A stretch of DNA of 64,000 nt, taken from the NCBI GenBank assembly GCA_947631855.1, contig CANRMX010000005.1:1-64000 (forward strand). Direction: 5' to 3'. Below the pieces are notes generated by a model, which was given only the letters and a program-made list of their open reading frames with translations, did no database searches and was not told the DNA's origin. The translations under genes were made by a program, and so were the position numbers. The DNA is from an uncultured Clostridia bacterium (GTDB taxonomy: Bacteria; Bacillota; Clostridia; Oscillospirales; Acutalibacteraceae). This document shows positions 1 through 64,000 of this stretch, piece after piece (position 1 is the first letter of the stretch; each line of letters begins with the position of its first letter).

Positions 1-60
1 CCACCTTCCCTTCTGTACATTTTTTCATTTTCCCTCTTGACTTCTAATAGTTAGTCTTTT

Positions 61-95
61 TCTTTCAAGAAAAAGGAGGTTCTTTCAAGAAAAAG
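61..95. repeat. Direct 15-nt repeat, tail fragment of the dispersed repeat
   Basis: TCTTTCAAGAAAAAG occurs twice with a 20-nt period, directly beside the stop codon of the lipoprotein gene. Each unit is itself an inverted repeat. The same motif ends the repeat copy near 20.8 kb and lies just before the terminal hairpin of the copy near 23.2 kb. This may be the edge of another copy that continues to the left, or part of a terminator. Positions 1-60 show nothing further that I can name. Confidence 0.5.
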
Positions 96-461
96 TCAGT
101 TCCACCAATATTCCGATTCCAGCCCCGCCGGGATGTCCGTGACGTTCTTCTCCCGGCACAGCATCCCTTCGGGCATCAGGCCGGTGTTCAGAAAATCCAC
201 CAGCCACTGCTCCCGCGGCAAATCTTTATAGGTGTAGATGCGCTCATTGGGCTCGCCCGCCACATGGCCCAGATAGTCCCCCAGGTCGGCGGTATCCACG
301 ATGGCACAGAAGGGCACATATTCCCGGCCGCCGTCCAGCAGGATCAGGTACCCGTCCCCCTCTTTTGTCTGGAAGATCTCCCCGCCCTGCTCCCGGCCTC
401 TGCACCCCGCCAGCAGCAGGAGCGCCGCCGCCAGCAGGCAAAGCAATCTACGCGTCTTCAT
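96..461 (-). CDS. Small lipoprotein, function unknown
   Basis: This is a 121-aa protein with a Lys/Arg start (MKTRRLL), a leucine-rich hydrophobic stretch and a lipobox LLAGC, so it should be lipid-anchored on the outer face of the membrane. I chose the inner Met at 461 instead of the track start at 476 because it gives a standard signal peptide. It overlaps the end of the XRE regulator gene by 14 nt, so the two are probably translationally coupled. The mature part is about 100 aa, acidic, with no domain I recognise. It is the last gene of a DUF2975, XRE, lipoprotein operon, so it may be a target or accessory of that membrane/regulator pair; this is inference. Confidence 0.7.
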   Translation of the reverse strand: MKTRRLLCLLAAALLLLAGCRGREQGGEIFQTKEGDGYLILLDGGREYVPFCAIVDTADLGDYLGHVAGEPNERIYTYKDLPREQWLVDFLNTGLMPEGMLCREKNVTDIPAGLESEYWWN

Positions 462-672
462 CGGGATCCTCCGCATATTCCAGCAGGTCGCCGGGCTGGC
501 AGTCCAGCGCCTGGCACAGCTTCACCAGGGTGGAGATGCGCACGGCCCGGGCCTTGCCGGTTTTCAGGGTGGACATATTGGCCGTGGTGATCCCCACCCG
601 CTCGGCCAGCTCGGTGAGGGACATTTTCCGCTTGGCCAGCATCACGTCGATGTTGAAGATGATTTTCCCCAT
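448..672 (-). CDS. XRE-family HTH regulator, YozG-like
   Basis: This is a 74-aa single-domain DNA-binding protein. It has the compact Cro/C1 helix-turn-helix layout with the recognition part around residues 18-45 (LTELAERVGITTANMSTLKTG), then a helix rich in Leu and the typical ending ALDCQPGDLLEY. Proteins of this size and ending belong to the YozG-type XRE regulators, which commonly sit next to DUF2975 membrane proteins, as here (10-nt gap). A perfect palindrome TTTTATCG-N5-CGATAAAA in front of the upstream gene is a good candidate operator, which would make the operon self-regulated. The family call is firm; the target and signal are not visible. Confidence 0.88.
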   Translation of the reverse strand: MGKIIFNIDVMLAKRKMSLTELAERVGITTANMSTLKTGKARAVRISTLVKLCQALDCQPGDLLEYAEDPDEDA

Positions 673-682
673 GCTCCACCTC

Positions 683-1171
683 TCAGATCGTCAGGTCGCT
701 CTGCTCCTGCAGCTCGGCGGCCTTGAGCACCAGGTGGGAGAGGGCGGCTGCGGCCACGGTGACGGCCACGCCGGTGAAATCCACAAAGAAGGACAGCAGC
801 ACCGCCCCGGGCGAGCTCCAGTTGACCAGGGTGAGGATCAGGACGCCCAGGAAGAAGTACACCGTGTCGCCCGCCGCCAGTATGGCGATGCGCCGCAGGA
901 GGACGGCGTTTTCCCGGGAAAAGGACCGGTCGCGGCCGATGTTTGCGGCCACCTTCCAGGCGAAGACCAGCCCGGCGTAGACGGCCGGAGCCGTCCCCAG
1001 CAGGAACGCCAGCCACACCCAGAACAGGGTGTTGCCGCCGTTCTGCAGGCCCCAGTCCACCGCCAGCACCCTGCCCAGGGTGGGCAGCACCAGCCCATAG
1101 ACCAGCGCGCCGCAGATTCCCACGCCCGCCACGATGGCCTTGAGCCACCGGGCCAAAGTCGATTGTTTCAT
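683..1171 (-). CDS. DUF2975 membrane protein
   Basis: This is a 162-aa protein with four hydrophobic segments (about residues 9-30, 48-70, 98-118 and 125-147). It contains the signature between segments 2 and 3, where IGRDRSFSRENAVLLRRIA matches the conserved Fs.en...lr.i of DUF2975. The biochemical role of this family is not established. It is the first gene of a three-gene operon with an XRE regulator and a lipoprotein. The start at 1171 has a GGAG sequence 12 nt upstream, close to a palindrome that probably acts as operator. Confidence 0.82.
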   Translation of the reverse strand: MKQSTLARWLKAIVAGVGICGALVYGLVLPTLGRVLAVDWGLQNGGNTLFWVWLAFLLGTAPAVYAGLVFAWKVAANIGRDRSFSRENAVLLRRIAILAAGDTVYFFLGVLILTLVNWSSPGAVLLSFFVDFTGVAVTVAAAALSHLVLKAAELQEQSDLTI

Positions 1172-1184
1172 GTATATCCGCTCC

Positions 1185-1205
1185 TTTTATCGTTTTTCGA
1201 TAAAA
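1185..1205. promoter_or_regulatory. Candidate operator palindrome
   Basis: TTTTATCG-TTTTT-CGATAAAA is an 8-bp perfect inverted repeat lying between the -10 box and the ribosome site of the DUF2975 operon. A repressor bound here would block initiation. The XRE protein of the same operon is the obvious candidate (inference). The symmetry could also form an RNA hairpin in the leader. Confidence 0.5.
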
Positions 1206-1233
1206 GATTATCACGAATCGGTAAAGCTGTCAA
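1205..1233 (-). promoter_or_regulatory. Promoter of the DUF2975-XRE operon
   Basis: On the minus strand TTGACA is followed after 17 nt by TAATCT. The -35 box is a perfect match and the position fits the start at 1171. Confidence 0.65.
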
Positions 1234-1294
1234 GAGGGAAATGCAAAAAATTTTTTGTGATTTTCGTCCCCGCCAGAAGCCGGATGAAAAAAGA

Positions 1295-1323
1295 TTGAAA
1301 TCTTTCCGCGCCTGTGGTATAAT
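1295..1323 (+). promoter_or_regulatory. Promoter of the P/T/E-rich membrane protein
   Basis: TTGAAA, 17 nt, TATAAT. It lies 70 nt before the ATG at 1394 and is divergent from the DUF2975 promoter. Confidence 0.7.
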
Positions 1324-1393
1324 CACCCTGTATAAGGGAAAGACCGCCATTCAACACCCAAACAAAAACGGGACAAGTAAGGGAGAAGATTTT

Positions 1394-2602
1394 ATGCGTC
1401 AACGCCATCAACGCTTGCTGGCCCTTGTGGGCCTCCTTCTGATTTGCCTGTGGACTTTCGCGGTGCCCGCACTGGCCGAGGAAGACCCGCCCCAGTCCAT
1501 CGCGGAGCCGGACGTCACCGCATCGGTGGGCGACCCGGTGGACGAAAACGGCGGTGAGAACTTCACGCCCGATCCGCCTGTGGAGGAGGAGCCTATCGAT
1601 CCGCCCGTGGATGCACCCACCGAGGAACCTGCCTCCGATCCTTCTTATGAGGAACCGTCTTCTGTGCCGCCCACGGACGAGCCGACTTCTGTACCGCCTA
1701 CGGACGAGCCCACGGATGAGCCTTCTTCACAGCCTCCGACGGAAGAACCCACGGAGGAACCCACCCAAGAGCCCACCGAGACGCCCACGGAAGAACCCAC
1801 CCAATCGCCCGATGACGAGCCGGAACCCGATGACGGGGACGGCGACGGCGATGGAGAAGGCTATGGCGGCGGCTACACCGAGCCCAGTGATGGCGACAAT
1901 TATACCTGGACCGGAGGCTCCACCAACGGCTCCACCGGCAGCACCACGCCGGTGCGCAGACCCACGCAGATCTTGGGCGGCCAGACGTCCAGCAGTTCCC
2001 CTTCTTCCGGCGCCACCAGCAAGCCCGGCACTACCAGCAGCCACAGCAGCAACAATAGCAGCAGCGGCGGCATCATCGGCGGGGTGGAGGCATCTCCCGA
2101 GCCGGAGTACGTCACCTTTGCCCGGCTGAACCTGCGGAGCAGTTCCATGTCCCTGGCCCTGTTCTATGGCGGCGTGGGGTGCGTGGCCCTGGGCGTGGTG
2201 GGCGTAGCCGGCCTGCTGATCGTGATGCTCCGGCGCAGGCATAAAGACCCGCGCGACGAACTGTATGAGGAGATCGTGGAGGCGGAAAACAGCGCCCGGA
2301 TGGCCCAGACCGGAGAGATCCTGGAGGAGGGCGGCGAATACGCGCCCCTGTGGGAGGGCGATTCCCAGGAGCAGGCCGCACAGGGCCCCGCCGTGGAGGA
2401 GATCGCCCGGCGCATCCAGTGGGACGAGGAGCAGGACGCGGAAGCCGATCCCGACGACGAAGACGAGGAGCCGTCCATCTTCCTGAATTCCCTGTGGGAA
2501 ACCCCCAACGATGAGCCGTCCGGCGACAGCGACCGGCCCGTGCGGCACAGGCATCTTTCCATCGATACCGAAGATTTCCCCAACGATTCCCTGAAGCAGT
2601 AA
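1394..2602 (+). CDS. Type I membrane protein with Pro/Thr/Glu-rich stalk and acidic cytoplasmic tail
   Basis: This is a 402-aa protein. The track ORF begins at 365, but its first 343 codons have no signal; the ATG at 1394 follows AAGGGAGAAG and begins a classical signal peptide cut after about residue 28 (VPALA). Residues 60-140 are a repetitive stalk of EEPT and DEPT units, residues 160-230 are Gly/Ser/Thr-rich, residues 255-279 form one membrane span, and RRRHK stops transfer. The last 115 residues form a strongly acidic cytoplasmic tail with runs of Glu and Asp. There is no LPxTG motif, so it is held by the membrane span and not by sortase. A wall-spanning stalk joined to a cytoplasmic tail suggests an envelope sensor or scaffold, but I recognise no family. 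Confidence 0.8.
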   Translation: MRQRHQRLLALVGLLLICLWTFAVPALAEEDPPQSIAEPDVTASVGDPVDENGGENFTPDPPVEEEPIDPPVDAPTEEPASDPSYEEPSSVPPTDEPTSVPPTDEPTDEPSSQPPTEEPTEEPTQEPTETPTEEPTQSPDDEPEPDDGDGDGDGEGYGGGYTEPSDGDNYTWTGGSTNGSTGSTTPVRRPTQILGGQTSSSSPSSGATSKPGTTSSHSSNNSSSGGIIGGVEASPEPEYVTFARLNLRSSSMSLALFYGGVGCVALGVVGVAGLLIVMLRRRHKDPRDELYEEIVEAENSARMAQTGEILEEGGEYAPLWEGDSQEQAAQGPAVEEIARRIQWDEEQDAEADPDDEDEEPSIFLNSLWETPNDEPSGDSDRPVRHRHLSIDTEDFPNDSLKQ

Positions 2603-2640
2603 ATAAAGGAACTTCCCGTTCCTAGGCGAATGGGCACATG

Positions 2641-2680
2641 CAAAAAAGAATCCCCCACCCATCAGGGCGGGGGATTTTCG
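2641..2680. terminator. Bidirectional terminator between convergent genes
   Basis: AATCCCCCACCC and GGGCGGGGGATT form the stem. TTTTCGTT follows on the plus strand and the AAAAAAG before it gives a T-tract on the minus strand. It separates the membrane-protein gene and htrA. Confidence 0.8.
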
Positions 2681-2696
2681 TTGTCATTTCGTTCGA

Positions 2697-4364
2697 TCAG
2701 GTTTCGCCCTTATCCTCCAGCAGCAGGCCCTCCACATCGAAGGAGTCGCCGGTATCGGGCCGGTACAGGGTGACGGTGACGGTGTCGCCGGGGGCGTGGC
2801 TGCCCAAGCACTGGGAGATGCCGTTGCGGTCGGTGACGGTCTCCCCATCAATGGCGGTGATGATATCCCCGGGGGCGGCGTCGGTGCCGGTGAAGGCGCT
2901 GATCTCCTCGATCTCAGTGATGAGGAAGCCGCCGGGAACGTCATAGGCCATGCGCATTTCGTCGGTCACATCCATGCCCCGGATGCCCAGGCGGGTGCGG
3001 CCCTCCACATAGCCCTCGGCCATCAGCTGGTCGATGAAGTCCTTGGCGCCGGTGATGGGGATCGCGAAGCCCATGCCCTCATAGTCGTCCCGAACGATCT
3101 TCACCGAATTGATGCCCACCACCTGGCCGTACATATTCACCAGCGGGCCGCCGGAATTGCCGGGATTGATGGCCGCATCGGTCTGGATATAGGTCATGCC
3201 GGTGCCGCTGTATTTGGAGACTTCCCGCCCCAGGCCGGAGATATACCCGCCGGTCATGGAGGCGGAATACCGTTCGCCGCCGGGATTGCCGATGGCGATG
3301 ACCATGTCGCCGATGACAAGGGAATCGGAATCCCCGAAATGGGCCGGGGTGAAATCCATATCCTCGGTCTTGAGGATCGCCAGGTCCGTGGTGCGGTCCA
3401 CGCCCACCACCACGGCCACATACCGCTGGCCGTCATAGGTGATCACGTCCACCCGGGTGTCCCGGGAATCGTTGACCACGTGGGAATTGGTGACGATATA
3501 GCCGTCGCTGGTGGCGATGATCCCCGTGCCGGTGCCTGTGGTCTCGCCAGAATCGGGATCCACGATGACCACGGTGACAGTGGACTGCACCACCTGCTGG
3601 TACACCTGGGCGGCGGAGAGCTCCGGATAGGCGGGCCGGGGCTCGATGGTGATCCCCTCGGTGTTGGGCGTCACGTCGATCTCGGGCAGATTGTCCTCCT
3701 CCGTGGAGGGCGGGATGTCCTCGCCGTCGTAGGGCGCGTAGGGCTCACGGTCGGGCGTGTCGTCCCCGGGCAGATCGGGCTCGTCCGGGATATTCGGCGT
3801 GGGGATGGACGGGACAGAATTGTGGTCGTAGTAGTCGCTCAGCGGCGTGCGCCCCACCGCATCTGTGATGCGCATGGCCAGGAAAACGCCGAAGCCGATG
3901 ATGGCCGCGCCCGCCAGGATGGAGGCGATCCAGATGAACACCTTGGCGCCGGTGGAGAGCTTCTTCTTGGGCGGATAGGCCGGCGGCGCGTAGGGCTGCG
4001 TGGGATAGCCATAATAGGGCGGGTAGTAGGGCGGCGCGGGCTGCTGTGTCGGCTGGGCACCATATCCCTGGGGCGGATAATAGGGTGGCTGGCCCGGCAC
4101 AGGCGGCTGGCCCGACACAGGCGGTTGGGGCTGGGGTGGGATCGCCTGCCCTCCGCCCGTCTGCTCATTGGCGAAGCCCTCCTCGCCCAGCGGGATGTTC
4201 CAGTTGGGGAAGGGGTCCGGGGTGGTTTCCGGGGCTGCCTCCGCCGGTTGATTTTTTTCCGCCGGGCCGCTCGCCGTCTCGGGAATGGGCTCCGTCACGG
4301 GCGCGGATCCCTCCGGCGTTTCGGGCGCTTCCGGCCGGGTGGTTTCAAAATCGTTCTCGTTCAT
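2697..4364 (-). CDS. htrA: HtrA/DegP-like membrane-anchored serine protease
   Basis: This is a 555-aa S1C protease. Residues 1-135 form a long cytoplasmic Pro/Gln/Tyr-rich region ending in PPYYPPYYGYP. One membrane span covers about 140-163, then a low-complexity linker to about 245. The trypsin-like domain has the triad His295 (TNSHVVN), Asp327 (TTDLAIL) and Ser404 (GNSGGP), and a C-terminal PDZ domain covers about 455-550. The family degrades or refolds misfolded proteins outside the membrane. The start has AAAGGAGG and overlaps the sensor-kinase stop by 4 nt (ATGA), so it is made with the two-component pair and likely handles an envelope stress that the pair senses. The tyrosine/proline-rich cytoplasmic part is longer than in model HtrA proteins. 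Confidence 0.95.
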   Translation of the reverse strand: MNENDFETTRPEAPETPEGSAPVTEPIPETASGPAEKNQPAEAAPETTPDPFPNWNIPLGEEGFANEQTGGGQAIPPQPQPPVSGQPPVPGQPPYYPPQGYGAQPTQQPAPPYYPPYYGYPTQPYAPPAYPPKKKLSTGAKVFIWIASILAGAAIIGFGVFLAMRITDAVGRTPLSDYYDHNSVPSIPTPNIPDEPDLPGDDTPDREPYAPYDGEDIPPSTEEDNLPEIDVTPNTEGITIEPRPAYPELSAAQVYQQVVQSTVTVVIVDPDSGETTGTGTGIIATSDGYIVTNSHVVNDSRDTRVDVITYDGQRYVAVVVGVDRTTDLAILKTEDMDFTPAHFGDSDSLVIGDMVIAIGNPGGERYSASMTGGYISGLGREVSKYSGTGMTYIQTDAAINPGNSGGPLVNMYGQVVGINSVKIVRDDYEGMGFAIPITGAKDFIDQLMAEGYVEGRTRLGIRGMDVTDEMRMAYDVPGGFLITEIEEISAFTGTDAAPGDIITAIDGETVTDRNGISQCLGSHAPGDTVTVTLYRPDTGDSFDVEGLLLEDKGET

Positions 4365-5887
4365 CGTTTGTCCTCCTTTGCGTCAGGATCGGTTTTGTTT
4401 TTGGATTTCGGTTCCTTCACCTTGGGCTGGGAAGGCTCCTTCAGCTTGGGGCCCTCCGCAGGCTTGGGGATGTAAAATTCAAACCGGCAGTATTTGCCCA
4501 CCTCCGAGCGCACGGAGATGTCCCCACCGTGGAGCTTCAAGATGGTCTTCACGATATAGAGCCCCAATCCCATGCCGTTCTTGTCCCGGCTGCGGGACTG
4601 GTCGGTCTTGTAGAACCGCTCGAAGATGCGGGGCAGCTCCTCGGGGGAGATGCCCTGGCCGCTGTTCTCGATGACCACCGAGGTGCGGTCGATGCCGTCG
4701 GTGATCTGGATGCGGATATAGCCGCCGGGGTCGGTGAATTTCACGGCGTTTTCCAGCAGGTTATAGACCACCTGGTGCAGCAGGTCCTGATCGCCCCGCA
4801 CGGTCTGGGGCTGCACATCCTCCAGCCCACGCACGTCGATGTGCTTGTCCTCGATGCTCTTTTCAAAGGTGAGCAGCGTGGAGACCACGGTGCCGGTCAG
4901 GTCGAAGTTCACCGGGCTCAGCTGCAATTCGCCGTTGTCGATGCGGGACAGGTCCAGCATGGATTTCACCAGCCGGGAGAGGCGCTTGATCTCGCTGGAG
5001 ACGATCTGCAAATATTTCTCCTGCTCCTCCTTGGGGATGGTGCCGTCCAAAATGCCGTCGATAAAGCCCGCGATGGTGGTCATGGGGGTCTTGAGCTCGT
5101 GGGAGACGTTGGCGATGAAGCTGCGCCGGGCGCCCTCGGAATTGGACAGGGAATTGGCCATGTTGTTGAAGGAGCGGGCCAATTCGCCCAGCTCGTCGTT
5201 GGTGCTCACCGGCACCCGCACGGAGAAATCCCCTGTGCCGAAGCGCCGGGCCGCCGCGGACATCTGCCGCATGGGCCGCACCTGCCGATAGGCGAAATAC
5301 CCCACCAGCAGGAAGGAGAGGGCCAGCGCCGCCGCCGAGGCGATGAGGAAATTCTTGATCACCTCGATGCGGAAGGCCCGGATGCCCGCCGCGCTGGAGG
5401 CCGTGAACACTGCGCCCAGACAGGGGCCGTCCTCTCCGGCGCGGATGGGCACGCCCACGATATAATAGTTCTCCCGGTAGACGCCGCCGAAATCCCCCAT
5501 GCCCTCGTACATCCCCGCGCAGGCGGCGGAGATCATGGGCTGGGGCAGGCAGAGGGATTCCTCAAAATCTTTCCCCCGGAAGTTGCCCAGCAGCACGTTG
5601 CCCGCAGGGTCGGTGATGAACACGTCCCCATCGGAGGCGGCGGAAAAGCTGCGGGTGAAGCTGCGCAGCATCTCCAGCTGCAGCGCCTCGCCGGAGCCGT
5701 CCTCCAGGGAGAGCAGCCTGCCGGAAATGCCCGCGATGGCGGTGGCGTTCTGGGTGAGCTGCGCTTTTTTCTCCGAGCGCCAGTAGCGGGAGAAGAACAC
5801 CGTCATCACGCTGCCCAGGGTGATGAAGCTGAGCAGCACGATGGACATGGTGATGGTGAGATACTTCCTGAAAATACTTTTCTGCAT
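4361..5887 (-). CDS. Sensor histidine kinase with HAMP domain
   Basis: This is a 508-aa membrane kinase. It has spans at about residues 15-33 and 178-199 enclosing an extracellular sensor region, then a HAMP domain (about 200-255), the phosphoacceptor box with His263 (NVSHELKTPMTT), and a HATPase domain with the N box (YNLLENAVKFT), the DKNGMGLGLYIVK G box and FYKTDQSRS. It should phosphorylate the response regulator encoded 18 nt upstream. The tail after the kinase core is a charged Lys/Pro/Glu linker. No strong ribosome site precedes the start, so coupling to the regulator gene is probable. The ligand is unknown; the HtrA gene downstream points to cell-envelope stress. Confidence 0.95.
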   Translation of the reverse strand: MQKSIFRKYLTITMSIVLLSFITLGSVMTVFFSRYWRSEKKAQLTQNATAIAGISGRLLSLEDGSGEALQLEMLRSFTRSFSAASDGDVFITDPAGNVLLGNFRGKDFEESLCLPQPMISAACAGMYEGMGDFGGVYRENYYIVGVPIRAGEDGPCLGAVFTASSAAGIRAFRIEVIKNFLIASAAALALSFLLVGYFAYRQVRPMRQMSAAARRFGTGDFSVRVPVSTNDELGELARSFNNMANSLSNSEGARRSFIANVSHELKTPMTTIAGFIDGILDGTIPKEEQEKYLQIVSSEIKRLSRLVKSMLDLSRIDNGELQLSPVNFDLTGTVVSTLLTFEKSIEDKHIDVRGLEDVQPQTVRGDQDLLHQVVYNLLENAVKFTDPGGYIRIQITDGIDRTSVVIENSGQGISPEELPRIFERFYKTDQSRSRDKNGMGLGLYIVKTILKLHGGDISVRSEVGKYCRFEFYIPKPAEGPKLKEPSQPKVKEPKSKNKTDPDAKEDKR

Positions 5888-5905
5888 GATTTTTAGAACC
5901 GCCGG

Positions 5906-6601
5906 TTACTCTTTCACTTCAAACTTATAGCCCACACCCCAAACGGTCTTGAGGGCCCATTTGTCGGAGACGCCCTCCAGCTTTTCCCTGAGGCGCTTCA
6001 CGTGGACATCCACCGTGCGGCTGTCGCCGTAGTAATCGAACCCCCACACCTCGTCCAGCAGCTGGTCCCGGGTGAACACCCGGTTGGGATTGGAGGCCAG
6101 GTGGTAGATCAGCTCCATCTCCTTGGGGGGCGTGTCGATCTGCACGCCGTTCACCTTCAGCTCGTAATTGGTGAGGTTGATGGACAGATTCTCATAGGTG
6201 ACTTCCTTGGTCTCGTTTTTGTGGCCGCCGGCGTTGGCGCTGCGCCGCAGCACGGCGTTGATCCGGGCGATGACTTCTTTCGTCTCGAAGGGCTTCACCA
6301 CATAGTCGTCCGCGCCCAGCTCCAGCCCCAGCACCCGGTCGAAGACTTCTCCCTTGGCGGTGAGCATGATGATGGGGCAGGTGGAGCTTTTGCGGATCTC
6401 CCGGCAGACCTGCCAGCCATCCAGGCCGGGCAGCATGATATCCAGCAGCAGCAGATCGGGCTCGGCCTGCTCGAACAGCTTCAGGGCGGTCTCGCCGTCG
6501 TTGGCGATCACGGTCTCGAAGCCCTCCTTCTCGATATAGAGCCGCAGCAGCTCGCAGATATTGGTGTCGTCATCGACGATCATGATTTTCCCGGTAGCCA
6601 T
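5906..6601 (-). CDS. OmpR/PhoB-family response regulator
   Basis: This is a 231-aa two-domain regulator. The receiver has the acidic pocket (DDD at 10-12), the phosphorylated Asp54 (LLLLDIMLPG) and Lys in the VKPFE motif. The C-terminal winged helix ends with DSRTVDVHVKRLREKLEG and VWGVGYKFE, the PhoB-type recognition helix and wing. The start follows AAGGGGG. It is the first gene of a regulator, kinase, HtrA operon and is likely a regulator of that operon and other envelope genes (inference from order). Confidence 0.96.
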   Translation of the reverse strand: MATGKIMIVDDDTNICELLRLYIEKEGFETVIANDGETALKLFEQAEPDLLLLDIMLPGLDGWQVCREIRKSSTCPIIMLTAKGEVFDRVLGLELGADDYVVKPFETKEVIARINAVLRRSANAGGHKNETKEVTYENLSINLTNYELKVNGVQIDTPPKEMELIYHLASNPNRVFTRDQLLDEVWGFDYYGDSRTVDVHVKRLREKLEGVSDKWALKTVWGVGYKFEVKE

Positions 6602-6643
6602 CTGGCGTCCCCCTTTTCTACATTTTTGTACAGCCTTGCCATG

Positions 6644-6672
6644 ATGATACCTTTTTTCTATGGCAAAAACAA
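6644..6672 (-). promoter_or_regulatory. Promoter of the regulator-kinase-htrA operon
   Basis: Minus strand TTGTTT, 17 nt, TATCAT, 43 nt before the regulator start. The match is moderate. Confidence 0.5.
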
Positions 6673-6712
6673 GAAAACTGCGTGAACTTTTTGTGAAGCT
6701 AAAGGCTCTGCC

Positions 6713-7597
6713 TTAGTACCGCAGTCGGATCGCCTGCTTTTCCACCGAGAGCGCGATCTCCGCGCCGCTCTGGGCCCGTTCGCCGTCCAGGGACCAGTCC
6801 ACCGGCTCGTTGAAGGCGAACCTTGCCCCGGCGGTGTGCAGGCAGATCACCCCGTCCTCGTCGTATTTCCCGGTGAGCAGGCAGTGCACGATGCGGTTGA
6901 ATTCGCCGAGGTGCCGGGGATTCTTCACCAGCAGCAGCTCGAAGCGGCCGTCGGAAAAGTCCACCTGCGCGGGGTCCAGATGGATCACGCCGCCCAGGGA
7001 GGTGGAGTTGGTCATGGAGCCGAAGATGAACTCCCCGTCGATGCGCTCCCCTTCGGCGGTTTCCACCCGCAGGGGATAGGGCCGCAGGGTGGGCAGCTCC
7101 TTCACCCCTTCGATGACGTAGGCCAAATGCCCCAACGCGTGCTTGAGATTGGGGTCGGCGCTGTAGGAGGCCCCGGTGAAGGCCCCGAAGGACGCCGTGT
7201 AGATGAACGTCCTGTCGCCGAAGCGGCCCACATCCAAAGGGCGCTGGGGGCTTTGCAGGATGTGCCGGGCAGCCGCCACCGGCTCTTTGGGCAGGTGCAG
7301 GGCGGCGGCGAAATCGTTGGTGGTGCCCGCAGGGATATATCCCAAGGGCACCGTGCAGCCGGTCTCCAGCATCCATCCGGCGGTGTCGCTGAGGGTGCCG
7401 TCGCCGCCGCAGCAGATCAGGCACCCGGTCCCTTCCCGGGCGGCCCGCTGCACGGCGGTCCTGCCCTCCGCGGGCGATTGGGTCTCCACCACCTGCACCG
7501 CGCTGCCGTCCTCCGACAGGAGGGCGCGGATGGCCGGGAGGGCATCGCCCATGTGCTGCCGCCCGGCGTTGGGATTCACAATGACAGTATAGCGCAT
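6713..7597 (-). CDS. Diacylglycerol/lipid kinase, YegS/BmrU type
   Basis: This is a 294-aa protein starting with MRYTVIVNPNAGR, the nucleotide-binding start of the DAGK catalytic fold, followed by CCGGDGTLSD (the GGDGT loop) and PAGTTNDFA. These motifs define ATP-dependent kinases of lipids such as diacylglycerol, usually membrane-associated. The start has GAAGGTG at good spacing. Length fits the family (about 290-310). The substrate cannot be read from the sequence: DgkB-like diacylglycerol recycling from lipoteichoic acid synthesis is one option. A second member of the same family lies at 31.1 kb and is only moderately similar. Confidence 0.9.
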   Translation of the reverse strand: MRYTVIVNPNAGRQHMGDALPAIRALLSEDGSAVQVVETQSPAEGRTAVQRAAREGTGCLICCGGDGTLSDTAGWMLETGCTVPLGYIPAGTTNDFAAALHLPKEPVAAARHILQSPQRPLDVGRFGDRTFIYTASFGAFTGASYSADPNLKHALGHLAYVIEGVKELPTLRPYPLRVETAEGERIDGEFIFGSMTNSTSLGGVIHLDPAQVDFSDGRFELLLVKNPRHLGEFNRIVHCLLTGKYDEDGVICLHTAGARFAFNEPVDWSLDGERAQSGAEIALSVEKQAIRLRY

Positions 7598-7632
7598 CCG
7601 ATCACCTTCTTTTTCCGATCCCGGTGGGAAAA

Positions 7633-8079
7633 TCAGTCTGCCCGCCGGGGATTTTGCGCCGCCTCCGGCGCGAACCGGCGTATCGCCGCGTCGTAATCGG
7701 GCAGGGCCTTGCGCAGGCTCACCGGCCGGCCGGAAGCCCCCAGAAAGCAGTGGAAGGTCCTGCCGGTGCAGCGGGTGGCCCCGGTGGCCTTGTCCCGCAC
7801 CGTGTAGGTGAAGGTGATCCGGGTGCCGGTATAGCCCTCGATGGCGGTGTCGATCACCACGGTCTCGCCGAAGCGGGCCATGGTCTTGTAATCGGCCTCC
7901 ACCCGCAGCACCGGGCTCACGATGCCGCTTGCCTCCAGGCTCTCATAGCTGAAGCCGCTCACGTGCATCAGGTGGATGCGGGCCTCCTCGAACCAGCGGA
8001 CATAGTTGGAGTGGTGGACGCAGTCCATGCGGTCGGTTTCGTAGTAGTAGACAGGACGTTCATAGGGGATGGGATTCAT
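7633..8079 (-). CDS. Acyl-CoA thioesterase, 4HBT/YbgC type
   Basis: This is a 148-aa single hotdog-fold protein. The motif ETDRMDCVHHSNYVRWFEEAR matches the active-site region of the 4-hydroxybenzoyl-CoA thioesterase/YbgC group (Asp, then His-x-x-x-Tyr). I chose Met at 8079 because it follows GGAGG by 6 nt; the track start 30 nt earlier has no ribosome site. It should cleave acyl-CoA or acyl-ACP thioesters in the cytoplasm. It lies 35 nt downstream of the divergent region shared with the dehydratase activase gene, which also handles CoA thioesters, but a link is only suggestive. Confidence 0.88.
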   Translation of the reverse strand: MNPIPYERPVYYYETDRMDCVHHSNYVRWFEEARIHLMHVSGFSYESLEASGIVSPVLRVEADYKTMARFGETVVIDTAIEGYTGTRITFTYTVRDKATGATRCTGRTFHCFLGASGRPVSLRKALPDYDAAIRRFAPEAAQNPRRAD

Positions 8080-8243
8080 ACAGGGCCTCCACGCGCCGAA
8101 AGAATACAAAGCCTATTGTATCACATTTTTCTCGAAATGGAAACCCCGGGAAAAGGGAATATTCCTTCCATTCGGCGCATAGAGTTCCAGCAGGGCAGGC
8201 CAGAGGCTGGAAGAATTGCAAAGAATTGTTCACAGTTTTCCTG

Positions 8244-8272
8244 TTGATTTTCCTGTCGAAAAATGCTATCAT
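8244..8272 (+). promoter_or_regulatory. Promoter of the activase operon
   Basis: TTGATT, 17 nt, TATCAT, with the extended -10 base pair TGC. It lies 65 nt before the chosen start at 8337. Confidence 0.6.
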
Positions 8273-8336
8273 GCATCGTGGGAGGAGTTGCGCATTCCTC
8301 CGGCTCAATCTATTTTTTGGCATGGAGATCGATGAG

Positions 8337-11252
8337 ATGATGAGAATCGGTATGGACGTGGGGTCCACTACCCTGAAGTGCGTGGTATTCGACGAGCACG
8401 ACAAGCCGGTGTTTAAGGCGTACGAGCGCCATTTTTCCCAGATCGCCGAAAAGGCCTCCGGGATGCTTCGCAATATTTCCCAGCAGTTCCCCAAGCTCAA
8501 GACCGCGCAGGTGTGTATTTCCGGCTCCGCGGGCATGGGCCTGGCCGAGGATCTGGGCGTGCCCTTCGTGCAGGAGGTGTACGCCACCCGCACGGCGGTG
8601 CTGAAATATCAGCCCGAGGCCGACGTGGTCATCGAGCTGGGCGGGGAGGACGCGAAGATCCTGTTCCTTTCCGGCTCCATGGAGGTGCGCATGAACGGCT
8701 CCTGCGCCGGCGGCACGGGGGCTTTCATCGACCAGATGGCCACGTTGCTGTCCATCACGCCGGAGGAGCTGAACACCCTGGCCGGGCGCAGCCAGCGCAC
8801 ATACAGCATCGCCTCCCGGTGCGGCGTGTTCGCAAAATCGGACATTCAGGCGCTGCTCAACCAGGGCGCCCAGAAGGACGACGTGGCCCTGAGCATCCTA
8901 AACGCCGTGGTGAGCCAGACCATCGCCGGGCTGGCCCAGGGCCGGGAGATCGCCGGGAACGTGGTGTACCTGGGCGGGCCGCTGACCTTCCTCAGCGAGC
9001 TGCGGGCTGCCTTTGACCGCACCTTGAAGACCACCGGCGTGTGCCCGGAAAATTCCCTCTACTATGTGGCGGCGGGCGCTGCGCTGAATCCCACCGCAGA
9101 AGTTTTCGATGTGGCAGAGCTCACCGAAAGGATCCGCCGGTACAGCTCCAGCCACCGGTACCAGAGCAGCGAGGCGTTGTTCGACAACGAAGACCAGTAC
9201 CGGGAATTTGTGGCCCGCCACGAAAAGGACGCCATCCCCACCGATGGGGAGCTGGGCAAATCCAAAAAAGCCTATGTGGGGGTGGACGCCGGGTCCACCA
9301 CCGTAAAGGCCGTGCTCATCAACGAGAACGAGGAGATCGTCTTCTCCCGCTATCTGCCCAATTCCGGCAACCCGGTGCCGCTGGTGCGGGCCTTCCTCCA
9401 GGACGTGTACGCCCGCTTCCCGGACGTGCAGCTGGTGAGCGGCGCCTCTACCGGCTACGGCGAGGAGATCATCCAGAACGCCTTCGGGCTGGAGATCGGC
9501 GTGGTGGAGACCATCGCCCACTTCACCGCGGCCAAGAAGTTCCGCCCCCAGGTGGATTTCATCATCGACATCGGCGGGCAGGACATCAAATGCTTTAAGA
9601 TCAAAAACGGCGCCATCGACAATATCTTCCTCAACGAAGCCTGCTCCTCGGGCTGCGGCTCCTTTTTGCAGACCTTCGCCGGGGCGCTGGGCTATGAAAT
9701 GGCGGATTTCGCCAGGGCCGGGCTTTTCGCCGACAGCCCGGTGGACCTGGGCTCCCGGTGCACAGTGTTCATGAATTCCTCGGTGAAGCAGGCCCAGAAG
9801 GACGGCGCGTCCATCGAGAATATCTCCGCCGGCCTGTCCATGAGCGTGGTGAAAAACGCCCTGTATAAAGTCATCCGGGTCACCGACGCCAAAAGCCTGG
9901 GGGATCACATCGTGGTACAGGGCGGCACCTTCCTCAACGACGCGGTGCTCCGCGCCTTTGAGAAGGAGATCGGCAAGGACGTGACCAGACCCTCCATCTC
10001 CGGGCTGATGGGCGCTTACGGCGCGGCCCTCTACGCCAAGGAGAACGGCCGCGGCACGGGGCATATCCTCACCGCCCAAGAACTGGAGCACTTCACCCAC
10101 GAGGTGCGCTCCGTCACCTGCAACGGCTGCCAGAACCACTGCCGCCTGACGGTGAACACCTTTGCCAATGGGGCCAGATACATCGCAGGCAACCGCTGCG
10201 ACCGGCCCCTGAAAAAGCACAGCCCCACGGCGGCCTACAATCTCTACGCCTACAAGCACGAGCTGCTGGAAGCCTACCGGCCGGGCGAAAATCGCCGGGG
10301 CGTGATCGGCATCCCCATGGGGCTCAACCTCTTTGAGCTGTACCCCTTCTGGCACACCTTCTTCACGCAATTGGGCTTCCGGGTGGTGCATTCTCCCGAA
10401 TCCGACCGGCAGCTGTACGACAAGGGCCAGCACACCATCCCATCGGATACGGTGTGCTATCCCGCCAAGCTGATGCACGGGCACATGGAGGCCCTGCTGG
10501 AAATGCACCCCGACGCCATCTTCTATCCCTGCATGAGCTACAACGTGGACGAGCACATGGGGGATAACCACTACAACTGTCCCGTGGTGGCGTATTATCC
10601 CGAGGTGCTGGACGCCAACATCGCGGCGCTGCAGCACACCCGGTTTATCTACGACTATGTGGGCATCCACCGCCGGCACGATTTCCCGGTGAAGATGCAG
10701 GCCATCCTGGCCAAATATTTCGATCCCATCCCCAAGGCGGAGGTGAAAGCCGCCGCCGCTGCGGCCTATCGGGAATATGAGGCGCACATGGAGCGCATCC
10801 GGCAGAAGGGCAGGGAATACCTGCTCTATGCCCAGTCCAACGACCTGCCGGTGATCGTGCTGTCCGGCCGGCCCTACCATCTGGACCGGGAGGTCAACCA
10901 CGGCATCGACAAGCTGATCTGCGAATGCGGGGCGGTGGTGGTCACGGAAGATTCCGTCAGCGGCCTGGCCGGGAAGCGGTTCCCCACCACGGTGCTCAAC
11001 CAGTGGACATACCATGCCCGGCTGTATTCCGCCGCCAAATATGTGGCCGAAAGCGGCGACAAGCGCATCAACCTGGTGCAGCTGGTGTCCTTCGGCTGCG
11101 GCGTGGACGCCATCACCGGCGACGAGGTGCGCAGCATTCTGGAGAACGGCGGCCGCATCTACACCCAGATCAAGATCGACGAGATCACCAACCTGGGCGC
11201 GGTGCGCATCCGGCTGCGGAGCCTGTTCGCGGCGCTGGGCCTGGGCAATTAG
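8337..11252 (+). CDS. Acyl-CoA dehydratase activase-like protein, two ASKHA domains
   Basis: This is a 971-aa protein. The track start at 8226 adds 37 residues without family resemblance, and ATG 8337 follows TGGAGATCG and gives MMRIGMDVGSTT. It has two BadF/BadG/BcrA/BcrD ATPase domains in series, each opening with a phosphate loop (GMDVGSTTLK and GVDAGSTTVK). Each carries the two cysteines that in HgdC-type activators hold the bridging [4Fe-4S] cluster (CAGGTGAF and SRCGVF; CSSGCGSF and SRCTVF). A Cys-rich segment CNGCQNHCRL near residue 595 opens the DUF2229-like C-terminal third. The family activates 2-hydroxyacyl-CoA dehydratases by ATP-driven electron transfer. The substrate of this large variant is not established. 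Confidence 0.88.
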   Translation: MMRIGMDVGSTTLKCVVFDEHDKPVFKAYERHFSQIAEKASGMLRNISQQFPKLKTAQVCISGSAGMGLAEDLGVPFVQEVYATRTAVLKYQPEADVVIELGGEDAKILFLSGSMEVRMNGSCAGGTGAFIDQMATLLSITPEELNTLAGRSQRTYSIASRCGVFAKSDIQALLNQGAQKDDVALSILNAVVSQTIAGLAQGREIAGNVVYLGGPLTFLSELRAAFDRTLKTTGVCPENSLYYVAAGAALNPTAEVFDVAELTERIRRYSSSHRYQSSEALFDNEDQYREFVARHEKDAIPTDGELGKSKKAYVGVDAGSTTVKAVLINENEEIVFSRYLPNSGNPVPLVRAFLQDVYARFPDVQLVSGASTGYGEEIIQNAFGLEIGVVETIAHFTAAKKFRPQVDFIIDIGGQDIKCFKIKNGAIDNIFLNEACSSGCGSFLQTFAGALGYEMADFARAGLFADSPVDLGSRCTVFMNSSVKQAQKDGASIENISAGLSMSVVKNALYKVIRVTDAKSLGDHIVVQGGTFLNDAVLRAFEKEIGKDVTRPSISGLMGAYGAALYAKENGRGTGHILTAQELEHFTHEVRSVTCNGCQNHCRLTVNTFANGARYIAGNRCDRPLKKHSPTAAYNLYAYKHELLEAYRPGENRRGVIGIPMGLNLFELYPFWHTFFTQLGFRVVHSPESDRQLYDKGQHTIPSDTVCYPAKLMHGHMEALLEMHPDAIFYPCMSYNVDEHMGDNHYNCPVVAYYPEVLDANIAALQHTRFIYDYVGIHRRHDFPVKMQAILAKYFDPIPKAEVKAAAAAAYREYEAHMERIRQKGREYLLYAQSNDLPVIVLSGRPYHLDREVNHGIDKLICECGAVVVTEDSVSGLAGKRFPTTVLNQWTYHARLYSAAKYVAESGDKRINLVQLVSFGCGVDAITGDEVRSILENGGRIYTQIKIDEITNLGAVRIRLRSLFAALGLGN

Positions 11253-11282
11253 CGGAAGATCATCAGAAAAGGGGCGAAGCCA

Positions 11283-12527
11283 ATGCAAAGCAAAACGCCC
11301 CGGGTGGAGTTCACCCGGGAGATGAAAAAAGACTATACGATCATCACGCCCAATATGGCGCCCATCCATTTCGAGCTGATCAAAAACGTGCTGGAGAGCT
11401 TCGGCTACCACGTGGCGCTGCTGCGCACCACCGGCCGGGAGATCGTGGACGAGGGGCTCAAGTACGTCCACAACGACACCTGCTATCCGGCGCTGCTGTC
11501 CATCGGCCAGCTGATGCACGCCCTCCACAGCGGCGACTACGACCTGCACAAGGTGGCGCTGATCATGACCCAGACCGGCGGCGGGTGCAGGGCCTCCAAT
11601 TACATACACCTGCTGCGCAAGGCGCTGAAAAAGGACGGCCTGGAGTTCATCCCGGTGATCTCCCTGAACCTTTCGGGCTTGGAGAGCAATTCCGGCTTCA
11701 AGCTGACGGTGCCCATGCTGCGCAGGGCCATCGCCGCCCTGACCTATGGGGATCTGCTGATGCTGCTGAAAAATCAGACCAGGCCCTATGAGGTGAACGC
11801 CGGAGAATCGGACGCGCTGGTGGAGAAGTGGATCAAGGAGCTCACCGGGCTGTTCGAGGGAGGCAAGGCGTTTACCCAGCGGGAAGTGCGGGAGCATTTC
11901 GACCGGATCGCGGCGTCCTTCGCGGCGGTGCCGGTGCGCAGGATTGAAAAGCCCAAGGTGGGCGTGGTGGGCGAGATCTATGTGAAGTATTCTCCCCTGG
12001 CCAACAACGGCCTGGAGGATTTCCTCTTTGCCCAGGGCTGCGAGACCATGGTGCCGGGTATCCTGGCCTTTATGATCTTCAAGGTGGACAACCGGCTGGA
12101 GGATATCCGGCTGTATGGGGGCAATCCGGCCAAAAAGCAGCTGTGCACGCTGCTCAAGTGGTATTTCACGAAATTTGAGGCCGATCTCATCGCCGCGGTG
12201 AAGAAATATCCCCAGTTCACCGCGCCCGCGCCCTACACCCATCTGAAAGAGCTGGCCGGGCAGGTCATCGGCTACGGCTGCAAGATGGGCGAGGGGTGGC
12301 TGCTCACCGCCGAGATGATGGAGCTGATCGAAAGCGGCTACCGCAACGTGGTGTGCACCCAGCCCTTTGGCTGCCTGCCCAATCACATCGTGGGCAAGGG
12401 GATGATCCGCAAGGTGAAGAATATCTATCCCCAGGCCAATATCGTGCCCATCGATTACGACCCCAGCGCCACCAAGGTGAATCAGGAAAACCGCATCAAA
12501 CTGATGCTTGCCGTGGCAACGGGCTGA
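11283..12527 (+). CDS. 2-hydroxyacyl-CoA dehydratase subunit-like protein
   Basis: This is a 414-aa protein, 30 nt after the activase and with its own ribosome site (AAGGGGCGAAG). It has the HgdB/FldBC-like fold markers NDTCYPALL near residue 65 and TGGGCRASNYIHLLRKAL near 100, with further cysteines at about 330 and 365 (GYGCKMGEG, CTQPFGCLP). In many Clostridia the activase domains and this part form one polypeptide of about 1400 aa; here they are two genes. It should carry an iron-sulfur cluster and work with the upstream activase in the cytoplasm. The reaction is unknown; members of this large form are often found outside amino-acid fermentation operons. Confidence 0.82.
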   Translation: MQSKTPRVEFTREMKKDYTIITPNMAPIHFELIKNVLESFGYHVALLRTTGREIVDEGLKYVHNDTCYPALLSIGQLMHALHSGDYDLHKVALIMTQTGGGCRASNYIHLLRKALKKDGLEFIPVISLNLSGLESNSGFKLTVPMLRRAIAALTYGDLLMLLKNQTRPYEVNAGESDALVEKWIKELTGLFEGGKAFTQREVREHFDRIAASFAAVPVRRIEKPKVGVVGEIYVKYSPLANNGLEDFLFAQGCETMVPGILAFMIFKVDNRLEDIRLYGGNPAKKQLCTLLKWYFTKFEADLIAAVKKYPQFTAPAPYTHLKELAGQVIGYGCKMGEGWLLTAEMMELIESGYRNVVCTQPFGCLPNHIVGKGMIRKVKNIYPQANIVPIDYDPSATKVNQENRIKLMLAVATG

Positions 12528-12538
12528 GCCCGTTTCAC

Positions 12539-12672
12539 GACGCGTTTCGCGCACGCTTGCGTGCGCTGGTGCGCAAAAGAAACAACCGACCCTATCGCGG
12601 AATTTACCGAGTGCTGGAAACTGGTGGGTTCCGTTGCAGCGAGAGGTTGGTTGAGTAGTCGCGCCCGATAGA
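12539..12672 (+). repeat. Dispersed repeat, copy A
   Basis: GACGCGTTTCGCGCACGC, then a GTGCGCTGGTGCG segment and TCGCGGAATT, recur in the same order in copies C, D and E. This copy is degenerate beyond about 12610. It lies in the 349-nt gap between two convergent genes (12528-12876), whose other half is copy B in the opposite orientation. I see no ORF in the gap. Confidence 0.65.
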
Positions 12673-12683
12673 TAGATATGAGA

Positions 12684-12797
12684 AGTGCCTCCCTATTTTC
12701 TGTGGGGAGGCACGTTTCTATTAGAGGCTTGCAGCCAGTATGCGTAAGCGGAGCGCACTCGCGGCCAGCACAAACTATTGGGCGCGACCGAAAAAGC
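12684..12797 (-). repeat. Dispersed repeat, copy B, with terminator hairpin
   Basis: Read on the minus strand, this stretch aligns with the second half of copy E: CGGTCGCG, GTGCTGGCCGC, CGCTTACGC, CTGGCTGCAAGCC and GTGCCTCCCC. It ends with a hairpin (GTGCCTCCC with GGGGAGGCAC, 12685-12713) that could terminate both convergent genes. About 80 nt to its right (12798-12876) hold no feature that I recognise. Confidence 0.65.
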
Positions 12798-12876
12798 TGC
12801 GTCCTTTGCTCGGCAAGTGAGCGAAGCGAACGGAGCCCGCGAAGTGGGCGCGGGCCCTGCCCGCCGGCTCAGCCTG

Positions 12877-14229
12877 CTACTCTCCCAGCTCGATCTCCAT
12901 GCGCCGGTAGGTGTCATGCACCAGTTCGGCCATGTCGCCGCTCTCTTGGCCGGTATATACTTTGTAGCAATCGTCCACCAGCCGGTACAGTTCCTTTTGC
13001 AGCGTGCCGAAGAAATTCACCTGGGTGATGTCTTCCTGCACCCTGCCATATTCCGCATAGGCCGCTTCCTTCAAGGACCAGCCGTTAAAGGTGACCGCCG
13101 GTTTCAGCAGTTCCCGATCTACAGGAAGCTCGTCCGTCACGCAGAACAACCCTGTGCCGCGCTGATATTCCTCGCTGAACAGCACGTCCAGCACAAAGAA
13201 CGCGTCTTCCGGCCGCCGAGTATTGGCACTGACAGCGGCAAAGCTGCACACGGTGGCGGTGGTCCCGCCGTCGTCGGAATATACGGGGATCATGGTCACC
13301 GCTTGATTCTCCTTTGCGCCGACCTGCTCGAGGAAGTCGCTGACCATCATACCGTTGAAATCGCCGCTCTCCATGAACGTCCGATAATCTTTGCCAAAAG
13401 TCGCTGCGCCGGTCCTCATGAAACTACTTATCCCGATCGGCGTGACTTTGCAAAACATCGGCAGACTGTCGAACGCGCCGTCCATCATTTTGTCGTTCAG
13501 GGCAAACAGCTCCTGGATCCTCTCCAGCAGTTCCTCCTCGGTGAAACAGAGCTTGTCCTCCGTGAAATCCGCCAGTTGGCCGAAGGACAGGGAACGCCCG
13601 TAGACATGGAATCCGCTGGCGAAATTGACGCTCCAATCGGCGGCGGCCTGGAGGACGCCGGTTTCATCGTCCAGCATATCCTGCCAGGTGATCTCCGGGG
13701 AGTGGGTGAAATCCACCGCGTCCTGCGCAAAGAGAGTCAGCGGCGTGGACCACCCCATGGGCAGCAGCACCTGCCCCCATTTCTCCGTGCGGCCAGCCTC
13801 CAGCAGCTGGGGGATGAATCGGTCGAAATCCGTAAACTGCGAGGTTTCCAGGTAGTTGTCCAGCGGCATGAACAGCCCCAACTCCATGGACTTTTCCGGC
13901 ATGAGGAACAGGGAGTCGTCGCCCTGCTGGCTCACGATAAACACATCCGGCCCTTGTCCCGCCATGACTTCCGTGCGGATGCGGGTCAGGAGGCTTTTCC
14001 GTTCTGCACCGTAATTGGGTAAAAACTCTATTTCAATATCCTCGGGGCCGTCTTTTTGTTTTACAAGGTTCGTCAATTGTTTCGCGGCCGGTTCCAGATT
14101 GCCATCAGGATCGCTAAGGTCTATCAGCACCCGGAGAGCATTTGAGTTTTGCCCTTTTGAGCACCCAAAGCAGGGCAGGAGGCACAGCATACACAAAAAA
14201 AGGATCAACATCCGTCGAAGTGCTTTCAT
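12877..14229 (-). CDS. Extracellular solute-binding lipoprotein
   Basis: This is a 450-aa protein with signal peptide and lipobox (LLPCFGCS), starting at the Met at 14229, which follows GGAGGGATTTCC. The body resembles family 1 ABC solute-binding proteins: an early acidic LIDLSDPDG, GQGPDVFIVSQQGDD in the hinge region, then QVLLPMGWSTPLTLF, and a late C-terminal lobe. Such lipoproteins bind a sugar, oligosaccharide or other solute outside the membrane and deliver it to a permease. No permease or ATPase gene is beside it, so it is either an orphan binding protein or a sensor partner. It is read toward repeat copy B. Confidence 0.72.
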   Translation of the reverse strand: MKALRRMLILFLCMLCLLPCFGCSKGQNSNALRVLIDLSDPDGNLEPAAKQLTNLVKQKDGPEDIEIEFLPNYGAERKSLLTRIRTEVMAGQGPDVFIVSQQGDDSLFLMPEKSMELGLFMPLDNYLETSQFTDFDRFIPQLLEAGRTEKWGQVLLPMGWSTPLTLFAQDAVDFTHSPEITWQDMLDDETGVLQAAADWSVNFASGFHVYGRSLSFGQLADFTEDKLCFTEEELLERIQELFALNDKMMDGAFDSLPMFCKVTPIGISSFMRTGAATFGKDYRTFMESGDFNGMMVSDFLEQVGAKENQAVTMIPVYSDDGGTTATVCSFAAVSANTRRPEDAFFVLDVLFSEEYQRGTGLFCVTDELPVDRELLKPAVTFNGWSLKEAAYAEYGRVQEDITQVNFFGTLQKELYRLVDDCYKVYTGQESGDMAELVHDTYRRMEIELGE

Positions 14230-14291
14230 GGAAATCCCTCCTAAACACCGATATGAAAAATAAATATTATACAAAAATATTTCCTATAAAA

Positions 14292-14320
14292 AGTCTATCA
14301 CATCTTTGGATCATCGTCAA
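14292..14320 (-). promoter_or_regulatory. Promoter of the solute-binding lipoprotein
   Basis: Minus strand TTGACG, 17 nt, TAGACT, 62 nt before the start. A second AT-rich TATAAT closer to the gene lacks a good -35 box. The 324-nt gap 14230-14553 holds this and the divergent antiporter promoter and no gene. Confidence 0.5.
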
Positions 14321-14477
14321 GAAGTTTTCTGCAAAAGGACATCAATCTTCCGCCCGCGCCCGCCGCCCTTTGGCCGTGGCCTGAAAAATCCATCTACTGA
14401 TTAGACGGAGAAAGAGGGTAAAAGGTTACACCCTTTTGAAAAAAATTTTTGATTTTCCCCGCCGCACCGCAAATTCA

Positions 14478-14506
14478 TTGACAAAACGGCGGCGGAGGAG
14501 TAAACT
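14478..14506 (+). promoter_or_regulatory. Promoter of the Kef-type antiporter
   Basis: TTGACA, 17 nt, TAAACT, 47 nt before the start codon. Confidence 0.6.
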
Positions 14507-14553
14507 GGACAAGGTTTTGCATTGAAGGGCAAGAGGAGAAGGAGGCCGTTTGT

Positions 14554-15831
14554 ATGACGGAAATATTGGTTTGCCTGGCGGAGGCGCTGGTGGCGGGTCT
14601 GCTGATGACCCGGCTGGTGAAGCGCTTCCATCTGCCGGATGTGACTTCGTACCTGATCGCCGGCGTGCTGCTGGGGCCGTGCCTGCTGGGCCGGCTGGGC
14701 GTGCCGGGTCTGGGATTTCATTCCTTTGAGCAGGTGGGGGCCATGCAGCCCATCTGCGACGTGGCGCTGGGATTTATCGCCTTTGCCATCGGCAGCGAGT
14801 TCCGGATGGATTCTTTGAAGACCACGGGCCGGGCCGCGGTGATCGTGGGGACGATCCAGGCGCTGGCGGCGGCCCTGCTGGTGGATATCGCCCTGGTGGG
14901 CATGCACCTGATCCTGGGGGAGAAATTGCCCATTCCCGCCGCGATCACTCTGGGGGCAATCGCCACGGCCACGGCGCCTGCCGCCACGCTGGCGGTGGTC
15001 AGGCAGTACAAGGCGAAAGGCCCCACCACCAGCCTGCTTTTGCCGGTGGTGGCGCTGGACGACGCGGTGGGCCTGGTGGTGTTCGCGGTGTCCTTCGGCG
15101 CGGCCCAGGCCATGATGTCCTCCAGCGCCAGCATCACGGCCATCGCGGTGGAGCCCCTGCTGGAGATCGTCTGCTCCCTGATCTTGGGCGCTGCCCTGGG
15201 CTGGCTGCTCACCCAGCTGGAGGATTGGTTCCAATCCCGCCGCAACCGGGTGGCCATGATCGCAGGCTTCGTGACCATGGCGGTGGCGCTGTCCTCGCTG
15301 GAGATCCCCATCGGCGGCGTGACGCTGCGGTTCTCGTCGCTGCTGGTGTGCATGATGCTGGGCACGGTGTTCTGCAATCTCTGTCCCAAATCCGAGGACA
15401 TGATGGACCGGGCGGATCGCTGGTCCGCGCCGTTTTTGATCCTGTTCTTCGTGCTTTCCGGCGCGGAGCTGCAATTCAACGTGTTCACCGACTTTGCGGT
15501 GGTGGGCATCGGCCTGGTGTACATCCTGGCCCGGTCGCTGGGCAAATACTTCGGCGCACGGTGGAGCGCCAAGCTGGCGGGATGTTCCCCCACGGTGCAG
15601 AAATATCTGGGCATCACCCTGCTGCCCCAGGCGGGCGTGGCGCTGGGCATGGCTTCCCAGGTGGGGGCCAAGATGGGCGAACTGGGCGCCACCCTGCGGA
15701 GCATCGTGCTCTTCGGCGTGCTGGTGTATGAGCTGCTGGGCCCCACCTTCACCAAGATCGCCCTGACCCGGGCGGGAGATATCGTCCCCAGAGAGCAGGA
15801 CACCAGCCCGCGCAAGGAAGCCACCATCTGA
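14554..15831 (+). CDS. Cation:proton antiporter, CPA2/Kef type
   Basis: This is a 425-aa integral membrane protein with about 12-13 hydrophobic segments and no C-terminal nucleotide-binding domain. It begins close to the membrane (MTEILVCLAEALVAGLL), has LPDVTSYLIAGVLLGP, the CPA2 first-repeat signature, and VVALDDAVGLVVFA, where the paired aspartates match the ion-binding DD of Na+/H+ antiporters. The family exchanges K+ or Na+ for H+ across the cytoplasmic membrane. GGAGAAGGAGG precedes the start. It stands alone between its own promoter and a hairpin terminator, so it is probably a monocistronic unit. The ion cannot be told from sequence. Confidence 0.88.
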   Translation: MTEILVCLAEALVAGLLMTRLVKRFHLPDVTSYLIAGVLLGPCLLGRLGVPGLGFHSFEQVGAMQPICDVALGFIAFAIGSEFRMDSLKTTGRAAVIVGTIQALAAALLVDIALVGMHLILGEKLPIPAAITLGAIATATAPAATLAVVRQYKAKGPTTSLLLPVVALDDAVGLVVFAVSFGAAQAMMSSSASITAIAVEPLLEIVCSLILGAALGWLLTQLEDWFQSRRNRVAMIAGFVTMAVALSSLEIPIGGVTLRFSSLLVCMMLGTVFCNLCPKSEDMMDRADRWSAPFLILFFVLSGAELQFNVFTDFAVVGIGLVYILARSLGKYFGARWSAKLAGCSPTVQKYLGITLLPQAGVALGMASQVGAKMGELGATLRSIVLFGVLVYELLGPTFTKIALTRAGDIVPREQDTSPRKEATI

Positions 15832-15937
15832 CCGCTGGCCCGCGCCGCACCGTCCCACGAGGGACGCGCCCTCTCTGTGAGAGGGCGGCCGCGCGAAGCG
15901 CGGCGGCGCGGCGCGGTGTCGGCTGCACCGCACGATG

Positions 15938-15970
15938 GAAATGCGCTGCCTTAGGCAGCGCATTTCATTT
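15938..15970 (+). terminator. Terminator-like hairpin after the antiporter
   Basis: GAAATGCGCTGCC pairs perfectly with GGCAGCGCATTTC over a TTA loop. The T-tract is weak (ATTTCATG). Between 15832 and 15937 there is only GC-rich inverted-repeat DNA. Confidence 0.65.
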
Positions 15971-16028
15971 CATGCAGGCAACTGCCGCAGCGATCGTGTT
16001 TGTCCCCCGAAGTTTTTTGCTTTTTCTC

Positions 16029-16057
16029 TTGTTTCCCGGCCGGTTGTGGTGTAGAAT
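16029..16057 (+). promoter_or_regulatory. Promoter of the galT-folK operon
   Basis: TTGTTT, 17 nt, TAGAAT, 62 nt before galT. Confidence 0.5.
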
Positions 16058-16119
16058 AAAGGCGCAGCGGTGCATGGTGCGGCGCTGCCTCAATCAGACT
16101 GCAAAAAGGAGCGGGGACC

Positions 16120-17625
16120 ATGGAGACCCATGTGGATTTGGAGATCAGCCGGCTGATACGCTACGGCCTGCAAAAGGGGCTGCTGGCCCTTGAGGACGAA
16201 GTTTACGCGGTCAATCGGATGCTTGCGCTGCTGGGGCTGGGCGCCTATGAAAAGCAGCCGGTGGACGAGGCCCTGCCCTATCCGGCGGAGCCGCTGGAGC
16301 GCTTGTGCGATTGGGTGGCGGAGACCGGCCGCCTGGCCCCGGACACCCGGGACGCACGGGATCAGCTGGACACGGAGATCATGGCCTGCATGATGCCCCG
16401 GCCCTCGGAGGTGGCGAGGAAATTCCGGGCACTTTTCGCGGAAGACCCCAAGGCCGCCACCGAATACTATTACGGCCTGAGCATCGCCTCCAACTACATC
16501 CGGGCCGACCGGGTGGCAAAGGACAGGAAGTGGACGGCCCCCACGCCCTATGGCGATCTGGTGATCACCATCAACCTCTCCAAGCCGGAGAAGGACCCCC
16601 GGGCCATCGCCGCCGCCAAAAACGCGCCCCAGTCCGGGTACCCCAAATGCGCCCTGTGCAGGGAGAACGAGGGCTTCCTGGGCAGCGCCAATCAGGCCGC
16701 CCGGGGCAATCACCGCCTGATCCCGCTGGAGCTCTGCGGCGAGCGCTGGTACCTGCAATATTCCCCCTATGTCTACTATAACGAGCACTGCATCGTGCTC
16801 AGCGAGCACCACCGCCCCATGCGGGTCAGCCGGGAGACCTTTGCCCGCCTGCTGGAATTCGTCACCCTGCTGCCCCACTACTTCATCGGCTCCAACGCCG
16901 ACCTGCCCATCGTGGGTGGCTCCATCCTCTCCCACGACCACTTCCAGGGCGGGAATTATCAGTTCCCCATGGCGAAAGCGCCGGTGCGGGAGCCGCTGAC
17001 TTTCACGGGCTTTGACACGGTGCAGGCCGGCATCGTCCACTGGCCCATGTCGGTGATCCGCCTGCGCAGCGGAGACCGGGCGGCGCTGGCGGCGCTGGCG
17101 GATCGCATCCTTGCCCGCTGGCGGGAATACAGCGACGAAAGCGTGGACATCCTGAGCCACGCCGGGGACACGCCCCACAACACCGTCACGCCCATCGCCC
17201 GGCGGCGCGGGGAGGATTACGAGCTGGACCTGGTGCTGCGCAACAACCGCACCACGGAGGAACACCCGCTGGGGCTGTTCCATCCCCACGGGGAGTACCA
17301 CCACATCAAGAAGGAAAATATCGGGCTCATCGAGGTGATGGGTCTGGCGATCCTGCCGCCCCGGCTGCTCACTGAGACCCAGCTGCTGATCCGGGCGCTG
17401 TCCCGGCCGGAGGAGGCGGAGCAGATCCTCTCCCGTGAGGAGATGCAAAAGCACCGGGATTGGTATCAATCGCTGAAAGCCCGGGGCGTGACGGCGGAGA
17501 ACGCCGAACAGGCGGTGCCGGCGGACGTGGGCCGCATCTTCGGGGAGATTCTGGGCAACGCCGGGGTCTATAAGGACACCCCCGAGGGCAGGGCAGCGTT
17601 CCGGCGGTTCTGCGCCAGCGTATGA
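16120..17625 (+). CDS. galT: UDP-glucose:hexose-1-phosphate uridylyltransferase, class II
   Basis: This is a 501-aa enzyme of the Firmicute class II GalT type, whose length is usually about 490-510. Motifs are the N-terminal region with NAPQSGYPKCALC, the segment GGSILSHDHFQGGNYQFPM near residue 265, and FHPHGEYHHIKKENIGLIEVMGLA near 385. It moves UMP between UDP-glucose and galactose-1-phosphate in the Leloir pathway in the cytoplasm. GGAGCGGGGACC precedes the ATG. No galK or galE lies beside it; instead the next five genes are comF and four folate genes, with comF overlapping by 4 nt. That pairing looks like shared transcription and not shared function. Confidence 0.95.
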   Translation: METHVDLEISRLIRYGLQKGLLALEDEVYAVNRMLALLGLGAYEKQPVDEALPYPAEPLERLCDWVAETGRLAPDTRDARDQLDTEIMACMMPRPSEVARKFRALFAEDPKAATEYYYGLSIASNYIRADRVAKDRKWTAPTPYGDLVITINLSKPEKDPRAIAAAKNAPQSGYPKCALCRENEGFLGSANQAARGNHRLIPLELCGERWYLQYSPYVYYNEHCIVLSEHHRPMRVSRETFARLLEFVTLLPHYFIGSNADLPIVGGSILSHDHFQGGNYQFPMAKAPVREPLTFTGFDTVQAGIVHWPMSVIRLRSGDRAALAALADRILARWREYSDESVDILSHAGDTPHNTVTPIARRRGEDYELDLVLRNNRTTEEHPLGLFHPHGEYHHIKKENIGLIEVMGLAILPPRLLTETQLLIRALSRPEEAEQILSREEMQKHRDWYQSLKARGVTAENAEQAVPADVGRIFGEILGNAGVYKDTPEGRAAFRRFCASV

Positions 17626-18278
17626 AGCTGCTGAATATTCTTTTGGATTTTCTGCTCCCGCCCCGCTGCCCTCTCTGCGGGCAGGTGGTGGCCCGGGGCG
17701 AGAGCCTCTGTCCCGGCTGCAAGGAGAAGCTGCCCAAAGCGCCCTACACCCGGGTGCTGCCCCTGGCCGGTGGAAAATCCCTGCGGGTGGTCGCCCCTAT
17801 GCCTTATCGGGATGAGTACCGCCATGCGCTGCACAGGTTCAAGTTCCTGGGGAAGAGATCCCTGGCAAAGCCCTTGGGGCAGCTGATGGCCCACGCCCTG
17901 CCCAAGGGCATCGCCGCCGATGGGTTGGCCTTTGTTCCCCTGTGGGAAAAGGACCGCGCAGCGAGAGGCTACGACCAGAGCGGGCTGCTGGCAAAAGAGA
18001 TGGCGGCCTGTCTGGGGCTGCCGCTGGTGGAAACGCTCCAAAAGACCCGGAAGACCCAGGTGCAGCACCAGCTTTCAAAGGCGCTGCGGGCGGAGAACGT
18101 GCGGGGCGCGTACCGGGCCGAAAAGCCGGTGGCCGGCCGGCGGCTGCTGTTGGTGGACGATATCGTCACCACGGGCGCCACCCTGCGGGCCTGCGCGGAG
18201 GCGCTGTATCAGGCGGGCGCGACGGAGATCACCGCGGTGTGCGCGGCCAACGCAGTGGGCGACGGGCGGGCAGAATAA
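17622..18278 (+). CDS. comF: ComF-family phosphoribosyltransferase-like protein
   Basis: This is a 218-aa protein. The N-terminal zinc ribbon reads CPLCG...CPGC (residues 16-35), followed by a type I PRT fold with the PRPP loop LLLVDDIVTTGATLRACAE near residue 180. In competent Gram-positive bacteria ComFC is needed for DNA uptake, but in non-competent species its role is not fixed. The gene starts inside the galT stop codon (ATGA) and ends 30 nt before folE. No other competence gene is near. Confidence 0.9.
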   Translation: MKLLNILLDFLLPPRCPLCGQVVARGESLCPGCKEKLPKAPYTRVLPLAGGKSLRVVAPMPYRDEYRHALHRFKFLGKRSLAKPLGQLMAHALPKGIAADGLAFVPLWEKDRAARGYDQSGLLAKEMAACLGLPLVETLQKTRKTQVQHQLSKALRAENVRGAYRAEKPVAGRRLLLVDDIVTTGATLRACAEALYQAGATEITAVCAANAVGDGRAE

Positions 18279-18308
18279 CGAAAAACAGACGATCAGGAGG
18301 TAGACGGT

Positions 18309-18872
18309 ATGGATATGGAAAGAATACAGCGGGCAGTGCGGGAGATTCTGGAGGCCGTGGGGGAGGACCCCGACCGGGAGGGCCTACAGGAAACGCCCCA
18401 GCGGGTGGCCAGGATGTACGGAGAAATTTTCTCCGGGCTGGAAAGCGACCCCACCCAGCACCTGAAAATTTTCCACGAGACCGGGAAGCATGACGAGCTG
18501 GTGCTGGTCAAGGATATCCCGCTCTATTCGGTGTGTGAGCACCATCTGCTGCCCTTTGTGGGCAAGGCCCATATCGCCTACATTCCCCGGGACGGCAAGA
18601 TCATTGGGCTTTCCAAATTCGCCCGTATCGTGGATTGCTTCGCCCGCCGGCCCCAGGTGCAGGAGCGCCTCACCGGGCAGATCGCCGACTTTCTGGAGGA
18701 GCATCTGGAGCCCCGGGGCGTGGCGGTCTTTCTGGAGGCGGAGCACCTGTGCATGACCATGCGGGGCGCACGGGCGGCCGGGGCGGTGACACGCACCTCG
18801 GCGCTGCGGGGCATCATGCGTTCGGACCCACGCACCCGGGCCGAAGTGACGGCGCTGCTGGGCGGAAGGTAG
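18309..18872 (+). CDS. folE: GTP cyclohydrolase I
   Basis: This is a 187-aa enzyme with the family signature [20 protein letters not shown] (zinc-binding Cys and His) and the C-terminal [21 protein letters not shown]. Size fits FolE. It converts GTP to 7,8-dihydroneopterin triphosphate, the first step of tetrahydrofolate synthesis. AGGAGG precedes the start. It begins a run of four folate genes (folE, folP, folB, folK) spaced by 6, 10 and 1 nt, so all are made together. Confidence 0.97.
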
Positions 18873-18878
18873 GCGCGT

Positions 18879-19706
18879 ATGGAGGTTCCGATCTTTCAGG
18901 CAGGCGACCGAATTTTCCCCCTTGACCGGGTGTACGTCATGGGGATTTTGAACGTCACCCCCGATTCCTTCTCCGACGGCGGGCGGTATTTCCAGCCGGA
19001 AGCCGCCGTGGCCCGGGCGGTGGAAATGGCCCGGGAGGGCGCGGATATCATCGATATCGGCGGGCAGTCCACCCGGCCGGGATTCACCGCCGTCTCTCCG
19101 GAGGAGGAGTGGGCGCGGATCGCCCCGGTGGTCGCCCCGGTGGCGGCGGCCGGGCTCACCGTGTCGGTGGATACCTTCTATCCCGAAGTGGCCCGCAAGG
19201 CGCTGGCGGCGGGCGCGAAGATCATCAACGACGTGTCCGGCTTCGGGGACGAGATGCTTCAGGCCGTGGCGGATTCCGGCTGCGGATGCGTGGTGATGTT
19301 CCCGGAAGGCGGCGGCGGGCAGGACGTGTGCGAAGCCGCCCGGGCTTTTTTTGCGGATCGGCTCCACCGGGCGGCTGCACTGGGTATCGCCAAAGAGCAC
19401 CTCTGTTTCGACCCTGGGATCGGCTTCGGCAAGACCTACGCAGAAAATCTGCGGCTCATCGCCCGGGTGGAGCGGTGCCGCTTGCCGGGCAGCGCCTTCC
19501 TGATGGCGGCCTCCCGGAAACGGGTGGTGGGCGCGCCCTGTGGCGACCCGCCCTTTGCAGAACGCCTCCCGGCCACGCTGGCCGCCCATACCGCCGCCAT
19601 TCTGGGCGGCGCGGACATGGTGCGGGTGCACGACGTGAAAGAGGCGGTGCAGGCGGCCAAAATGGCCCGGTGCCTGCGGGAGGCCGCCGGGAATCTACCG
19701 GAATAG
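18879..19706 (+). CDS. folP: Dihydropteroate synthase
   Basis: This is a 275-aa TIM-barrel enzyme. Signature motifs are GILNVTPDSFSDGGRYF, IDIGGQSTRPGF and the substrate loop near KIINDVSG. The C-terminal part keeps FLMAASRKR, the sulfone/pterin pocket Lys-Arg. It condenses 6-hydroxymethyl-dihydropterin diphosphate with p-aminobenzoate and is the sulfonamide target. It starts 6 nt after folE. Confidence 0.97.
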   Translation: MEVPIFQAGDRIFPLDRVYVMGILNVTPDSFSDGGRYFQPEAAVARAVEMAREGADIIDIGGQSTRPGFTAVSPEEEWARIAPVVAPVAAAGLTVSVDTFYPEVARKALAAGAKIINDVSGFGDEMLQAVADSGCGCVVMFPEGGGGQDVCEAARAFFADRLHRAAALGIAKEHLCFDPGIGFGKTYAENLRLIARVERCRLPGSAFLMAASRKRVVGAPCGDPPFAERLPATLAAHTAAILGGADMVRVHDVKEAVQAAKMARCLREAAGNLPE

Positions 19707-19716
19707 GGGAGAAGCT

Positions 19717-20085
19717 ATGGATACCATCATCATCAAGGGGCTGGAGATTTTCGCCTATCACGGGGTGAATCCCGAGGAAAAGCGGGACGGGCAGCGGTTC
19801 GTGCTGGACCTCACCCTGCGGGCCGATCTGTCTGCGGCCCGGCGCAGCGACGATCTGGCCGATACCGTGAATTACGCCGCGGTGCGCAAGACCGTCCAGC
19901 GGGCGTTTACCGACAAAAAGTATGACCTCATTGAGCGGGCGGCCCAGGTGGTCTGCGAAGCGGTGCTGGCGGAGCATCCCAGGGTGCAGGCGGTGACCCT
20001 GCTGCTGAAAAAGCCCGAGGCCCCCATGAACGCCGTTTTCGACTACGCCGGGGTGGAGATCACCCTGACCCGGGAGGAAGCCTGA
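19717..20085 (+). CDS. folB: Dihydroneopterin aldolase
   Basis: This is a 122-aa enzyme beginning MDTIIIKGLEIFAYHGVNPEEKRDGQRF, which fits FolB, including the Tyr-His-Gly and the Gln-Arg-Phe segment. The YDLIERAAQVVCE helix near residue 70 also matches, and a Lys near 100 (LLLKKPEAP) fits the active site. It cleaves dihydroneopterin to 6-hydroxymethyl-dihydropterin and glycolaldehyde. The stop codon is separated from folK by a single base. Confidence 0.96.
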   Translation: MDTIIIKGLEIFAYHGVNPEEKRDGQRFVLDLTLRADLSAARRSDDLADTVNYAAVRKTVQRAFTDKKYDLIERAAQVVCEAVLAEHPRVQAVTLLLKKPEAPMNAVFDYAGVEITLTREEA

Positions 20086-20086
20086 G

Positions 20087-20575
20087 ATGCGGGCGGTGCT
20101 GGGCCTGGGCGGCAACCTGGGCGACCGGGAGGAAAATCTGCGGCAGGCGGTGCGGGCCATTGACGCGCTGCCCGGGACAATGGTGGTGCAGACCTCCCGG
20201 CTCTATGAGACGGAGCCCTTCGACGTGCTCTCCGAACAGGGAAAATATCTCAACGCCTGCGCGGTGATCGAGACCGATCTCCCGCCGGAGGAGCTGCTGG
20301 AGCGCTGTCTGGCCATCGAGACCGGGCTGGGCCGGGTGCGAAAAGAATACCACGGGGCGCGGACGGTGGACATCGACCTGCTGCTGTACGAGGGCTTTGC
20401 GCTGCACACCCCGCACCTCACGGTGCCCCATCCGCACATTTTGGAGCGGGCCTTTGTGCTGGTGCCCCTCCAGGAGCTTTTCCCGAAGGGCAGCGCCCTG
20501 GGGATGGATTTTGCCGCGGCCCTGGACAAGGTGGGCGCCGCGGGGGTTGTTCCGTTTAAGCAATTGAAATGGTAA
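20087..20575 (+). CDS. folK: Hydroxymethyl-dihydropterin pyrophosphokinase
   Basis: This is a 162-aa HPPK. It shows GLGGNLGDREENL (start of the nucleotide-binding fold), the ETEPFDV loop, and ARTVDIDLLLYEG, the signature that carries the metal-binding aspartates, then PHPHILERAFVLVPL. It transfers pyrophosphate from ATP to 6-hydroxymethyl-dihydropterin and so makes the substrate of FolP. It is the last gene of the operon; repeat copy C follows. Confidence 0.96.
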   Translation: MRAVLGLGGNLGDREENLRQAVRAIDALPGTMVVQTSRLYETEPFDVLSEQGKYLNACAVIETDLPPEELLERCLAIETGLGRVRKEYHGARTVDIDLLLYEGFALHTPHLTVPHPHILERAFVLVPLQELFPKGSALGMDFAAALDKVGAAGVVPFKQLKW

Positions 20576-20610
20576 ACCGCAAGCAAGCGCTTGCCGCCAC
20601 CCCGCACCCA

Positions 20611-20805
20611 CTTCGCGTTTCGCACGCTGTAAGGCGTGCTGGTGCGATTTGGAAACGGCTTTTCCGGTCGCGGAATTTTTTGCCTACGAGCCGAGGGGAA
20701 ACAAAAATTAGCAAAGTCGGGTCGAGCCGCTGAAAAAAATAAAAAAAGTCCGGTCAAGCCAAGTCAAGTTCTTTTTGTTTACTTTTTCTTTCAAGAAAAA
20801 GTAAG
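20611..20805 (+). repeat. Dispersed repeat, copy C
   Basis: It begins CTTCGCGTTTCGCACGCTG and shares GGTGCGATTTGGAAAC, GGTCGCGGAATT and CTTTTTGTTTACTTTTTC with copy D, then closes with the inverted repeat CTTTCAAGAAAAAGTAAG. It fills most of the 275-nt gap between folK and the glycosylase gene. The gap has no ORF. Confidence 0.7.
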
Positions 20806-20850
20806 GCGGGCTGTTGTCATGCCGAACGATTGGGGGGAGGATGAATCGCT

Positions 20851-21474
20851 ATGCTGCCCCGGGAATTTTATGAAAGGGACGCCACCGAGGTGGCCCCGGC
20901 GCTGCTGGGGAAGGTGCTCGCCCACCGCACGGCGGAGGGGACGGCGGCCGGGGTCATCGTGGAGACGGAGGCCTATGCCGGCCCCTGGGACAAGGGCGCC
21001 CACAGCTATGGCGGCAAAAAGACAGCCCGCACGGCCATCCAATACGGGCCGGGCGGGTTTGCATATGTCTATCTGATCTACGGGATGTACTGCTGCTTCA
21101 ACGCGGTGGTGAGCCTGCCGGAACAGCCCCAGTGCGTGCTGGTGCGGGCGCTGCGGCCGGTGGCGGGGATCGACCTGATGCAAAAGCGGCGGCGGACGGA
21201 AAATCTGCTGGACCTGTGCAGCGGCCCGGGCAAGCTGTGCGCCGCGCTGGGCATCACCCGGGCCGATAACGGCGGGGACCTCTGCGGCGGGGCGCTGTCC
21301 ATCGAGGACGGAGAGCTGGTGCCCCGAGAGAAGATCGGCGTCTCCCCACGGGTGAATATCGACTACGCCGGGGAGTGCAGGGACTACCTCTGGCGCTATT
21401 ATCTCCGGGACGATCCATTCGTCTCCAAAGTGCCCGGGCGGTACCGAAGCGCCCTGACGCTGGACAGGCTGTAA
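20851..21474 (+). CDS. 3-methyladenine DNA glycosylase, AAG/Mpg type
   Basis: This is a 207-aa protein of the Pfam Pur_DNA_glyco family. Motifs are VIVETEAYAGPWDKGAHSYGGKKTARTA (the Glu that activates the attacking water, and the DNA-binding loop) and YGMYCCFNAVV near residue 85. It removes alkylated purines such as 3-methyladenine from DNA. The start follows GGGGGGAGGATG. It faces a hypothetical gene that ends 2 nt from its own stop codon. Confidence 0.94.
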   Translation: MLPREFYERDATEVAPALLGKVLAHRTAEGTAAGVIVETEAYAGPWDKGAHSYGGKKTARTAIQYGPGGFAYVYLIYGMYCCFNAVVSLPEQPQCVLVRALRPVAGIDLMQKRRRTENLLDLCSGPGKLCAALGITRADNGGDLCGGALSIEDGELVPREKIGVSPRVNIDYAGECRDYLWRYYLRDDPFVSKVPGRYRSALTLDRL

Positions 21475-21476
21475 TT

Positions 21477-21908
21477 TTAAAGTACTTCCCGCTCCTGATT
21501 GGCGGCCAGCAGCCGGGCGATCCCATTCTCCGCGTAGGAGAGCAGCCGGCCGTACCGCCGGGCGATCTCCTCCCGGCAGGCCGCGTATTCTCCCGCCTCT
21601 ACGGCCCGGCGCTTTTCCGCTTTCAGGGCCAGATAGTCCCCCAAGGCCTCCGCCTCCTGGTAGAAGATCACGTTGAATTTGCCCCGATTCATAGAGACCG
21701 GGAACAAGTCGGTGAGGAACGGGTCGTCCTCCACGTAGTACCGTACGCCGTAGGCGGCGCACAGCCGGTCGAAGTCGGGCAGGAAAGCGTCCCGCTGTCC
21801 GCGGGAATCGCAGGGATGGGACAGGGCGATGCGCTTGACGCCGGCCCGGACCATTTCGCAGAAGCAGTCCGCCGCCCCCAGACGATAGGAATATTCGTCG
21901 ATTTTCAT
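21477..21908 (-). CDS. Hypothetical protein, 143 aa
   Basis: I do not recognise this protein. It begins MKIDEYSYRLGAADCFCEM, holds a basic His/Cys stretch (ALSHPCDSRGQRD) and an acidic, long-helix C-terminal half rich in Ala, Glu and Arg. There is no signal peptide or membrane span. The stop codon is 2 nt from the end of the convergent glycosylase gene, and the gene follows the broken AlkZ-related gene by 22 nt, so it is probably the second gene of that transcript. GGAAAGGAGC before ATG supports the start. Confidence 0.62.
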   Translation of the reverse strand: MKIDEYSYRLGAADCFCEMVRAGVKRIALSHPCDSRGQRDAFLPDFDRLCAAYGVRYYVEDDPFLTDLFPVSMNRGKFNVIFYQEAEALGDYLALKAEKRRAVEAGEYAACREEIARRYGRLLSYAENGIARLLAANQEREVL

Positions 21909-21930
21909 AAGCGCTCCTTTCCGGCGCGGG

Positions 21931-22932
21931 TCAGAGCTGCCCTGCCGTGCGCCAGCGCATTTCCTCCACCCGTTCCTCCGCTTCCGCCCGCAGGGCCCGG
22001 GGCGGCTCCCGGAAGAACTGGAGCACCGGCTCGTTCTTTTTGAGATTCCACGTCCCCGCCACCTGGCCGTCGATGGCGATGGTGGGCAGGCAGATGCCCG
22101 ATTTGAGGATCACCGCTTTTTTATATTCCTCCGGGAGCACCGCGCTGCGGTCCACATAGGAAACGATCAGCGGGTCAAACCCCGACAGCAGCGTCACCCG
22201 TGGGATGTCTCCCATCTCGCCGCCCTTTACATAGTAGTAGACCTCTCGGCCGACTTCCAGCCGTTCCAATTCATCGAGGTCAAGCGTCTCCAGCTGTTTG
22301 GCTGCTTCCCGGTCCAGGCCGAAGAACCAGGCGGCGTCCGCCAGAGTGGCTGGGCCGTATGCCGCGAAGTATCGGCGCAATAATCCGGGCAGCACTTCTT
22401 CCCGGGATTGGGTGGGCTCGGCGGCGATCAGATCGAAATCCCGGCTGGTCATGCTGCGGAAAGCGACCTTGCCCATCCGCGCCATGGGCACGAAGATGCC
22501 GCCCCAGGAGGAAAAGATGCGGCTGAGAATTTCCGGGTCGAACTCCCAGGAGAAGATGCGCCGCATTTCCGCCCGGGAATACACCCCGTCCTCCATCAGC
22601 CGGGTGATCCGCTCCATCATGTCCCACAGTTGGGATTCGCTGAGCCCCAGTCAGTCGGGCAGGGCGGCGTCGGCGTGGAGGGCCAGCAGGGTAGGCAGAT
22701 CGTCGTAATCCGTCCCGTGGAGCGTCCCCCTGTACAGCCAGGTTTTGGTGAGGGCGGTTTTCCATCCGGTCAATTCCGCGCCCCGGATCACCGCGGAAAA
22801 CGCCGCGTTGCGGTGGAACCAGCAGTGCATGCCCAGCAGCTCCCGCGCCAGGCGAGTGATGTCCGGGCAGCTGCGGGTGAGGTACAGCCCATGCATCCGT
22901 GTGCGCAGGATCATCTCGGTCGTTTTCTCCAT
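21931..22932 (-). pseudogene. Broken winged-helix DNA-binding (AlkZ-related) gene
   Basis: The full frame from 22932 to 21931 encodes 333 residues of the winged helix DNA-binding (HTH_42, COG3214, AlkZ-related) family, but an in-frame TGA at about codon 94 splits it into the track ORFs of 93 and 229 aa. Motifs fit before and after the stop: TKTWLYRGTLHGTDYDDLPTL, FAAYGPATLADAAWFFG, LLSGFDPLIVSYVDRSAVL and GQVAGTWNLKKN. At the break the reading is LPD-TGA-LGLSESQL; TGG in place of TGA would give a seamless Trp. The promoter and ribosome site are intact. Where AlkZ/YcaQ carry a Gln-rich catalytic segment, this protein reads GMHCWF, so glycosylase activity is doubtful even if restored. A sequencing error cannot be excluded. 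Confidence 0.85.
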
Positions 22933-22976
22933 ATTCCTTCCCCCTTCACCTTTTTGCCTCGCCGCTTCGTGAGGAT

Positions 22977-23005
22977 ATTATACCTTCCCCCGCCCCAAAA
23001 ATCAA
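22977..23005 (-). promoter_or_regulatory. Promoter of the AlkZ-related gene
   Basis: Minus strand TTGATT, 17 nt, TATAAT, 44 nt before the start at 22932. It looks intact although the gene is interrupted. Confidence 0.65.
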
Positions 23006-23026
23006 GGCCGTGGCCGGCCGGGCCAA

Positions 23027-23220
23027 GACGCGTTTCGCGCACGTCTGCGTGCGCTGGTGCGATTTGGAAACAGCTTGACAGGTCGCGGAATTCACTGCGT
23101 GCGAGACGAGGGTACATTTCGCTTGCACGCAGTTGCCCCGAGCCACGGAAAGTTCTTTTTGCTTACTTTTTCTTTCAAGAAAAAGTAAGTGTCTCCCCAC
23201 CCGAAGGGCGGGGAGACACT
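23027..23220 (+). repeat. Dispersed repeat, copy D
   Basis: GACGCGTTTCGCGCACG, GTGCGATTTGGAAACAG, GGTCGCGGAATT, TTCTTTTTGCTTACTTTTTC, AAGAAAAAGTAAG, then the hairpin AGTGTCTCCCC with GGGGAGACACT (23189-23220). It is the most complete copy and lies immediately before the toxin-antitoxin modules. It is one part of the 1231-nt stretch 22933-24163 without long genes. Confidence 0.75.
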
Positions 23221-23289
23221 AAATAATCAAGTTGCAGCCGAGCCAAATGACTACGGTGTCACGCCTTCTGCCAAAGCCCCCGTTTTTTC

Positions 23290-23318
23290 TTGCTTTTTCG
23301 ATTCTTTTCTGTTATACT
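23290..23318 (+). promoter_or_regulatory. Sense promoter, toxin module 1
   Basis: TTGCTT, 17 nt, TATACT. It is followed by a GCGCCGGATACGGCGC stem. The toxin leader is about 120 nt long, and CCCTCC at 23425-23430 can pair with the ribosome site GGAGGG at 23437-23442. Confidence 0.7.
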
Positions 23319-23448
23319 TTTCTTGCGCCGGATACGGCGCGGGAATACTTGCCAGTAACGGTAGGCGGTTGGCCCTCCAGCTTTTCAAAAGGAGGGTGAA
23401 AGTTCTTTTCCGGGTTAGCCCCGGCCCTCCTGGAAGGGAGGGATGTCC

Positions 23449-23544
23449 ATGGATGCAGTCACGTGGGCTGAAATCTTTCAGTACACCATGGTACTCATTT
23501 CCTTTGCTGCATTGCTTGTGGCGATCGGACATAAAAAGAAATAA
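23449..23544 (+). CDS. Holin-like small membrane toxin, module 1
   Basis: This is a 31-aa peptide, too short for the ORF track: MDAVTWAEIFQYTMVLIS begins it and a hydrophobic segment (LISFAALLVAIG) is closed by HKKK. One membrane span plus a basic tail, of this size and in this setting, fits the Pfam Hol-Tox putative holin-like toxins. ATG 23449 has AGGGAGGG 6 nt upstream; an ATG 6 nt earlier is too close to the ribosome site. The stop codon lies in the stem of the antisense terminator. Such peptides are membrane-damaging toxins held down by antisense RNA in type I systems. Toxicity is inferred from family and setting. Confidence 0.72.
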   Translation: MDAVTWAEIFQYTMVLISFAALLVAIGHKKK

Positions 23545-23576
23545 CCGCTCCAGGCTAAGGAATGCGGTTATTTCTT
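23533..23576 (-). terminator. Terminator of antisense RNA 1
   Basis: AAGAAATAACCGC pairs perfectly with GCGGTTATTTCTT (13 bp, loop 15). On the minus strand it is followed by TTTTTAT. On the plus strand no T-tract follows, so the toxin transcript may read through it. Confidence 0.7.
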
Positions 23577-23621
23577 ACCGTTTCTGAGGGCCATGCCGCT
23601 TACCGGCAAGTTTCCCTTTGT
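23533..23621 (-). ncRNA. Predicted antisense antitoxin RNA, module 1
   Basis: This predicted RNA is about 88 nt, from the consensus minus-strand promoter to the terminator above. It is complementary to the stop codon and 3' end of the toxin mRNA. Its 5' region (GGGAAACTTGCCGGTAAGCGG) closely resembles the leader of the toxin mRNA, so the mRNA, if read through, could fold its 5' leader onto its own 3' end. Ends are estimated from sequence; no transcript data exist here. Confidence 0.65.
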
Positions 23622-23627
23622 GCCTCT

Positions 23628-23656
23628 ATTATAGCAAAGTTAGGGTTGATTGTCAA
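23628..23656 (-). promoter_or_regulatory. Antisense promoter, module 1
   Basis: Minus strand TTGACA, 17 nt, TATAAT: both boxes are perfect consensus, with an extended TGC before the -10. This is stronger than the sense promoter, as expected for an antitoxin RNA. Confidence 0.85.
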
Positions 23657-23702
23657 GCATTGCTTCATAGAATACGAGAATTACGAAAGCCCACGTTTTT
23701 TC

Positions 23703-23731
23703 TTGCTTTTTCGAGAAATCTCTGCTATACT
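23703..23731 (+). promoter_or_regulatory. Sense promoter, toxin module 2
   Basis: TTGCTT, 17 nt, TATACT, with TGC just before the -10. Same layout as module 1. Confidence 0.7.
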
Positions 23732-23883
23732 TTATCTTGCGCCGAATACGGCGCGGGAATACTTGCCGATACGGTATGCGGTTGGCCCTCCACCCGGAAA
23801 CGGGAGAGGGGTGCGCAAACTCTCCCGATGACATAGAAACCCACCGCAAGGATGGGAATCTTTGGATAAAGGAGGGATGCAGC

Positions 23884-23970
23884 ATAACTGTTTATGAAAC
23901 GCTACATCTCAGTCTGATGGTGCTCAGCATCATCGTGTCTCTGATTGTCGCATTAGTAGACAGAAAGTAA
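23884..23970 (+). CDS. Holin-like small membrane toxin, module 2, ATA in start position
   Basis: This 28-codon frame reads (I/M)TVYETLHLSLMVLSIIV and then SLIVALVDRK: one span plus a basic tail, a very good fit for the Hol-Tox family, whose members often begin MTVYE. The start codon position, 8 nt after AAAGGAGGG, is ATA. The only ATG near the ribosome site (23877) is out of frame. So either translation begins at ATA at low rate, or the copy is silenced by a point change from ATG. Antisense promoter and leader are kept. Confidence 0.6.
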   Translation: MTVYETLHLSLMVLSIIVSLIVALVDRK

Positions 23971-24050
23971 CCGCTCCGGCCAAGGGTTGCGGTTACTTTC
24001 TGTAACTGTCATCTGAGGGCCATGCCGCTTACCGGCAAGTTTCCCTTTGT
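23960..24050 (-). ncRNA. Predicted antisense antitoxin RNA, module 2
   Basis: Same layout as antisense RNA 1. It begins just after the -10 box and runs over GGGAAACTTGCCGGTAAGCGG toward the stem ACAGAAAGTAACCGC with GCGGTTACTTTCTGT (23960-24003), which overlaps the toxin stop codon. The T-tract here is weak (TCTGTCT), so the 3' end is less certain than in module 1. Confidence 0.55.
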
Positions 24051-24056
24051 GCTCTT

Positions 24057-24085
24057 ATTATAGCAAAAACGAGGCAGGTTGTCAA
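24057..24085 (-). promoter_or_regulatory. Antisense promoter, module 2
   Basis: Minus strand TTGACA, 17 nt, TATAAT with TGC before the -10. Again a perfect consensus on both boxes. The 78 nt up to the decarboxylase start hold only its ribosome site. Confidence 0.82.
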
Positions 24086-24163
24086 GCGCAAGGCCCGATA
24101 ACACGGTCACTTTTTGCGCCCACCCCCATCTGCCCTAAACCCAGAAAAAGGAGACTGCCAACC

Positions 24164-25567
24164 ATGAAATCCCTGCTTGAAAAGCTGCAGCGTTACGCCG
24201 CGTCCGGCGCGCTGCCCATGCACATGCCCGGCCACAAGCGGAACACCCAGGCCTTCCCGTGGCTGGGGGAGCTGGGCGCGGGGCTGGACATCACCGAGAT
24301 CGACGGGTTTGACAACCTGAACGAGCCCCGAACGCTTTTTGCCGATTTGGAACGCCGGGCCGCCCGGCTTTGGGGGGCGGAGGAGAGTATCTGCCTGGTG
24401 AACGGCAGCACGGCGGGGGTGCTGGCGGCGATCCGGGCGGCGCTGGGCCGCGGCGGGGAGCTGCTGCTGTTTCGCGGGTCGCACCGATCCGCCTACCACG
24501 CCGCGGAGCTCGTAGGGGCGAAGCTGCACTATCTCACCCCGGCCCTTGCGCCGGATTGCGGCATCTGGGGCTCGGTGACGGCGGAGGAAGTGGACCGTGC
24601 CCTGGCGGCCCATCCCGGCGTCCGGCTGGTGGGGATCACCAGCCCCACCTATGAGGGGGTGCTCAGCGACGTGAAGGCCATCGCGGCGGTGTGCCATGCC
24701 CGGGGGGTGCCGCTGTTGGTGGACGAGGCCCACGGGGCGCACCTGGGCTTTGGAGGATTCCCTGCGGGCGCGGTGGCCTGCGGGGCCGATCTGGTGGTGC
24801 AAAGCCTGCACAAGACCTTGCCCAGCCTGACCCAGACGGCCGTCCTCCACGTAAGCGGCGGGCTGGTGGAGCCCCATGAAGTGCGGCGGAACGTGGCAAT
24901 CTTCCAATCCAGCAGCCCCTCCTATCTGCTGGCGGCCTCCATCGATGGGTGCATCGGCTTTTTGGAGCGGGAGGGAAATGCGCAGGCCGCCCGTTGGCTG
25001 GCGGATTTGGCGGCATTCCGGGCGTCGCTGGGCGATCTCAAGCACCTCAAGCTGCTGACCGGCGGCGAAGCTGTTTTTGATTTTGACCCCTCCAAGCTGG
25101 TGCTTTCCACGGCTGGGACGGCCCTCACCGGGGCGGCGCTGATGGAGCGGCTGCGGGCGGAATTCCACATCGAGCTGGAGATGGCCTGCGACCAGTATGC
25201 CCTGGCCATGACCGGCATGGGGGACACGGCGGATTCGCTGGCCCGGCTGGCCGAAGCGGTGCGGGCGTTGGACAGCCGGTGCGAAAGGGCCCCATCCAAA
25301 GCGCCGGGGAATATCCCGCTCCCCGAAAAGCGGCTGGAGATTTTTGAAGCCGCAGCTCATCCGGGCGCATTCTGCCCGGTGGAAGCGGCGGAGGGAAAGA
25401 TCAGCGGGGAATATGTCTGGGCCTATCCGCCGGGCAGCCCGCTGCTGGCGCCGGGCGAAGTCATCGGGGCGGAGACCGCCGCGGCCCTGGCAACCGACCC
25501 CAGCCTGCACTCCACCCGGGGCGAATTGCCCCAGCGCATTTTTGTATTGACGGAACCGGAAAAATAG
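24164..25567 (+). CDS. Orn/Lys/Arg decarboxylase family PLP enzyme
   Basis: This is a 467-aa protein starting at ATG 24164 after AAAAAGGAG; the longer track ORF reads through the antisense promoter. It is a fold type I PLP enzyme of the short (Firmicute SpeA/YaaO) type: PMHMPGHKRN near residue 19, LVNGSTAGVLAAI, the PLP-Asp and His in LLVDEAHGAHLGF, and the Schiff-base Lys in VQSLHKTLPSLTQ. The C-terminal substrate domain is present. It probably decarboxylates lysine, ornithine or arginine for polyamine synthesis or acid resistance; the specificity cannot be read. In other Firmicutes a homologue (yaaO) lies beside the tmk-darA-holB region, but here that cluster is 28 kb away. Confidence 0.9.
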   Translation: MKSLLEKLQRYAASGALPMHMPGHKRNTQAFPWLGELGAGLDITEIDGFDNLNEPRTLFADLERRAARLWGAEESICLVNGSTAGVLAAIRAALGRGGELLLFRGSHRSAYHAAELVGAKLHYLTPALAPDCGIWGSVTAEEVDRALAAHPGVRLVGITSPTYEGVLSDVKAIAAVCHARGVPLLVDEAHGAHLGFGGFPAGAVACGADLVVQSLHKTLPSLTQTAVLHVSGGLVEPHEVRRNVAIFQSSSPSYLLAASIDGCIGFLEREGNAQAARWLADLAAFRASLGDLKHLKLLTGGEAVFDFDPSKLVLSTAGTALTGAALMERLRAEFHIELEMACDQYALAMTGMGDTADSLARLAEAVRALDSRCERAPSKAPGNIPLPEKRLEIFEAAAHPGAFCPVEAAEGKISGEYVWAYPPGSPLLAPGEVIGAETAAALATDPSLHSTRGELPQRIFVLTEPEK

Positions 25568-25575
25568 TGTAGAAT
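25547..25575 (+). promoter_or_regulatory. Promoter of the SCIFF precursor
   Basis: TTGACG, 17 nt, TAGAAT, overlapping the end of the decarboxylase gene and 36 nt before the SCIFF start. Confidence 0.65.
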
Positions 25576-25610
25576 AGCCTGTAGAAATCAATGAAAGGGG
25601 ACTACCCAAG

Positions 25611-25760
25611 ATGAAGCGTATTCAGACCATCGAGACCCGCGACCTCAAGCAGAGCGCCGTTTCCGGGGGCTGCGGCGAGTGCCAGACCTCCTGCCAGTCC
25701 GCCTGCAAGACCTCCTGCGGGATCGCCAATCAGGCCTGCGAGAACAAGGCGGAGCAGTAA
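25611..25760 (+). CDS. scfA: SCIFF ranthipeptide precursor (six Cys in forty-five)
   Basis: This is a 49-aa peptide, below the ORF-track cutoff. It begins MKRIQTIETRDLKQSA and carries six cysteines at 21, 24, 28, 32, 36 and 43, including the conserved core TSCQSACKTSCG and a late NQACEN. This is the hallmark of SCIFF, a ribosomal peptide nearly universal in Clostridia. The adjacent radical SAM/SPASM protein installs thioether bridges between cysteine sulfur and neighbouring residues. The biological role of the mature product is not established. It has its own promoter and is followed by a terminator before the maturase. Confidence 0.95.
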   Translation: MKRIQTIETRDLKQSAVSGGCGECQTSCQSACKTSCGIANQACENKAEQ

Positions 25761-25775
25761 TTTCTGCATCCGGTG

Positions 25776-25809
25776 ATACCGCTTGCGCCCGGCGTAAGCG
25801 GTATTTTTG
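25776..25809 (+). terminator. Terminator between SCIFF precursor and maturase
   Basis: ATACCGCTT pairs with AAGCGGTAT, followed by TTTTTG. Partial read-through would give more precursor than enzyme. Confidence 0.75.
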
Positions 25810-25839
25810 TTGCGGAGCGCATTTTTTTGGGAGAGGGAT

Positions 25840-27228
25840 ATGGTACATCAATTTCAACTGAACGGATACAACATCGTGGTGGACGTCCATTCCGCGTCGG
25901 TGCACGTGGTGGACGACGTGGCCTACGACATGATCGCCCTGTATGAGACCACCCCGCCGGAGGAGATCGTGGCCCGGATGCTCCAAAAATATGGGGATCG
26001 GGCGGATGTGACCGAAGCCGAGCTGCGGGAATGTCTCGAAGATATCGCGGCGCTGAAGGCCGCGGGCAAGCTCTTCAGCGAAGATATTTATTCCGGCCTC
26101 GCGCCGCTGATCCAGCGGTCGGAAGGGGAGATCAAGGCCCTGTGCCTGCACGTTGCCCACACCTGCAACCTCAACTGCGCATACTGCTTCGCCAGCCAGG
26201 GCAAGTACCACGGCGACCGGGCGCTGATGTCCTTCGAGGTGGGCAAACAGGCGCTGGATTTCCTGGTGGCCCACTCGGGCAAGCGGACGAATCTGGAGGT
26301 GGATTTCTTCGGCGGCGAGCCCCTGATGAACTGGGACGTGGTGAAGCGCCTGGTGGCCTACGCCCGGAGCATCGAAGGGGAGAAGCACAAGAAATTCCGC
26401 TTCACCCTCACCACCAACGGCGTGCTGGTGGACGACGAAGTCATCGAATTCGCCAACCGGGAGATGCACAACGTGGTCATGTCCATCGACGGCCGGCCGG
26501 AGGTCCACAACCGTTTCCGGGTGGATTATGCCGGTCAGGGCAGCTACGAAAAGATCGTGCCCAAGTTCCTGCGATTCGCCAAGGCCCGGGGGGAGCGGGA
26601 TTACTACGTCCGGGGCACCTACACCCACTACAACACGGACTTCACCGAGGACATTTTCCATCTGGCCGATCTGGGCTTCACCCAGCTCTCCATGGAGCCG
26701 GTGGTCTGCGCGCCCGACGATCCCTGCGCCCTCACGGAGGAAGACCTGCCCGTGCTCTTTGGGCAGTACGAGCGGCTGGCCACGGAGATGCTCCGCCGGG
26801 AGGAGGCGGGCCGCCCCATCACCTTCTACCACTATATGCTGGACCTTGCCCACGGGCCGTGCATCTATAAGCGGATCGCGGGGTGCGGCTCCGGGACGGA
26901 ATACTTGGCGGTGACGCCCTGGGGGGATCTCTATCCCTGCCACCAGTTCGTGGGGGATGAAAAGTACCGGATGGGCAACGTGTGGGACGGCGTGACAAAC
27001 ACCGCCCTGCGGGACGAATTCGCCGCCTGCAACGTGTACGCCCGGCCGGAATGTGCGACCTGCTGGGGGCGGCTGTACTGTTCCGGCGGATGCGCCGCCA
27101 ACGCCTACCACGCCACCGGGAAGATCACCGGCACCTACGACTACGGCTGCAAGCTGTTCCTCAAGCGGATGGAATGTGCCATTATGATGCAGGTGGCCCG
27201 CTACAGCCGGGCGCACAAAGAGCAATAA
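25840..27228 (+). CDS. scfB: SCIFF radical SAM maturase
   Basis: This is a 462-aa protein starting at ATG 25840 after GGGAGAGG; the track start 33 nt earlier lies in the leader. The N-terminal 90 residues form the peptide-recognition (RRE-like) domain. The radical SAM cluster motif is CNLNCAYC near residue 110. The C-terminal SPASM region has the auxiliary-cluster cysteines in CGSGTEYLAVTPWGDLYPC, CATCWGRLYCSGGC and a last Cys near residue 440. The enzyme reductively cleaves SAM and makes thioether links in the SCIFF peptide encoded 80 nt upstream. The pairing of precursor and enzyme is standard for this family. Confidence 0.96.
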   Translation: MVHQFQLNGYNIVVDVHSASVHVVDDVAYDMIALYETTPPEEIVARMLQKYGDRADVTEAELRECLEDIAALKAAGKLFSEDIYSGLAPLIQRSEGEIKALCLHVAHTCNLNCAYCFASQGKYHGDRALMSFEVGKQALDFLVAHSGKRTNLEVDFFGGEPLMNWDVVKRLVAYARSIEGEKHKKFRFTLTTNGVLVDDEVIEFANREMHNVVMSIDGRPEVHNRFRVDYAGQGSYEKIVPKFLRFAKARGERDYYVRGTYTHYNTDFTEDIFHLADLGFTQLSMEPVVCAPDDPCALTEEDLPVLFGQYERLATEMLRREEAGRPITFYHYMLDLAHGPCIYKRIAGCGSGTEYLAVTPWGDLYPCHQFVGDEKYRMGNVWDGVTNTALRDEFAACNVYARPECATCWGRLYCSGGCAANAYHATGKITGTYDYGCKLFLKRMECAIMMQVARYSRAHKEQ

Positions 27229-27235
27229 ACACAAC

Positions 27236-27265
27236 GTCCCCCTTCCATTGGAAGGGGGATTGCAG
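27236..27265 (+). terminator. Terminator after scfB
   Basis: GTCCCCCTTCC pairs with GGAAGGGGGAT, then TTGCAGTTTGTTT. Two more hairpins follow before tcdA: CAGCCTTTTT with AAAAAGGCTG (27303-27325) and TGTGGAGC with GCTCCACA (27328-27345). Confidence 0.65.
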
Positions 27266-27391
27266 TTTGTTTGGTGAGGACAAGTAAAGTTTTTCGCCCA
27301 GCCTTTTTACAAAAAGGCTGGCGAGGTGTGGAGCAGCGCTCCACAGCTTTCATCGTCGTTCACCGCAAAAGGAATTTTTGACAGGGCATCT

Positions 27392-28123
27392 TCAATGGGT
27401 GCCCTGTTCTTTTATCAAATCCCGCACCACTTCGCTGGCCAGCAGCAGCCCGGCGGCGGCCGGCACAAAGGCCGTGCTCCCGGGGATGTCCCGGCGGCCG
27501 GCTTCGGCGGAGGGCACGGTCACGGGCCCTGCGGGGCGCAGGGGCTCCTCGTCGGAATACACCACCTTGAGGGCCGCGACCCCGCGCTTTTTCAGCTCCC
27601 TGCGCATGATCCTGGCCAGCGGGCACACCCGGGTGTCGTAGATATCCGCCACCCGGAAGCGGCTGGGGTCCAGCTTGTTTCCGGCCCCCATGGCGCTGAT
27701 GATGGGCACGCCCATCCCCTGGGCCGTGAGGATCAGCCCCAGCTTGGCCGTCACCGTGTCCACCGCATCCACGATGTAATCGTACTCCCCAAAAGGGAAC
27801 TGCCCGGCGTTCTCCGGCAGGAAAAAGCATTTGTGCACGCGGATATCCGCCTCGGGATTGATGTCCAGCATCCGGTCGCGCATCACATCCGCCTTGCATT
27901 TGCCCAGGGTGCTGCGGGTGGCGATGATCTGCCGGTTGAGGTTGGTGGGGCTCACCACGTCGTGGTCGATGAGATCGAACGCCCCCACGCCGCTGCGCAC
28001 CAGCGCCTCGCACACATAGCCGCCCACGCCGCCGATACCGAACACCGCCACCCGGGCCTTGGCCAGCTTTTCCATGCCCGATCCTCCCAGCAGCAGCCGG
28101 GTGCGGGCAAAAGCATCCTCCAT
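27392..28123 (-). CDS. tcdA: tRNA threonylcarbamoyladenosine dehydratase
   Basis: This is a 243-aa ThiF/E1-like protein. It has the adenylation nucleotide loop FGIGGVGGYVCEALVRSGVG, DHDVVSPTNLNRQ with the conserved Asn-Arg-Gln, and the VDAVDTVTAK segment. The short length and the central DTRVCPLARIMRRELKKRGV match TcdA/CsdL (YgdL). It uses ATP to cyclise t6A37 in ANN-reading tRNAs to ct6A. TsaD, which makes the t6A substrate, is at 61.3 kb. ATG 28123 follows GGAGG by 8 nt. Confidence 0.92.
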   Translation of the reverse strand: MEDAFARTRLLLGGSGMEKLAKARVAVFGIGGVGGYVCEALVRSGVGAFDLIDHDVVSPTNLNRQIIATRSTLGKCKADVMRDRMLDINPEADIRVHKCFFLPENAGQFPFGEYDYIVDAVDTVTAKLGLILTAQGMGVPIISAMGAGNKLDPSRFRVADIYDTRVCPLARIMRRELKKRGVAALKVVYSDEEPLRPAGPVTVPSAEAGRRDIPGSTAFVPAAAGLLLASEVVRDLIKEQGTH

Positions 28124-28149
28124 GGGGCCGCCTCCTTCCTTTTGGCTCT

Positions 28150-28178
28150 ATTATACACGCCTGATCGGAAAGGCACAA
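28150..28178 (-). promoter_or_regulatory. Promoter of tcdA
   Basis: Minus strand TTGTGC, 17 nt, TATAAT, 26 nt before the start codon. It is back-to-back with the FGGY kinase promoter. Confidence 0.65.
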
Positions 28179-28191
28179 GTGCAAATCCGGC

Positions 28192-28220
28192 TTGCAATCC
28201 CGGCGATTTTACAGTATGAT
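28192..28220 (+). promoter_or_regulatory. Promoter of the FGGY kinase
   Basis: TTGCAA, 17 nt, TATGAT. Confidence 0.6.
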
Positions 28221-28291
28221 AAAAGCAGATCATCACGCCCCGCCCCTTTCACGGCGGGCGGCGCAAAATCATCGCAAAGGAGCGGAGTATA

Positions 28292-29878
28292 TTGGACATC
28301 CGGGAAGCTATTTTGCAGGGCAGCACCGCCCTGGGCATCGAGCTGGGAAGCACGCGGATCAAGGCGGTGCTGGTGGGGCCGGACCACGCCCCCATCGCCG
28401 GCGGCGACAGCCTGTGGGAGAACCGGCTGGAAAACGGGATCTGGACATACCATCTGGAGGACGTGTGGGCCGGCGTGCAGGAGGCGGTGCGGAATCTGAA
28501 AGAGGACGTCCGGGCACAGTACGGCGTGGCCCTCAAAAGGCCCGGGGCCATCGGCGTTTCGGCCATGATGCACGGCTATCTCCCCTTTGATTCCGCCGGG
28601 CGGCAGCTGGCGGAATTCCGCACCTGGCGAAACACAATCACCGAGGCGGAGGCCGCCGAGCTCACCCAGCTGTTCGGGTTCAACATCCCTCAGCGCTGGA
28701 GCATCGCCCACCTGTGGCGGGCGGTGAAGAATCGTGAGGCCCATGTGCCCAAGATTGCCTTCCTCACCACCCTGGAGGGCTACGTCCACTGGCGGCTCAC
28801 CGGGGAAAAGGTGCTGGGCGTGGGCGAGGGCGCGGGGATGTTCCCGCTGGACAACGACACCCTGGATTACCACGGGGGGATGATCGAGAAATTCGAGGCC
28901 CTGAAAGCCCCCTATGGCCTTCCCTGGACGCTGCGGGAGATCTTGCCCCGCATACTGCCTGCGGGCGAAGACGCGGGCCGGCTCACCGAAGAGGGCGCGA
29001 AGCTGCTGGACCCCACGGGCGACTTGGAGCCGGGGATTTTGTGCTGCCCGCCGGAGGGCGACGCGGGCACCGGCATGACCGCCACCAATTCCGTTTCGCC
29101 CCGCACGGGCAACGTGTCGGCGGGCACGTCCATCTTCTCCATGGTGGTGCTGGAGCACGGTCTTTCCAAGGTGCACCCGGAGATCGACATGGTGGCCACG
29201 CCCACGGGCAAGCCCGTGGCCATGGTGCACTGCAACACCTGCTCCTCCGATATCGACGCCTGGGTGCGCCTGTTCGGGGAATTGCTGACCGCCGCGGGCA
29301 GGCCGCTGGACAAAGGCGAGCTCTATGGGCTGCTGTACCGGCAGGCCCTGCTGGGCGAGCCGGACTGCGGCGGGCTGCTGAGCTACAACTACTACGGGGG
29401 CGAGCCGGTGATCGGCCTGGAGAAGGGCCGCCCGCTGCTGACCCGGGATGCGGAGAGCCGCCTGACCCTGCCCAATTTCATGCGGGCCCAGCTGTATGCG
29501 GCCATGGCCACCCTGTCCATCGGGATGGAGATTTTGGCGGAAGAGCACGTGGCCCTGGACAAGCTCTACGGCCACGGGGGGATGTTCAAGACCCCGGGCG
29601 TGGCGCAAAAGCTGATGGCCGGGGCGCTGAACGCGCCGGTGGCTGTGATGGAGACCGCCGGAGAGGGCGGCCCCTGGGGCATGGCGCTGCTGGCGGCCTA
29701 CGCCAAAAACCGCGCCGCCGGGGAGACGCTGGAGGCGTACCTGCAAAACCGGGTGTTCGCCCATTCCAGGGAGGAAACGGTGCTGCCCGCGCCCGAGGAT
29801 ACCCGGGGCTTCAAGGAATTTGAAAAACGCTACCGCGCCGGGCTGGCGCTGCAAAAGACCGCCGCCGAGGCCCTGTAA
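28292..29878 (+). CDS. FGGY-family carbohydrate kinase
   Basis: This is a 528-aa sugar kinase with both FGGY actin-like domains. The ATP-side start reads [18 protein letters not shown] (phosphate 1 loop), then [13 protein letters not shown], the second-domain loop [12 protein letters not shown], and a C-terminal adenosine-site [18 protein letters not shown]. Such enzymes phosphorylate xylulose, ribulose, fuculose or related sugars; the sequence does not settle which. The start is TTG at 28292 after AAAGGAG, with no in-frame ATG at a useful spacing. It stands alone, not with an isomerase or transporter, which makes the substrate hard to infer. Confidence 0.9.
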
Positions 29879-30048
29879 CCGGGGCGAAGAAGATCCAAAG
29901 CAAGACCTGCCCTGCCTCCCGGAAACCCCGGGCGGCGGGGTATGTTTGTATGAGCAAGCCTGTCGAAAAAAGGCGGCAGGACGCCGCGGCGGGTATAGCC
30001 CACCGGGAACCGCCCATACTATCCCACGGGCGTCCCGGAAATGACGGC

Positions 30049-30077
30049 TTGCATTGATCCGCAAAATGCAGTATAAT
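30049..30077 (+). promoter_or_regulatory. Promoter of the VanY-like peptidase
   Basis: TTGCAT, 17 nt, TATAAT, 39 nt before ATG. The rest of the gap from 29879 has GC-rich hairpins but no ORF. Confidence 0.7.
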
Positions 30078-30116
30078 AGGCCGGTGAAAGCGGCACAGGA
30101 CGGAGGAGGACAAGGC

Positions 30117-30977
30117 ATGAGAAACGCATCGTACAGAAGAAGCGGCAGGGCCCGGCGGCGGACGCATTTCCGGCTGCTGGTGGCGGCCGGCGGCCTGGTG
30201 CTGGCGGGGCTGATCATCGTGCTGGCCAGCTGGTTTGCCGCCCAAAAAGAGGAGCGGGACGCCCAGGGCCAGGGGCTGTTCATCACGGTGGACGGCGCGC
30301 CGGATTCCGCCCTGAGCCTGCCGCCGGAGAGCACCCCCAGCAGCGGAGATTCCGACGACGAAGCCCAGTCCACGGGCTACACGGTGGGCAGCGCCCCGGA
30401 AACGCCCGCCCAGCTGGACGATCCCCTGCTGGTGCTGGTCAATTCGGAAACCCCCATCCCGGAGGATTGGGAGGTTACGCCCCGGATGGTGGGCGAGCAG
30501 GTGGTGGACGCCCGGATGTATGACGACTATATCGCCATGCACGACGCCGCCGGCGCGGAGGATATCTGGATCTGGATCGCCTCGGGCTACCGCAGCGTGG
30601 AGGATCAGGAGCGCATCCTGGAGGAAAACATCCAACAGCGGATGGATGAGGACGGCATGACCCGGGAGGAAGCGGAGGCCGACGCTTTGCGCACGGTGAA
30701 CCCGCCGGGCTACAGCGAGCACCACACGGGGCTGGCAGTGGACCTGAACGACGTGGACGACGGGTTTGAGAGCACGGAAGCCTACGCCTGGCTGGAGGAA
30801 CACGCGGCGGACTACGGGTTTGTCCAGCGGTACCGGAGCACCAAGGTGGCGTACACCGGCATCGACAACGAGAGCTGGCACTACCGCTATGTGGGCCGGG
30901 AGCACGCCCAGCGCATGAAGGCGCTGGATATGTGCCTGGAGGAGTACGTGGACTATATCCGCAGCGGCGGAACTTGA
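30117..30977 (+). CDS. D-alanyl-D-alanine carboxypeptidase, VanY family
   Basis: This is a 286-aa protein beginning at ATG 30117 after GGAGGAGG (the track start 63 nt earlier overlaps the promoter). A basic start and one span at about residues 18-40 anchor it; a Ser/Pro linker follows. The C-terminal catalytic domain (about 125-275) has SGYRSVEDQERIL, the zinc ligands in GYSEHHTGLAVDL (His, Asp) and ESWHYRYVG (His). It trims D-Ala from peptidoglycan stem peptides outside the membrane. There is no van resistance cluster around it, so a housekeeping cell-wall role is likely. Confidence 0.93.
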   Translation: MRNASYRRSGRARRRTHFRLLVAAGGLVLAGLIIVLASWFAAQKEERDAQGQGLFITVDGAPDSALSLPPESTPSSGDSDDEAQSTGYTVGSAPETPAQLDDPLLVLVNSETPIPEDWEVTPRMVGEQVVDARMYDDYIAMHDAAGAEDIWIWIASGYRSVEDQERILEENIQQRMDEDGMTREEAEADALRTVNPPGYSEHHTGLAVDLNDVDDGFESTEAYAWLEEHAADYGFVQRYRSTKVAYTGIDNESWHYRYVGREHAQRMKALDMCLEEYVDYIRSGGT

Positions 30978-30993
30978 AGTCATCGCCGCGCAC

Positions 30994-31020
30994 AAGGAGC
31001 CGGACGGCTCCTTTTCTTTT
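30994..31020 (+). terminator. Terminator after the VanY-like gene
   Basis: AAGGAGCC-GGAC-GGCTCCTT followed by TTCTTTT. Confidence 0.8.
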
Positions 31021-31044
31021 GCCCGATCGATCGGCGCGGGGCCC

Positions 31045-31073
31045 TTGTCAAAGGCGGAAGAAATTGGTACAAT
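31045..31073 (+). promoter_or_regulatory. Promoter of the second lipid kinase
   Basis: TTGTCA, 17 nt, TACAAT, 33 nt before the start. Confidence 0.65.
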
Positions 31074-31106
31074 ATACCCGGAACCTTGGGGAAGGAGGGG
31101 AACTTC

Positions 31107-32033
31107 ATGTACCAATTCGTGGTCAATCCCGCGTCCCGCTCCGGCCGGGGCAGGCGCCTCTGGGACGAGGTGGTGGAGCCCGCGCTGCAAGCGGAGCACG
31201 CTGCGTACCGGGTGCGGTTTTCCGGGGCGGCCGGGGAGATCAGCCGCATCGTGGGGGAGATCACCGAAAGCGCGGGGCCCGGCGAAGCCGTCACGCTGGT
31301 GATTCTGGGCGGGGACGGCACGGTGGACGAGGCCCTGCAGGGGCTGGCCGATCCCGCCGCCGTGACGCTGGGGTACATCCCCACGGGCTCCAGCAACGAT
31401 CTTGCCCGGGACTTGGGCATCCCCAAAGACCCGCGGGAGGCGCTGGGCCGGGTGCTCCACGGAGAGGCCCGCCCCATGGATATGGGGGTGGCCCGCTTTC
31501 CCGACGGCCGGGAGCACCGCTTCGCCGTCAGCTGCGGCATGGGATTCGACGCGGCGGTGTGCGAGTCCGTGCTGTCCTCCCGGGCCAAGGGCTTTTTGAA
31601 CCGGCTGGGCATGGGCAAGCTCACCTATCTGGCGGTGGCCCTGCGGGAGCTGCTCACCGCCAACATGCCCTCCTGCCAGGTGATCGTGGCGGGCCAGCCG
31701 CCCCTCATGCTCAAACACTTCCTCTTTGCCGCCGGGATGGTGCACCGGTATGAGGGCGGGGGATTCCGCTTCTGCCCCGAGGCGGATGACCGGGACGGCC
31801 TGCTGGATATCTGCGCGGTGGGGGACTTGCCCCGGCTGGCGGTGCTGCTGGCCCTGCCCACCGCCTTTTTCGGGAAGCACTTCCTGTTTCCCGGCGTGCA
31901 TTTCCGCCGGGGCGAGACGGTCACGATCACCGCGTCCCAGCCGCTGTGCGTCCACGCAGACGGGGAAGTGCTGGGTCCTTTCGATACCCTCACGCTGGAG
32001 TGCCGCCGGGAGGCCCTGAAGATCCTCCTCTAA
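31107..32033 (+). CDS. Diacylglycerol/lipid kinase, second paralogue
   Basis: This is a 308-aa YegS/BmrU-type kinase starting MYQFVVNPASRSGRG after GGAGGGG. It has ILGGDGTVDEALQGL (the GGDGT loop), YIPTGSSNDLARDLG and a long C-terminal lipid-binding half ending in the VHADGEVLG segment typical of the family. It likely phosphorylates a lipid at the membrane. The first paralogue is at 6.7 kb on the other strand; having both in one region suggests distinct substrates. The next gene, a TIM-barrel protein, follows 47 nt downstream. Confidence 0.92.
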   Translation: MYQFVVNPASRSGRGRRLWDEVVEPALQAEHAAYRVRFSGAAGEISRIVGEITESAGPGEAVTLVILGGDGTVDEALQGLADPAAVTLGYIPTGSSNDLARDLGIPKDPREALGRVLHGEARPMDMGVARFPDGREHRFAVSCGMGFDAAVCESVLSSRAKGFLNRLGMGKLTYLAVALRELLTANMPSCQVIVAGQPPLMLKHFLFAAGMVHRYEGGGFRFCPEADDRDGLLDICAVGDLPRLAVLLALPTAFFGKHFLFPGVHFRRGETVTITASQPLCVHADGEVLGPFDTLTLECRREALKILL

Positions 32034-32080
32034 AGCGCGGTTTGATTTTCTACCCATCACAAAGGAAAGGAAGACGGACT

Positions 32081-32905
32081 ATGACAAAGCTATCCACTTT
32101 TTACGATCACGTCACCGATATCGCCCGGCAGGAGGGGCTCTCTCTCCCGGAGGCGCTGGCGGCGGTGAAGGCCCTGGGCATCGACCTGCTGGAGGTGTCC
32201 TATCAGAACCTGGGCCAGGACCCGGAGGCCGTGGGCGGCGTGATTGCCCGGGCAGGGCTCAACATCTCCACCGTCCCGGCCTATTTCAATTTTGGGGTCG
32301 ACCCCGACGTGGAAGCCCAGAGCCTGCCGGTGCTGGAGGCCGTGCGGGCGCTGGGCGTGGACAAGATTCTGGTGATCCCGGGCTTCATCCCCAAGGAAGT
32401 CACCGACCCGGCGGAGCGGAAGGCCCAGCGGGACGCCATGGCGGCGGGGATCAACCGGCTGGCAGAACTGGCGGACAAATACGGCGCGGCCCTGCTCATG
32501 GAGGACTACGACAACGCTGCCGCGCCCTTCTCCACGGCGGCGGGCGTCCGGGGCTTTCTGGAGGACTGCCCCGGGCTGGATTGCTGCTTCGATACGGGGA
32601 ATTTCCGCTTCATGGCCGAGGACGAGCTGGCGGCCTATGCGCTGCTGCGGGATCGGGTGCGCTATGTCCACTTGAAGGACCGGGCCTATACCGGCGGGCC
32701 GGGAGAATGGGGCCTGCCCGCTGCGGACGGCCAGAAGCTGTACGCTTGCCCGGTGGGGTACGGCGCGATGAAGATCGCGGAGCTCCTTGCCCGGCTTCGG
32801 GCGGACGGCTACGCCGGCCCCTATGCCATCGAGCACTACGGCGCGCCCAAAATGCTGGACTATCTGACGCGATCTGCGGACTGGGTGCGGGCACAGCTGG
32901 GCTGA
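32081..32905 (+). CDS. Sugar phosphate isomerase/epimerase, TIM barrel
   Basis: This is a 274-aa member of the AP_endonuc_2 (xylose isomerase-like) TIM-barrel family. It starts at ATG 32081 after GGAAAGGAAG. Metal-binding residues are seen in LLMEDYDNAAAPF (Glu), DCCFDTGNFRF (Asp, near residue 170) and YVHLKDRAY (His, Asp), then AIEHYGAP at the end. Members isomerise or epimerise sugars and polyols; the substrate is not fixed by sequence. It sits 47 nt after a lipid kinase, probably in the same transcript. Confidence 0.87.
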   Translation: MTKLSTFYDHVTDIARQEGLSLPEALAAVKALGIDLLEVSYQNLGQDPEAVGGVIARAGLNISTVPAYFNFGVDPDVEAQSLPVLEAVRALGVDKILVIPGFIPKEVTDPAERKAQRDAMAAGINRLAELADKYGAALLMEDYDNAAAPFSTAAGVRGFLEDCPGLDCCFDTGNFRFMAEDELAAYALLRDRVRYVHLKDRAYTGGPGEWGLPAADGQKLYACPVGYGAMKIAELLARLRADGYAGPYAIEHYGAPKMLDYLTRSADWVRAQLG

Positions 32906-33035
32906 GCGCTTGCCCGGCCCCGCCCCGCCCCGGCTTCGCCGGGGCGCTTTCCCTGCGGGAAAGCCGCCGTGCGCCCTTGGCGCCCGGCGGGGCGGGGCAT
33001 ACCCACCAGCAAATGTAAATAAACTGTGGCTTTTC

Positions 33036-33065
33036 TTGCCAATCGGCCCCCAACTGTGTTATAAT
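33036..33065 (+). promoter_or_regulatory. Promoter of secA
   Basis: TTGCCA, 18 nt, TATAAT, 78 nt before the start. Upstream, 32906-33035 contains GC-rich stems (CCCCGG-CTTCG-CCGGGG) that may terminate the previous gene. Confidence 0.6.
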
Positions 33066-33142
33066 AATTCGATGAACTGTACAGCGCGTGCCGCACAGGT
33101 GCAGACAGCGAAGCGTTCCACCCGCAAAAAACGGAGGCAAAC

Positions 33143-35887
33143 ATGGCAAATATACTGACAAAGCTCTTTGGGAATTACAGCAAGCGGGAGCTCAAGCGCA
33201 TCCAGCCCATGGTGGACAAGGTGCTGGGGCTGGAGGAGACCTACCGCAAAAAGACCGACGAGGAGCTCCGGGCGGAGACGGAGCGCTTCAAGGCAGCGCT
33301 GGCGGCGGGGAAGACCCTGGACGACCTGCTGCCCGAGGCCTACGCCGCCTGCCGGGAGGCCATGGACCGGGTGCTTTCCATCCGGCTTTTTCCGGTGCAG
33401 GTGCAGGGCGGCGTGATCTTGCACCAGGGCCGCATCGCGGAGATGAAGACCGGCGAAGGCAAGACCTACACCCTGGCGCTGCCGGCCTATCTCAACGCGC
33501 TGACCGGGCAGGGCGTCCACGTGGTGACGGTGAACGAATACCTGGCCAAGTACCAGGGGGAGATGATGGCCCGTGTGTTCAATTTCATGGGCCTCACCGT
33601 GGGATTGGCCCTCACCGGCATGGACCCCAAAGCCAAGCGGGAGGCATACGCCTGCGACATCACCTACGGCACCAATAACGAAATGGGCTTCGATTATCTC
33701 CGGGACAACATGGTGCTGTATCAGGAGAACAAGGTGCAGCGGGGCCACCACTATGCCATCGTGGACGAGGTGGACTCCATCCTGATCGACGAGGCCCGCA
33801 CGCCCCTGATCATCTCCGGCCAGGGGGAGAAGGCCGACGACCTCTACCAGCGGGCCAATTCCTTTGCCCGGGGCCTCAAGCCCATCCGGGTGAAGGAGAC
33901 CGACCAGAAGGAGGACAACGACGAGCTTTTCAAGGACTACGACTACATCGTCAACGAAAAGCTCAAGACCTGTTCCCTCACCCGCCGGGGCGTGAAAAAG
34001 GCGGAGGAATATTTCGGCATCACGAACCTCACCGACCCGGACAACATCCGCATCCAGCACCATGTGAACCAGGCCATCCGGGCCTGGGGCATCATGCACC
34101 GGGACCAGGATTACGTGGTGAAGGACGGGGAAGTCATCATCGTGGATGAATTCACCGGCCGGCTGATGTACGGCCGCCGGTACAACGAGGGCCTGCATCA
34201 GGCCATCGAGGCCAAGGAGGGCGTGAACGTGGCCCGGGAGAGCCGCACCCTGGCCACCATCACTTTCCAGAATTATTTCAGATTGTACAACAAGCTCTCC
34301 GGCATGACGGGCACCGCCATGACCGAGCAGCAGGAATTTTCCGAGATCTACCGGCTGGACGTGGTGGAGGTGCCCACCAACCGCCCCATGATCCGGGAGG
34401 ACTGCCCGGACGTGGTGTACAAGACCGAGCAGGCCAAATTCAACGCCGTCATAGAGGACATCGTGGCCCACCATGCCACAGGCCAGCCGGTGCTGGTGGG
34501 CACGGTGACCATCGACAAATCCGAGCGGCTGAGCAAGATGCTGAAAGCCCGGGGCGTGCAGCACGAGGTGCTCAACGCCAAGTACCACGAGAAGGAGGCC
34601 CAGATCGTGGCCCAGGCAGGCCGCAAGGGGGCGGTGACCATCGCCACCAACATGGCCGGCCGCGGCACGGACATCATGCTGGGCGGCAACGCGGAATTCA
34701 TGGCCAAGGCGGAAATGCGCAAGCAGGGCTTCACCGAGGAGCTGCTGGTGGAGGCCACGGCCTTCAGCCGCACGGAGGACGAGGAGATTCTGCACGCCCG
34801 GCAGGTGTTCGGGGAGCTCAACCGCAAGTACCGGGAGGAGATCGCACCTGAGGCCGAGGAAGTCAAAGCCCTGGGCGGGCTCTATATCATCGGCACCGAG
34901 CGCCACGAGTCCCGGCGGATCGACAACCAGCTGCGGGGCCGTGCGGGCCGTCAGGGCGACCCGGGCATGAGCCGCTTCTATATTTCCTTGGAGGACGACC
35001 TGATGCGCCTCTTTGGCGGCGAGCGGATCGCCACCATGATGGACCGCCTGCGCATCGAGGACGACACGCCCATCGACGCTGCCCTGCTCTCCAACGCCAT
35101 CGAGAACGCCCAGGAAAAGGTGGAGATGCGCAACTTCGGCATCCGCAAGAACGTGCTGCAATACGACGACGTGATGAACCTCCAGCGGGAGAAAATCTAC
35201 AGCCAGCGGGACATGGTGCTGGCCGGCGAGGACCTCAAATCCCGCATCCTGCGCATGGTGGACGCCTCTCTGGAGACGGCGGTGCAGCTGCACCTGCCCG
35301 CCTCCGCGCCCCACGACGACTGGGATCTTACTGGCCTGCGGGAGCAGTACCAGGGCTGGCTCATCGATGAAAACGATCTGCGCTTCACCCGGGCCGAGCT
35401 GGAAGACCTGGAGCCCGAATTCGTGCTCCGCACCCTGACGGAGAAGGCCCACGCTCTCTACGAGCAGCGGGAGCAGGAATTCACCCCGCCGGTGATGCGG
35501 GAGCTGGAGCGGGTGGTCCTGCTGCGCAACGTGGACGAGGAGTGGATGGACCACATCGACGCGCTGAGCCAGCTGCAAGAGGGCATCCGGCTCAGGGCCT
35601 ATGGCCAGCAGGACCCGGTGGTGGCCTATCGGATGGAGAGCGCGGATATGTTCGAGGCCATGAACAACACCATCCGGGAGAACACCGCCCGCATGATCCT
35701 CACGGTGCGGCTGCGCACGCCGGAAGCGCCCAAGCGGGAGCAGGTGGCCAAGGAGACCGGCACCGGTGCGCCGGACGGCACGGTGCGCAGGCAGCCGGTG
35801 GTGAAGAAGAAAAAGATCGGCAGAAACGACCCCTGCCCCTGCGGCAGCGGGAAGAAATATAAACACTGTCACGGCCGGTACGAATAA
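33143..35887 (+). CDS. secA: Protein translocase subunit SecA
   Basis: This is a 914-aa preprotein translocase ATPase, complete. Walker A reads [20 protein letters not shown] near residue 100; [18 protein letters not shown] is the Walker B/DEAD region; [29 protein letters not shown] is the second nucleotide-binding fold. The C-terminus has the zinc-binding [18 protein letters not shown] tail. It pushes unfolded secretory proteins through SecYEG with ATP. GGAGG precedes ATG. A lipoprotein follows 23 nt later, probably on the same transcript. Confidence 0.99.
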
Positions 35888-35910
35888 GCCGAAAGAGAGA
35901 GGGAAAAGCC

Positions 35911-36603
35911 ATGAAAAAGACTTTGAAGCAGATCGTTGCGGCGGCGCTGTGCGCGGTGCTGCTGGCGGCCCTGTGGGGCTGTGAGATTCCCCAGCCGGGC
36001 TTCGCGGATTTTGATGTTTCCGGCTACATCCAGGCCCTGCTGGACAGCAGCTATCTGGACGTCCATGGGCCCTTTATGAACATCTCCGGGGCCAATCAGG
36101 AGGATGCGGAGGCGAATCACGATGCCACGGCGGAAAACGCCGCGGTGCGCTTCTGCAATCACTATCAGGTGGCGCCGGACGACGCCCAGATGGATCAGCT
36201 GGAGGAGATCATGGGCCGGGCGTACACCCAGGCCCGCTACACCGTGCTGGACGAGGTGCGCACCGGCAGCGGCTACGACGTGACGGTGCAGATCACGTCC
36301 ATCCTCAATTTCGCGGACTGCGGGAAGGACATCGAGCAGATGCGGGAGAACGCCCAGGCCGAGGCTTCCGGGCAGTTCACCAGCGGCGAGAGCACGGAGA
36401 AGACCGCATCGGACCTGAACGTGAACAGCATCTTTGCCGACAAGGTGATCGCCTTCTGCGACCTGCAAATGAACAACGTGCAGTACAGCCCGGAGCAGCG
36501 CACGGTGACGCTGAAAATCCTCCAGACGGACAACGGCGAGCTGCAGCTGGACATCAACCAGATCGACACCATCGACCAGACGGTGCTGCCGCTGGACGAG
36601 TAA
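35911..36603 (+). CDS. Lipoprotein, function unknown
   Basis: This is a 230-aa protein with a KKTLKQ start, hydrophobic segment and lipobox LLAALWGC, so lipid-anchored outside. The mature part has an acidic low-order stretch (NQEDAEANHDATAENAAVRFCNHY) and two beta-strand-rich segments (YDVTVQITSILNF and YSPEQRTVTLKILQ). It has no named domain that I can support. It follows secA by 23 nt with a GGGAAAAGCC ribosome site. Confidence 0.78.
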   Translation: MKKTLKQIVAAALCAVLLAALWGCEIPQPGFADFDVSGYIQALLDSSYLDVHGPFMNISGANQEDAEANHDATAENAAVRFCNHYQVAPDDAQMDQLEEIMGRAYTQARYTVLDEVRTGSGYDVTVQITSILNFADCGKDIEQMRENAQAEASGQFTSGESTEKTASDLNVNSIFADKVIAFCDLQMNNVQYSPEQRTVTLKILQTDNGELQLDINQIDTIDQTVLPLDE

Positions 36604-36677
36604 ATCGACATCAAAACGCACGGCGGGCGCGCCCGGAGGGTGTGTCCGCACTTTGCGTATGAGAAAGGAAGTTTTCC

Positions 36678-37346
36678 ATGAACGAACAGCTGACGGTGGC
36701 GGCCCTTTTTGATCTCACCCACACCCAGGCGGCCGACTTTTTGGGGCGATTCTGCTACCCTTGGCAGGCGCTGAACGACCTGGGCGCGTTTATCGTGACT
36801 TTGGGTGAGAGCCTGCCCGCCGGGGACTATGAGCAGGTGGACGAGCAGGTGTGGGTCCACCGCACCGCGAAGATCTACCCCAACAACTATATCGCCGGCC
36901 CCTGCATCATCGGCCCGGAGACCGAGGTGCGGCCCGGGGCGTTCATCCGGGGCAAGGCGCTGGTGGGGGCCGGCTGCGTGGTGGGCAATTCCACGGAGCT
37001 GAAAAACATGCTCCTGTTCGATTCCGTGCAGGTGCCCCACTACAACTATGTGGGCGATTCCATCCTGGGCTTCAAGGCCCACATGGGCGCGGGGGCGGTG
37101 ACCTCCAACGTGAAGCAGGACAAATCGCCCGTCACGGTGCGGGTGGGCGATGAGCGCATCGAAACGGGCCTGAAAAAGTTTGGGGCCATGCTGGGCGACC
37201 ACGTAGAGGTGGGCTGCAACAGCGTGCTCAATCCCGGCACGGTGGCGGGCAGAAACGCCCGCATCTATCCGTTGTCCATGGTGCGGGGCTTTGTCCCGGC
37301 GGGGCACGTGTTCAAGGCCGCCGGGAACGTGGTGCCCCTGCGGTAG
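36678..37346 (+). CDS. Left-handed beta-helix acyltransferase-like protein
   Basis: This is a 222-aa protein. Hexapeptide repeats build a left-handed beta helix from about residue 60 to 205 (IAGPCIIGPETEVRPGAFIRG, VGAGCVVGNSTEL, AHMGAGAVTSNVK, VEVGCNSVLNPGTVAG). The order resembles the C-terminal acetyltransferase half of GlmU, including the catalytic-type GNSTELKN and the loop ahead of the GA-V-TSN segment; it lacks the nucleotidyltransferase half. The cytoplasmic product may be an acetyl or nucleotide-sugar acyltransferase; this is inference from fold. AGAAAGGAAG precedes the start, 74 nt after the lipoprotein. Confidence 0.82.
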   Translation: MNEQLTVAALFDLTHTQAADFLGRFCYPWQALNDLGAFIVTLGESLPAGDYEQVDEQVWVHRTAKIYPNNYIAGPCIIGPETEVRPGAFIRGKALVGAGCVVGNSTELKNMLLFDSVQVPHYNYVGDSILGFKAHMGAGAVTSNVKQDKSPVTVRVGDERIETGLKKFGAMLGDHVEVGCNSVLNPGTVAGRNARIYPLSMVRGFVPAGHVFKAAGNVVPLR

Positions 37347-37387
37347 CAGATTCACGAAAACTCAGTCCGCGGAAGGGAGGCGGTACG

Positions 37388-39130
37388 GTGGAGGCGGTCA
37401 AAGAAGCGTTTGCATATTTCCTGCACTCGGGCCTGCTGCCCGGCGTGCTGTTGATCCTGCGGGCCGTCACGCCGGTAGCGGCTCTCTATGTGGTGTGGCG
37501 GTGCTACACGTCGTTTAAGAAGGGACAGCGCCGGCGGGACCCGCTGATCGTCCTGTGGGACGAGGGCTCGGGGGCCCGCTTCCCGGTGCTGTATTGGGAA
37601 AATTCCATCGGCCGCAGCCGCAGCTGCGACATCGTTCTGCCCGATCCCCAGGTCTCCCGCGACCACGCGGTGCTGATGCGCCGGGCGGAGGGCTGGTTCA
37701 TCTGCGACACCGGCTCCAAGGCCGGGGTGTGGGTCAACGGGGAAAAGGTGGAGGGCCGGGCGCTGGTGGGCGCCGGGGACCGCATCACCCTGGGCGGCGT
37801 TACCCTTTCCCTGTGGAATTCCGATGCTGCGCCGCCCAAGCGCCGCCGGGTGTTCACGGGCTTCTCCCGGGAGGCCGCCTCACCGCGCAAGCTGCTGCTG
37901 GCGGTCACGCTGGTGCAGTTTTTGATGGCCATCCAGGCCAGCCTGAACGGCGGGCACTTTGCCCCTGCCCAGTGGCTCCCCTTCGGGGTGCTGCTGGTGC
38001 TGGAATGGGGCTTCTTTGCGGTGTCGGTGGGCGTGCTGCGCCATGTGAGCTTTGAGCTGGAGACCGTCGGCTTCCTCCTCTCCGGCATGGGGATCCAGCT
38101 GCTGGCGGCCACCGACCTGGCCACCGTCACCACCCAGCTGGCGGCGCTGGTGCTGGGGGTGTGCGTTTTCGCGTTCCTGCTCTGGTTTATGAGCGATTTA
38201 GACCGGGTGGCCAAATGCCGCCTCTGGATCGGCGCGGGGGCGCTGCTGCTGTTCGCGCTGAATCTGGTGATCGGCGACGAGCGCTACGGCTCCAAAAACT
38301 GGATCAGCCTGGGGCCGGTGAGCTTCCAGCCCTCGGAGTTCATCAAGCTGGCCTTCATCTTCGTGGGCACCTCCACCCTGGACCGTTTGCAGACCCGGAA
38401 GAACATCACGGAGTTTTTGATCTTCACCGGGGCCTGCATGGGCTTTTTGGCGCTCCTGCGGGATTTCGGCACGGCGCTGATCTTTTTCGCCTGCTTCCTG
38501 GTGATCGCCTTCATGCGCTCTGGCAGCGTGCGCACCATCGCCCTGGTGCTGATGGCCGCGGCGCTGGGGGTGGTGCTGGTGCTGCGGTTCATGCCCTATG
38601 TGGCGGAGCGCTTTTTGGGCTGGGGCCACGCCTGGCAGCACATCAACGACAGCATGGGCTTCCAGCAGACCCGGGTGCTCACCTACATGGCCAGCGGCGG
38701 CCTTTTGGGCATGGGCCTGGGCAACAGCAGTTTGATCTATATCTTCGCTGCGGACAGCGACCTGGTGTTCGGGCTGCTGTGCGAGGAGCAGGGCCTTTTC
38801 ATGGGGCTGGTGGTGCTGCTGGCCATGGGGCTGTTCATCCTCTACGCCCGCAGCGACGTGGCCCGCAGCCGCTCCACGTTTTTCTCCATCGCCTCCTGCG
38901 CGGCGGCGGGGATGCTCCTGTTCCAGACCTGCCTCAACGTCTTCGGCTCCACCGATCTCCTGCCCCTCACCGGCGTGACGTTCCCGTTCTTCAGCGCCGG
39001 AGGCTCCAGCCTGGTCTCCTGCTGGGGACTGCTGGCATTCATCAAGGTATCGGACGAGCGCACCTATGCGGCGCGCCGGGCAGGCCGCCGGAGGTCAAAA
39101 ATCCCTGAAATGGAGGATATCCGCTCATGA
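37388..39130 (+). CDS. FHA domain fused to a SEDS (FtsW/RodA) glycosyltransferase
   Basis: This is a 580-aa protein with GTG start (37388) after GGGAGGCGGTACG. A single span at residues 17-38 is followed by a cytoplasmic FHA domain (about 63-144) that keeps the phosphothreonine-binding residues Arg76 (IGRSRSC), Ser90 and His93 (VSRDHAVL) and Asn117 (VWVNGEK). From about residue 168 a polytopic SEDS domain holds GSKNWISLGPVSFQPSEFIKLA and LLRDFGTALIF (the conserved Asp). SEDS proteins polymerise peptidoglycan from lipid II with a partner PBP, here the next gene by 4-nt overlap. In Actinobacteria separate FHA proteins work next to RodA and PbpA under Ser/Thr kinases; here the FHA part is covalently attached. 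Confidence 0.94.
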   Translation: MEAVKEAFAYFLHSGLLPGVLLILRAVTPVAALYVVWRCYTSFKKGQRRRDPLIVLWDEGSGARFPVLYWENSIGRSRSCDIVLPDPQVSRDHAVLMRRAEGWFICDTGSKAGVWVNGEKVEGRALVGAGDRITLGGVTLSLWNSDAAPPKRRRVFTGFSREAASPRKLLLAVTLVQFLMAIQASLNGGHFAPAQWLPFGVLLVLEWGFFAVSVGVLRHVSFELETVGFLLSGMGIQLLAATDLATVTTQLAALVLGVCVFAFLLWFMSDLDRVAKCRLWIGAGALLLFALNLVIGDERYGSKNWISLGPVSFQPSEFIKLAFIFVGTSTLDRLQTRKNITEFLIFTGACMGFLALLRDFGTALIFFACFLVIAFMRSGSVRTIALVLMAAALGVVLVLRFMPYVAERFLGWGHAWQHINDSMGFQQTRVLTYMASGGLLGMGLGNSSLIYIFAADSDLVFGLLCEEQGLFMGLVVLLAMGLFILYARSDVARSRSTFFSIASCAAAGMLLFQTCLNVFGSTDLLPLTGVTFPFFSAGGSSLVSCWGLLAFIKVSDERTYAARRAGRRRSKIPEMEDIRS

Positions 39131-40482
39131 AGACCGTAGGCTTTCGCTCCATTGTGCTGTATATTTTGCTGGCCGCCTTTTTGCTGGGCGCGGGGTACCT
39201 TGCGGTGGAGCTGGCGATCCACGGCGGCGATTGGGCCATGCAGCCCTATAACGGCCACCTGTACGACACGGCGGAGCTGGGCAAGATCACCGACCGCAAC
39301 GGCCATGTGCTGGCCTATACCGATGACGACGGCGACCGCCTCTACGGGGAGAGCGAGGCCATCCGCCGGGCGCTGTTGCACACGGTGGGCGACACCCGGG
39401 GGTACATCAGCACCGGGGTGCAGCACAGCCTGAGCGACCGGCTCACCGGGTACAACTTCATCACAGGACTGAGCGACCTGCCCTTTGGGGGCATCGACCG
39501 GGACGTGGCGCTCACGGTGGATCAGGATGCCTGCGCCGCGGCCTACGGGGCGCTGGAGGGCAGGAACGGCGCGGCGCTGGTGTACAATTACAAGACCGGC
39601 GAGGTGCTGGTGAAGGTGAGCGCCCCGGGCTTCGATCCGGAAAACGAGCCGGAAGATCTGAACGACGATCCCGCCTATAACGGCGTCTATCTGGACAACA
39701 CCCTGTCCGCCTCCTTCACGCCGGGCAGCATTTTCAAGCTGGTCACTCTGACGGCGGCCATGGAGAAGTGGCCGGATTCCTGGAGCCAGCGGGCCTATGC
39801 CTGCGAGGGCAGCATGGAGATCGGCGGCAGCGAAATAACCTGCTTCGACCACACCGCCCACGGCACCCAGACGGCGGCGGAGGCGCTGGGGAATTCCTGC
39901 AACGTGTATTTCGCCCAATTGGCCAACGATATCGGCGGGGAGGCGCTGCAGGCCAAGGCGGAGGCCATGGGGTTCAACCGTTCCTTTTCGTTTGATTCCA
40001 TCCCCACCGCCGAGAGCGAGATCAAACTTTCCGGCGCGGACGCCAACCAGCTGGGCTGGGCGGGCGTGGGGCAGCACACGGTGCTGGTGAATCCCGGCCA
40101 TATGCTGCTGCTGATGGGCAGCATCGCCAACGGTGGCGAAGCGGTGCCGCCCAGGCTCACCAAAAGCGCGGGGCTGCTTCCGGGCCTTTCCGGGGGGGAG
40201 AAGCTGGTGACGGCGGCGGAGGCCGTCCAGCTGAAAGCCCTGATGCGCAGCAACGTGGAAAATTATTACGGGGACTGGAACTTCCCGGCGGGGCTCGATG
40301 TCTGCGCCAAGACGGGCACCGGCGAGGTGGGCGAGGAAAAGGGCCCCAACTGCTGGATGGTGGGCTTCTGCGACAACGCCCAATACCCCTACGCCTTTGC
40401 CGTGGTGGTGGAGGACGGCCCCGGCGGTATGGCCGCCGCCGGCCCGGTGGTGTCCGCCGCCCTTTCCGCGCTGGTAGATTGA
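39127..40482 (+). CDS. Class B penicillin-binding protein, PbpA type
   Basis: This is a 451-aa transpeptidase anchored by one N-terminal span (about residues 9-28). Catalytic motifs are Ser201-x-x-Lys204 (TPGSIFKLVT), Ser257-x-Asn259 (GNSCNVYF) and Lys395-Thr-Gly (CAKTGTGEVG). The N-terminal dimerisation part is short, so the protein is smaller than FtsI/PBP2 (often above 600 aa) and closer to PbpA of Actinobacteria. It crosslinks peptidoglycan outside the membrane and pairs with the SEDS protein just upstream (ATGA overlap). Confidence 0.95.
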   Translation: MKTVGFRSIVLYILLAAFLLGAGYLAVELAIHGGDWAMQPYNGHLYDTAELGKITDRNGHVLAYTDDDGDRLYGESEAIRRALLHTVGDTRGYISTGVQHSLSDRLTGYNFITGLSDLPFGGIDRDVALTVDQDACAAAYGALEGRNGAALVYNYKTGEVLVKVSAPGFDPENEPEDLNDDPAYNGVYLDNTLSASFTPGSIFKLVTLTAAMEKWPDSWSQRAYACEGSMEIGGSEITCFDHTAHGTQTAAEALGNSCNVYFAQLANDIGGEALQAKAEAMGFNRSFSFDSIPTAESEIKLSGADANQLGWAGVGQHTVLVNPGHMLLLMGSIANGGEAVPPRLTKSAGLLPGLSGGEKLVTAAEAVQLKALMRSNVENYYGDWNFPAGLDVCAKTGTGEVGEEKGPNCWMVGFCDNAQYPYAFAVVVEDGPGGMAAAGPVVSAALSALVD

Positions 40483-40550
40483 TATGATCCTCTCCTGCCC
40501 GTAGGGCGGGGGAGAAATAAAACAACCCATATGCATAGGAGGATACACCC

Positions 40551-41510
40551 ATGAAGATCGAAAAGCTGCGGCCGGCCTTTCAGGATTACCTGTGGGGCGG
40601 CACCAAACTGCGGGACGTGTACCACAAGGACTGCGACTATCCCCGCGTGGCCGAAAGCTGGGAGCTTTCCACCCATCCCGCCGGGGAGAGCCGCATCGCC
40701 GGGGGAGAATACGACGGCCTGCCGCTCAGCGAATACATCGCTAAGGCCGGCGGGCAGGTGCTGGGCAGCCACTGCACGGCCTTCGACCGCTTCCCGGTGC
40801 TCATCAAGCTGATCGACGCCCGGGAGGCCCTGTCCGTGCAGGTGCACCCCAGCGACGAATACGCCCTGGCCCACGAGGGCGAATACGGCAAGACCGAGAT
40901 GTGGTATGTGCTGGATTGCGACCCCGGCGCTTCCCTGTATTTCGGGGTGAACCGCACCCTCAGCCGGGAGGAATTCCGGCAGCGCATCGCGGACAACACC
41001 GTGCTGGAGGTGCTCAACCGGGAGGACGTGCATCCCGGGGACGTGTTTTTCATCCGATCGGGCACCCTCCACGCCATCGGCGCGGGCATCCTGATCTGCG
41101 AGATCCAGCAGAATTCCAACTGCACCTACCGGGTGTACGATTACGACCGCCGAGGCGCGGACGGCAAGCCCCGGGAACTGCACATCGAAAAGGCCCTGGC
41201 CGTGGCCGATTTGTCTCCCTCCCGGCCTTTCGCGGAGGCCCAGGCGGAGCGGCCCATTCCCGGCGGCAGCGTAAGGCAGCTGGCCGCCTGCAAGTATTTC
41301 ACCGCCAGCCGGTATATTGCCCGGGACGCGGTGACCCTGACGGTGACGGAGGATTCCTTCCTCTCCCTGATGATCACCCAGGGCGCGGGTACCGTGGCGG
41401 GCCCGGAAAATACCGTGGATTTCCTGCCCGGCGACAGCCTGTTCATCCCCGCAGGGACGGGGCAGATCACCGTGAGCGGCGGCTGCACCTTTGTGGCCAC
41501 CGCCGTCTAA
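40551..41510 (+). CDS. manA: Mannose-6-phosphate isomerase, short class I type
   Basis: This is a 319-aa cupin-fold enzyme. It contains LSVQVHPSDEYALAHEG (zinc-binding Gln and His), TEMWYVLD with the metal Glu, the GTLHAIGAGILICEIQQNS segment, and the substrate Arg in TYRVYDYDRRG. It interconverts mannose-6-phosphate and fructose-6-phosphate. GGAGGATACACCC precedes the start. The size is that of the Bacillus-type enzymes. It is followed 13 nt later by a PfkB sugar kinase, which it may serve. Confidence 0.94.
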   Translation: MKIEKLRPAFQDYLWGGTKLRDVYHKDCDYPRVAESWELSTHPAGESRIAGGEYDGLPLSEYIAKAGGQVLGSHCTAFDRFPVLIKLIDAREALSVQVHPSDEYALAHEGEYGKTEMWYVLDCDPGASLYFGVNRTLSREEFRQRIADNTVLEVLNREDVHPGDVFFIRSGTLHAIGAGILICEIQQNSNCTYRVYDYDRRGADGKPRELHIEKALAVADLSPSRPFAEAQAERPIPGGSVRQLAACKYFTASRYIARDAVTLTVTEDSFLSLMITQGAGTVAGPENTVDFLPGDSLFIPAGTGQITVSGGCTFVATAV

Positions 41511-41523
41511 AGGAGGAAACTCG

Positions 41524-42468
41524 ATGCGCATCCTGCTGATGGGCGAGCCCATGGGGCTGTTCATGGCCAACACGCCCGGGCCGCTCCACGCGGTGAAGGA
41601 TTTCACCGCCTCCATCGCCGGGGCGGAATACAACGTAGCGGTGGGGCTGGCCCGGCTGGGCCATACCCCGGTGTACTGCACCCGGCTGGGCTTCGATCCC
41701 CTGGGGGAGCGGATCTTGAACGCCCTCCGGGAAAACGGCATCGCCACCGACCTGGTGACCCAGGCCGAGGGGGAGCAGACGGGCCTGATGCTCAAGGGCT
41801 TCGATCCCCACGGCGACCCGGAGATCGCCTACTACCGCCGGGGCTCGGCGGCGTCCAATCTTTCCCCCCACGATATCGACCGCATGGATCTGTTCGGCGT
41901 GGAGCGGGTGCACCTCACGGGGATCTTCCCCGCCGTATCCGAGCGGGCGCTGGCGGCGGTGCGCAGGCTGGTGCGGCGCTGCGAGACACTGGACATCCCC
42001 ATCTCCTTCGATCCCAATCTCCGGCCCCAGCTGTGGCCGGACGAAAAGACCATGCTTTCCACCCTGAACGCCCTGGCCCAGAGCGCGGAGACCGTGCTGC
42101 CGGGCCTCAGCGAGGGCGCGCGCCTGACGGGGAAGACCACCCCGGAGGACATCGCCGCCCAGTACCACCGCTGGGGCGCGAAGAACGTGGTGATCAAGCT
42201 GGGCGCGGAGGGCGCATATTTCTCCGAGGCAAACGGCCGGGCGGGGTATTCGCCGGGCTTCAAGGTGCGGAAGATCGCAGACACCGTGGGGGCTGGGGAC
42301 GGCTTCGCCGCCGGGGTGCTGAGCTCTCTGGCCGAGGGCGAGACGCTGGAGGAGGCCGCCCTCCGGGGCAACGCGGTGGGGGCCATCCAGGTGGCCCACA
42401 AGAGCGACAACGAGGGCCTGCCCACCCGGCAGCAGCTGGCCCAGGTGATCGTGGCCGGCGAGGTGTAG
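41524..42468 (+). CDS. PfkB-family sugar kinase (KdgK/fructokinase-like)
   Basis: This is a 314-aa ribokinase-fold kinase starting at ATG 41524 after AAAGGAGG. It has GEPMGLFMAN near the start, the AEYNVAVGLARLGHTP substrate helix, FDPNLRPQLWPDE and the C-terminal DTVGAGDGFAAGVL anion hole with the catalytic Asp. The N-terminal GEPM...AGAEYNVAVGLARLG and FDPNLR patterns are those of 2-keto-3-deoxygluconate kinases and some fructokinases. Substrate is uncertain. It follows manA by 13 nt, so co-transcription is likely. Confidence 0.88.
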   Translation: MRILLMGEPMGLFMANTPGPLHAVKDFTASIAGAEYNVAVGLARLGHTPVYCTRLGFDPLGERILNALRENGIATDLVTQAEGEQTGLMLKGFDPHGDPEIAYYRRGSAASNLSPHDIDRMDLFGVERVHLTGIFPAVSERALAAVRRLVRRCETLDIPISFDPNLRPQLWPDEKTMLSTLNALAQSAETVLPGLSEGARLTGKTTPEDIAAQYHRWGAKNVVIKLGAEGAYFSEANGRAGYSPGFKVRKIADTVGAGDGFAAGVLSSLAEGETLEEAALRGNAVGAIQVAHKSDNEGLPTRQQLAQVIVAGEV

Positions 42469-42479
42469 CGCAAAATCAA

Positions 42480-42503
42480 GCGGAGAGCAAACCTGCTCTC
42501 CGC
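42480..42503. terminator. Hairpin between convergent genes
   Basis: GCGGAGAGCA pairs with TGCTCTCCGC. There is no good T-tract on either strand, so it is a weak or Rho-assisted terminator for the PfkB and cyclophilin genes. Confidence 0.5.
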
Positions 42504-42542
42504 CTGTACGAAATCTATTCCGCGGCCGAAAAGCCCCTGTGC

Positions 42543-43073
42543 TCAGCCGTGTTCCGGCCCGGTGACGGGCTGGGGGAATTCCTGCCCGAAGGTCTCCACG
42601 GTGACCCGCTCCATGATCTGGTCCTCATGGGGGCGGTCCGCCCGATCTCTGGGGGAGGAAACGATGGCCTGGGCCACTTCGATGCCCTCGATCACCTTGC
42701 CGAAGGCGGCGTACTGGCCGTCCAGATGGGGCGCGTCGGCCACCATGATGAAGAACTGGGAACCGGCGCTGTTGGGCCGCATGGAGCGTGCCATGGAGAT
42801 CACGCCGGTGGTGTGCTTGAGGTCGTTTGCAAAGCCGTTGGCGGCGAACTCGCCCTTGATGCCGTAGCCGGGGCCGCCCATGCCGGTGCCCTCGGGGTCG
42901 CCGCCCTGGATCATAAAGCCGGGGATGACCCGGTGGAAGATGGTGCCGTCGTAGAAGCCCTGCTGCACCAGGGACACAAAATTGTTGACCGTGTTGGGGG
43001 CCACGTCGGGATAGAGCTCCACCTTCATGGTGCCGCGGGTCGTTTCGATGGTGACAATGGGATTTTGCATCAT
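42543..43073 (-). CDS. Cyclophilin-type peptidyl-prolyl isomerase
   Basis: This is a 176-aa cyclophilin without a signal peptide. It begins MMQNPIVTIETTRGTMKVELYP and contains FHRVIPGFMIQGGDPEGTGMGGPG, the catalytic Arg-Phe-Gln region, and SMARSMRPNSAGSQFFIM. It catalyses cis-trans isomerisation before proline in the cytoplasm. I put the start at 43073, 7 nt after AAAGGA; the track ORF runs 165 nt further upstream through unrelated sequence. Confidence 0.94.
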   Translation of the reverse strand: MMQNPIVTIETTRGTMKVELYPDVAPNTVNNFVSLVQQGFYDGTIFHRVIPGFMIQGGDPEGTGMGGPGYGIKGEFAANGFANDLKHTTGVISMARSMRPNSAGSQFFIMVADAPHLDGQYAAFGKVIEGIEVAQAIVSSPRDRADRPHEDQIMERVTVETFGQEFPQPVTGPEHG

Positions 43074-43145
43074 ATCAGTCCTTTGTTTGATTTTGCACGT
43101 CCTGCGCTCCCATTGTAGCACAGAACTGGGGAAAAGTCTCCCCTT

Positions 43146-43174
43146 TTGACAGATGTTCAGAAAAAATTTACAGG
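43146..43174 (+). promoter_or_regulatory. Promoter of the xth-sirtuin pair
   Basis: TTGACA, 17 nt, TACAGG. The -35 is perfect and the -10 is weak. It lies 15 nt before ATG, which would give a very short leader. Confidence 0.4.
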
Positions 43175-43188
43175 GTCGGGGTGGGAAC

Positions 43189-43959
43189 ATGAAGCTGATA
43201 TCGTGGAACGTAAACGGGCTGAGGGCCTGTATGGGCAAGGGATTCGCGGACTTCCTCCGGGCGGAGGACCCGGACGTGATCTGCCTGCAGGAGACGAAGA
43301 TGCAGCCCCAGCAGGCGGATTTCGATTTTCCCGGCTACCGGGAATACTGGAACTCCGCCACGGTAAAGAAGGGCTATTCGGGCACGGCGATCTTCACCAA
43401 GGCAGAGCCGGAAACCGTGACCTTCGGCCTGGGCGACGCGGAATTTGACGGCGAAGGCCGGGTGATCGCGGCGGAATACGGGGACTTCATTCTGGTGACG
43501 GTGTACACGCCCAATGCCCAGCGGGACCTGGTGCGCATCCAGTACCGGATGCAGTTTGAGGACAAGTTCCGGGCCTATCTCAAGACCCTCCGGGCGAAAA
43601 AGCCCGTGATCGTCTGCGGCGACATGAACGTGGCCCACCGGCCCATCGACCTGAAAAATCCCAAAAGCAACATCGGCAACGCGGGCTTCTCCTATGAGGA
43701 GCGGGGAAAATTCGCGGAGCTGCTGGCCGCCGGATTCGTGGACACCTTCCGGTATTTCTATCCCGACCGGGCCGACGCCTATTCCTGGTGGAGCTATATG
43801 TACAATGCCCGGCAGAACAACACCGGCTGGCGCATCGACTATTTCCTGGCGGACGAGCGGCTTATCGGCCGTTTGGCCGACGGGCAGATCTTGTCCCAGG
43901 TGCCGGGCAGCGACCACTGCCCGGTGGCGCTGATCTTAAAAGAGGAGGCGGCACAATGA
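43189..43959 (+). CDS. xth: Exodeoxyribonuclease III
   Basis: This is a 256-aa AP-endonuclease/exonuclease of the endonuclease-exonuclease-phosphatase fold, starting at ATG 43189. Catalytic motifs are ISWNVNGLRA, CLQETKMQ, CGDMNVAH and GSDHCPVAL. It nicks DNA at abasic sites and has 3' exonuclease activity, so it completes repair begun by glycosylases such as the one at 20.9 kb. Its stop codon overlaps the sirtuin start by 4 nt (ATGA). Confidence 0.95.
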   Translation: MKLISWNVNGLRACMGKGFADFLRAEDPDVICLQETKMQPQQADFDFPGYREYWNSATVKKGYSGTAIFTKAEPETVTFGLGDAEFDGEGRVIAAEYGDFILVTVYTPNAQRDLVRIQYRMQFEDKFRAYLKTLRAKKPVIVCGDMNVAHRPIDLKNPKSNIGNAGFSYEERGKFAELLAAGFVDTFRYFYPDRADAYSWWSYMYNARQNNTGWRIDYFLADERLIGRLADGQILSQVPGSDHCPVALILKEEAAQ

Positions 43960-44678
43960 AGCCCATCGAACAGCTGAAACAGTGGCTCGACGAGAGCCCA
44001 AATACGGTCTTCCTGGGCGGCGCGGGAGTCTCCACCGCCAGCGGCATCCCGGATTTCCGCAGCGCCCACGGGCTCTATATGGAGAAGAAGCAGGGCATCT
44101 CCTACGAGGAAATGCTCTCCCACGAATACCTCACCCACCACAGCGACCAGTTCTACGATTTTCTGCGGAACGTGATGCTCTATCCCGATGCCAAGCCCAA
44201 CGCCGCCCACTACGCCCTGGCCAAGCTGGAGGAGGCGGGAAAGCTGCAGGCGGTGATCACCCAGAACATCGACGGCCTGCACCAGATGGCCGGGAGCAAA
44301 AACGTCATCGAGCTCCACGGCAACGAGAACCGCTACTACTGCCTTTCCTGCGGCAAGCAGTACGATATGTCCGTGGTGACCGGCTGCACCGGCACGCCCC
44401 GGTGCACCTGCGGCGGCGTCATCCGGCCGGACGTGGTGCTGTACGGGGAAATGCTCAACCATCGCGACCTGCTGCGGGCGGTGCGCTACGCGGAGGAGTG
44501 CGCGCTGATGATCGTGGCCGGCACGTCGCTGGTGGTCTATCCGGTGGCCGGGCTGGTGAATGAGCTCTCGCCCTCCGCCCGCCTGGTCATCCTCAACCGC
44601 GACCCCACGCCGTATGATGCCCGAGCGGACTTGATCTTTAGGGATGACTTGACCGAGGTACTACAGGCGATCACATGA
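43956..44678 (+). CDS. NAD-dependent protein deacylase, sirtuin
   Basis: This is a 240-aa sirtuin, starting at ATG 43956 after AGAGGAGGCGG. Motifs are [23 protein letters not shown] (NAD loop), [12 protein letters not shown], catalytic His in [11 protein letters not shown], four zinc cysteines (CLSCG and CTCGG), and [13 protein letters not shown]. It removes acyl groups from lysines using NAD. It is translationally coupled with xth. The last 22 codons are repeated imperfectly about 70 nt downstream as a gene remnant (see that entry). Confidence 0.95.
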
Positions 44679-44700
44679 GTCCCATCTCAATTATACTATT

Positions 44701-44735
44701 GGGCCTCCCTGCCTTCGGCAGGGAGGCCCTGTAAT
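44701..44735 (+). terminator. Hairpin after the sirtuin gene
   Basis: GGGCCTCCCTGCC-TTC-GGCAGGGAGGCCC is a 13-bp perfect stem. It is followed by TGTAATAAAAA, so the T-tract is poor on the plus strand. It lies between the sirtuin and its duplicated tail. Confidence 0.55.
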
Positions 44736-44737
44736 AA

Positions 44738-44818
44738 AAAGCGGGGGATACGTTTGATCTCCACGCCGACCTCATTTTCCGGGAGGATTTGACCGAGGTG
44801 CTCCAATCAGCAACCTGA
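44738..44818 (+). pseudogene. 3' remnant of a second sirtuin gene
   Basis: Translated in frame from 44738, the last 22 codons read FDLHADLIFREDLTEVLQSAT and stop. The real sirtuin ends [21 protein letters not shown] and stop. The two share ADLIFR, DLTEVLQ and the closing Thr, with a matching D-T before it. The upstream part of this copy is absent. It is thus a fragment of a paralogous or replaced sirtuin gene, not a functional frame. It is part of the 321-nt gap 44679-44999. Confidence 0.75.
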
Positions 44819-44830
44819 GGTTGCACGCAC

Positions 44831-44990
44831 GACGCGTTTCGCACGCTTTAAGGCGTGCTGGCGCCATAGTGAAATAACTTTCTCGGTTGCGGAATCTTTT
44901 GCCTGCTGGCCGCAAATGGGCTGCGCTTACACGCCACTGGCTCCAAGCCACATGAACGTGCCTCCCCGCCCTACGGGCGGGGAGACACTA
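44831..44990 (+). repeat. Dispersed repeat, copy E
   Basis: GACGCGTTTCGCACGCTTTAAGGCGTGCTGG matches copies C and D at the start; the second half (CTCGGTTGCGGAATCTTTTGCCTGCTGGCCGC, CTGCGCTTACAC, GTGCCTCCCC) matches copy B. It ends with GTGCCTCCCCGCCC hairpin 44959-44988, next to the end of tagD. It fills the rest of the 321-nt gap. Confidence 0.72.
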
Positions 44991-44999
44991 AAATATATT

Positions 45000-45389
45000 T
45001 TACCGATTCAAATCCAGCTTGATCTGCGTGGTGGAGATCTCCGGGGTGCGGGGCAGGTACACCACCTGGCACAGGTCCTTGAGGAAGTCGAACTTCCCGG
45101 CCCAGTCGTCGCCCATGACGAAGGTGTCCACGTGGTACTCCACCACGTCGGAGCGCTTCTGCTCCCAGTTCTCCTCAGGGATCACCAAGTCCACGTACCG
45201 CACGGCCTCCAGCAGCTGCCGGCGCTTTTCGTAATCGAAGTAGCATTTCTTCTGCTTTTCGTTCCAGTTGAATTCGTCGGTGGACAGGGCCACGATCAGG
45301 TAATCGCCGTACTCCTTGGCCCTGCGCAGCAGATTGATATGCCCATAGTGGAGCAGGTCGAAGGTGCCGTAGGTGATGACGCGCTTCAT
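45000..45389 (-). CDS. tagD: Glycerol-3-phosphate cytidylyltransferase
   Basis: This is a 129-aa enzyme starting at 45389. Motifs are YGTFDLLHYGHINLLRRAKE (CTP-binding, HxGH) and STTQIKLDL at the end, the conserved C-terminal signature. It makes CDP-glycerol from CTP and glycerol-3-phosphate for glycerol-phosphate polymers such as teichoic acids. The track ORF 45000..46235 is a frame accident; the true gene overlaps the upstream TagB/F-like gene by 4 nt. Confidence 0.96.
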   Translation of the reverse strand: MKRVITYGTFDLLHYGHINLLRRAKEYGDYLIVALSTDEFNWNEKQKKCYFDYEKRRQLLEAVRYVDLVIPEENWEQKRSDVVEYHVDTFVMGDDWAGKFDFLKDLCQVVYLPRTPEISTTQIKLDLNR

Positions 45390-46525
45390 GCTTGTTGCCT
45401 CCTCATTTTTTCCAGATGATCCGCGACCTGCCGGGCAGCGGAGCCATTCTCGCAGATGCCGAATTCCCGGCGGAAAGCCGCTGTCCGTTCCCGCTGGAGA
45501 TCGGGGTCGAAATCCAGAATGATCCGTTCCAGCTCGTCGTTGGTCTCCGCCCGGGCAAAGGGCAGCCGGTCGATGTCGAAATAGAAATTGCGGTCGCCGC
45601 GGTAGGCGGCCAGATCGTTCACATAGGCGAAGCAGGGCCGGCCGGTGTGCATGAAATCGAACATCACCGAGGAGTAATCGGTAAGCAGCCCGTCCGCCGC
45701 CACATACAGCTCCTGAATATCGGGATAATCCGAGGCGTTGACCACGTACCGCGGGTCCAGTTTCAGCTGGGATGCCTTCTCCGCGATGTTGGGATGCAGC
45801 CGCGCTAAAATCAGCCACTCCCCGCCGAACCGCCTGCCCAGGGCTTCGGCCACCCGGCGGTAGTCCACGTCGTAGACCTCCAGCCCCTGATCCTTCCGGA
45901 AGGTGGGCGCGTAGAGCAGCAGCTTCCTGTCCGGGGAGATTCCCAGCGCCGCCTGCACCTTCTCGATCAATTCCGGGTATTCGCCGAACAGCACGTCGTT
46001 GCGCGGGAAGCCGCATTCCAGCACCGCGCCCGGATACCAGAAGGCCCGGCGGTAGATCTCCGTCAAAAACCGGCTGTCGGAGAGGAACAGATCGGCCATG
46101 GCCGAGTCCTTTTTGGCGGCGCGGATATAGTCCGCAGGCAGGGCGTCTCCGGCATCGCCCTCGATGCGCTTCAGCGGGAACCCGTGCCACGTCTGGACGT
46201 AAATTTGGTTTTTCCTTTTGAACAGGTGTCCCCATTTACGGCAATTATCCACCCAAACTCTGGCAGTACAGCGGTGGTAGATTTCTTTTACCGTCCCGAT
46301 TTTCACCGGGTGAACGTCAGGGGGCAAGGAAGTGGCTTCTTTACTGCCGAGAACTGCCCAATATACTTTCCATCCCCGGGCTTTCAACTCCTCGGCAATG
46401 GCCTTCGGACTGTCTGAATATCCTTTGCCTGCATAGCTTTGGCAGAAAACTTTGTTTGCTTTTTTAGGCAAAAGAGAGAAAAAGGCGCAGAAACTGTTTC
46501 GCTTTATTTTTTCCAGAAAGTCCAT
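45386..46525 (-). CDS. CDP-glycerol glycerophosphotransferase family protein
   Basis: This is a 379-aa TagB/TagF-type transferase. It shows YVQTWHGFPLKRI (catalytic His region), LFLSDSRFLTEIYRRAF, ECGFPRNDVLFG, LLLYAPTFRKDQG and the late LTDYSSVMFDFMHTGRPCFAY, all hallmarks of the Glyphos_transf family. It adds glycerol phosphate from CDP-glycerol, which the next gene makes. At 379 aa it lacks the long N-terminal part of polymerising TagF, which fits a primase (TagB-like) or a single-unit decorating enzyme. It follows the flippase gene with no gap. Confidence 0.92.
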   Translation of the reverse strand: MDFLEKIKRNSFCAFFSLLPKKANKVFCQSYAGKGYSDSPKAIAEELKARGWKVYWAVLGSKEATSLPPDVHPVKIGTVKEIYHRCTARVWVDNCRKWGHLFKRKNQIYVQTWHGFPLKRIEGDAGDALPADYIRAAKKDSAMADLFLSDSRFLTEIYRRAFWYPGAVLECGFPRNDVLFGEYPELIEKVQAALGISPDRKLLLYAPTFRKDQGLEVYDVDYRRVAEALGRRFGGEWLILARLHPNIAEKASQLKLDPRYVVNASDYPDIQELYVAADGLLTDYSSVMFDFMHTGRPCFAYVNDLAAYRGDRNFYFDIDRLPFARAETNDELERIILDFDPDLQRERTAAFRREFGICENGSAARQVADHLEKMRRQQA

Positions 46526-47794
46526 TCAGGAGTCACCTCCGTCCTGTAACAACTGACGGTTTCTGACGATCACACAGAGCCTAAAGATAAGAATGGAAAT
46601 CTCCGTTACCGTGGTGAGAACGCACAGGGAAATCAAATCGATCCCCCAGGTGCAATAGGCGATCAGCGCCCCCAGCAGATAGACCGCCGTGCCGAAGCCC
46701 ACGGAAATGTTGGCAAATTTGGCCAGCCCCATGGCGCCCAGCGTGGGATAGCCCAAGATATAGTTGGGAAACGCACACACTGCCACGGGGATCATCAGCC
46801 GCAGGGGCAGCACCACGTCGGCGCCGGCCTCGCCCAGCCACAGGGTGAGCAGGGGTTTGGCAAAGATAAACACCACCGCGCAGCCCGCCAGAATGATGGG
46901 ATAGATCAGCACCAGGGCCTTCTTGATGATCTTAAAATTCCGGTGCTTCATCATGTGGGGGTACAGGCTGTCGGCGATGGGAGACATACTGTTTCTCGCT
47001 GCATTGATCACCGTGTCCGCGTTGGTATAGAGCCCCGTAGCCACCGGCCCGGCTATATTTTTCAAAAGAATGCCATTGAGATTGGAGTTGATGGACGCGG
47101 CCACCTTGGAGAGGAAGAACTGGGAGGAATCTTTCAGTTCTATGCCAATTTCCCGCCAAGTTGTCCGGCAGAAATGAATGTGCAGTTTCGTGTATAAGTG
47201 CCAGTAGACGAATGCCAGCGCGCCGATATTCCCAACAGCCGTGAAAAGCGGCACCATCCAGTAATCCTCCGGCCGGTGGACGAACACGAAGATCATCACC
47301 GTGGCGAACAGCTTGATGGTCACTGCCCGCACGGTGATGGCGGCCATCTGCTCCAGCCCACGGTACATGAAGTCCGGCAGCATGGAGTTGGTACAAACGG
47401 TGAGAAGATAGACCGCGTAGACAAGAAATTCCACTGGATCCGGGATTGAAGGGCGCACAAAAAGTATCAGGATCCCAAAGGACAGCAGCATAAGTATCCC
47501 TTTGGCTGCCAGCACGCATGTGAGAATGCGATTCAGGTAGGTGCGATCGTCCCGGTGTTGGGAGATTTTCGCCGTGGCGGACATGATGAAACCGAAATCG
47601 ATGAGGATTTGAAAGAAATTCGCAGTGTATTGCGCGGCGCCCAGTGTGCCGATCAGCTCCATCCCCAGCACGCGCACCTGATAGCCTCGGGTGAGCAATG
47701 TCATGGCCATGCTGGAAAATTGGAGCACATATAGCATCAATGTGTTTTCTAATAGGCCCCCACGGCTTATATGGAGGCGGTCTCTCAAATTCAT
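46526..47794 (-). CDS. Polysaccharide flippase, Wzx/MATE-like
   Basis: This is a 422-aa membrane protein with about 12 hydrophobic segments, of the oligosaccharide flippase (Polysacc_synt) family. It begins with amphipathic LHISRGGLLENTLMLYVLQFSSMAMTLLTRGYQVRVLG, which is typical, and closes at RLCVIVRNRQLLQ. It should flip lipid-linked sugar units over the membrane. It lies between the GT2 and the TagB/F-like gene in one operon. Its base composition is visibly more AT-rich than its neighbours in places. Confidence 0.85.
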   Translation of the reverse strand: MNLRDRLHISRGGLLENTLMLYVLQFSSMAMTLLTRGYQVRVLGMELIGTLGAAQYTANFFQILIDFGFIMSATAKISQHRDDRTYLNRILTCVLAAKGILMLLSFGILILFVRPSIPDPVEFLVYAVYLLTVCTNSMLPDFMYRGLEQMAAITVRAVTIKLFATVMIFVFVHRPEDYWMVPLFTAVGNIGALAFVYWHLYTKLHIHFCRTTWREIGIELKDSSQFFLSKVAASINSNLNGILLKNIAGPVATGLYTNADTVINAARNSMSPIADSLYPHMMKHRNFKIIKKALVLIYPIILAGCAVVFIFAKPLLTLWLGEAGADVVLPLRLMIPVAVCAFPNYILGYPTLGAMGLAKFANISVGFGTAVYLLGALIAYCTWGIDLISLCVLTTVTEISILIFRLCVIVRNRQLLQDGGDS

Positions 47795-47807
47795 GTGGCG
47801 ATTCCTT

Positions 47808-48779
47808 CTATCCTTTATACTTAAAAAGCAAATACAGCAACCGATACATTTTCTTTTTCAACAGGGCGATTGCTATCCGCTGTTTCCACGGCAGGGTAGG
47901 AAGGTAGCGGTTTTTTGTCCAGTCGGGAAAACGCTTCTGCACGTATGCGGCAAATTGCGGCACCAGTGGATGCTTCGGATCATTTCGGACTACCCTGACA
48001 GAAGCGTACATATAGATATTGGCAACCGTCAAAAAGCACAGCTCATCCCGATAGTCCTCCAACAGCCCCTTTTCCGCAAAATATCCCAGCAGGTCGTCGA
48101 ATGCGTCCAGAATCTCCCGATTGCGCTCCAGCCGGGCGCTGTTCATAATGGAGCCTTCCCGGTGGAGGTAGTTGTATCCCACGAAATCGGAAAAGGCGAT
48201 GCGCTCCGCCGCCAGCATCAGCTTGGGCGTGGTGCGGATGTCCTCATACCACACCCGGGGTGGGTACTGGATGCCCGTCTCCGTGAACAGCGTGCGCCGA
48301 TAGAGCTTGTTGACGGCCGAGGGCGCGATGAGCAGCATATCCCTGCGCTCTATCAGCGAAAATCCCCGATCCCGGGGAAGATCCTCCACAAAGGTGGCCA
48401 GGGTGTTGCCCTTCTCGTCCACCGAGCGAAAGCCGAACACCACCAGGTCTGCGCTGTGCTCCTCGGCGGATTCCAAAGCCACCGCCAGCGTCCAGGGCTC
48501 GATCCAGTCGTCGCTGTCCACGAACAGCAGCCAATCGCCCTTTGCCGCCCGGATGCCCGTGTTCCGGGCGCCGCCCAGGCCCCGGTTCTCCTGATGGATC
48601 ACCCGGATGCGCCCGTCCTTTTCCGCCAGCCGGTCGCAGAGTGCGCCGCTGCCATCGGTGGAGCCGTCGTCGATGAGCAGCAGCTCAAAATCCTTGCAGG
48701 ACTGCGCCAGCACGGAGGCCACGCACTTCTCCAAGTAGCTTTCCACGTTGTATACCGGGACGATCACACTGGCCTGCAT
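47808..48779 (-). CDS. Glycosyltransferase family 2
   Basis: This is a 323-aa GT-A enzyme: MQASVIVPVYNVESYLEKCVASVLAQS, DDGSTDGS, and DWLLFVDSDDWIEP with the metal-binding Asp-x-Asp. The C-terminal third is basic and hydrophobic, consistent with membrane contact. It transfers a sugar onto a lipid-linked acceptor. It is the first gene of a GT2, flippase, TagB/F-like, tagD operon and has a good promoter at 48849. The sugar cannot be told. Confidence 0.92.
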   Translation of the reverse strand: MQASVIVPVYNVESYLEKCVASVLAQSCKDFELLLIDDGSTDGSGALCDRLAEKDGRIRVIHQENRGLGGARNTGIRAAKGDWLLFVDSDDWIEPWTLAVALESAEEHSADLVVFGFRSVDEKGNTLATFVEDLPRDRGFSLIERRDMLLIAPSAVNKLYRRTLFTETGIQYPPRVWYEDIRTTPKLMLAAERIAFSDFVGYNYLHREGSIMNSARLERNREILDAFDDLLGYFAEKGLLEDYRDELCFLTVANIYMYASVRVVRNDPKHPLVPQFAAYVQKRFPDWTKNRYLPTLPWKQRIAIALLKKKMYRLLYLLFKYKG

Positions 48780-48848
48780 CCCTGCTCCCTCGCTTTCCGT
48801 TCTTCCGTCCAGTCCTGTGTTCCGCCTTATAAAAAAGGCCGGAAGATC

Positions 48849-48877
48849 ATTATACTATAAATTTCCCGATTTGTCGA
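48849..48877 (-). promoter_or_regulatory. Promoter of the GT2-tagD operon
   Basis: Minus strand TCGACA, 17 nt, TATAAT, 70 nt before the GT2 start. The hairpin GCCTT-N-AAGGC lies in the leader. Confidence 0.6.
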
Positions 48878-48883
48878 GGGCCT

Positions 48884-50056
48884 TCACCCGAAGACCTTCT
48901 CGCTGTTGCCCACCTTCAAAAACAGGGTGAGGATCATCCCCACCGCCAGCAGGAGGGAGAGCAGCAGGTACACCTGCCGGATGCCGCTGTGGTCGGCCAC
49001 GAAGCCGCTGATGTTCTGCATCACGATGGTGGCCAGGCTGTTCACCGCGTTCACCACGCTGATGCCCGTGGTGGTCAGCTCGGGCCGCACCAGATTGTGG
49101 ACCATCTTCAAAATGATCATCATGAACAGGGTGCCGGACACCGCCTTGATCAGCACCATCACGGCCACCACCGCCCAGGCGGCGGGGGCAAAGGCGTAGA
49201 TCAGGAACTGGAACAGGCAGGAGCCGAAGGCCGCCAGCAGCAGGGCCTTGCCGGAGAAGCGGTCCATAAAGCGGTTGGAGAAGACGATGATGGGGATCTC
49301 CACCAAAGTGCTGAAAAACAGCACCGTGCCCACGGTCCCGGTGGAAACGCCCAGGCTGTTCAGGAGCAGGGGCGCGAAATTCATATTGACGCCGTTGCCG
49401 CAGGAGAACAGGAAAGCGATGAGCAGATACAGCAGGAAGTACCGCTGGGTCAGGAAGGAAGAGAGCTTCACCTTTTCGCCGGGGTTGTTTGGACGCTCCG
49501 CGCCCTGCACTCCGGCGGGCAGGGGATCCTCGGCACAGAGGTATCCCACGGCGGCCAGCAGGGCGGAGGCCGCCACCAGCGAGAACAGCACCCAGGGCGG
49601 GAAGCTCCCCACGGCGATGCCCGCGGCCTGGGCCCCGGCGGCATAGCCGAAGGTGCCCCACACCCGGAGGGTGCCGTAGCGGAACCGGCACGCACTGGCC
49701 AGCCGTTCTGAGACGGCCATGGCGGAGCCGCTGAGGGACATGATCAGCCCATTCAGCAGGAAAAGCGTCCACACCTGCCCGCTGCCCCCAAAGAGGATGG
49801 CGCACACGCCCAGCAGCACCAGCAGCACGGCGCAGATCATCCGGGGCCGGCCGGTGCGGTCGCACAGGTACCCGGTGATGGGCACCATGATGAAGGAGAA
49901 CAGCCCCGAGGAGGAGACGACGAAGGACATCTCCGAGGCGGATTTGCCGATGCCCGTGAGGTACACCGACAGCACCGAGCTGAAGGATGCCATGGCGAAA
50001 TAGGCAAAGAGGAAGATCATCACATAGCTGAGATAAGAGCCTTTCAGGCGGCGCAC
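48884..50056 (-). CDS. MFS transporter
   Basis: This is a 390-aa protein with about 12 spans. It has GYLCDRTGRPRMICA between spans 2 and 3, the MFS signature (D-x-x-G-R). The start is GTG at 50056, 7 nt after GGAGGG. The sequence is closest to the MFS_1-like group of small-solute carriers, with no strong clue to substrate. A promoter TTGACT-17-TAGTAT lies upstream. It ends 35 nt before the region of the GT2 promoter, so it probably does not share a role with the teichoic-type genes. Confidence 0.87.
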   Translation of the reverse strand: MRRLKGSYLSYVMIFLFAYFAMASFSSVLSVYLTGIGKSASEMSFVVSSSGLFSFIMVPITGYLCDRTGRPRMICAVLLVLLGVCAILFGGSGQVWTLFLLNGLIMSLSGSAMAVSERLASACRFRYGTLRVWGTFGYAAGAQAAGIAVGSFPPWVLFSLVAASALLAAVGYLCAEDPLPAGVQGAERPNNPGEKVKLSSFLTQRYFLLYLLIAFLFSCGNGVNMNFAPLLLNSLGVSTGTVGTVLFFSTLVEIPIIVFSNRFMDRFSGKALLLAAFGSCLFQFLIYAFAPAAWAVVAVMVLIKAVSGTLFMMIILKMVHNLVRPELTTTGISVVNAVNSLATIVMQNISGFVADHSGIRQVYLLLSLLLAVGMILTLFLKVGNSEKVFG

Positions 50057-50089
50057 GGGTATCCCTCCAATTCACTTTTTCCCAATCCA

Positions 50090-50118
50090 ATACTACCGCG
50101 CCGGGCGGGGGAAGTCAA
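50090..50118 (-). promoter_or_regulatory. Promoter of the MFS gene
   Basis: Minus strand TTGACT, 17 nt, TAGTAT, 34 nt before the start. Confidence 0.55.
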
Positions 50119-50192
50119 GAGGCCGGGAGAAAAAACGGCGCATAAAACCCACCGCAGGCGGCTATACATGACAAAAGAGGCGGTGGTGCAAA

Positions 50193-51071
50193 ATGCGCGG
50201 AAAGGCCCGGGGAATCTTCGGGGTGGTCAGGGTGCGGATGGGATTCCTGTTGATCGCTGCGGCGGCCTGCGCCCTGCTGGTGACGGCAGCGTCGGCGGTG
50301 GCGTGGCGGGGCAAAGAGGAGAGCGTGGAGGTGCCCATGGTGATGTACCACAGCGTGCTGCGGGACGAGGCCCGCCACGGCCAGTATGTGATCTCTCCCG
50401 ATGAACTGGAAAGCGACTTCACCTGGCTCAAGGCCCACGGGTACACCCCGGTGTTGATCCAGGACCTCATCGCCTACACCCACGGCGGCAGCCTGCCGGA
50501 AAAGCCCATCGTCCTCACCTTCGACGACGGCTATTACAACAACTACGTCTATGCCTACCCGCTGGCCCAGCGGCTGGGGTGCAAATTCGTCCTTTCGGTC
50601 ATCGGTTATTGGGCGGATCATTATACCGACACCGGCGAGGAAAACGCCTACTATTCCCACGCCACCTGGGGGCGGCTTACGGAGATGGTGGATTCCGGCC
50701 TGGTGGAGCTGCAAAACCACAGCTATGATCTCCACACCACCGACGGCGCCCGGTTCGGGGCCAAGCGCATGCCCGGGGAGGACGCGGCCTCCTACGCCCA
50801 AATGCTCCGGGCAGATTTGGGCAAGACCCAGGCGGCGGTGGAGGCCCACACGGGCAAAGCGCCCACGGCGTTCACCTATCCTTTCGGGGCGTATAACGAA
50901 TCCACGGCACAGATCGTGCGGGACATGGGATTTGCCTGCACCCTCACCTGCGCGGAAAAGGTGAACGTCCTCACCCGGGACCCGGAGAGCCTGTTCGGCC
51001 TGGGCCGGTTTCTGCGGCCCTCCGGGGTGGATTCGGAAACCTTCTTCACGGAAACCATGGGACTGGGGTGA
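50193..51071 (+). CDS. Polysaccharide deacetylase, membrane-anchored
   Basis: This is a 292-aa protein with a basic N-terminus and one span (about residues 16-38). The NodB-like domain keeps VPMVMYHSVL, VLTFDDGYYNNY (catalytic and metal Asp), the zinc His pair in LQNHSYDLHT and TYPFGAYNE. It removes acetyl groups from cell-wall or exopolysaccharide sugars outside the membrane. It ends 4 nt before the AGCS gene, so the two are co-transcribed although functionally distinct. Confidence 0.92.
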   Translation: MRGKARGIFGVVRVRMGFLLIAAAACALLVTAASAVAWRGKEESVEVPMVMYHSVLRDEARHGQYVISPDELESDFTWLKAHGYTPVLIQDLIAYTHGGSLPEKPIVLTFDDGYYNNYVYAYPLAQRLGCKFVLSVIGYWADHYTDTGEENAYYSHATWGRLTEMVDSGLVELQNHSYDLHTTDGARFGAKRMPGEDAASYAQMLRADLGKTQAAVEAHTGKAPTAFTYPFGAYNESTAQIVRDMGFACTLTCAEKVNVLTRDPESLFGLGRFLRPSGVDSETFFTETMGLG

Positions 51072-51075
51072 GCAA

Positions 51076-52407
51076 ATGCTGGACTTTCTGTGCAGCGCCC
51101 TGTGGGGCTGGCACATCCTGCTGCCGATCCTGGCGGCGGGCATCTATTTCACGATCTCCACCCGGTTTTATCAGGTGCGCGGCTTCCGGGATTGGCTCCG
51201 GGCCGCGCTGCCGGGCAGACACAGCAAGGCGGGCGCGGGGAAGATCACCGGCTTCCAGGCGCTGACGGCGGCCCTGGGGGGCTCCATCGGCACGGGGAAC
51301 ATCGTGGGGGTGGCGGCGGCCATCACCGTGGGCGGGCCGGGGGCCATCTTCTGGATGGACGTTTCCGCCTTTTTCGGCATGATGACCGTCTACGCGGAGA
51401 ACCTGCTGGCGGCCTCCCACCGGGGCGGCCCGGGGCCCATGGGGTATATCCGCAGGGCGGGCGCGCCGTTGGCGGTGCTCTATGGGGCGGGGTGCTGCCT
51501 GGCCTCCTTCGGCATGGGCAACATGGCCCAGACCAACGCCTGTGCCGCCGCCATGGAGGCCCTAGGTGTGCCGCTCTGGGTGATCGTCCCGGCCCTGGCG
51601 CTGCTGGTGTTTTTCGTGGCAAAGGGCGGGCTGCGTGCGGCGGTGAAGATCACCGAAAAGCTGGTGCCCGCCATGACCCTGCTGTTTTTCGCCGCATCCC
51701 TCGGGGTGCTGTGGGTGTTCCGGGCAGAGCTGCCCCGGGCGGCGGCCAGCATTTTCCAGGGGGCCTTTTCCTTTCGGGCGGGGGCCGGCGGGGCCATGGG
51801 GGCGCTGCTCGCCCTGGGCACGGGGATCTCCCGGGGCGTGTTCACCAACGAGGCCGGCTTGGGCAGCGCCGCTTTCTCCTATGAGGACGTGGCCGACCGC
51901 ACCCCGGCGGAGCTGGGCCGCCTGGGGATTTTCCAGGTCTTTCTGGACACCTTAGTGATGTGCACCTTGACGGGCCTGTGTATTCTGTGCTGCCGGTCGC
52001 CGGTGCTCTCCGGGGCAGAGCTCACCTTCTATGCCTACGGCGCGGCGCTGGGGCCCTTGGGCGTGCAGGCGGTCTCCCTCTGCACGGCGCTGTTCGCCCT
52101 GGCCACGGTAGTCACCTGGAGCTGCTACGGCCGGGAGGCCCTGCTGTATCTCACCCACGGCCGGGGCCGGTGGGCCTATGCTGCGGCGGCCGGGGCGGCG
52201 GCTGGGCTGGGGTGCGTGCTGTCCCTCACGGCGGTTTTCCAGCTGGGCGACGCCATGAACGGCCTGATGGCCCTGCCCAATCTCATCGCCCTGTACCGCT
52301 GCCGGAAGGAAGTGAAGATCCTCTTTGAAAAAAACCGCGCAAAAGGTTGCCAGAAAAATCTGAAATCTACTGGCTTTTGCACGATAAATATGCTAAAATA
52401 CAAGTAG
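51076..52407 (+). CDS. Alanine/glycine:cation symporter, AGCS family
   Basis: This is a 443-aa membrane protein with about 10-11 spans. The signature GGSIGTGNIVGVAAAITVGGPGAIFWM near residue 68 is diagnostic, as are FAEN-type YAENLLAASHRGGPGPMGY and SRGVFTNEAGLGSAAF near 260. It imports Ala or Gly with Na+ or H+. GGGGTGAGCAA precedes ATG. The last 20 residues (KNRAKGCQKNLKSTGFC...) are unusual and overlap the promoter of the next gene. Confidence 0.93.
   Translation: MLDFLCSALWGWHILLPILAAGIYFTISTRFYQVRGFRDWLRAALPGRHSKAGAGKITGFQALTAALGGSIGTGNIVGVAAAITVGGPGAIFWMDVSAFFGMMTVYAENLLAASHRGGPGPMGYIRRAGAPLAVLYGAGCCLASFGMGNMAQTNACAAAMEALGVPLWVIVPALALLVFFVAKGGLRAAVKITEKLVPAMTLLFFAASLGVLWVFRAELPRAAASIFQGAFSFRAGAGGAMGALLALGTGISRGVFTNEAGLGSAAFSYEDVADRTPAELGRLGIFQVFLDTLVMCTLTGLCILCCRSPVLSGAELTFYAYGAALGPLGVQAVSLCTALFALATVVTWSCYGREALLYLTHGRGRWAYAAAAGAAAGLGCVLSLTAVFQLGDAMNGLMALPNLIALYRCRKEVKILFEKNRAKGCQKNLKSTGFCTINMLKYK
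52371..52399 (+). promoter_or_regulatory. Promoter of darA inside the AGCS 3' end
   Basis: TGGCTT, 17 nt, TGC-TAAAAT. The -35 is weak, the extended -10 is good. It gives a 56-nt leader. Confidence 0.4.
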
Positions 52408-52454
52408 AAGCCGCACACAAGCGGAAAACCACCGTATAGAAAGGATGGAACATC

Positions 52455-52793
52455 ATGAAACTGATCCTTGCCATCGTCTCCAACGACGACAGCGGCGCGG
52501 TTTCCTCCGCGCTGACCAGAGAGGGATTTTCGGTAACCAAGCTCGCCACCACCGGCGGGTTCCTGATGGCCGGCAACACCACCTTCATTTCCGGCGTAGA
52601 CGACGAGAAGGTGGACGCCGTGATCGCCATCATCGGCAAATATTCCAGCCGCCGCACCCAGATCGTGCCCAGCAGTTCGATCCACTCGGCAGCGCCCGGG
52701 GACACGGGGATGTATTCCTCCTACCCGGTGGAGGTGACGGTGGGCGGTTCCACCATCTTCGTGCTGAACGTGGACCGCTTTGAAAAGGTCTGA
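52455..52793 (+). CDS. darA: Cyclic di-AMP receptor protein DarA (PstA, YaaQ)
   Basis: This is a 112-aa PII-like protein of the DUF970 family: MKLILAIVSNDDSGAV, the LTREGFSVTKLATTGGFL loop, and GNTTFISGVDDEKVDAV near residue 42. These fit DarA/PstA, the trimeric c-di-AMP receptor of Firmicutes. It lies in the conserved order darA-holB-ricT seen in Bacillus (yaaQ-holB-yaaT). The stop codon overlaps the holB start by 1 nt (TGATG). Confidence 0.94.
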   Translation: MKLILAIVSNDDSGAVSSALTREGFSVTKLATTGGFLMAGNTTFISGVDDEKVDAVIAIIGKYSSRRTQIVPSSSIHSAAPGDTGMYSSYPVEVTVGGSTIFVLNVDRFEKV

Positions 52794-53779
52794 TGGACTT
52801 TCCGGGCTTTCTGGGGAACGCCCCGGTCAAGGCCGCGCTTTCGGCGGCTTTTCAGGCGGGGCGTTTTCCCCATGCTGTTTTGCTCCAGGGCGAGGCCGGT
52901 ACCGGTAAGCGCACCCTGGCCGGGCTCATCGCCCAGGCGCTGGTGTGCAGGAACCGGGACCGCGCCCCCTGTGGGACATGCCCTTCCTGCATCCGCGCGG
53001 CGGCGGGCTCCCATCCCGATATCCGCGTGATCCAGCCCGCCGGCAGCGCCCGTTCCCTCACGGTGGAGGCCATCCGGGAAGTCACCGAGGACGCGGGCAA
53101 AATGCCCGAGGAGGCGGAGGTCAACGTCTATATCCTGGTGCTGGGTAGCCGCCCATCGGAGGCGGCGCAGAACAAGCTGCTCAAAGTCATCGAGGAGCCG
53201 CCCATGGGGACGGTCTTCCTGCTGGTGGCGGAATCGGCGGAGCTGCTGCTGCCCACCATCCGCTCCAGGGTGCAGACCTATACGCTCCTGCCGCCATCGG
53301 AGGCGGAGGCCGCGTCCTTTGTGGCGGAAAAGACCGGCATCCCGCCGGAGGAGGCCGGCAGATTGGCCGCGCTCTGCGGCGGGAACATCGGCCGGATGCT
53401 GGCGGAGAGCAGCCCGGAGAACGCAGCCAAAAGCCTGACTATCGCGGCGCAGATCGCCGGGGAGATGCTCAGCACCGGCGGCGACGGGATGCTGCGGGCC
53501 TTTGCGCCGCTGCAGCGGGACAGGGCGCTGTGCCGGGAGGTGCTGGTGCGGCTGGGGGCGATCTTCCGGGATGCCTGCGTGCTGCGGGCGGGCGGCGATA
53601 CCCTGCTGGGCGGCGCGCCGGAAGTTGCCCGCCGATTGCAGCGGCTGCCCCTCAAACAGCTGGCCGCCCTGCCGGAGCTCACCCGGGAATACATCCGCAA
53701 GGTGGACGGCAACGCCAACATGGCGCTGCTGACGGTCTGCCTGTGCGCGGCGCTGCGGGAGGCCGCCGGCACCCAGTAG
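52793..53779 (+). CDS. holB: DNA polymerase III delta' subunit
   Basis: This is a 328-aa clamp-loader subunit. It has LQGEAGTGKRTLAGLIA (Walker A variant GxxGTGK), the zinc cluster CGTCPSCIRAA and SEAAQNKLLKVIEEPP, where SRC-type sensor sites are reduced. It binds the clamp loader and helps load the sliding clamp onto DNA. Start overlap with darA supports coupling. The next gene, ricT, begins 63 nt later. Confidence 0.95.
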   Translation: MDFPGFLGNAPVKAALSAAFQAGRFPHAVLLQGEAGTGKRTLAGLIAQALVCRNRDRAPCGTCPSCIRAAAGSHPDIRVIQPAGSARSLTVEAIREVTEDAGKMPEEAEVNVYILVLGSRPSEAAQNKLLKVIEEPPMGTVFLLVAESAELLLPTIRSRVQTYTLLPPSEAEAASFVAEKTGIPPEEAGRLAALCGGNIGRMLAESSPENAAKSLTIAAQIAGEMLSTGGDGMLRAFAPLQRDRALCREVLVRLGAIFRDACVLRAGGDTLLGGAPEVARRLQRLPLKQLAALPELTREYIRKVDGNANMALLTVCLCAALREAAGTQ

Positions 53780-53842
53780 CAAGGAATCAAAACCCCAACC
53801 ACCCGTCCGGGTGTGGACGATAAAGAGAAGGAGAGCAGAGAA

Positions 53843-54691
53843 ATGGCCGAGGTCATAGGCGTTCGTTTCAGAAACACAGGGAAAGTTTATTATTTCAACC
53901 CCATGGGCGAGAAGCTGAAAAAGGGGGAGCAGGCGGTGGTGGAGACCACCCGGGGCGTGGAATGCGGCGAGGTGGCCATGGAGAACACTGAGGTCAGCGA
54001 CGAGGCCATCGTGCAGCCGCTGAAGAAACTGCTGCGCAGGGCCACCAAAGACGACCTGCGCCGGGTGGAGGAAAACCGCCGGAAGGAGAAGGCGGCCTTT
54101 ACCGTGTGCGAGCAGAAGATCGCCGACCACCGGCTGGACATGAAGCTGGTGGAGGTGGAATACGCCTTTGACGGCAGCAAGATCTTGTTTTATTTCACCG
54201 CCAACGGCCGGGTGGATTTCCGGGAGCTGGTGAAGGACTTGGCCGGGCAGTTCCGCACCCGCATCGAGCTCCGGCAGATCGGCGTGCGGGACGAGGCCAA
54301 GATGCTGGGCGGCATCGGCGTGTGCGGGCGGCCCTTCTGCTGCGGCACGTTCCTCAACGGCTTCCAGCCCGTGTCCATCAAGATGGCCAAGGAGCAGGGC
54401 CTCTCCCTGAACCCGGTGAAGATCTCCGGCTCCTGCGGGCGGCTGATGTGCTGCCTGAAATACGAGCAGGAGGCGTATCAGGACCTCATCCGCACCACGC
54501 CGAAGATCGGCGCCCCGGTCTCCACGCCGGAGGGCCGCGGGGTGGTGGCGGACCAGAGCCTGCTCACCCGCAGGGTGAAGGTGAAGCTGGACAAGGACCC
54601 GGACGCCGCGCCCAAGGAATTCCGGGTGGACGAGGTGCGCGTCCCCAGGGAGCACCGGCGGCAGGGGGAGCGCAGAGACGGGGAAGAATAA
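53843..54691 (+). CDS. ricT: RicT (YaaT), PSP1-domain protein
   Basis: This is a 282-aa protein, starting at ATG 53843 after AAGGAGAGCAG; the track GTG start 30 nt earlier has no ribosome site. The PSP1 C-terminal domain holds cysteine motifs CGRPFCCGTFLNGFQ and CGRLMCCLKYE, which in RicT with RicA and RicF bind [4Fe-4S] clusters. In Bacillus the Ric complex acts on RNase Y and mRNA processing. Position between holB and trmN6 matches the conserved cluster. Confidence 0.93.
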   Translation: MAEVIGVRFRNTGKVYYFNPMGEKLKKGEQAVVETTRGVECGEVAMENTEVSDEAIVQPLKKLLRRATKDDLRRVEENRRKEKAAFTVCEQKIADHRLDMKLVEVEYAFDGSKILFYFTANGRVDFRELVKDLAGQFRTRIELRQIGVRDEAKMLGGIGVCGRPFCCGTFLNGFQPVSIKMAKEQGLSLNPVKISGSCGRLMCCLKYEQEAYQDLIRTTPKIGAPVSTPEGRGVVADQSLLTRRVKVKLDKDPDAAPKEFRVDEVRVPREHRRQGERRDGEE

Positions 54692-54705
54692 AATCGGAAT
54701 AGGGC

Positions 54706-54733
54706 TTGATTTTTCCCGGAAATATGCTAAAAT
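54706..54733 (+). promoter_or_regulatory. Promoter of the ferredoxin gene
   Basis: TTGATT, 16 nt, TGC-TAAAAT, 67 nt before the start. The same extended -10 pattern precedes darA. Confidence 0.55.
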
Positions 54734-54800
54734 ATTGGTGATCAGGCCCAGCCGGGTCTGGAACATAGAAGCGCAAAATTTTTTATGGGAGGTGTATTCC

Positions 54801-54974
54801 ATGCCTTACGTCATCAAGAAGGACACCTGCATCGCCTGCGGCGCCTGCGCCAGCGGCTGCCCGGTGGACGCCATTTCCGAAAAGGACGGCGTGTACGTGA
54901 TCGATCCCGACACCTGCATCAGCTGCGGGGCCTGCGCAGGGGTTTGCCCGGTGGGCGCCCCCGAGGAGGAGTAA
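54801..54974 (+). CDS. Two [4Fe-4S] ferredoxin
   Basis: This is a 57-aa protein with two cluster motifs: CIACGACASGCPVDAI (about residues 10-25) and CISCGACAGVCPVGAP (about 40-55). It is a clostridial-type electron carrier. The ATG at 54801 follows GGGAGG. In Bacillus this slot of the cluster holds yabA; here a ferredoxin with its own promoter occupies it. Confidence 0.97.
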   Translation: MPYVIKKDTCIACGACASGCPVDAISEKDGVYVIDPDTCISCGACAGVCPVGAPEEE

Positions 54975-55079
54975 GATCGACGAAACGCAGCCCGCGTCGG
55001 GGATATCCCGGCCGGGCTGGTTTTTGTTGCATGGAAACATCTCAGAGAAACGACCAAAACACGAAAAGACGGTGACGGT

Positions 55080-55808
55080 ATGGAAACTCCCCGTTGGGAG
55101 GATCTGGGCGCGGGCGCTGGCCTGTGGGTGACGAAGGAGAGCCCCTTGACCACGGACGCGCTGCTTTTGGCGGATTTCTCCGCGCCCAAAAAGGGGGAGC
55201 GGTGCGCGGACCTGGGCACGGGCTGCGGCAGCATCGCCATCCTGTGGCGGCGGCAGGGCGCGGCCGGGTCCATCCTGGCGGTGGAGCTGCAGCCGGAGGT
55301 GGCGGCCATGGCGGCGGATTCCGTAGCCCGCAACGGCTTCGGCGATACCCTCCGGGTGGTCTGCGGCGACGCCGCCCGCCCCAGGGAGCTGTTTGCCCCG
55401 CAGAGTTTGGACCTCGTCGCCTGCAATCCGCCCTATTACCCGGAAGACCGAGGGGCCGTGGGCGCAGGCCCGCGGGGCGTGGCCCGGCACGGGGGCAGCC
55501 TGACGCTTTCCGCGCTGGCGGCCTCCGCCGGGTACGGGCTCAAATGGGGCGGCAGGCTGTGCGTCTGCCTCCCGGCGGAGCGTCTGGCGGAAGCGGTGCG
55601 GGCTTTCGGCGAAAAGGGGCTGGAACCCAAACGGCTGCGCATGGTGCAGTCCCGGCCGGAGAAACCGCCCTATCTGCTGCTGATGGAGTGTCGGCGGGGC
55701 GGCAAGCCGGGGCTCGCGCTGGAGCCCACCCTGTTGATTGCCGACGCATCGGGCAAACCCAGCCCGGCGCTGCTGGCCGCCTACGGCCCGTATAGAAAGG
55801 AAGGATAA
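55080..55808 (+). CDS. trmN6: tRNA1(Val) (adenine-37-N6)-methyltransferase-like
   Basis: This is a 242-aa class I methyltransferase. The SAM loop is ADLGTGCGSIAILW near residue 45, the catalytic NPPY (CNPPYYPEDRGA) near 120. Length and motifs fit the TrmN6/YfiC (YabB) family, which methylates adenine 37 in tRNA-Val. Position before rsmI matches Firmicute yabB-yabC. No strong ribosome site is visible before the ATG. Confidence 0.9.
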   Translation: METPRWEDLGAGAGLWVTKESPLTTDALLLADFSAPKKGERCADLGTGCGSIAILWRRQGAAGSILAVELQPEVAAMAADSVARNGFGDTLRVVCGDAARPRELFAPQSLDLVACNPPYYPEDRGAVGAGPRGVARHGGSLTLSALAASAGYGLKWGGRLCVCLPAERLAEAVRAFGEKGLEPKRLRMVQSRPEKPPYLLLMECRRGGKPGLALEPTLLIADASGKPSPALLAAYGPYRKEG

Positions 55809-55809
55809 C

Positions 55810-56646
55810 ATGCCCACTGGCACGCTGTACATCGTGGGGACGCCCATCGGGAATCTGGGGGATTTTTCACCCCGGGCGGTGGAGACGCTGGAAAAGGTGG
55901 ATTTCATCGCGGCGGAGGACACCCGGGTGACCCTGAAGCTGCTCAATCGTTTCGGCGTGAAGAAGCCCATGATCAGCTATTTCGAGCACAACCGCAACGA
56001 CCACGGCCGGGTGATTCTGGAGAAGCTCCGGGCCGGGGAATCCTGCGCCCTGGTGTCGGACGCGGGGATGCCCGGGGTATCGGACCCTGGGGAGCAGCTG
56101 GCGGCGGCCTGCGAAGCGGAGGGCATCCCGGTGACGGCGGTGCCGGGGCCCACGGCGGCGGTGACGGCGCTGGTGCTGTCGGGCCTGCCCACAGGGCGCT
56201 TCACCTTCGAGGGCTTTTTGAGCGTCAACAAGCGGGCCCGCCGGGAGCACCTGGAAGCGGTGCGCAGTGAGTCCCGCACCATGATCTTCTACGAAGCGCC
56301 CCACAAGCTGCGCAGGACCCTGGCCGATTTTGCAGAGATTTTCGGCCCGGAGCGCCGGATCGCCCTGTGCAGGGAGCTGACCAAGCTCCACGAGGAGGTC
56401 TGGCGCACCACCCTTGGGGAGGCCGCCGCCCGCTATCGGGAGCAGGAGCCCAAGGGGGAGTATGTTTTGGTGATCGCCGGCGCCCCTGCGCCTGAAATCC
56501 CGGAGCCTGCCTCCACGCCGGAGGACGCCGCCGCCCTAGCCCGGGAGCTGATGGCCCGGGGCGCCTCCGCCGCCGAAGCCGCCCGGGAGGCCGCCAAAGC
56601 CACCGGCCTCAAAAAGGGCGACATCTATCGTCTGTTGACAGCCTGA
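55810..56646 (+). CDS. rsmI: 16S rRNA (cytidine-1402-2'-O)-methyltransferase
   Basis: This is a 278-aa SAM-dependent enzyme of the tetrapyrrole-methylase fold. Motifs are TLYIVGTPIGNLGDFSPRA, AAEDTRVTLKLL, MISYFEHNRN and LVSDAGMPGVSDPGEQL. The ATG at 55810 follows AAAGGAAGGA, one base after the trmN6 stop. It 2'-O-methylates C1402 of 16S rRNA. The C-terminal 60 residues are Ala/Glu-rich and match the helix-loop-helix tail of RsmI. It ends the darA-to-rsmI cluster. Confidence 0.95.
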   Translation: MPTGTLYIVGTPIGNLGDFSPRAVETLEKVDFIAAEDTRVTLKLLNRFGVKKPMISYFEHNRNDHGRVILEKLRAGESCALVSDAGMPGVSDPGEQLAAACEAEGIPVTAVPGPTAAVTALVLSGLPTGRFTFEGFLSVNKRARREHLEAVRSESRTMIFYEAPHKLRRTLADFAEIFGPERRIALCRELTKLHEEVWRTTLGEAAARYREQEPKGEYVLVIAGAPAPEIPEPASTPEDAAALARELMARGASAAEAAREAAKATGLKKGDIYRLLTA

Positions 56647-56709
56647 TGTTCCACCCAACTGTGAGCAGCCATGCTGACGAAACACTATTTTGATTTGGAG
56701 GATTTCATT

Positions 56710-57726
56710 ATGAAAAAGTTCATTGGGTTTTTCTTAGCTGTCGTGTTTCTTTTTTCTCTTTGCGCCTGCGGAGCCGATCATGCAGATCAGGCGGGCACTT
56801 CGAGCACGTCCACGCTCTCCTCGGCAAGTCCAGCCGAGGACGCGTCGCACTTTGAAGGGGAGATCACGTTAGACTTTGCTTTCGGAACACGCACCGGCCA
56901 GTATGAAGGCGACGTGAATGAAGCAGGCGTGCCAGATGGATATGGCGTTTTTACAGCCGTCAACACCACCGGGACAAGCTGGACTTACGAGGGCGACTGG
57001 GTCAACGGCCATTGGGAGGGCTTGGGCACTTCCACGTGGAGCGACGGGCAGAAGTATGTTGGAAACTATTCCGAGGATGTAGAAGCCGGTGACGGTACCT
57101 ATTTCTTTGCGGACGGGAGTAGTTTTGCAGGCGTTTTTACGGATGGAAATGCGGACGGTGTTTACACGGCGGCGGACGGCGTGCAATACTACGCCACAAT
57201 GGTCGATGGTTCCGTTGAGATCGGCGGTATTTGGCGGACGGGTGAGTTCGGCGATGAAATTGACGCATATCAGGGTGAGTGGAGCGAAATAGATAATCGC
57301 TATGGTCGGCTTGTGATCAGCGGCGAAAGTATCAACTTTATCAGTGAGATGGAGATAGGCAGCAAGCACTCCGTGGATGTAAATACCTTCTATTTTGGAA
57401 AAAGCGAAAACGGCGACCTCGTTGTCGTAAACGAATCGGGTTCTTATCGGTACGATATTTCTATCGGAGAAGATGATGTGCTTACGATCACCCAGGATTC
57501 AAAGGAAAGAAAGTACGAAAAAGTCAGCGACAGTTTGGAAATTCCAAAGGAGACTTATGAGCCCGAGATCGGGATGACGGAGATCGAAATCTACGGCTCC
57601 ACATGGGGCGCACCCGAAAAGAAAAACAAGACCACAACGGCGGGTGGAGAATCCGAACAATGGGTGTATGAAGATGGGTACATCTATTTCACAGATGGCA
57701 TCGTAACCGCCATTCAGGAGCGGTAA
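56710..57726 (+). CDS. MORN-repeat lipoprotein
   Basis: This is a 338-aa protein with signal peptide and lipobox (LFSLCAC), starting at ATG 56710 after GGAGG. Residues about 57-165 hold MORN-type repeats: YEGDVNEAGVPDGYG, YEGDWVNGHWEGLGT, YVGNYSEDVEAGDGT and FAGVFTDGNADGVY. MORN motifs are protein or lipid contact repeats. The C-terminal half is beta-rich with no named domain. The base composition is visibly more AT-rich than rsmI before and pyk after, which suggests later acquisition. Confidence 0.85.
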   Translation: MKKFIGFFLAVVFLFSLCACGADHADQAGTSSTSTLSSASPAEDASHFEGEITLDFAFGTRTGQYEGDVNEAGVPDGYGVFTAVNTTGTSWTYEGDWVNGHWEGLGTSTWSDGQKYVGNYSEDVEAGDGTYFFADGSSFAGVFTDGNADGVYTAADGVQYYATMVDGSVEIGGIWRTGEFGDEIDAYQGEWSEIDNRYGRLVISGESINFISEMEIGSKHSVDVNTFYFGKSENGDLVVVNESGSYRYDISIGEDDVLTITQDSKERKYEKVSDSLEIPKETYEPEIGMTEIEIYGSTWGAPEKKNKTTTAGGESEQWVYEDGYIYFTDGIVTAIQER

Positions 57727-57764
57727 CAGTAAAATCGTCGGTCGGCGGTGCGCTGGTTGTAGGC

Positions 57765-57795
57765 AAAAAAGAGCCTCCCCTACAGGGAGGCTCTC
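57765..57795 (-). terminator. Terminator of pyk
   Basis: On the minus strand GAGCCTCCC-TGTAG-GGGAGGCTC is followed by TTTTTTGCC. Confidence 0.8.
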
Positions 57796-57822
57796 CTATT
57801 ATATGCAGCTATATGCAGCCAA

Positions 57823-59568
57823 TCAGCACGCGGAGACCCGGCCGGTCTTAGCGTCCAGGGTGACCACCGCGCCGCCCTTGAGGATGGAGGTGGCGTTTTC
57901 CGCGCCGGTGATGACCGGCTTATCCATGGCCAGGCCCACCACGGCGGCGTGGCTTGCCATGCCCGCCTTTTCGGTGATGATCCCGGAGGCCCTGCGCAGA
58001 TACTCCACCATGGAATTGTTGGTCTCGGGCACAACGAGAATATCGCCCTCGTGGAAGAAGGCGGGGATGTCCTCGGGATTCCTGCACACGCACAGCCGGG
58101 CGGAGACGGATTTCTCGGTGACGCCCTGGCCGGTGAGCAGCACATGGCCCACCACATGGACCTTCATCATGTTGGTGGTGCCGGAGACGCCCAGGGGCAC
58201 GCCGGCGGTGATGACCACCAGATCGCCGCTTTCCACGATGCCCGCCTTTTCGGAGGCGTTCACGGCGCTTTCAAAGAGCTCGTCGGTGTCCTTCTCCTCG
58301 CCGATCACCAGCGGGTACACGCCCCAGGAGAGGTTCAGCTGGCGGCACACCTTCTCGTCGGGGGTGCAGCCCACCACGGGATAGTGGGGCCGGAACTTGG
58401 ACAGCTGCCGGGCGGTGCCGCCAGATTTGGTGACGGTGATGATGGCCCGGGCGCCCAGATCGTGGGAGGTGGCCACGGTGGCGTGGGAGATGGCGTTGGT
58501 CACGTCGAAGGCGATGTCGCTGTTGTCCCGGGAATTGAAGCGCCACTTGTAATCGATGCTTTCCTCGGCCTTCTCGGCGATGCGCACCATGGTCTCCACG
58601 GCCTCCACGGGATATTTGCCCGCGGCGGTCTCGCCGGAGAGCATGATGCAGCTGGTGCCGTCGTAGATGGCGTTGGCCACGTCGGTGGCTTCTGCCCGGG
58701 TGGGCCGGGGATTTTTCACCATGGATTCCAGCATCTGGGTGGCGGTGACCACGATCTTGCCGGAGCCGTAGCATTTCTGGATCAGCTGTTTCTGGATCTC
58801 GGGCAGTTCCTCGAAGGGGATCTCCACGCCCATGTCGCCTCTGGCCACCATGATGCCGTCGGCCACCCGGAGGATCTCGTCGATATTCTCCACGCCCTCC
58901 CGGTTCTCGATCTTGGCGATGATCTTGATGCTGTGGCAGTCGTGATCTTCCAGAATCTTGCGGATATCCAGCACGTCGTCGGCGGAGCGCACGAAGGAAG
59001 CGGCGATGAAATCGAAATCGTTCTCGATGCCGAAGATAATATCCGACCGGTCCCGCTCGCTGATATAGGGCATGGAGAGCCGGGTATCGGGCACGTTCAC
59101 GCCCTTGTTATTGGACACGGTGCCGCCGTTGAGCACGTCGCAGACGATATCGGTATCGGTGACGGTGCGGGCGCGCATGGCCACCAGGCCGTCGTCGATG
59201 AGCACCCGGGCGCCGGGGATCAAATCCTTGGGGAGATCGGCGTAGGTGATGGACACTGCCTGTTCGCTGCCGGGGATATCCCGGGTGGTGAGGGTGAAGG
59301 TATCCCCGGCGTGGAGCTCCACCGGGCCGTTGGCGAAGGTCTTCACCCGTATCTCCGGCCCCTTGGTATCCAGCAGGGCGGCCACGGGCAGGCCCAGCTC
59401 GTTGCGGATGCGCACCACGGCCTCCAGCTTTTGGGCGGCGTCCTCGTGGGTGCAGTGGGAGAAGTTGAAGCGGGCGCAGTTCATACCGGCCAGCATCAGC
59501 CGGCGCAGCACGGCCTCGTCGTCGGTGGCGGGGCCCAGGGTGCAGATGATCTTGGTTTTTCTCATCAT
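57823..59568 (-). CDS. pyk: Pyruvate kinase with C-terminal PEP-utilising domain
   Basis: This is a 581-aa enzyme. It begins MMRKTKIICTLGPATDDEAV after GGGAGGAAATCTCC (the track start 48 nt earlier is not needed). Catalytic motifs are ARFNFSHCTHEDA, DTKGPEIRV, IKIIAKIENREGVENIDEIL and MVARGDMGVEIPFEE. Beyond the usual 470 residues there is a PEP-utiliser-like domain with GIITEKAGMASHAAVVG, as in Bacillus-type pyruvate kinases. It makes ATP and pyruvate from PEP in glycolysis. It has its own promoter and terminator, so it is monocistronic. Confidence 0.98.
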   Translation of the reverse strand: MMRKTKIICTLGPATDDEAVLRRLMLAGMNCARFNFSHCTHEDAAQKLEAVVRIRNELGLPVAALLDTKGPEIRVKTFANGPVELHAGDTFTLTTRDIPGSEQAVSITYADLPKDLIPGARVLIDDGLVAMRARTVTDTDIVCDVLNGGTVSNNKGVNVPDTRLSMPYISERDRSDIIFGIENDFDFIAASFVRSADDVLDIRKILEDHDCHSIKIIAKIENREGVENIDEILRVADGIMVARGDMGVEIPFEELPEIQKQLIQKCYGSGKIVVTATQMLESMVKNPRPTRAEATDVANAIYDGTSCIMLSGETAAGKYPVEAVETMVRIAEKAEESIDYKWRFNSRDNSDIAFDVTNAISHATVATSHDLGARAIITVTKSGGTARQLSKFRPHYPVVGCTPDEKVCRQLNLSWGVYPLVIGEEKDTDELFESAVNASEKAGIVESGDLVVITAGVPLGVSGTTNMMKVHVVGHVLLTGQGVTEKSVSARLCVCRNPEDIPAFFHEGDILVVPETNNSMVEYLRRASGIITEKAGMASHAAVVGLAMDKPVITGAENATSILKGGAVVTLDAKTGRVSAC

Positions 59569-59606
59569 GGAGATTTCCTCCCTTTCGTTGGTACGGTCTT
59601 TAGAAC

Positions 59607-59635
59607 AGAATACCACAAATCCGCCGGTTTGTCAT
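59607..59635 (-). promoter_or_regulatory. Promoter of pyk
   Basis: Minus strand ATGACA, 17 nt, TATTCT, 38 nt before the start. Confidence 0.5.
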
Positions 59636-59666
59636 CCTCTTTTGTGGATTTTTTTGATGAAACCCC

Positions 59667-59695
59667 TTGACAACTGCAAAATCCCGTGATATATA
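59667..59695 (+). promoter_or_regulatory. Promoter of the small envelope protein cluster
   Basis: TTGACA, 17 nt, TATATA inside a TA-dinucleotide run (59689-59702). It lies 51 nt before the lipoprotein start. Confidence 0.7.
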
Positions 59696-59746
59696 TATAT
59701 ATAGTTGGGAATTTAAGACCCAAAATTTGATTCAGGAGGGATACCT

Positions 59747-60400
59747 ATGAAACGAACCAAACTCACCCGTGTTGTTTCCGTGCTGATGGTGCTGCTTCTC
59801 TGCCTCTCCCTCCCGGCCTGCGCCGAGAAAAAGGCCGAGGCCCCTGCTATTGATTCACTGCTGCTCACTGCATCGAACACCGACCCGGAGGAGGTCGCAG
59901 AACTGCTGGCCGACCGCATCGAAGAAAATCGCCCAACGACCGATGAAGACGGCAACGCTGCCGGGTATATCCTGTATCTGAAAGACCAGCAGTGGATGGG
60001 CCGCCCGCTCACCACCACGGTCACGTGGATCAGCCAGGCTATGTCCGGCGCGGGGATCGTTGGCGAGGGCAGATTCTCCAAGACCGACGACACGCTGAAC
60101 TATCTTCAGGACGGATACGACGCCTTAAAAGCCCAGTGCGGCGAGCCCTTTGTCACGAAATTCCGCAACACCGACACCTCGGATTTTTGGGTGGACGCGG
60201 GCTACACCGGCGACAACGGCCGGGAACTGGTGGAAAAATTCTGGAACGACGACGAGCTGATCGCGCTGGATATGCAATTCTACTATCCCGGTGACAAGTC
60301 CACGGAAACCCATGGCCACTACATCCTCTACCGCCTCTCCAAATCCGAGATTCTGGAAGACCCCATTGGTGTGAGCGTTACATTGAATCCATCTCGGTGA
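59747..60400 (+). CDS. Lipoprotein, function unknown
   Basis: This is a 217-aa protein with signal peptide and lipobox (LSLPACAEK), after AGGAGGG. The mature part has one folded domain of about 180 residues with GYILYLKDQQWMG, FSKTDDTLNYLQDGYDALKAQCG and a C-terminal HGHYILYRLSKSEILE. It has no named family I can support. It is the first of four envelope proteins before the terminator at 61.3 kb. The stop codon overlaps the start of the next track frame, so coupling is possible. Confidence 0.78.
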   Translation: MKRTKLTRVVSVLMVLLLCLSLPACAEKKAEAPAIDSLLLTASNTDPEEVAELLADRIEENRPTTDEDGNAAGYILYLKDQQWMGRPLTTTVTWISQAMSGAGIVGEGRFSKTDDTLNYLQDGYDALKAQCGEPFVTKFRNTDTSDFWVDAGYTGDNGRELVEKFWNDDELIALDMQFYYPGDKSTETHGHYILYRLSKSEILEDPIGVSVTLNPSR

Positions 60401-60465
60401 GCGTTGCATTTCTGGGCAACTATCCCGGAGCATTTGGCGAAGGATTCATGGAAGAAGCCAAACCC

Positions 60466-60657
60466 ATGACCCCCATGCAAATCGTTTCCATCATACTGGT
60501 CACGCTGGCCTTCGTCGCCGTGATGGCGCTGATCCTCTTCCTGTTCCTGCGCCGCGGCGGCAAGCACCAGAAGGACGCAAGCAGCGAGCAATTGCTGGCC
60601 TTCCGCAAGGGCGGCATCAACAATCCTCCTTCCGGCGGCGGCATCGGCCGTCCGTAA
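60466..60657 (+). CDS. Small single-span membrane protein, copy 1
   Basis: This is a 63-aa protein: MTPMQIVSIILVTLAF begins one membrane span (residues 6-27), then RRGGKHQKDASSEQLL and a Gly/Pro-rich end. The start at 60466 matches the duplicate at 60747; ATG 60448 with GAAGGATTC is an alternative that adds six residues. Function unknown. The next gene is nearly the same protein (59 of 63 residues identical by eye), so this is a recent tandem duplication. Both include the same 3' flank TAAGCCTTCGCCCTG. Confidence 0.72.
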   Translation: MTPMQIVSIILVTLAFVAVMALILFLFLRRGGKHQKDASSEQLLAFRKGGINNPPSGGGIGRP

Positions 60658-60746
60658 GCCTTCGCCCTGCAATTTTCCAAATTGTGAGGAATATTTTTCC
60701 GACAATGTGCGGATTCCCTAACCTATTTGAGAAAGGAGAAAAAACC

Positions 60747-60938
60747 ATGACCCCCATGCAAATCGTTTCCATCGTACTGGTCACGCTGGCTTTCATCGTC
60801 GTGATGGCGCTGATCCTCTTCCTGTTCCAGCGCCGCGGCGGCAAGCACCAGAAGGACGCAAGCAGCGAGCAATTGCTGGCCTTCCGCAAGGGCGGCATCA
60901 ACAATCCTCCTTCCGGCGGCGGCATCGGCCGTCCGTAA
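60747..60938 (+). CDS. Small single-span membrane protein, copy 2
   Basis: This is a 63-aa tandem duplicate of the gene before it, differing only at about four residues (I to V, V to I, A to V, L to Q), all in or beside the membrane span; the cytoplasmic tail is the same. It has its own ribosome site (AAAGGAGAA). The conserved tail against a changing span suggests the tail is the functional part. Confidence 0.78.
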   Translation: MTPMQIVSIVLVTLAFIVVMALILFLFQRRGGKHQKDASSEQLLAFRKGGINNPPSGGGIGRP

Positions 60939-60975
60939 GCCTTCGCCCTGCCATTTTCCAAGAGGGTGATTGTCA

Positions 60976-61245
60976 ATGTTCAAAAGAATAAGAGTATTGA
61001 CGAAAATAGCCCTGTGTATCAGCGTGATTGTCACGTTCTCTCTCACCACCGTCTATCTTGTCAATTTGCTTCCGGACATGGACGGCTTGTTGATATACAA
61101 CATGATCTCGCGGTGGATTTACGGTGAGAACGGCTGGACGCTCAAAATGCTTTTCAATGGCTTTGCGTGTTCGGCAGGGATTACCGTGTTGCTTTTCGTT
61201 GTCAATACCGTTCTTGATATTGTGGCGTTGATAAAATCCAAATAA
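60976..61245 (+). CDS. Small two-span membrane protein
   Basis: This is an 89-aa protein with spans at about residues 9-29 and 62-84, a short exposed loop (LLPDMDGLLIYNMISRWIYGENGW) between, and KSK at the end. ATG 60976 follows GAGGGTGATTGTCA. I recognise no family. It is the last gene before a strong terminator and follows the duplicated membrane proteins by 37 nt. Its codons are more AT-rich than those of neighbouring housekeeping genes. Confidence 0.7.
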   Translation: MFKRIRVLTKIALCISVIVTFSLTTVYLVNLLPDMDGLLIYNMISRWIYGENGWTLKMLFNGFACSAGITVLLFVVNTVLDIVALIKSK

Positions 61246-61260
61246 GCGCTCATAATAGAT

Positions 61261-61297
61261 GCCTGTACCGTCACTTGCGGCGGTACAGGCATTTTTT
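61261..61297 (+). terminator. Strong terminator of the small envelope cluster
   Basis: GCCTGTACCG pairs with CGGTACAGGC, followed by ATTTTTTG. Confidence 0.9.
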
Positions 61298-61333
61298 GCA
61301 GAAAAGGAGTGTATCGTGCTTGTCCCTCGAATG

Positions 61334-62344
61334 TTATCCTTCCTCAATCGACCGCTGGGGCAGGGCGTTCAGATTCATCCCGGCGGTGCGGCCGTTTAAC
61401 AGCTCATAATATCCCTGGGCCGCGATCATGGCGGCGTTGTCGCCGCAGAGGGAGAGCTCCGGCATACACAGCCGGTAGCCCTGCTCCGCGCACAGGGCGG
61501 TGAGCCTGCGGCGCAGCAGGCGGTTGGCGGAGACGCCTCCGGCCACCGCCAGGGTCTTCATGCCCGTCTCCCGGGCGGCCCGCAGGAAGTGGTCGATCAG
61601 GTACTCCACCACGGCCTTGCGGTAGGAGGCGCAGAGATCCGGCACGTCGATTTCCTCGCCCCGCTGCTTTGCGCCGTTGAGCAGATTCAGCGCCGCCGTC
61701 TTGAGCCCGGAAAAGCTGAAATCCAGCGGGGCGCCGGCGACCCTTGGCCGGGGCAGGGGATAGGCGGAATCGTCCCCGGTCTCGGCGATGCGGTCCAGCT
61801 CCACGCCGCCGGGATAGGGAATGCCCATGGCTCGGGCGGCCTTGTCGAAGGCTTCGCCGGCGGCGTCGTCCCGGGTGCGGCCCAAAATGGAGAGCCGGGT
61901 GTAGGATTCCACCGCCACGATGTGGGAGTGCCCGCCCGACACCACCAGGCAGAGGAAGGGCGGCTCCAAATCGGCGTGGGACAGGTAATTGGCGGCGATA
62001 TGCCCCCGCAGATGGTGCACCGGCACCAGCGGCAGCCCGGCGGAGAGCGAAAGCCCCTTGGCGAAATTGACCCCCACCAGCAGCGCGCCGATGAGCCCCG
62101 GCGCGTAGGTGACGGCCACTCCGTCCAGTTCCTCCAATGTTTTCCCGCTTTTTTCCAGAGCCTCCCGCACCACGGGCACGATGGCCTCGGCGTGCCTGCG
62201 GGAGGCGATCTCCGGCACCACGCCGCCATAGATGCGGTGCTCGGCGATCTGCGTGGCCACCGCGCTGGAAAGCACCTCCCGGCCATCCCGCACCACGGCG
62301 GCGGCGGTCTCGTCGCAGGAGGTCTCGATCCCCAAAATCAACAT
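61334..62344 (-). CDS. tsaD: tRNA threonylcarbamoyltransferase TsaD
   Basis: This is a 336-aa ASKHA-fold protein. It has LGIETSCDETAAAVV, the metal His pair in VPVHHLRGHIAANYL, VVSGGHSHIV, and the late GGVSANRLLRRRL. It transfers the threonylcarbamoyl group to A37 of tRNAs (t6A) with TsaB and TsaE. RimI lies 12 nt upstream; TsaB is not in the window. TcdA at 27.4 kb acts on the same base. Confidence 0.98.
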   Translation of the reverse strand: MLILGIETSCDETAAAVVRDGREVLSSAVATQIAEHRIYGGVVPEIASRRHAEAIVPVVREALEKSGKTLEELDGVAVTYAPGLIGALLVGVNFAKGLSLSAGLPLVPVHHLRGHIAANYLSHADLEPPFLCLVVSGGHSHIVAVESYTRLSILGRTRDDAAGEAFDKAARAMGIPYPGGVELDRIAETGDDSAYPLPRPRVAGAPLDFSFSGLKTAALNLLNGAKQRGEEIDVPDLCASYRKAVVEYLIDHFLRAARETGMKTLAVAGGVSANRLLRRRLTALCAEQGYRLCMPELSLCGDNAAMIAAQGYYELLNGRTAGMNLNALPQRSIEEG

Positions 62345-62356
62345 AACAGCATCCCC

Positions 62357-62815
62357 TTAAAACCACAGGGTGTAGATCAGGGCGTTTTCCCTGGGCTTTT
62401 CGTAGTAATTTTTTCGCAGCCCGGCCCGCCGGAAGCCCAGCTTTTCATACAGCGCCATGGCCCCCACATTGGATTCCCGCACTTCCAGCGACACGAACGC
62501 CCCGCCCAGCTCCCGGGCCTTGTCGATCAGCCGCAGCAGCAGCGCGGTGGCAGCGCCCTGCCGGCGGGATTCCGGGAACACGGCGATGTTGGCGATGTAG
62601 CAGTCTCCGGCGGCGCAGAGCATCCCGCCGTAGCCCGCCACCTGCTCTTTGCCGGGAGATTCCGGCGATGTGCGCAGCGCAACATAAAACACCCACTGGG
62701 GATTCCCCAGCCCGTCCCGCAGCGTGGCCTCGCTCCACGGGGAGGAGAAGCAGGTCTCCTCCAGCCGTGCCACCTCGGGGATGTGGCGCAGCCGCATGGG
62801 CACGATCTCAATCAT
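62357..62815 (-). CDS. rimI: Ribosomal protein alanine N-acetyltransferase RimI
   Basis: This is a 152-aa GNAT protein. It has MIEIVPMRLRHIPEVARLEETCFSSPWSEA (the RimI start), NIAVFPESRRQGAATALLLRL (acetyl-CoA loop) and VGAMALYEKLGFRRAGLRKNYY. In E. coli it acetylates ribosomal protein S18. RimI is commonly found beside tsaD in Firmicutes, as here. It overlaps the phosphatase gene upstream by 8 nt. Confidence 0.94.
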   Translation of the reverse strand: MIEIVPMRLRHIPEVARLEETCFSSPWSEATLRDGLGNPQWVFYVALRTSPESPGKEQVAGYGGMLCAAGDCYIANIAVFPESRRQGAATALLLRLIDKARELGGAFVSLEVRESNVGAMALYEKLGFRRAGLRKNYYEKPRENALIYTLWF

Positions 62816-63260
62816 GGCAGGCCTCCGGCGGGAACCGCTCCAGCAGCGTTTCGAGAAAGGCCAGCAATTCCCGCGTCAGCGTGTCCCTGCACCGGCGGTA
62901 CGCGTCCAGGTCCTGCCCGAAGGGATCCTCCACGAAGCCCGGCACATAGATGGCGTCCATGGGCGCGCCCGCCTGCCGGAGGATATACCCGTGGGTCTGG
63001 GACATGGTGAAGAACAGGTCCCACCGCGGGATCTCCTCCCCCGTCAGCCTTCTGGCCCGGTGCCCGGCGATATCCACGCCCACTTCTTTGCAGGCCAGCA
63101 CCGCGTTCTCACTGGCGGGCTGGCCCTCCACGGCGGAGAGCCCGGCGCTTTGGCACAGCACCCGGGATTCCAGCCCGTGCTCCGTCAGCATCTTCCGGAA
63201 GATGCCCTCCGCCATGGGGCTGCGGCAGGTGTTGCCGGTACAGACAAACAGGATCTTCAC
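62808..63260 (-). CDS. Low molecular weight protein-tyrosine phosphatase
   Basis: This is a 150-aa protein beginning at a GTG (63260) that follows GGAGGAG by 6 nt and gives (V)KILFVCTGNTCRSPMAEG, where CTGNTCRS is the C-x5-R-S phosphate loop. The C-terminal acidic loop (VPGFVEDPFGQDLDAYRRC) holds the general-acid Asp. It removes phosphate from protein tyrosines; arsenate reductase activity is possible in relatives. The track frame 62808..63419 runs through upstream non-coding sequence. Confidence 0.92.
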   Translation of the reverse strand: MKILFVCTGNTCRSPMAEGIFRKMLTEHGLESRVLCQSAGLSAVEGQPASENAVLACKEVGVDIAGHRARRLTGEEIPRWDLFFTMSQTHGYILRQAGAPMDAIYVPGFVEDPFGQDLDAYRRCRDTLTRELLAFLETLLERFPPEACHD

Positions 63261-63273
63261 AAGCGTCTCCTCC

Positions 63274-64000
63274 TCAGCCCTTGGCGTCATACCAGGTCTT
63301 TCCGGCGTGGGCGTCCGCCACCATGGGCACGGAGAGCGCCACCGCCCGCTCCATTTCCTCGGTGAGCACCGTCCGCACCGTTTCCGCCTCCGCCTCGGGG
63401 CATTCCAAGATGAGCTCATCGTGCACCTGCAGGATCAGCTTGGCCGAAAGCCCTTCCGCTTCCAGCCGGTCGCTGACCCGGATCATGGCGATCTTGATGA
63501 TATCCGCCGCGGTGCCCTGAATGGGCATATTCCGGGCCACCCGCTCCCCAAAGGCCCGGGTGTTGAAGTTGGAGCTTTTCAGCTCGGGCAGGTACCGTCT
63601 GCGGCCAAAGAGCGTCTCCACATAGCCCGTCTCTCTTGCCTCGTCGGTGACCCGCTGCATATAGCGGTCCACACCGGCGTAGTTGCGCAGATATTCCTTG
63701 ATATAGGCGTCGGCCTCCGCCCGGCTGACGCCGATGTCCTTCGACAGGGAGAAAGCCCCGATGCCGTACACGATGCCGAAATTCACCGCCTTGGCCCGGC
63801 TGCGCATTTCGGGGGTGACGAATTCCTGGGGCATGCGGAACACGCGGGCGGCGGTGGAGGCGTGGATATCCCGCCCGGCCAGGAAGTCCTCCCGCAGAAC
63901 TGCGTCATCGGCCACGTGGGCCAGCACCCGCAGCTCGATCTGGGAATAGTCCGCGTCCACCAGCAGGCCGTGTTCGGCGGCGAAGAATTTCCGCAATTCT
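63274..64000 (-). CDS. polA: DNA polymerase I, C-terminal part (cut by window end)
   Basis: The visible 240 codons are the last part of a family A polymerase; the gene continues beyond position 64000. Motif A reads DADYSQIELRVLAH, the O helix (motif B) RAKAVNFGIVYGIGAFSLS, and motif C VHDELILEC. It fills gaps in repair and replaces RNA primers. The frame continues in the last codons as GAA TTG CGG (E-L-R), so the track TTG start at 63996 is internal. The LMW phosphatase gene begins 13 nt after its stop. Confidence 0.97.
   Translation of the reverse strand, partial: ELRKFFAAEHGLLVDADYSQIELRVLAHVADDAVLREDFLAGRDIHASTAARVFRMPQEFVTPEMRSRAKAVNFGIVYGIGAFSLSKDIGVSRAEADAYIKEYLRNYAGVDRYMQRVTDEARETGYVETLFGRRRYLPELKSSNFNTRAFGERVARNMPIQGTAADIIKIAMIRVSDRLEAEGLSAKLILQVHDELILECPEAEAETVRTVLTEEMERAVALSVPMVADAHAGKTWYDAKG

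Follow-up and report, generated by a model that had tools for sequence, protein, structure and literature searches.

Does a peptidoglycan polymerase that carries its own FHA domain respond directly to a phosphorylated protein? The question is raised by the window, a stretch of 64,000 nucleotides from a gut bacterium, an uncultured member of the Clostridia of the family Acutalibacteraceae, for which the original prediction had claimed a 580-aa fusion of an FHA domain to an FtsW/RodA core with a membrane anchor. The fusion is real. Its open reading frame (37388..39130, + strand) has a GTG start codon with AGGGAGG 5' of it, and its layout was established by Pfam, homologue alignment, AlphaFold and Foldseek. 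Pfam located FHA (PF00498) at residues 73-136 (E 4.6e-19, 69.1 bits, cut-off 20.7) and FTSW_RODA_SPOVE (PF01098) at residues 244-552 (E 1.5e-51, 175.9 bits, cut-off 26.4). The AlphaFold model, built on a 57-sequence alignment and with a pLDDT of 79.5, presents a transmembrane helix at residues 16-46 (37433..37525, +), an FHA sandwich at 54-144 and SEDS helices at 166-569. Taken together with the alignments and Foldseek, the FHA domain extends over residues of about 53-145 (37544..37822, +), and the SEDS polymerase core over about 166-570 (37883..39097, +) with the catalytic Asp458 encoded at 38759-38761. The basic stretch KKGQRRR follows the first helix, thus the positive-inside rule would place the FHA domain in the cytoplasm, between this helix and the SEDS core. 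Of 110 loci examined, 108 encode the fusion in a single open reading frame, and the search in other Clostridia that the prediction had advised showed it in many of them, across the Oscillospirales. Its recurrence in about a hundred further loci rules out a chance reading frame, a frameshift or an assembly artefact.

The next gene (39127..40482, + strand) codes for a class B PBP of 451 aa with a transpeptidase domain (PF00905, E 2.8e-34, 119.1 bits). The predicted start of this gene inside the SEDS stop codon was confirmed as an ATGA overlap at 39127-39130, with the ATG placed in the SEDS TGA and a GGAGG upstream of the start codon. In most of 89 loci the SEDS stop and the PBP start overlap or are few bases apart. 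The motifs S201xxK204, S257xN259 and K395TG397 are kept in 97-103 of 103 aligned rows, some of which are partial sequences, and the closest solved structures include PbpA of M. tuberculosis. A different joining was observed in locus L190 (6026-8701, - strand; identical to L185), an 892-aa protein that unites SEDS with a class B PBP, the latter containing a PbpA dimerisation domain, in one chain and is located between an upstream FHA gene and a downstream PASTA kinase gene; further matches in the phylum have open frames of 760-920 aa and are possibly of the same SEDS-PBP fusion type. Upstream of the FHA-SEDS gene lies a GlmU-C-like hexapeptide acyltransferase without the nucleotidyltransferase domain (36678..37346, +). 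Relatives of it occur in 27 fused loci, and many of these have the gene immediately before the fusion; in the closest relatives it is often located just 5' of the fusion gene. The acyltransferase is a possible member of the operon, outside the core module. The genome, which is 81% complete, showed no match to GlmU that exceeds the curated cut-off. The flanking genes are common only to the closest kin, among them a 230-aa lipoprotein-like reading frame (35911-36603) that has no Pfam or NCBIfam match and lies beside the fusion in the closest relatives only.

The mycobacterial locus for this group of proteins has the order fhaA-fhaB-pstP-rodA-pbpA-pknA-pknB (PMC6554272, PMC11898655), and a pknB-fhaA cluster occurs in a subset of Firmicutes (PMC6554272). 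Among deeper Bacillota, three loci (L187, L214 and L215) have the order FhaA-FhaB-PP2C-SEDS-PBP-PASTA kinase, L182/L186 the order FHA-PP2C-SEDS-PBP-kinase, L188 the order FHA-FHA-SEDS-PBP-kinase and L190 the order FHA-[SEDS-PBP]-kinase. In L189, FhaA, an FHA-SEDS fusion, PBP and PASTA kinase follow each other in a row; Pfam detected FhaA_N in L187 and L189 and PASTA domains in L189. These clusters match the mycobacterial gene order, hence the fusion is read as the joined form of a known module. Common with the FhaB(FipA)-RodA-PbpA-PstP-PknA/B locus of Mycobacterium and other Actinobacteria is the unit of a TM-anchored FHA protein, a SEDS protein and a short class B PBP, and the deeper Bacillota share the gene order together with PP2C and PASTA kinase. 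In contrast to the actinobacterial locus, the fusion joins FHA and SEDS in one chain, its FHA domain has lost an Asn, its locus lacks FhaA and the phosphatase, and kinase and phosphatase are encoded elsewhere.

We give a little better than an even chance to the reading that the fusion is a joined version of the FhaB-RodA-PbpA-PknB module for wall synthesis, its polymerase being recruited or gated directly by a phosphothreonine that the kinase has made. On this reading, the SEDS domain would pair with the overlapping PBP as peptidoglycan polymerase and transpeptidase, apart from the FtsW and RodA of the genome. The PASTA kinase would create a phosphothreonine on itself or on a substrate, the FHA domain would bind it, and the bound domain would recruit or gate the synthase in cis, replacing a separate FhaB adaptor; control of the polymerase would thus be free of an adaptor. 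In mycobacteria, FhaA binds CwlM and MviN phosphorylated by PknB, and the reader is a separate protein (PMC6180346).

The SEDS core is complete and includes the catalytic Asp. Asp458, conserved in 108/108 fused homologues, aligns with D255 of the T. thermophilus RodA, and the chain of the D255A mutant (6bas) has Ala at this position. Foldseek matched the core of the model to the P. aeruginosa FtsW and the T. thermophilus RodA. Judged from their conserved residues, SEDS part and partner PBP look active. With FtsW, RodA and SpoVE the fusion shares the FTSW_RODA_SPOVE domain, the catalytic Asp, the PBP partner and the fold, but it has an additional transmembrane helix and the FHA domain, stands in its own clade and remains below all equivalog cut-offs: 139.8 bits for RodA (TIGR02210, cut-off 336.7) and 184.5 bits for FtsW (TIGR02614, cut-off 337.5). 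The FhaB/FipA equivalog (NF049868) reached 51.9 bits over residues 47-142 and its cut-off is 125, thus the likeness is in the layout of transmembrane helix and following FHA only. That the NCBIfam models for FhaB, RodA and FtsW all stayed below cut-off counts against the fused module. In a tree of Bacillota sequences, one clade holds the cluster SEDS and is split from canonical FtsW/RodA by a branch with a support of 97/90. Two sequences entered as paralogues (L196 and L206) fell inside this clade, and their neighbourhoods turned out to be full clusters; a clade consisting solely of the rows initially labelled as triads was rejected by the AU test, as these two paralogue entries lie in such clusters. 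The genome has three SEDS proteins in total, the fusion, a dcw-type FtsW/SpoVE and a RodA-like protein, and a third copy of its RodA or FtsW is ruled out as identity of the fusion by the separate clade.

For the FHA domain, intact phosphothreonine-binding residues had been proposed, and this holds for a part of the binding site. Among the fused homologues G75, R76, D81, S90 and H93 are invariant (108/108) and R91 is found in 107/108; the GR and SxxH motifs are therefore kept, and a lack of conservation among orthologues, which would have spoken against the proposal, was not observed outright. Lost is the Asn of the canonical SxNG motif, replaced by Ala112 in front of Gly113, so that the Asn-Gly block is missing (GSKAGV in the alignment to GSLNGT of GarA). 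The five most conserved residues of FHA domains are Gly, Arg, Ser, His and Asn, and mutation of the Arg or the Ser lowers binding (PMC4238996). Throughout the Oscillospirales the position is occupied by Gly, Ser, Ala or Thr, mostly one of the first three. The Asn was kept in 3/124 fused Oscillospirales and in 1/25 first FHA domains of split relatives, but in 26/26 sequences of deeper Bacillota (5 fused, 21 separate). The loss is therefore specific for the lineage and common to both forms, and it counts against the fused-module reading. The replacement is mostly preceded by Lys (SK[G/S/A]G), and Arg91 is near-invariant in fused Oscillospirales (118/124) as against 10/21 deep relatives. Foldseek yielded EmbR, GarA and FhaA as best PDB matches of the FHA part (rmsd 1.1 for EmbR 2fez). 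These stand-alone phosphothreonine readers, including OdhI beside GarA, have in common with the fusion the FHA fold and the GR and SxxH motifs, many matches having an rmsd of about 1.1-1.8 Å across some 90 columns; the FHA domain of the fusion differs by the missing SxNG Asn and by its attachment to a membrane polymerase.

The loss of the Asn throughout the lineage and a match of the fusion protein to PF16697 (Yop-YscD_cpl) would also fit a domain that serves structure or dimerisation independently of phosphorylation, as the cytoplasmic domain of T3SS YscD does. This explanation appears the least probable of those considered, since the conservation of G75, R76, S90 and H93 in all 108 sequences and the near-invariant R91 reflect a strong selection on the phosphate-binding face. 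Binding of phosphate or a phosphopeptide is probably kept with an altered peptide recognition. A more special form of this reading, possible but rather doubtful, is a re-tuned reader in which the exchange of the Asn for a small residue, the preceding Lys and the fixed Arg91 would have changed the ligand preference and the polymerase would be switched in cis; if true, a phospho-switch built into a SEDS enzyme would be seen here for the first time. We infer rather than observe that this FHA domain binds phosphopeptides, what its ligand is and which sign the effect has.

The search for a PASTA kinase, suggested together with the prediction, was successful: the genome encodes one (NCBIfam NF033483, 558, cut-off 450) with a PP2C gene beside it. 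Kinase and phosphatase are adjacent at G000:C2, next to rsgA/rlmN-like genes and away from the fusion. At the fusion locus itself, FHA, SEDS and PBP are fused or neighbouring genes, and the PASTA kinase and PP2C are lacking. Kinase-domain matches were obtained in all 67 genomes of the panel with this SEDS, contrary to the concern that fusion genomes might be devoid of a Ser/Thr kinase, and in 31 of the 33 genomes without it, the two exceptions being incomplete genomes; these counts refer to the kinase domain, and PASTA domains were checked in the own genome and a few others. A co-loss of the kinase was uninformative as a test, as the kinase is near-universal in the panel. The remote location and the equal presence of the kinase without this SEDS count against the fused module, and the kinase must have other jobs. 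The genome also encodes IreB/ReoM and a DivIVA-family protein, thus other routes from the kinase to the wall may coexist with the fusion. In Listeria, PrkA controls wall synthesis through the phospho-target ReoM (PMC7286690); this protein resembles the fusion as an output of a PASTA kinase onto peptidoglycan synthesis, but is a separate small protein and no part of a polymerase.

The kinase itself may be the ligand. Its activation loop, SETQTMTDKAIG, contains Thr residues, a mycobacterial FHA protein binds the activation-loop sites of a kinase (PMC4238996), and the FHA-SEDS gene adjoins the PASTA kinase gene in L189. Bound to the phosphorylated loop, the FHA domain would bring the kinase to the SEDS-PBP complex, and the regulated step would be the phosphorylation of the synthase or of its neighbours instead of a direct gating through the FHA domain. 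We regard such docking as unlikely. Of similarly low probability is a role in placement only, where the FHA domain would hold the synthase at a cell site by binding a phosphorylated scaffold there and leave the catalytic rate unchanged. The DivIVA-family protein would be a candidate scaffold, and a mycobacterial FHA protein binds phosphorylated DivIVA (PMC4238996); however, no sequence feature ties the FHA domain of the fusion to DivIVA, and a domain joined to the enzyme itself fits gating equally well.

The distribution links the FHA domain to this SEDS protein. Among 100 genomes of the family, with classes tallied from the listed rows, about 40 had the fusion, 27 a separate SEDS of the same kind and 33 none. 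Near relatives have FHA, SEDS and PBP as separate adjacent genes: most of the 27 split genomes carry a TM-FHA or TM-FHA-FHA gene just upstream of the SEDS gene, and four had no adjacent FHA within the stretch examined. An FHA domain of any kind was detected in 65/67 genomes with this SEDS and in 6/33 without it (Fisher p 2e-16, kinship ignored). In 29 of the 40 fused genomes no other recognisable FHA accompanies the one on the SEDS protein, and the own genome of 1.84 Mb also has a single FHA domain. The second FHA of the TM-FHA-FHA protein in split relatives (L120, L121, L126, L129 and others) is absent from the fused form. One genome with this SEDS and PBP (G063, locus L131) had no FHA domain detected anywhere and is a natural case in which to look at a function that does without FHA. 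A role specific for sporulation was considered and dropped, as most genomes have Spo0A whether or not they carry this SEDS, and a clear link was missing. On a larger tree the fused state required six changes, four of them forced by well-supported branches. A single origin is thus rejected, as no fewer than 4 to 6 gains or losses are required on this tree and the f38 fusion is located in the deep clade; fusion or fission likely happened repeatedly.

Little is known of how Ser/Thr kinases influence the final stage of wall synthesis. A literature search for FHA together with SEDS, RodA or FtsW, with subscription papers outside its scope, brought up no account of the fusion; the architecture may be listed in domain databases. 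The relatives show the fusion as the joined form of a known cluster for phospho-signalling and wall synthesis, so that the polymerase of the fused gene is probably under the direct control of a Ser/Thr kinase. That FHA and SEDS occur fused in nature speaks for an action of FhaB-type proteins on the SEDS enzyme itself, and with a single fusion protein the phospho-control of the polymerase can be tested with purified parts.
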